DNA of 14,568 nt from Dehalococcoidia bacterium (GTDB lineage Bacteria > Chloroflexota > Dehalococcoidia > JAENJB01), in NCBI GenBank assembly GCA_030690705.1, contig JAUYGE010000040.1:1-14568 (forward strand), read 5' to 3'. The translations under genes and the position numbers were made by a program. The number at the start of each line of letters is the position of its first letter. Within the stretch, counting starts at the first letter, position 1. The notes below the pieces were generated by a model. That model did no database searches. It had not been told where the DNA came from and saw nothing but the letters and a program-made list of their open reading frames with translations. Shown here in pieces: positions 1 to 14,568 of the stretch.

Positions 1-442
1 CCGGAGAAGACCCGGCGAGGAGGTCCTCATAGTAGAGCATGCCCTGGGCCTTACCGTCCAGGGCGATGAAGTCCTTGACCGTCGGCACGCCCGCTTTCAT
101 CCCGGAGACCATATCGACGTAGCGTTCCCCCATCAGAAGCGTCCTGGTCTCGGCGAAATTGAGCATGTAGGACAGTTCCTCGGCCTTGGCCCGGAAATTC
201 AAAGGTGAGAGGATAAGGCCAGCCTTGGCGCAGGCGAAATAGGTCTCTATATACTGCGGACAGTTCACCTGGAGGATCGCCACCAGGTCGCCCTTCTTCC
301 TGCCCAGCTTGATAAGAGCATTGGCCAGACGGTTCGCCCTCTCGTTTATCTCGGAGAAGGTGAGCTTCTTCCCCTCGAAGATGACCATGGGCCGGTCGGC
401 GCAGATGGCGGACGAGATATTGATGAAATCAACGGTGTTCAT
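1..442 (-). CDS. AMP-forming acyl-CoA synthetase, N-terminal part (runs off left edge)
   Basis: Reading the minus strand from the ATG at 442 gives MNTVDFINISSAICADRPMV and about 147 residues before the window ends. The segment 'KLTFSEINERANRLANALIKLG', then 'GDLVAILQVNCPQYIETYFACAKAGLILSPLNFR' and 'ELSYMLNF', is the typical N-terminal lobe of AMP-binding acyl-CoA ligases (ANL superfamily), which activate a carboxylic acid to an acyl-adenylate and then an acyl-CoA. The P-loop and AMP-binding signature motifs lie beyond the left edge, so the substrate cannot be judged. The start is supported by a GGGAGGG ribosome binding site a few bases upstream (about 448-454 on the plus strand). It is separated from the next gene on the same strand, an MFS transporter, by about 250 bases. 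A carboxylate transporter beside an acyl-CoA ligase would fit uptake and activation of an organic acid, but this is inference. Confidence 0.88.
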   Translation of the reverse strand, partial: MNTVDFINISSAICADRPMVIFEGKKLTFSEINERANRLANALIKLGRKKGDLVAILQVNCPQYIETYFACAKAGLILSPLNFRAKAEELSYMLNFAETRTLLMGERYVDMVSGMKAGVPTVKDFIALDGKAQGMLYYEDLLAGSSP

Positions 443-698
443 TCAGACCCTCCCTGAAAGAATCGCTCTTGGCCGAACGCACATTTTAAGACCAAAACCG
501 TTCTCTGTCAAAAGCGCGGAATCCTGCCCTGCCACCGGTTTCTACGTTGCTCGTCGGACTATCGTTGAGAAGACGCCGAAACAGGACCACGCGTGAAGGA
601 ACAAAGGGAAAAGAAGCTCAGCTACTCTGTAGACAGAATACCCTCGCACTTCTCGTCCCAACTGGACACTTCGTCAGATTGTGTGCCTTTCAAGCGAT
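443..698. other. intergenic region, no gene seen
   Basis: This 256-base stretch lies between the acyl-CoA synthetase start and the MFS stop, both on the minus strand. I see no convincing conserved ORF, RNA gene or strong hairpin. It should hold the promoter of the acyl-CoA synthetase, but I could not pick a clear -35/-10 pair. Confidence 0.4.
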
Positions 699-1970
699 TT
701 ATTTATCACCAAGTTGAGTTATGCTACTGACCGGTGGTGTAAGGGCTACTATTAGCACGGATACGGCGCTCACGCCAACAAGCGCCAACCAGATTCCCTG
801 GTAGCTGCCCCACTTATCATATACCCAGCCGGCCAGAGCCGGGCCTGTTATGTTCCCCACCATGGTCACACCGAGAGTGAAGCCGTGGACGGTGCCGAAT
901 ATCTTCCTGCCGAAATGCTCCCTCAGCAGAGCTATCCTCATAGTGACACTGGCGCCCCATCCAATACCGAAGAGGAGGAGAAAAGGCAGAATAACCCACA
1001 ATCGCCCCGGAGATACAAAGCTGAACAAGAGCAGGCCCAGGCCCGTCAGAACAAAGCCGGTGGCAGCAGCCCGCTTCTTATCGAGCCTGTCCGCGAACCA
1101 GCCGGAGCTGAGGCGGCCGAGGATGCTTGCCACTGGTATCGCACTGGCTACGAGACTGGAAGACGCTCGACTAATGCCAACGGTGCTCAGATAGGGCATC
1201 ACATGGACCACTACAGCGTTTATGACCATAATCTGACACATAAACGCCGGCGCTATGTGCCAGAACGCCGAGCTCTTCAAGGCTTGTCTTGCTACAATAT
1301 CCACCTCGGGCTTATGCGTCGGTGGATGGCGCTCGTCAATAGCGGAACTCTTGCTTTCGTCACCATCGGGCAAATACCCATGTTGTTCTGGCGTGTTTCT
1401 GATTAGAAGTGACAGCGGCAAGCCTATCAGCCATACACCTAGCCCAAGGCTGAACATGGAGGTGCGCCAACCGTATGTATCAATAAGCGTTGTCACCAAT
1501 GGGACCAGTAGCCCACCCAGGGCGAAGCCGCTCGTGGCTATGCCGGTGGCTATACCCAGGTTTCTCCGGAACCAGTGCACCAGCGTGGTGAGAAACACGG
1601 TGGCGCTGGAGGAACTGATACCTATGGCTATCAGGATGAAAGCCGCATAGAACATGCCAAGGGAATTGATACGGCTCAACAGCACCAGACCCAGGCCGGA
1701 GATTACAATTCCTCCGAACACCAACTTTCTTGATCCCCAGCGGTCTACAAGCATCCCCACTATGGGAGCGAGGAGACCTGTCTCCAGGCCTCGTAGCGAC
1801 GCAGCAAGTGAAATCTGGACATAGCTCCAGCCAAATTCGTTTGCTATCGGTTCAAACACGGCGGTGAAGCCGAAGTGTATTACTCCGGCCGTATATAGCG
1901 AAATAAGGGAACTGGCGCCAACAACCCACCACCCATAGAAAACTGTGGGGCGCTTCGGCTTCACGTACAT
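699..1970 (-). CDS. MFS transporter, monocarboxylate / oxalate-formate antiporter type
   Basis: The product is about 423 residues with a run of hydrophobic segments consistent with 12 membrane helices and a hydrophilic central loop (about residues 205-230, rich in charged residues and prolines). The start 'RPTVFYGWWVVGASSLI' is typical of the MFS subfamily that includes oxalate/formate antiporters and monocarboxylate transporters. The loop between helices 2 and 3 has 'GMLVDRWGSRKLVFGG', the MFS signature G-x-x-x-D-R-x-G-x-R-[RK], repeated in the second half as 'GWFADRLDKKRAAATG'. The transporter probably moves an organic anion or similar solute across the inner membrane; the substrate is unknown. 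Start choice is uncertain: ATG at 1970 is used here, with an in-frame GTG at 1979 nine bases earlier. Neither has a clear ribosome binding site. It is divergent from the molybdenum hydroxylase subunit at 2157, with a 186-base gap that may hold both promoters. Confidence 0.9.
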   Translation of the reverse strand: MYVKPKRPTVFYGWWVVGASSLISLYTAGVIHFGFTAVFEPIANEFGWSYVQISLAASLRGLETGLLAPIVGMLVDRWGSRKLVFGGIVISGLGLVLLSRINSLGMFYAAFILIAIGISSSSATVFLTTLVHWFRRNLGIATGIATSGFALGGLLVPLVTTLIDTYGWRTSMFSLGLGVWLIGLPLSLLIRNTPEQHGYLPDGDESKSSAIDERHPPTHKPEVDIVARQALKSSAFWHIAPAFMCQIMVINAVVVHVMPYLSTVGISRASSSLVASAIPVASILGRLSSGWFADRLDKKRAAATGFVLTGLGLLLFSFVSPGRLWVILPFLLLFGIGWGASVTMRIALLREHFGRKIFGTVHGFTLGVTMVGNITGPALAGWVYDKWGSYQGIWLALVGVSAVSVLIVALTPPVSSITQLGDK

Positions 1971-2156
1971 CGTTTGCACTTAATATAACATATAGTGAAC
2001 ATAGGGAGAGACATCTGGTGTGAGAGTCGAAACTTAAAGAAGGCTGTTAGTGTTCTGAGAAGTCGTGGATTCGATGGGTCCCGCTGCCCTGTTGACAGCC
2101 GCTAGTGTTAGTGGTACAAGAGATAATGATAATCGTCACTCTGAGTGGGATAGTAT

Positions 2157-4445
2157 ATGCCTGAATACTCTGTGCTTGGTCGAGGTGTCGTTCGTACTGA
2201 TGCCCGGGACAAGGTGACCGGCCGGGCCAAATACGCGTCGGATGTGCACTTGCCCGGGATGCTGACAGCCAAGGTCCTGCGCAGCCCCTTTGCGCATGCC
2301 CGCATACTCAGCATCGATACCTCCCGAGCCGAACGGCTGGCGGGGGTCAAGGCCGTAGCCACGGGCCGGGACATCCCCCCGGTGCGCTTCGGCAAGTGGA
2401 TGCTGGACCGCACCGCCCTTGCCCTGGGCAAGGTCCGCCATATCGGGGAGCCAGTGGCGGCAGTGGCGGCAGTAGATAAAGAAACGGCGGAAGAAGCAAT
2501 AGAGCTGATCCGGGTAGAATACGAAGAGATACCTGCCGTCTTCGATCCGTTGGAGGCCATGAAGCCGGGGGCTCCTATTGTCCACGAAGATCTGGATGGC
2601 TACCAGCCCCTACCTCCTCTACGGCAGAGCCAGGGCAACATACTAATACAGGCATGCCTGAAACACGGGGATATGGAGCGGGGCTGGCGGGAGGCCTTTC
2701 TCATCCATGAGGACTGTTACAGTACCCAGCCAGTCTATCACGGACTCATGGAGCCTCATGAAGCAGTAGCGGCGGGGGATTCTGGGGGCAGGGTGACCGT
2801 TTGGAGCCCCAGCAAGGCCCCGTTTGAATTGCGCCGGGCGCTGGCCAGCATCGTCGGGCTGCCCGTCTCGCAGGTGAGGGTCATTAGTACCACCGGCGGG
2901 GGTGACTTCGGCGCCCGGGGTTCTCCCAGCGTGGAGCCTATCTGCATGCTGCTGGCTCAGAAGACCTCCCTTCCGGTGCGCATGTCTCTTACCGTGGAAG
3001 AAGAATTCGTAGGCAGCTACTATCGGGAAGCCGCCACGGTGACCCTGAAGGTGGGGGTCAAAGAGGATGGAACTCTGGTTGCGCTCCAGGGCCGGATTGT
3101 ATTCGATACAGGCGCTTACAGCGATGTGCTGGGGCACATAGGTGGGGCCACCGGCCATCTGGCAGGCCTCTATGATATTCCCAATTTCGATGTAGAGGGT
3201 TGTGTCGTCTACACGAACAATACTCCCCGGGGCCAGTGTCGGGCCCCCAGGACTCCACAGCCGATATTTGCCCTCGAATCCCACATGGACGCTGTAGCCA
3301 GGAAGCTGGGGATGGACCCCATGGACTTCCGCCTCAAGAACGCTGTGGAGGATGGAGATAACCTGCCGGGAAGGGGCCTCTTGCGGAATGCCGGTTTGAA
3401 GCAAACCCTCCATACGGTGGCGGACTATCTGCGCAAAGAAAAGGGAGCGTTGGCACCCTTCCGGGGCTGGGGCATCGCCTGTGGAGAACGGACCCTCACC
3501 CCTGTAGCACAGGCGGGCCCTGCCTCCTCCGCTTACGTCAGAGTCAACGAGGATGGGACGGCTACCCTGTTCAGTGGCATCAGCGAGGTAGGAGGTGGTC
3601 AGTGGACGGCCATGTCGCAGATTGTGGCCGAGGTATTGGGCATTCCTTTCGAACATGTATCGGTGGTGTCCGGCGACACCGAACTTGTTCCTCATGAGGG
3701 GGGCACCGGAGGCAGCCTTACCACAGGGCGGGTGGGCACTTCCGTGAGGCTTGCCGCCGAAGATGCCAGGGGGCAACTGCTCAGCCTGGCAGCGATGAGG
3801 TTGAAAGTTAGGGAAGAGGACCTGGAGATCGGCCGGGGCCAGGTCTATGCGAAGAGGGCCCATGAAACAGCCATACCCATAGCTGACTTGGCTACTGCGG
3901 CCCTCACTTCTCCTGGCGGTCCTATCTTAGGCACAGGAAGACACCTTCGGGAGAAATGGGTGGCGTCCCTGGCCGAAGCAAAGGGCATGGTGGATAGCGC
4001 CCACTACTGTACCCATGCCGCTTGTGTGGAGGTGGACGCTGAAACGGGGCAGGTGCGAGTGCTCAAATATTTTGCCTGCCACGATGTGGGATTTGCCATC
4101 AACCCCCTTCTGGTGGAGGGGCAGATTGAAGGAGGTGTGATTTTCGGCCTGGGCTATGCACTGACGGAGGAAGTCTTAAGCCAAAGAGGCCGGGTCCTCA
4201 ACCCGAGCTTCATGGACTACCACCTGCCCACAGCCCCAAGTCTTCCCAAGATAGAATGTGCCACGATAAGCGTTCCTTCCGGCCTAGGGCCCTTTGGTGT
4301 CAAGGGGGTTGGGGAACCGCCTACTGTGCCCGTGGCTCCGGCTATCGCCAATGCCATCTATGACGCTGTAGGAGTTCGCATCAAGGACCTACCTATCACG
4401 GCGGAGAAGGTCCTCAAAGCCCTTAGGGAGAAAACGTTGCACTAA
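2157..4445 (+). CDS. xanthine dehydrogenase family molybdopterin-binding (large) subunit
   Basis: The 762-residue product has the order of the aldehyde oxidase/xanthine dehydrogenase large subunit: an a/b hammerhead domain first ('DKVTGRAKYASDVHLPGML', about residues 18-35, ending near 'VEYEEIPAVFDPLEA', 120-134), then the molybdopterin-binding domain. Visible cofactor motifs are GGGDFGARG (247-255, the GGGFGxK-like loop), RGQCRAPRTPQ (358-368, the RGxGxPQ-like loop), and GVGEPP (717-722), whose Glu720 is in the position of the conserved catalytic glutamate. These enzymes hydroxylate or oxidise a substrate at a Mo centre and pass electrons through [2Fe-2S] and FAD subunits. The VAYRCSFR loop of form I CO dehydrogenase is absent, so it is not a true CoxL. 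Neither the iron-sulfur nor the FAD subunit is in this window. It has a weak GTGGGA ribosome binding site. It converges with hisB, leaving 19 bases. The substrate is unknown. Confidence 0.9.
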   Translation: MPEYSVLGRGVVRTDARDKVTGRAKYASDVHLPGMLTAKVLRSPFAHARILSIDTSRAERLAGVKAVATGRDIPPVRFGKWMLDRTALALGKVRHIGEPVAAVAAVDKETAEEAIELIRVEYEEIPAVFDPLEAMKPGAPIVHEDLDGYQPLPPLRQSQGNILIQACLKHGDMERGWREAFLIHEDCYSTQPVYHGLMEPHEAVAAGDSGGRVTVWSPSKAPFELRRALASIVGLPVSQVRVISTTGGGDFGARGSPSVEPICMLLAQKTSLPVRMSLTVEEEFVGSYYREAATVTLKVGVKEDGTLVALQGRIVFDTGAYSDVLGHIGGATGHLAGLYDIPNFDVEGCVVYTNNTPRGQCRAPRTPQPIFALESHMDAVARKLGMDPMDFRLKNAVEDGDNLPGRGLLRNAGLKQTLHTVADYLRKEKGALAPFRGWGIACGERTLTPVAQAGPASSAYVRVNEDGTATLFSGISEVGGGQWTAMSQIVAEVLGIPFEHVSVVSGDTELVPHEGGTGGSLTTGRVGTSVRLAAEDARGQLLSLAAMRLKVREEDLEIGRGQVYAKRAHETAIPIADLATAALTSPGGPILGTGRHLREKWVASLAEAKGMVDSAHYCTHAACVEVDAETGQVRVLKYFACHDVGFAINPLLVEGQIEGGVIFGLGYALTEEVLSQRGRVLNPSFMDYHLPTAPSLPKIECATISVPSGLGPFGVKGVGEPPTVPVAPAIANAIYDAVGVRIKDLPITAEKVLKALREKTLH

Positions 4446-4464
4446 CCTGGCTACACCGGTCCTC

Positions 4465-5049
4465 CTACCCCTCAATCACCTCTTTGGTACTGGGCACGCG
4501 GCCCTGGAGGCGTGGGTCTATGCGACAGGCAGAGTCGAGGGCCCGGGCCAGCGCCTTGAACAGCGCTTCGGCTTTGTGATGGTCGTTGTCGCCGCTCATC
4601 ACCCGGGCATGCAGGTTCATCCTGGCCTCGGCGGCCAGCGAGACGAGGAAGTGCCGCACCAGTTCAGCAGGCATCTCTCCTACAGTGAGGTGGGCAAAGG
4701 GGGCATCAATGACGGCGTATCCCCTCCCCCCGAGGTCCACCGACACCATCGCCAGAGCGTCGTCCATAGGCACCACCGCCCAGCCCATGCGGGCTATGCC
4801 CGCCCTGTCCCCCAGCGCTTTGGCGAAGGCCTTCCCCAGGCAGATGGCCACATCCTCCACCACATGGTGAATATCGCTGCCATTCGCCGAGACACTTATG
4901 TCGAACACCCCGTGCCGCGCCAGCTGGTCGAGCATGTGGTCCAGCATCCTCACCCCGGTCTTCATGTCCGACTCCCCACTGCCGTCCAAGCTCAACTCCA
5001 CCCGGATGGAGGTCTCTTTGGTCTCCCGCTTGATGGTGGCTTTTCTCAT
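4465..5049 (-). CDS. hisB: imidazoleglycerol-phosphate dehydratase
   Basis: HisB removes water from imidazoleglycerol phosphate to give imidazole acetol-phosphate, the substrate of HisC. The 194-residue protein is the usual length for the single-function enzyme, without the phosphatase domain of E. coli HisB. It shows the metal-binding motifs of the family: [12 protein letters not shown] (36-47), DIHHVVEDV (59-67), and [13 protein letters not shown] (154-166). The C-terminus is [10 protein letters not shown]; most family members I know end PSTKG(V/T)L, so Glu190 replacing Gly is a small oddity. The ATG at 5049 is preceded by a GAGAGG site about 8 bases upstream, which sits directly next to a strong hairpin (5071-5099). 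It is the last gene of the operon, separated from hisC by 187 bases filled with repeats. No other his genes (hisA, F, H, I) are in the window. Confidence 0.96.
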
Positions 5050-5070
5050 TTGTTCAACCTCTCACCCCTG

Positions 5071-5099
5071 CCCCTCTCTCCTTCCCAAGGAGAGAGGGG
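5071..5099. repeat. strong palindrome in the hisC-hisB spacer
   Basis: On the plus strand, arms CCCCTCTCTCCTT and AAGGAGAGAGGGG (13 bp, perfect) flank a CCC loop. In the hisB message the hairpin would lie just upstream of the hisB ribosome binding site (GAGAGG, about 5058-5063). The same core, CCCCTCTCCTT/AAGGAGAGGGG, recurs at 13014-13046, so this is an interspersed repeat family rather than a locus-specific leader. There is no T-run on either side, so a simple intrinsic terminator is not indicated. Confidence 0.75.
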
Positions 5100-5170
5100 G
5101 GATTTTGTCATAGGGGTTGCGCCCCTCTGGAACACCGCGCGTTAAGCAACCTCGCTCGAGGCTGTTTCCT

Positions 5171-5230
5171 GAGCAATCCGGTCCCCCGTCCCCAACGGAT
5201 TGCTTCGGCACTCTGTGCCTCGCAATGACA
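5171..5230. repeat. interspersed GCAATCC / CCTCGCAATGACA repeat, copy 1 (hisC-hisB spacer)
   Basis: An inner inverted repeat GAGCAATCCG (5171-5180) and CGGATTGCTTC (5196-5206) is followed by the end module CCTCGCAATGACA (5218-5230). The left end module is degenerate, with 'gcaacctcgctcgagg' at about 5146-5161. The same modules occur at 6339-6433 and 10556-10596. The element ends only a few bases past the hisC stop codon (5237-5239). Confidence 0.75.
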
Positions 5231-5236
5231 GACTAC

Positions 5237-6322
5237 TCACTCTACCTTCTTCAAGGTCTCGATGACCGCATCGGTGTGCTCCGGCTTGCCGATGCTGATA
5301 CGTATGCAGTCCTTCAGGACAGGCGTATCGAAGTAGCGGATGAAGATGCCCGCCTTTTGCAAAGCCTCATATGTCTTATGGGCCCGGCCACCGGAGACCG
5401 AGCAGAGGATGACGTTGGCCTGCGAGGGATAGGGCTTGAGAAACGCCAGCTCGCTGAGCTTCTCAAAGAGCCTCCCCCTCTCGGCGATGAGCTTCCTCAC
5501 CACCGCGCGGAGGTTTTCGATGTCCTTCAAGGACTCCAGGACCGCCACCTGGGCCGCCGCGTTTATGTTGTAGGGTTGCTTTATCTTCATCAAGTACGGC
5601 GCCAGCCTGGGAGAGAAGATGCCGTACCCCACGCGCAGCCCCGCCAGCCCGGCCCACTTGCTGAAGCTCCGCAGCACTATCAAGTTGTCATGCCTGGCCA
5701 CCAGGGGCGCCACCGTAACCCCGCTGAACTCGTAATAGGCCTCGTCCACCACCACCACCACTCCGGTCTCCAGCAGGTCGAGGATGTCCTTCTCCGCCGT
5801 GATGTTGCCCGACGGGTTGTTCGGCGAGGTGACGAAGATGACTTTCGTCCGGCTGTCCACCGCTTTCTTGACGGCACCGGCATCGATGGAGAAGTCACCC
5901 CTGCGTCTTATGTCAACCGTTTTCCCCCCGCATATCTCGGTACAGAAGGGGTACATGCCAAAGGTGGGCGGGCAATTGATCACGCTGTCCCCAGGCTCCA
6001 GAAAGAGCCGCAGCACCAGGTCTATCAGTTCGTCGCTGCCGGCCCCCCCTATGAGGTAGTCCTCTCCCATGCCAACGTAGCCCGCCAGGGCCGCCCTGAA
6101 CACCTTCTGCTCCGGGTCGGGGTAGATATGATAGTGCGCATAGCGCTGGAGAGCCTCCTTCACGCAAGGCGAGCAGCCGTAGGGGTTCTCGTTCCCGTCG
6201 AGCTTGATCACCCGTTCCTCCGGCACCCCGAAGCGCTCGCTCAGGATATCCACCGGTCGAATCGGCGTGTAGGCCCGCATCGCCGCGAAGCCCGGGCGGA
6301 CCAGCTTTTCTACATCAAACAT
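5237..6322 (-). CDS. hisC: histidinol-phosphate aminotransferase
   Basis: HisC is a PLP enzyme that transfers an amino group from glutamate to imidazole acetol-phosphate to make histidinol phosphate. The 361-residue product matches the usual length and fold-type I order: substrate-side motif LDGNENPYG (41-49), GAGSDELID (93-101), NNPSGN (168-173), DEAYYEF (193-199), and the PLP-lysine region SFSKWAGLAGLRVGYG with Lys222. The start ATG at 6322 lies 17 bases past the hisD stop and has no good ribosome binding site ('GAGTAGCAGTT' precedes it). The region just upstream is a palindromic repeat, which may have changed the original spacer. Aspartate and aromatic aminotransferases of the same fold are the alternatives, but the his operon context and motifs make HisC nearly certain. 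Confidence 0.95.
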   Translation of the reverse strand: MFDVEKLVRPGFAAMRAYTPIRPVDILSERFGVPEERVIKLDGNENPYGCSPCVKEALQRYAHYHIYPDPEQKVFRAALAGYVGMGEDYLIGGAGSDELIDLVLRLFLEPGDSVINCPPTFGMYPFCTEICGGKTVDIRRRGDFSIDAGAVKKAVDSRTKVIFVTSPNNPSGNITAEKDILDLLETGVVVVVDEAYYEFSGVTVAPLVARHDNLIVLRSFSKWAGLAGLRVGYGIFSPRLAPYLMKIKQPYNINAAAQVAVLESLKDIENLRAVVRKLIAERGRLFEKLSELAFLKPYPSQANVILCSVSGGRAHKTYEALQKAGIFIRYFDTPVLKDCIRISIGKPEHTDAVIETLKKVE

Positions 6323-6338
6323 AACTGCTACTCATTCG

Positions 6339-6433
6339 GTCATTGCGAGGCCCCGCGCGATGGGGCCGAAGCAATCCGCCCTGGTGCTCCGGATTGCTTC
6401 GGCGTCCGCCTGCGGCGGCCTCCTCGCAATGAC
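6339..6433. repeat. interspersed GTCATTGCGAGG repeat, copy 2, forming the hisD 3' end
   Basis: This is a complete element. Outer arms GTCATTGCGAGG (6339-6350) and CCTCGCAATGAC (6422-6433) are perfect 12-bp inverted repeats; inner arms CCGAAGCAATCCG (6366-6378) and CGGATTGCTTCGG (6390-6402) are perfect 13-bp inverted repeats. The spaces between outer and inner arms are themselves GC-rich and partly palindromic (GGCCCC-like on the left, GCCTGCGGC on the right). The hisD reading frame runs through the whole element on the minus strand and stops at the TGA (6340-6342) inside the terminal arm. Confidence 0.9.
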
Positions 6434-7773
6434 AGGTTGGATAATCTCATCGCCACCGCCTGGCCGTGAGCCTCCAGTCCCTCAGCCTCGGCCAGCGTCC
6501 GGGCCACCGGCCCGAGGGCCTTGAATTGCCTCGCGTCCAGGGCCACCACGTGGCTCACCCTGAGAAAATCGGACACGCCCAGCGGCGAGCTGAAACGCGC
6601 CGTACCGCCGGTGGGCAGGACATGGCTCGGTCCGGCCACGTAGTCCCCCATGGCCACCGGGGACCACTTCCCGACGAAGACGGCGCCGGCGTTTCTGACC
6701 TTCAGCGCCCACTCCTCAGCGCGCCGCACCATGAGACAGAGATGCTCCGGAGCATAGAGCGCGGCCAGTTCCACCGCCTCGGCTACGTCGTCTACCAGGA
6801 CGATGCGGCCATTTTCTTCAAGAGACTGCGCGATGATGTCCCGACGTCCCGATGGTAATCGGGAGGACTTCTCCAACTGGCGCTCCACCGCCTGCTCCAC
6901 CTTCTGCGCCAGCCGCGCGGAAGGGGTTACCAGTATGGCTGAAGCCATAGTATCATGCTCCGCCTGCGCCACCATCTCAGCCGCGCAGAGAGCGGGCTCA
7001 GCCGTCCCGTCGGCGATGATGACCACCTCACTGGGCCCATGCAGCCCGTCAATGGCCACCTGACCGAAGACCTGCTTCTTGGCCAGGACCACAAAGATAT
7101 TCCCGGGCCCGCATATCTTGTCCACGCGGGGCACCGTTTCCGTGCCATAGGCGAGGGCGGCGATAGCCTGGGCGCCGCCGAGTTTGAATACCCGGGCGAC
7201 CCCGGCAAGGCGGGCGGCCGCCAGAGTAGCTGTGGGGATAGACCCGTCGCTTCGAGGCGGAGTGGTGAGGACAATCTCCCCGACACCGGCCACCTTCGCC
7301 GGCACCGCCGTCATCAATACCGTCGAAGGATAGCTCGCCGTGCCACCGGGTGCGTACAGGCCGACCCTCTCCAGGGGCTGCACCATCTGGCCAAGCCCAG
7401 CATGGCTGAACTCAGAAGGTCCATGTTCTCTGGACATCTCATAGAAGCGGCGGATACGCTCTGCGGCCATCTCCAGCGCCCGGAGAACGGAGCGATTCAC
7501 CTTGTTGCAGGCGGCTTTCCACTCCCTCTCGCTCACCTCCAAACAGTCCAGCTCCACCTTGTCCAGCCTCAGGGTATACTCGCGGAGGGCGACGTCTCCC
7601 CTTTCCCTCACATCGGTCACGATGCGCTCCACCAATTGCTCCGCGGAAAGGTCCTCCCCGAAGGTTTCCTTTATGCGCCGCCTCAAGGCAGGCGGCGTCT
7701 CATAGCCGTCCCCGGAGCGTCGGGGACGGGTGAGGAGCCTCGCGGCCGCAGCGAAGCCGCGGATGGTCTTCAT
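6340..7773 (-). CDS. hisD: histidinol dehydrogenase with repeat-encoded C-terminal tail
   Basis: HisD oxidises L-histidinol to L-histidine in two NAD-dependent steps. All landmarks are present: zinc ligands Gln270 and His273 in AQAEHD, Asp377 in GDYVAGPSH, His436 near the end (EGLEAH), and the catalytic Glu343-His344 pair in APEHL. CGPGNIF (221-227) and GPSEVVIIAD (246-255) are also typical. The protein is 477 residues, longer than the usual ~430. The normal end is near 'AVAMRLSNL' (about 447); the last ~30 residues, SLRGGRRRRTPKQ onward, are strongly basic and encoded by the repeat at 6339-6433. Two further palindromes lie in the frame: one at residues 15-23 and one at about 304-309, where 'SRLPSG' looks like a small insertion compared with the family. 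The start ATG overlaps the hisG stop by 4 bases and has a strong GAGGAGG site. Confidence 0.95.
   Translation of the reverse strand: MKTIRGFAAAARLLTRPRRSGDGYETPPALRRRIKETFGEDLSAEQLVERIVTDVRERGDVALREYTLRLDKVELDCLEVSEREWKAACNKVNRSVLRALEMAAERIRRFYEMSREHGPSEFSHAGLGQMVQPLERVGLYAPGGTASYPSTVLMTAVPAKVAGVGEIVLTTPPRSDGSIPTATLAAARLAGVARVFKLGGAQAIAALAYGTETVPRVDKICGPGNIFVVLAKKQVFGQVAIDGLHGPSEVVIIADGTAEPALCAAEMVAQAEHDTMASAILVTPSARLAQKVEQAVERQLEKSSRLPSGRRDIIAQSLEENGRIVLVDDVAEAVELAALYAPEHLCLMVRRAEEWALKVRNAGAVFVGKWSPVAMGDYVAGPSHVLPTGGTARFSSPLGVSDFLRVSHVVALDARQFKALGPVARTLAEAEGLEAHGQAVAMRLSNLSLRGGRRRRTPKQSGAPGRIASAPSRGASQ
6847..6864. repeat. TCCCGAT palindrome inside hisD
   Basis: On the plus strand, arms TCCCGAT (6847-6853) and ATCGGGA (6858-6864) flank the loop GGTA. 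It encodes part of 'SSRLPSGRR' in HisD (residues about 304-309), between ERQLEK and the conserved SLEENG segment. Family members I recall go almost directly from ERQLEEL to PRREIA, so about five residues here look inserted. Confidence 0.8.
7706..7729. repeat. CCGTCCCCG palindrome inside the hisD 5' end
   Basis: Arms CCGTCCCCG (7706-7714) and CGGGGACGG (7721-7729) form a perfect 9-bp inverted repeat around a 6-base loop. It encodes residues 15-23 of HisD, in the variable stretch after the conserved MKTIRGF start. It is related to the GTCCCGA/TCGGGAC palindromes elsewhere in the operon but has one more C/G pair. Confidence 0.7.
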
Positions 7774-9212
7774 TGAGCCTCCTCTCTCAGGCCACGACGC
7801 AGGGCTTCCACTAAAGTGGAGAGCCCCCTCTGAACGCCTTCACGGCGGACGGCGCCGGCGTTGCCGATGAGGCAGGCCGACGATTCGAAGAGGGTGTCGA
7901 TAATCTTGAGCTTATGCTCGGCCAGCGTCTTCCCCGTCTGGGTGTTCTCGATGAGGAGGTCGGCGTCCTCGGGCAGAAAGGCCTCGGTAGCCCCCCAGGT
8001 GGGAATGACGCGGTATGGAGAGAGATGGTTCTCCCGGGCATAGCTATCAGCGATGTTCACATACTCGGAGGCAATCCGCAGCGGCGTCTTGCCCCTGGCC
8101 TTCATCCATTGGCGAAGCTCGGCGGGGCCAGCCACCGGAAGGTCGCCTTTCACCACTGCCACCACTCTTACCAGGCCGAATCCCAGAGTAAGGATCTCCT
8201 CCACCGGACTGGTGGGAAACTGGCAGCGGTGCTCCCGCAGCCAGTCCTGTCCCGTGATAGCCGCCGCGAAGTTCCCGTTGGCCACCTGAAGAGGTAAGTC
8301 CTGCGGACGTATCACTTTGCAGGCCACACCCGCCTGGGCAACTTTCGGGCGACGGCTGCCCGTGGAGTACCCTTCGATACCAACCCCGGCCTTGTCCAGG
8401 AACTGCGCCGTCGGCGGTTGCTGGTGCCCGTCGGGCAGGCCCAACCAGAGCGTCCCGTCCTCGTCGGGACCCTTCCTCCCGGTCTTCCTCGCAGCCGCTG
8501 GAATGCGGGCCAGTGCGCCGGCCAACCGCCGGGTTGACTCAGTCCCGATGGCATCGGGACTCCCGTCTCGGGGGGTCGGAGCCCTCTCCAGAGTGCCCAG
8601 TATCTCACCCATGTCTTCAGCCTCCCAGCTATCTCTGTTGGCTATCAGACAAGCGCTGCTCGACAGGACTGTGCCGAGGGAGAGCAGCCCTTCAGGCGGC
8701 CTCTCCGAAGTTCCCTGAGATATCAACACCAGATCGGCGTTTTCGGGAGGATAGGCCTCAGCACCTCCCCAGAGAGGGAAGATGCTAAACCTCCTCAGCC
8801 GCAACTCCAGCGCCAGCCTTTCGGCCACATTTGGATACTCGCTGGCCAGGCGCACAACCCCCGAATCTCCGAAACCACCGGACGCACTGACCGCCGCTAC
8901 CACCTGGCTTTGCCCATAGCCCAGGTCGCGCACCTTGACCAGGGCGCTGGCGGGATACCTCACCCGGTGCTCCTCCATCCAGTCCAGCCCGCATATCCCC
9001 AGGTCGTAGTTGCCGACGGCTACCTGCACAGGTATGTCCTTCTCGTGAAAGACCTTCCCCTGGAGATAGGGGAACCTGTTAGACGAAAAACGGTAGCGCC
9101 TCAATCCGTCGCCGTAGCCGTCCAGGTCCCACCCCAGCAGGGCCGCCAAGGCGGCGGTGCCCGCCTGGAGCCTTCCCTTGGGCAACGCCAATCTCAGAAG
9201 CGACCTAGCCAC
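7770..9212 (-). CDS. hisG: ATP phosphoribosyltransferase, tandem two-domain form
   Basis: HisG joins ATP and PRPP to start histidine synthesis. Short-form enzymes are about 210 residues; this one is 480 and holds two homologous domains. Domain 1 (about 1-212) has LALPKGRL (8-15), DIPVQVAVGNYDLGICGLDWMEEHR, RLASEYPNVA (121-130) and SSSACLIAN. Domain 2 (about 250-480) has DLPLQVANGNFAAAITGQDWLREHR, RIASEYVNIA (379-388), ADLLIENTQTGKTL (417-430) and SSACLIGN. Domain 1 lacks the TGxTL PRPP loop (SQGTSERPPEG instead); domain 2 has LPDGHQ (259-264) where PKGRL is expected. The linker (213-250) contains palindrome-encoded peptides SPDAIGT (218-224) and GPDEDGT (248-254). The start is a GTG at 9212, overlapping the hisZ end by 8 bases, with a GAGG site 7 bases upstream. 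hisZ upstream fits a short-HisG octamer-type system. Domain identity is secure; how the catalytic sites are assembled is unknown. Confidence 0.92.
   Translation of the reverse strand: MARSLLRLALPKGRLQAGTAALAALLGWDLDGYGDGLRRYRFSSNRFPYLQGKVFHEKDIPVQVAVGNYDLGICGLDWMEEHRVRYPASALVKVRDLGYGQSQVVAAVSASGGFGDSGVVRLASEYPNVAERLALELRLRRFSIFPLWGGAEAYPPENADLVLISQGTSERPPEGLLSLGTVLSSSACLIANRDSWEAEDMGEILGTLERAPTPRDGSPDAIGTESTRRLAGALARIPAAARKTGRKGPDEDGTLWLGLPDGHQQPPTAQFLDKAGVGIEGYSTGSRRPKVAQAGVACKVIRPQDLPLQVANGNFAAAITGQDWLREHRCQFPTSPVEEILTLGFGLVRVVAVVKGDLPVAGPAELRQWMKARGKTPLRIASEYVNIADSYARENHLSPYRVIPTWGATEAFLPEDADLLIENTQTGKTLAEHKLKIIDTLFESSACLIGNAGAVRREGVQRGLSTLVEALRRGLREEAQ
8425..8437. repeat. TGCCCG palindrome at the start of HisG domain 2
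   Basis: TGCCCG-T-CGGGCA is a perfect 6-bp inverted repeat. It encodes LPDGH (259-263), at the place where a HisG domain normally has PKGRL. It may be chance in GC-rich DNA, but two other palindromes lie within 130 bases. Confidence 0.4.
8452..8470. repeat. GTCCCG palindrome at the start of HisG domain 2
   Basis: Arms GTCCCG (8452-8457) and CGGGAC (8465-8470) flank the loop TCCTCGT. On the coding strand it reads GPDEDGT (248-254), at the join of the inter-domain linker and domain 2. Confidence 0.65.
8541..8561. repeat. AGTCCCGAT palindrome in the HisG inter-domain linker
   Basis: Arms AGTCCCGAT (8541-8549) and ATCGGGACT (8553-8561) form a perfect 9-bp inverted repeat around GGC. On the coding strand it encodes SPDAIGT (218-224), nearly the same peptide as the one encoded by the hisZ palindrome at 9466-9486, in the same reading frame relative to the element. 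Confidence 0.85.
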
Positions 9213-10452
9213 GGATGAGCCTCAGAAGTTCGGCCACTGAAGCTGCGCCTGTCAGCGTATCACGGTCCTGGTCCGTCAACAGAAATGGCGGGGACTGGTC
9301 ACGCACCAGAAGTTTCCAGCGATGCGTACGGGAGCGCGAGTGGCTACGCCCGCCCAGGTCGATCTCCGCCACATAGCCGGCTTCCTGAATCCGTCGCTGA
9401 GCCTGGAAACCCCTCCTTACCACCACCGGCTTCTCCGACGCTACTTGCACCAGAACGCCTGGCCCAGTCCCGATTACGTCGGGACTCACATAGTCCATCA
9501 GCCGGCTGATGTAGAGGGCAAAGCCGGCTGCCGACCGTTTCTTGCCCCCGAGCAGGGGGATAAGCTCGTCGTACCGCCCACCGCCACCTATCTTCACATC
9601 GCCCGCCAGGAACTGGAAGATGATACCAGTATAATACTCAAAGCCCCTCCCCGAGGCGATATCTATCTCGTAGTCCAGCTTCAGAGCGTCCAGCATCTCA
9701 GCCACCCTCATGAAATCCCTCAGGTTGTCTCTGAAAGCGGGCGCAACAGGTTGCAGCGAAGCCTCCAGGTTCTTCAGAAAACCGTGCTTTTTGCCCTTCA
9801 GGCGCAGAAGCTGCGAGAGGGCCTTTTGCACCTCGGGCTGGCAAGCTGCCGCCGCCAGGGCCGGCGCCTCTCCATCAAGAAGCTCCTCCAGAAGATGCGA
9901 GCTCTCCCCCCAGTTCGCCCCGAGCTCATCGAGGTAGGCCTTGATCAGCCCCGCATGCGACAGCTTCACAGTCACCTTGCCTATCTTCAGCCTTGAGAGT
10001 ATGCCCATTGCCAGCTGGATGAGTTCAACCTCTCCAAGCCCGCCCTTGCCAGGGGTGCCCAGCAGCTCAACGCCACCCTGCCAGCGCTCCCTGGCCTCGC
10101 GACCGGTCTCGTCGTAGCCGAAGGTGTTGATGAGGTAAAAAAGACGCGCCAGCCCCTGGTCCTGCAGGTTGTCTATGTACAGGCGGGCCGCCGGAATAGT
10201 GCCATCCGGCCGCAATGCCACTCTCTCCCCACTCCACCCATCCCAGTCCAGGAAAGAGTAGACCCGTCGCAGCATGCCCGGCGTGAGCGTGCCCGCAGAG
10301 GTGAACAGGTGCAAGTACTCGATGGTCGGCGTCCGCACCTCTTCATAGCCCCAGCTCAGGCAGCTCTCCCGGAAGGCGCTTTCTATCAGGCGGAAAGCAG
10401 CCATGTCCGCCGCCAGAAGGTCCTTGCCTCCCTTATATCTCGAAATCTTCAT
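9205..10452 (-). CDS. hisZ: ATP phosphoribosyltransferase regulatory subunit
   Basis: HisZ is a catalytically inactive relative of histidyl-tRNA synthetase that binds short-form HisG, activates it and mediates feedback inhibition by histidine. The 415-residue product has the class II synthetase-like core: YKGGKDLLAADM at the start, RVALRPDGTIPAARLY (78-92; motif 2 region), RGFEYYTGIIFQF (269-281) and GGGGRYDELIPLLGG (289-303; motif 3 region). A C-terminal part (about 330-415) resembles a degenerate anticodon-binding domain, so the length approaches that of HisRS. The position as first gene of the his operon, overlapping hisG, argues for HisZ over a true synthetase. SPDVIGT (323-329), between core and tail, is encoded by a palindrome. 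The ATG at 10452 has only a weak AAGGA site about 11 bases upstream. Confidence 0.88.
   Translation of the reverse strand: MKISRYKGGKDLLAADMAAFRLIESAFRESCLSWGYEEVRTPTIEYLHLFTSAGTLTPGMLRRVYSFLDWDGWSGERVALRPDGTIPAARLYIDNLQDQGLARLFYLINTFGYDETGREARERWQGGVELLGTPGKGGLGEVELIQLAMGILSRLKIGKVTVKLSHAGLIKAYLDELGANWGESSHLLEELLDGEAPALAAAACQPEVQKALSQLLRLKGKKHGFLKNLEASLQPVAPAFRDNLRDFMRVAEMLDALKLDYEIDIASGRGFEYYTGIIFQFLAGDVKIGGGGRYDELIPLLGGKKRSAAGFALYISRLMDYVSPDVIGTGPGVLVQVASEKPVVVRRGFQAQRRIQEAGYVAEIDLGGRSHSRSRTHRWKLLVRDQSPPFLLTDQDRDTLTGAASVAELLRLIRG
9466..9486. repeat. AGTCCCGA palindrome inside hisZ
   Basis: Arms AGTCCCGA (9466-9473) and TCGGGACT (9479-9486) flank the loop TTACG. It encodes SPDVIGT (residues 323-329) in a linker between the HisZ core and its C-terminal part. 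Compare the hisG linker copy at 8541-8561. Confidence 0.85.
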
Positions 10453-10483
10453 GCCGGCACATATCCTTATTTAGAATCGGCTA

Positions 10484-10511
10484 ATTCTACCGTAATTGAC
10501 CTGTACGTTCA
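10484..10511 (-). promoter_or_regulatory. candidate sigma-70 promoter for the his operon
   Basis: On the minus strand, TTGAAC (10506-10511) and TAGAAT (10484-10489) are separated by 16 bases, giving 4/6 and 5/6 matches to TTGACA and TATAAT. Transcription would begin near 10477, leaving about 25 bases of leader before the hisZ ATG at 10452. No histidine-rich leader peptide, T-box or attenuator is visible in so short a leader. Confidence 0.5.
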
Positions 10512-10555
10512 AAGGAGGACACCCGGGGCCGCTCAGCAACCCTCATCCCCGAGGA

Positions 10556-10596
10556 CGGATTGCTTCGTCCCGATTCTATCGGGCCTCGCAATGACA
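10556..10596. repeat. interspersed CGGATTGCTTC / CCTCGCAATGACA repeat, copy 3 (right half), with TCCCGAT cassette
   Basis: This has the right-hand modules of the element at 6339-6433: CGGATTGCTTC (10556-10566) and CCTCGCAATGACA (10584-10596). Between them lies a short palindrome, CCCGAT-TCT-ATCGGG (10569-10583), matching the palindromes found inside hisD, hisG and hisZ. In copies 1 and 2 this middle slot holds different sequence. Confidence 0.8.
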
Positions 10597-10627
10597 GCCC
10601 CTTCTTGTCATTCCGAACCCCTCACTA

Positions 10628-10750
10628 TGTCATTCTGAAGGAACGAAGCGACTGAAGAATCTCTCCTCAGGACAGCACTCTGGATACCCACCACACTGTA
10701 TTGTGAGATCCTTCGGCCTCCGCCTGCGGCCGGATGGCCTCAGGATGACA
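10628..10750. repeat. TGTCATTCTGA ... CAGGATGACA intergenic repeat
   Basis: The left end reads TGTCATTCTGAAGGAACGAA (10628-10647) and continues to GAAGAATCTC; the right end starts GAGATCCTTCGG (10705-10716) and ends CTCAGGATGACA (10739-10750). The ends are imperfect inverted copies (TGTCATTCTGA against TCAGGATGACA). A GC-rich hairpin lies inside the right half (GGCCTCCGCCTGCGGCC). This resembles a widespread bacterial intergenic repeat type, by my recollection of the consensus. Confidence 0.65.
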
Positions 10751-10775
10751 GAGGGGCCTCTGTAGCTGCGATGGC

Positions 10776-10836
10776 CTCAGAGCCTGCTCCTTCGGCAGGC
10801 TCAGGACAGGCTCTGAGTGGAACGAAGGGATGACAT
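10776..10836. repeat. CTCAGAGCCTG hairpin repeat
   Basis: Arms CTCAGAGCCTG (10776-10786) and CAGGCTCTGAG (10807-10817) are perfect 11-bp inverted repeats enclosing CTCCTTCGGCAGGCTCAGGA. The tail GAACGAAGGGATGACA (10820-10835) matches the end module of the neighbouring GATGACA repeat, so this is probably part of the same composite. Confidence 0.65.
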
Positions 10837-10864
10837 TTTCGGAGAAATCTCATTGAACTCTAAA

Positions 10865-10893
10865 TTGCTTCACTCATCCAGGTAGCTTATAAT
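10865..10893 (+). promoter_or_regulatory. candidate promoter for nfeD-slipin
   Basis: A perfect -10 box TATAAT (10888-10893) lies 17 bases after TTGCTT (10865-10870), a half-matching -35 box. Transcription would start near 10900. This means an ATG at 10900 could only be used leaderless, which helps choose the downstream start at 10921. Confidence 0.6.
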
Positions 10894-10905
10894 GCGTCAA
10901 TGTTT

Positions 10906-10917
10906 GAGGGAAAGAGG
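10906..10917 (+). promoter_or_regulatory. ribosome binding site deciding the nfeD start
   Basis: GAGGG (10906-10910) and AGAGG (10913-10917) precede the ATG at 10921 and lie after the alternative ATG at 10900, so they can serve only the later start. Confidence 0.55.
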
Positions 10918-10920
10918 CGG

Positions 10921-12225
10921 ATGCGTCGAATTCTAACCCTTTTCGTTTTCTTCCTCTGGCTCGTCCCTGCCGTGCTGGGGACAGGAGTCCGGGCTGCCTC
11001 GGGGGATGTCTATGTCCTGCGGGTGAGCGGCACCATAGTGCCGGTGATAGCGGACTATATCGACCGGGGTATCGACAGAGCGGAGTCCCAGCAGGCCGCG
11101 GCGGTGATCATCGTACTGGACACACCCGGCGGGCTCCTCGATTCGACCAAGAAGATCGTCGAACGCATCATTGATTCCAGGGTGCCCGTGGTGACCTATG
11201 TATCCCACTGGGCGGGATCGGCCGGAACCTTCATCACCCTGGCATCCCACGTGGCCGCCATAGCCCCCGTCAGCCGCATAGGCGCCGCCAGCCCCGTGGC
11301 TGTTGGCCCCGGGGGGGAACAGCAGATTTCTCCCACCATGGAGAGGAAGATTACCGAGGACACCGCTGCCTGGATCAGAGGCATAGCCAGGCTGCGTGGG
11401 CGGGATGAGGAGAAGGCCGAACTGGCGGTCCGCGAGGGCAAGTCCTACGACGTGGATGAAGCCATACAGTACCACCTGGCCGACTTCAAGGCAGACAGCC
11501 TTGACGAGCTCCTCTCCCTGCTTAACGGACGGGAGGTCACCCTGGCCTCTGGGGAAAAGGTAACCATCAACACCGCAGGTAAGCGCCTCATAGAGGTGAA
11601 GCAGAGCCAGGTGGAGCAGTTCCTGCATACCATCAGCAACCCCAACATCGCCTATGTACTGCTCACCCTGGCCATGGTCGGCCTCATCGCCGAGTTCTCC
11701 AACCCCGGGATGATCTTCCCCGGCGTAGCCGGGGGTATCAGCCTGCTGCTGGCCTTTTACGCGCTGGGAGTGCTCGATGCCTACTGGGGAGGTGTCCTCC
11801 TCATCATGCTCGGCTTCGGCCTTTTCATCGCCGAGCTCTTTGTGATCAGCCATGGTATTCTTGCCGCCGGAGGAATCGCTTCCTTCGTCACCGGCTCCCT
11901 TCTTCTCTTCAGTGGGAGGTCTCCGATGTTTCAAGTAGATCCCTGGCTCGTCGCTCTTACGGCCTCACTCGTGGCCGCCTTCTTCATCTTCGTCATCAGC
12001 GCCGTTGTGCGGGCGCACCACCGTCCGGCGGTCACCGGAAGAGAAGGACTGATAGGGCAGAAAGCGCGCGTGGTGACCCGGATCGCGCCTGAGGGCACCG
12101 TCATGGTGGAAGGGGAACTATGGACAGCCACGGCTGAAGATGGTATAGTCGAGCCCGGCCAGTGGGTGGAGGTGATCCAAACAGAGGGATTGAGGCTGAA
12201 GGTGAGGAAGGCCCAGTCAACTTAG
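10921..12225 (+). CDS. NfeD family membrane-bound ClpP-class serine protease
   Basis: The product is about 434 residues from ATG 10921 (441 if ATG 10900 is used). It starts with a signal peptide, MRRILTLFVFFLWLVPAVLG, likely cleaved near VRA. A ClpP/SppA-like protease domain follows: VIIVLDTPGGLLDST, then WAGSAGTFITLASH with the nucleophile serine (residue 100) and MERKITEDTAAWIR with the general-base lysine (143), the Ser-Lys dyad of the archaeal homologue PH1510-N. The C-terminal half has four or five hydrophobic segments (about 235-370) and ends in a soluble OB-fold NfeD domain (GLIGQKARVVTRIAPEGTVMVEGELW). This is the long NfeD form. It is followed after 13 bases by a slipin gene; the pair is a known operon in which the protease cleaves the slipin C-terminus and may take part in membrane quality control. 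Confidence 0.93.
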   Translation: MRRILTLFVFFLWLVPAVLGTGVRAASGDVYVLRVSGTIVPVIADYIDRGIDRAESQQAAAVIIVLDTPGGLLDSTKKIVERIIDSRVPVVTYVSHWAGSAGTFITLASHVAAIAPVSRIGAASPVAVGPGGEQQISPTMERKITEDTAAWIRGIARLRGRDEEKAELAVREGKSYDVDEAIQYHLADFKADSLDELLSLLNGREVTLASGEKVTINTAGKRLIEVKQSQVEQFLHTISNPNIAYVLLTLAMVGLIAEFSNPGMIFPGVAGGISLLLAFYALGVLDAYWGGVLLIMLGFGLFIAELFVISHGILAAGGIASFVTGSLLLFSGRSPMFQVDPWLVALTASLVAAFFIFVISAVVRAHHRPAVTGREGLIGQKARVVTRIAPEGTVMVEGELWTATAEDGIVEPGQWVEVIQTEGLRLKVRKAQST

Positions 12226-12238
12226 TTAGGAGGAAGTC

Positions 12239-12988
12239 ATGTACATCATTTTGGTGGTTATCATAGCCCTGATCCTTGTCTCCATGTCCGTCAAAGTGTT
12301 CAAGGAATACGAAAGGGGCGTCATGTTCCGCCTGGGGAGGCTGGTGGGAGACAAGGGACCGGGCCTGTTCCTCATCATACCCTTCGTAGACCAGATACAG
12401 AAGATAGACCTCCGCGTAGTGACCATGGATGTCCCGGCTCAGGAAGCCATCACCAGGGACAATGTCACTGTGAAGGTCAACGCCGTGGTTTACTTCAGGG
12501 TGGTGAGCCCGAATGACGCCGTTACCAAGGTAGAGCACCACATCCGGGCTACCTCCCTCATCGCTCAGACCACTCTCCGCAGCGTCCTGGGGCAGTCAGA
12601 GCTGGATGAACTGCTCTCCCAGAGGGAGAAGCTCAACCAGAGACTGCAAAAGGCCATTGACGAGCAGACCGAGCCCTGGGGCGTAAAGGTCAGCCTGGTG
12701 GAAATCAAGGACGTGGAGCTTCCTCCCTCCATGCAGCGGGCGATGGCCGCCCAGGCAGAAGCCGAGAGAGAGAGACGGGCCAAGATAGTCCATGCCGAGG
12801 GCGAAGCCCAGGCGGCGGAGAAGCTGGCCCAGGCGGCCAAGATCATCTCGGAGTATCCTGGGGCCCTCCAGTTGCGCTACCTTCAGACCCTCACCCAGAT
12901 CAGCACGGAGAAGACCAATACCATAATCTTCCCCTTGCCGATGGAGCTGTTTAAGGCCTTTCTCCCGCTCTTAGAAGCCAAGAAATAA
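12239..12988 (+). CDS. slipin / stomatin-like SPFH-domain membrane protein
   Basis: The 249-residue product begins with one membrane segment ([18 protein letters not shown]), followed by the SPFH (band 7) domain: [52 protein letters not shown], and [22 protein letters not shown] charged coiled-coil stretch follows ([32 protein letters not shown], about 164-195), then a hydrophobic C-terminal tail. Slipins form large oligomeric cages on membranes and partner with NfeD proteases. The near-end hydrophobic segment '[16 protein letters not shown]' is the kind of region cleaved by the partner in archaea. It has a perfect AGGAGG ribosome binding site (12228-12233) five bases before the ATG, in an operon with the upstream nfeD gene. 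Confidence 0.95.
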
Positions 12989-13013
12989 GGACCTTTGAAA
13001 CCTCATCCCTTTG

Positions 13014-13046
13014 TGTCCCCTCTCCTTCAATGAAGGAGAGGGGACA
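13014..13046. repeat. 33-base near-perfect palindrome after slipin
   Basis: Arms TGTCCCCTCTCCTTCA (13014-13029) and TGAAGGAGAGGGGACA (13031-13046) are perfect 16-bp inverted repeats around a single A. It lies 26 bases after the slipin stop and could halt transcription of nfeD-slipin, though no T-run follows. It shares its core with the hisC-hisB spacer palindrome at 5071-5099. Confidence 0.8.
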
Positions 13047-13096
13047 TCTGTTTGCAGAAGCAGTGCCTGGTTGCACCGGAGAGGGTTACCTCGATG

Positions 13097-13131
13097 AGTC
13101 CGTACTTCGACAAGCTCAGTACGAACGGACT
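13097..13131. repeat. AGTCCGT hairpin with CTTCGACAAGCTCAG core
   Basis: Arms AGTCCGT (13097-13103) and ACGGACT (13125-13131), with GTAC on both inner sides, enclose TTCGACAAGCTCA. The CTTCGACA-GCTCAG-ACGAACGG pattern resembles a repeat widely scattered in bacterial genomes, by recollection. Confidence 0.65.
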
Positions 13132-13136
13132 GTCAT

Positions 13137-13174
13137 CTCCCGTTCGCCCTGAGCCAGTCGAAGTGGAACGGGAG
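13137..13174. repeat. CTCCCGTTC hairpin with CCTGAGCCAGTCGAAG core
   Basis: Arms CTCCCGTTC (13137-13145) and GAACGGGAG (13166-13174) are perfect 9-bp inverted repeats. The core is an inverted version of the core at 13097-13131, so two copies of one repeat family lie head to head between the convergent slipin and birA genes. Confidence 0.7.
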
Positions 13175-13219
13175 CGTCCATGGCTATGATGCTGAAGAAC
13201 CAGCTAAGTAGTAGCGAGG

Positions 13220-14026
13220 CTAGACCTGCAAGGTTACATCCCCCGCCACCACCCTTATCCTCCGTCCGTCGGGGCAAACCAGGATAAGCCCGCCCTCGTT
13301 GTCTATGGCCTCGACGACCCCCTTCTCCACGGCGCCCCCTTCACTGAACTTCACGCTCACCTCTTTGCCTACTGTTTCCACCCTCTTGAGCCATGGCCCA
13401 TAAACCTTCCTCCCCGCCTTCACAACGAGGTAAAGACTCTCCATCTCCAGAAGAAGCTGCGACAGCAGCTCCAGCATGTTGACCTCTTGGCCCGTCTCCG
13501 CCGAAAGGCTGGTGGCCGTGGAGGCGATCTCGGGCATGGCGGCCGGAGAGAAGTTGACGTTTAGACCTATCCCCACCAGGGAAAAATCGAGTGTCTTACC
13601 CCGGAAGATGTTCTCGATGAGAATACCGCACACCTTCTTCCCGTTAATGAGCACATCGTTGGGCCATTTTATCTGCGGCCTGAGCCTGGTGACCGACTCG
13701 ATGGCGTTGACGACTGCCAGGGAAGCCAGCATGACCAACTGGGGCAAATGCTCCTCAGATGGGGGACGGAGGACTACCGAAAACGACAGGCTGCCGCGAG
13801 GTGAAAACCAGGTCCTTTCCAACCGCCCCCGCCCGGCCGTCTGCTCGTCCACGGCGATGACGGTCCCCTCGGGCACCCCCTTTTCGGCCTCCTCCCTCGC
13901 CTTGTCCATGGTGGACGGGAGGGAAGGATAGCACAGCATGTGCTGGCCCATCAGCTTGGTGGACAGCTTCAACCTGCCCAGAATCACCGCCGAGCAAAGA
14001 CTGTTGTTTACCGTCTCCAATTGCAT
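13220..14026 (-). CDS. birA: biotin--[acetyl-CoA-carboxylase] ligase
   Basis: This enzyme activates biotin to biotinyl-AMP and attaches it to the carrier lysine of biotin-dependent carboxylases. The 268-residue product has the catalytic motifs GRGRLERTWFSPRGSLSFSV (65-84), KWPNDVLING (120-129), KVCGILIE (131-138) and VGIGLNVNF, then the small SH3-like C-terminal domain (KEVSVKFSEGG ... GGLILVCPDGRRIRVVAGDV). There is no N-terminal winged-helix DNA-binding domain as in E. coli BirA, so it should be a single-function ligase (group I type) rather than a repressor. The ATG at 14026 has a good AGGAGAG site. It starts 21 bases past the pgk stop, so both are probably co-transcribed. The downstream region holds the repeat island at 12989-13219. 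Confidence 0.95.
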   Translation of the reverse strand: MQLETVNNSLCSAVILGRLKLSTKLMGQHMLCYPSLPSTMDKAREEAEKGVPEGTVIAVDEQTAGRGRLERTWFSPRGSLSFSVVLRPPSEEHLPQLVMLASLAVVNAIESVTRLRPQIKWPNDVLINGKKVCGILIENIFRGKTLDFSLVGIGLNVNFSPAAMPEIASTATSLSAETGQEVNMLELLSQLLLEMESLYLVVKAGRKVYGPWLKRVETVGKEVSVKFSEGGAVEKGVVEAIDNEGGLILVCPDGRRIRVVAGDVTLQV

Positions 14027-14047
14027 CCACTCTCCTGTTCTGGAACC

Positions 14048-14568
14048 CTATTTCTTGTCCTGCAGAGCAGCCACCCCGGGCAGGGTCTCCCCCTCAAGAA
14101 ATGTCAGGGAGGCGCCGCCACCCGTAGATACATGAGTCATCCTGTCCTTTAGCCCCATATTAACCACGGCCTCCGCCGTCGAGCCTCCACCCACTATCGT
14201 CGTCGCCTTCAGGCCGGCCAGCAGTTCTGCCATGGCCCGCGTGCCTGAGGCAAAGCCCGGCACCTCGAATATCCCCATCGGTCCGTTCCACAGGACCGTC
14301 TTACATTTCCTGAGCTCCGCCGAGAACGACTTCACAGTCTCCGGCCCGATATCCACCACCAGGCTGCGAGCAGGTATGGCATTGGCCCGCACCGTCTGGG
14401 ACGGCGCGCTGCCATCGGGTTTCTCCGAGACGACGAAGTCGACCGGCAGGAGCAGGCGAACCCTGCTTTCCTCGGCCTCCCGCATCATCTTCTCCGCCCA
14501 CACCATCCGGTCAACTTCCACCAGCGAGCCACCCACCTCTAGTCCTTTCACCTTCAGGAAGGTAGCAG
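14048..14568 (-). CDS. pgk: phosphoglycerate kinase, C-terminal part (runs off right edge)
   Basis: PGK transfers phosphate between 1,3-bisphosphoglycerate and ADP in glycolysis. The visible ~173 residues are the C-terminal, nucleotide-binding half. The frame stays open to the window edge (ATFLKVKGLEVGGSLVE at the start, matching the family's KANTFL-KGxxVGxSLVE). Motifs include LLLPVDFVVSE, VLWNGPMGIFEVPGFASGTRAMA, VGGGSTAEAV and HVSTGGGASLTFLEGETLPGVAAL. Many PGKs have GGGDS/T where this one has GGGST, a variant I believe also occurs in other Chloroflexota. An in-frame GTG at 14551 is an internal codon, not the true start. It is followed 21 bases later by birA. Confidence 0.96.
   Translation of the reverse strand, partial: ATFLKVKGLEVGGSLVEVDRMVWAEKMMREAEESRVRLLLPVDFVVSEKPDGSAPSQTVRANAIPARSLVVDIGPETVKSFSAELRKCKTVLWNGPMGIFEVPGFASGTRAMAELLAGLKATTIVGGGSTAEAVVNMGLKDRMTHVSTGGGASLTFLEGETLPGVAALQDKK

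Follow-up and report, generated by a model that had tools for sequence, protein, structure and literature searches.

A fusion of two HisG domains into a single chain (hisGG) is an often-used form of HisG in one class of Chloroflexota, the Dehalococcoidia. ATP phosphoribosyltransferase, a textbook allosteric enzyme catalyzing the first step of histidine synthesis, normally consists of two identical subunits. Because the PRPP loop survives solely in the second copy of the fusion, the enzyme looks, from its sequence, to have turned into a mismatched pair built into one chain.

Architecture and distribution of the fusion

Within the 14,568-nucleotide stretch of DNA analyzed (the window), hisGG occupies positions 7770..9212 of the minus strand and, as originally predicted, comprises an uninterrupted frame of 480 codons with a GTG start and zero internal stops (ORF 9212..7770). 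Profile searches against PF01634 (curated cut-off 25.5 bits) matched half 1 at 77.1 bits (positions 8589-9044) and half 2 at 114.6 bits (positions 7797-8309), and the whole protein matched TIGR00070 hisG at 215 bits (cut-off 75.75), placing hisGG in the HisG family. The two halves of the window protein are 33% identical, consistent with the earlier view that they are paralogous HisG domains. Half 1 (8580..9197, minus strand; residues ~6-211) carries PKGRL at residues 11-15, an Arg56-type strand (R38-x-Y40-R41), and SQGTSERPPEG at the place of the PRPP loop. Half 2 (7773..8456, minus strand; residues 253-480) contains PDGHQ at 260-264 (DGH at 261-263), R302, and the PRPP loop E422-T426-G427-x-T429, with TGKTL at 426-430; the columns of DGH, R302 and the loop show little or no variation. 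The halves are joined by a variable linker (8457..8579, minus strand; residues ~212-252) whose sequence is not conserved, and which spans 22-50 residues between profile matches, with a median of 29, among 105 ORFs (two of them representing the window itself).

The fusion lies in a minus-strand operon of order hisZ-hisGG-hisD-hisC-hisB. A hisZ-like gene encoding a histidyl-tRNA synthetase paralogue (9205..10452; PF13393) overlaps hisGG by 8 bases, and hisD (6340..7773; PF00815, 527 bits) overlaps it by 4 bases, followed by a hisC-like aminotransferase (5237..6322; PF00155) and hisB, an imidazoleglycerol-phosphate dehydratase (4465..5049; PF00475). The hisZ-like protein reaches the cut-off of neither TIGR00443 hisZ nor TIGR00442 hisS. 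Of 103 fused loci, 99 have a hisZ-like gene upstream of the fusion, extending the adjacency noted in the window. An Rfam scan of the window returned 0 matches at the gathering threshold.

Searching other Chloroflexota for the same ~480-residue architecture, we identified the fusion, as a single match covering no fewer than 391 of the 476 profile positions, in 76 of 155 genomes of the class; outside the class, five genomes of the phylum had two HisG matches among the matches listed, and none of these five proved to be a fusion. Both HisG domains lay in one frame in all 80 loci kept out of 273 relatives, and three fusions flagged for a stop within the match (in G320, G426 and G154) proved to be open throughout, with frames of 470, 479 and 452 codons, respectively. 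Although the window derives from a fragmented draft genome (281 contigs, 73.9% complete), the probability that the fusion reflects an assembly error, a frameshift or a decaying pseudogene is negligible, since the identical frame recurs across the class and both halves are conserved; for the family as a whole, these independent genomes rule out such an artefact. No second, ordinary HisG was found in the window's own draft genome, and the fusion is the sole HisG in 12 single-contig genomes, leading us to reject a separate HisG doing the work; fused and ordinary forms occurred together in two genomes (G361 and G474). The sole occurrence of hisGG in the single-contig genomes, together with its his operon setting, points to a predicted activity converting ATP and PRPP to PR-ATP. 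Also identified was a draft genome (G315, not counted among the 104 fusions described below) in which the halves are encoded separately, by neighbouring genes (223 and 226 codons) that share 11 bases and lie between hisZ and hisD; the half 1 gene lacks the PRPP loop and the half 2 gene possesses it. Half 1 is thus able to exist as a separate subunit.

Asymmetry of the two halves

Residue conservation was compared across 104 fusions and a set of single-domain HisG sequences. Rows representing the window itself (L001, L002), a truncated sequence (L017), and second copies of other loci (L125, L130, L134, L136 and L138) were removed before counting, while near-identical rows were retained (L033, 96% identical to the window; L143 and L167, 99% identical), and close relatives are numerous among the 61 single-domain rows. 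Scored as [DE]-x2-x-[TS]G-x-[TS], the PRPP loop expected of HisG was found in half 2 of 104/104 fusions and in 61/61 single-domain HisG, and in half 1 of 0/104, so that the restriction of this loop to one half, first seen in the window, holds across the clade. Likewise, E or D at position 176 (P. arcticus numbering) was present in every half 2 and in none of the 104 half 1 sequences, and T180, G181, R73, D30 and H32 were each found in half 2 of 104/104. Phylogenetic reconstruction placed each half in one clade, with support of 100/100 and 99/97. Mean column identity was 0.55 for half 1 and 0.65 for half 2, compared with 0.42 for single-domain HisG, a taxonomically broader set; by this measure half 1 is conserved rather than decaying.

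The original prediction was that the halves had lost different motifs, with PKGRL of half 1 and TGKTL of half 2 possibly facing each other in one composite pocket. Loss of the PRPP loop from half 1 was borne out, whereas the loss of PKGRL from half 2 proved a weak statement, since single-domain HisG frequently lacks this motif as well (K in 23/63 and R in 11/63 at the corresponding places). Both motifs do occur in the window where the prediction placed them; however, deep-branching fusions have TGD, AGD or RGD types in place of PKGRL in half 1, and the coupling of PKGRL to the half 2 loop is not outstanding (top-3 mean z 2.4). Furthermore, the HisG fold would set the PKGRL loop opposite the loop of that same domain. 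Taken together, these findings make a PKGRL/TGKTL composite site very improbable.

Pairing of the halves and alternative models

The ATP phosphoribosyltransferase dimer is thought to use arginines that cross the subunit interface. In P. arcticus, according to two reports, Arg56 of one subunit touches PRPP of the other (PMC9734150) and Arg73 also acts on the ATP of the neighbouring subunit (PMC10998830). A loosely defined Arg56-type motif was found in half 1 of 96/104 fusions, in half 2 of 12/104, and in 47/61 single-domain HisG, and the half 1 strand thus appears more likely than PKGRL to be the element complementing the half 2 loop. Direct coupling analysis of 344 fusions ranked half 1 residues 36-42 against half 2 residues 424-432 first among 36,608 inter-half windows, with a top-3 mean z of 5.81 for this strand-loop block, compared with 1.79-4.09 for the same block in 15 uncoupled simulated alignments. 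The block was chosen after its ranking was known, and the highest-scoring window at any position in the 15 simulated alignments reached 4.96-6.10; at a pseudocount of 0.3 the block was not top, with 46 windows scoring equal or higher (maximum 7.47). Mutual information gave no support for the block (rank 8008/36,608), which scored 2.47 where 47 simulations averaged 2.11 and peaked at 4.29. Co-changes on the tree were few: Y40/T429 shared 2 branches, R39/L430 shared 6 (3.3 expected), and L37/L430 shared 2 (2.2 expected).

We consider it somewhat probable that hisGG functions as a covalent pseudo-heterodimer in which each chain has a single site, with half 2 as its base, half 1 completing it and HisZ acting as activator, the pairing of halves being predicted. 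This agrees with the single-site pseudo-heterodimer first proposed. Half 2 would be the catalytic half, retaining the PRPP-binding loop, and half 1, which has no loop to bind the ribose-5-phosphate of PRPP, would act as its obligate dimer partner. The half 1 Arg56-type strand probably crosses the interface and secures the departing pyrophosphate at the half 2 site. A chain would then form a single active site, against two in an ordinary dimer. In known short forms, HisZ activates HisG and carries histidine inhibition, and we infer that the neighbouring HisZ probably does the same for hisGG. The broader proposal, that much of the class relies on an obligate single-chain HisG pseudo-heterodimer having a single active site, with its loop on half 2, a leaving-group arginine donated by the dead half, and HisZ acting on an asymmetric pair, has in our view an even chance of being correct.

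Certain sequence features stand against this model: arginine at the Arg73 position shows a pattern opposite to that of the Arg56-type motif (half 2 104/104, half 1 12/104), and a conserved R287-R288-P289 is present in half 2 itself. Since the loop, R73 and this RRP motif are all kept there, half 2 is possibly complete alone, and might pair with half 2 of a second chain to form two ordinary sites, leaving half 1 as a regulatory or scaffold module; the variable linker, moreover, need not impose pairing of the halves. We regard this arrangement as unlikely, given that the ordinary Arg56-type motif is found in so few half 2 sequences and that coupling between the half 2 strand and half 2 loop is not outstanding (top-3 mean z 2.1). 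More doubtful still is a putative converted site, in which half 1 binds a nucleotide or pyrophosphate but no ribose-5-phosphate, and modulates the half 2 site. The KGR retained in the half 1 cleft of most fusions (76/104) would suit such a role, and if the halves pair this cleft would face the invariant R302 and RRP of half 2; however, deep-branching fusions lack KGR in half 1, so a single ligand site would not be common to the family.

Relationship to known systems

Like short-form HisG-S/HisZ systems (P. arcticus, A. baumannii, L. lactis and T. maritima), hisGG lacks a C-terminal regulatory domain, possesses a hisZ-like neighbour, from which a HisZ partnership is predicted, and retains in half 2 both the PRPP loop and the R73-type arginine. 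It differs from HisG-S, which has one HisG domain per chain, in carrying two, one of them without a PRPP loop, and in the replacement of the PKGR part by DGH in half 2. With long-form HisG-L it shares the PF01634 catalytic domain; no HisG_C regulatory domain was found in hisGG, PF01634 being its sole Pfam match, and it is thus not a long form, its extra length representing a second catalytic-type domain. Among 20 matched PDB sequences there was no chain of this architecture, the longest comprising 352 residues.

The gene elongations of hisA, hisF, hisB and hisD likewise involve a module duplicated in tandem, with the paralogous copies fused and diverged; PMC7284861 proposes that they are older than the earliest phylogenetic divergence, and mentions hisG once, in the operon name. 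By comparison, hisGG was confined to one class among the genomes sampled, and one of its halves lacks the substrate loop. A hisZ-hisG fusion (named in PMC9413887) also involves hisG, but joins different genes, whereas here hisG is joined to itself; in openly accessible literature, we found no earlier report of a hisG-hisG fusion. The apparent division of loop and crossing arginine between two halves would offer a clean test of trans-interface residues, and of HisZ signalling to a single site, because either half of this natural fusion can be altered separately. These results also suggest pseudoenzyme evolution inside a housekeeping enzyme, spread across a broad class of bacteria in which one genome encodes the halves as separate genes.

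The hisGG gene and its operon

On the minus strand, hisGG is a GTG-initiated open reading frame of 480 codons at positions 9212..7770. It lies within a complete hisZ-hisGG-hisD-hisC-hisB gene order and shares 8 bases with hisZ and 4 with hisD. HisG (PF01634) was the only Pfam family found in this gene, and was found twice. As originally predicted, two HisG domains share a single frame: a PF01634 profile search of the source draft genome scored 114.6 bits for the C-terminal domain (half 2) and 77.1 bits for the N-terminal domain (half 1), both above the cut-off of 25.5 bits.

The hisZ-like protein of the window scored about equally against HisS and HisZ models, under both cut-offs. HisZ-model searches of eight genomes with the fusion revealed seven (G007, G030, G082, G301, G334, G361 and G405) possessing one HisZ-like gene in the his operon and a second elsewhere, consistent with HisZ plus a separate HisS; for the source draft, the search returned the operon copy, a 20-bit scrap and nothing more. 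Also identified in the window, convergent with hisB, was a 762-codon molybdenum-hydroxylase type subunit (2157-4445) of the 4-hydroxybenzoyl-CoA reductase / xanthine dehydrogenase alpha type, under all family cut-offs listed. Two further plus-strand genes (10900-12988) encode a weakly matching SppA/Clp-fold protein, presumably NfeD-like, and, after it, a stomatin-type protein resembling HflK/HflC, with scores below the family cut-offs.

Distribution and origin of the fusion

Among 147 Dehalococcoidia genomes (the source draft plus genomes of 90% completeness or more), two PF01634 matches were detected in 88, three in 1, one in 51 and none in 7, where two matches do not always denote a fusion (G315 encodes separate genes) and one genome scored with a single match, G397, gave two in one frame on a repeat search. 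A profile built from the fusion (A2) was used to seek the same architecture: 76 of 155 genomes of the class yielded one match, which spanned no fewer than 391 of the 476 profile positions (E ≤ 8.3e-152); single-domain HisG aligned over about one half (best E 8.2e-37), only fragments were found in G418, G383 and G477, and 9 of the 155 genomes had no match to this profile. Internal stops flagged in three of the 76 fusions were rejected, all three reading frames being uninterrupted. Each of 12 single-contig genomes carries one full-length fusion and exactly two PF01634 matches, listed in one frame for G007, G020, G030, G039, G048, G074, G106 and G186 and deduced to be so from the counts for G249, G263, G298 and G343. 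Outside the class, among the matches listed, five genomes had two PF01634 matches, none as a one-frame pair.

Protein searches identified 3496 relatives of widely ranging length, the best 120 of which measure 461-497 aa; a deep-branching query added 120 more of 451-532 aa. The nearest named record (L033), from Dehalococcoidia, is 96% identical to the window's protein. Two metagenome-assembled genomes labelled Deltaproteobacteria (L034 and L047) have a fusion 56% identical to that of the window, as in Dehalococcoidia loci, reflecting either mislabelling or transfer. Fusion and single-domain HisG occur together in G361 (L145/L146) and G474, and a locus of the same family (L163) has single-domain HisG only, ahead of hisD-hisC-hisB; this pattern possibly represents HisG replacement under way. 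Three genomes of family f7, genus g23 (G256, G374 and G409; 95% complete) lack any HisG match, their congeners G242 and G391 possessing the fusion, and may have lost histidine synthesis.

A tree of 70 rows was built from 26 single-domain HisG and the separated halves of 22 fusions. Each of the three groups formed one side of a branch, with bootstrap/SH-aLRT values of 100/100 for half 1, 99/97 for half 2 and 100/99 for single-domain HisG; the same grouping was recovered in a quick tree (109 rows) and a third tree (69 rows). Because each half forms one side of a branch, the phylogeny fits a single origin of the fusion and joint inheritance of its halves; in these unrooted trees, a root placed among the single-domain sequences would be required for the halves to be mutual closest kin. 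Compared with the window's HisZ, those of the 23 fused loci listed scored 199-411 bits and those of four single-domain class loci 71-80 bits; the same query found no hisZ match in the other three single-domain class loci. This difference in scores suggests that HisZ may travel together with its HisG type.

These findings identify the fusion as a real, conserved variant of short-form HisG. It is apparently, and provisionally, new to the literature: among the matches listed from open-access papers, no title or abstract start described tandem HisG, and no paper paired ATP phosphoribosyltransferase with dehalococcoid, or hisG with "two hisg domains". Tandem HisG is unmentioned in the accessible portions of PMC9413887, PMC1963479, PMC10138114, PMC7284861, PMC10795190, PMC10998830 and PMC5415358, and a table of his fusions in PMC1963479 includes two Dehalococcoidetes genomes. 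None of 20 matched PDB sequences, the longest of 352 residues, has this architecture.

Division of active-site motifs between the halves

Motif columns were numbered as in Psychrobacter arcticus HisG, with R32, R56, R73, C115 and D179 of the published work all falling on the expected letter. The original prediction that the two halves had lost different motifs was borne out for the PRPP loop, which is present in half 2 of 104/104 fusions, half 1 of 0/104, and 61/61 single-domain HisG; the loop acid at position 176 (E/D) is likewise found in 104/104 half-2 and 0/104 half-1 sequences. The predicted loss of PKGRL from half 2 fared less well. Half 2 invariably carries D30-G31-H32 at this place (window 8424-8432, residues 261-263), together with R73, T180 and G181 (104/104 fusions). 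Because positions 30 and 32 vary in single-domain HisG (K30 in 23/63, R32 in 11/63), the invariant DGH is a fixed peculiarity and does not prove that a site was lost. Among half-1 sequences, 90/104 have K30 and 76/104 have R32, with TGD, AGD, RGD or similar in deep-branching members. Based on these motifs, half 2 is very probably the catalytic half.

In P. arcticus, Arg56 crosses the dimer to the PRPP pyrophosphate in the other subunit, with activity reduced 25-fold by R32A and 42-fold by R56A (PMC9734150), and Arg73 contacts the ATP gamma-phosphate of the neighbouring subunit (PMC10998830). The fusions have the PRPP loop in half 2 and the crossing arginine in half 1, as a one-site pseudo-heterodimer would need. 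An Arg56-type motif ([RK]-x-[YL]) occurs in half 1 of 96/104 fusions, half 2 of 12/104, and 47/61 single-domain HisG, the motif and its ranges being our choice and the range widest for half 2. Arg73 shows the opposite pattern (R in 104/104 half-2 sequences; in half 1, R in 12/104, H in 65 and Q in 20), which is the main sequence evidence against the pseudo-heterodimer. Half 1 likely pairs with half 2 and completes its site.

Suggestive coupling between the halves and a possible two-gene version

Mean-field direct coupling over 344 fusions (effective number 172) ranked the pairing of half-1 residues 36-42 (the Arg56-type strand) with half-2 residues 424-432 (the PRPP loop) first among 36,608 inter-half windows, a block picked after the ranking was known. 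Its top-3 mean z was 5.81, versus 1.79-4.09 in 15 coupling-free alignments simulated on the tree, where the maximum over all windows reached 4.96-6.10. Restricting the alignment to the 329 rows with Y40 and T429 lowered the value to 4.99, with 32 windows equal or higher; at a pseudocount of 0.3, 46 windows equalled or exceeded the block, mutual information gave no signal for it, and few of its co-changes fell on shared tree branches. The coupling is suggestive.

The draft genome G315 (470 contigs, 94% completeness) encodes the two halves as separate genes. The first (L173 856-1527; 223 codons, ATG start directly after hisZ) has PKGRL and SRSYR and lacks the PRPP loop; the second (1517-2197; 226 codons, GTG start), overlapping it by 11 bases and followed by hisD, carries PDGH and TGATL. 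An assembly error (frameshift) is a possible source of this split, in place of a natural two-gene version. Since the two genes nest within the half-1 and half-2 clades, and the first is not basal in half 1 (modest support), a later split of the fusion appears more likely than an unfused ancestor. The split genes also favour, a little, a half-1/half-2 pairing that completes the half-2 site.
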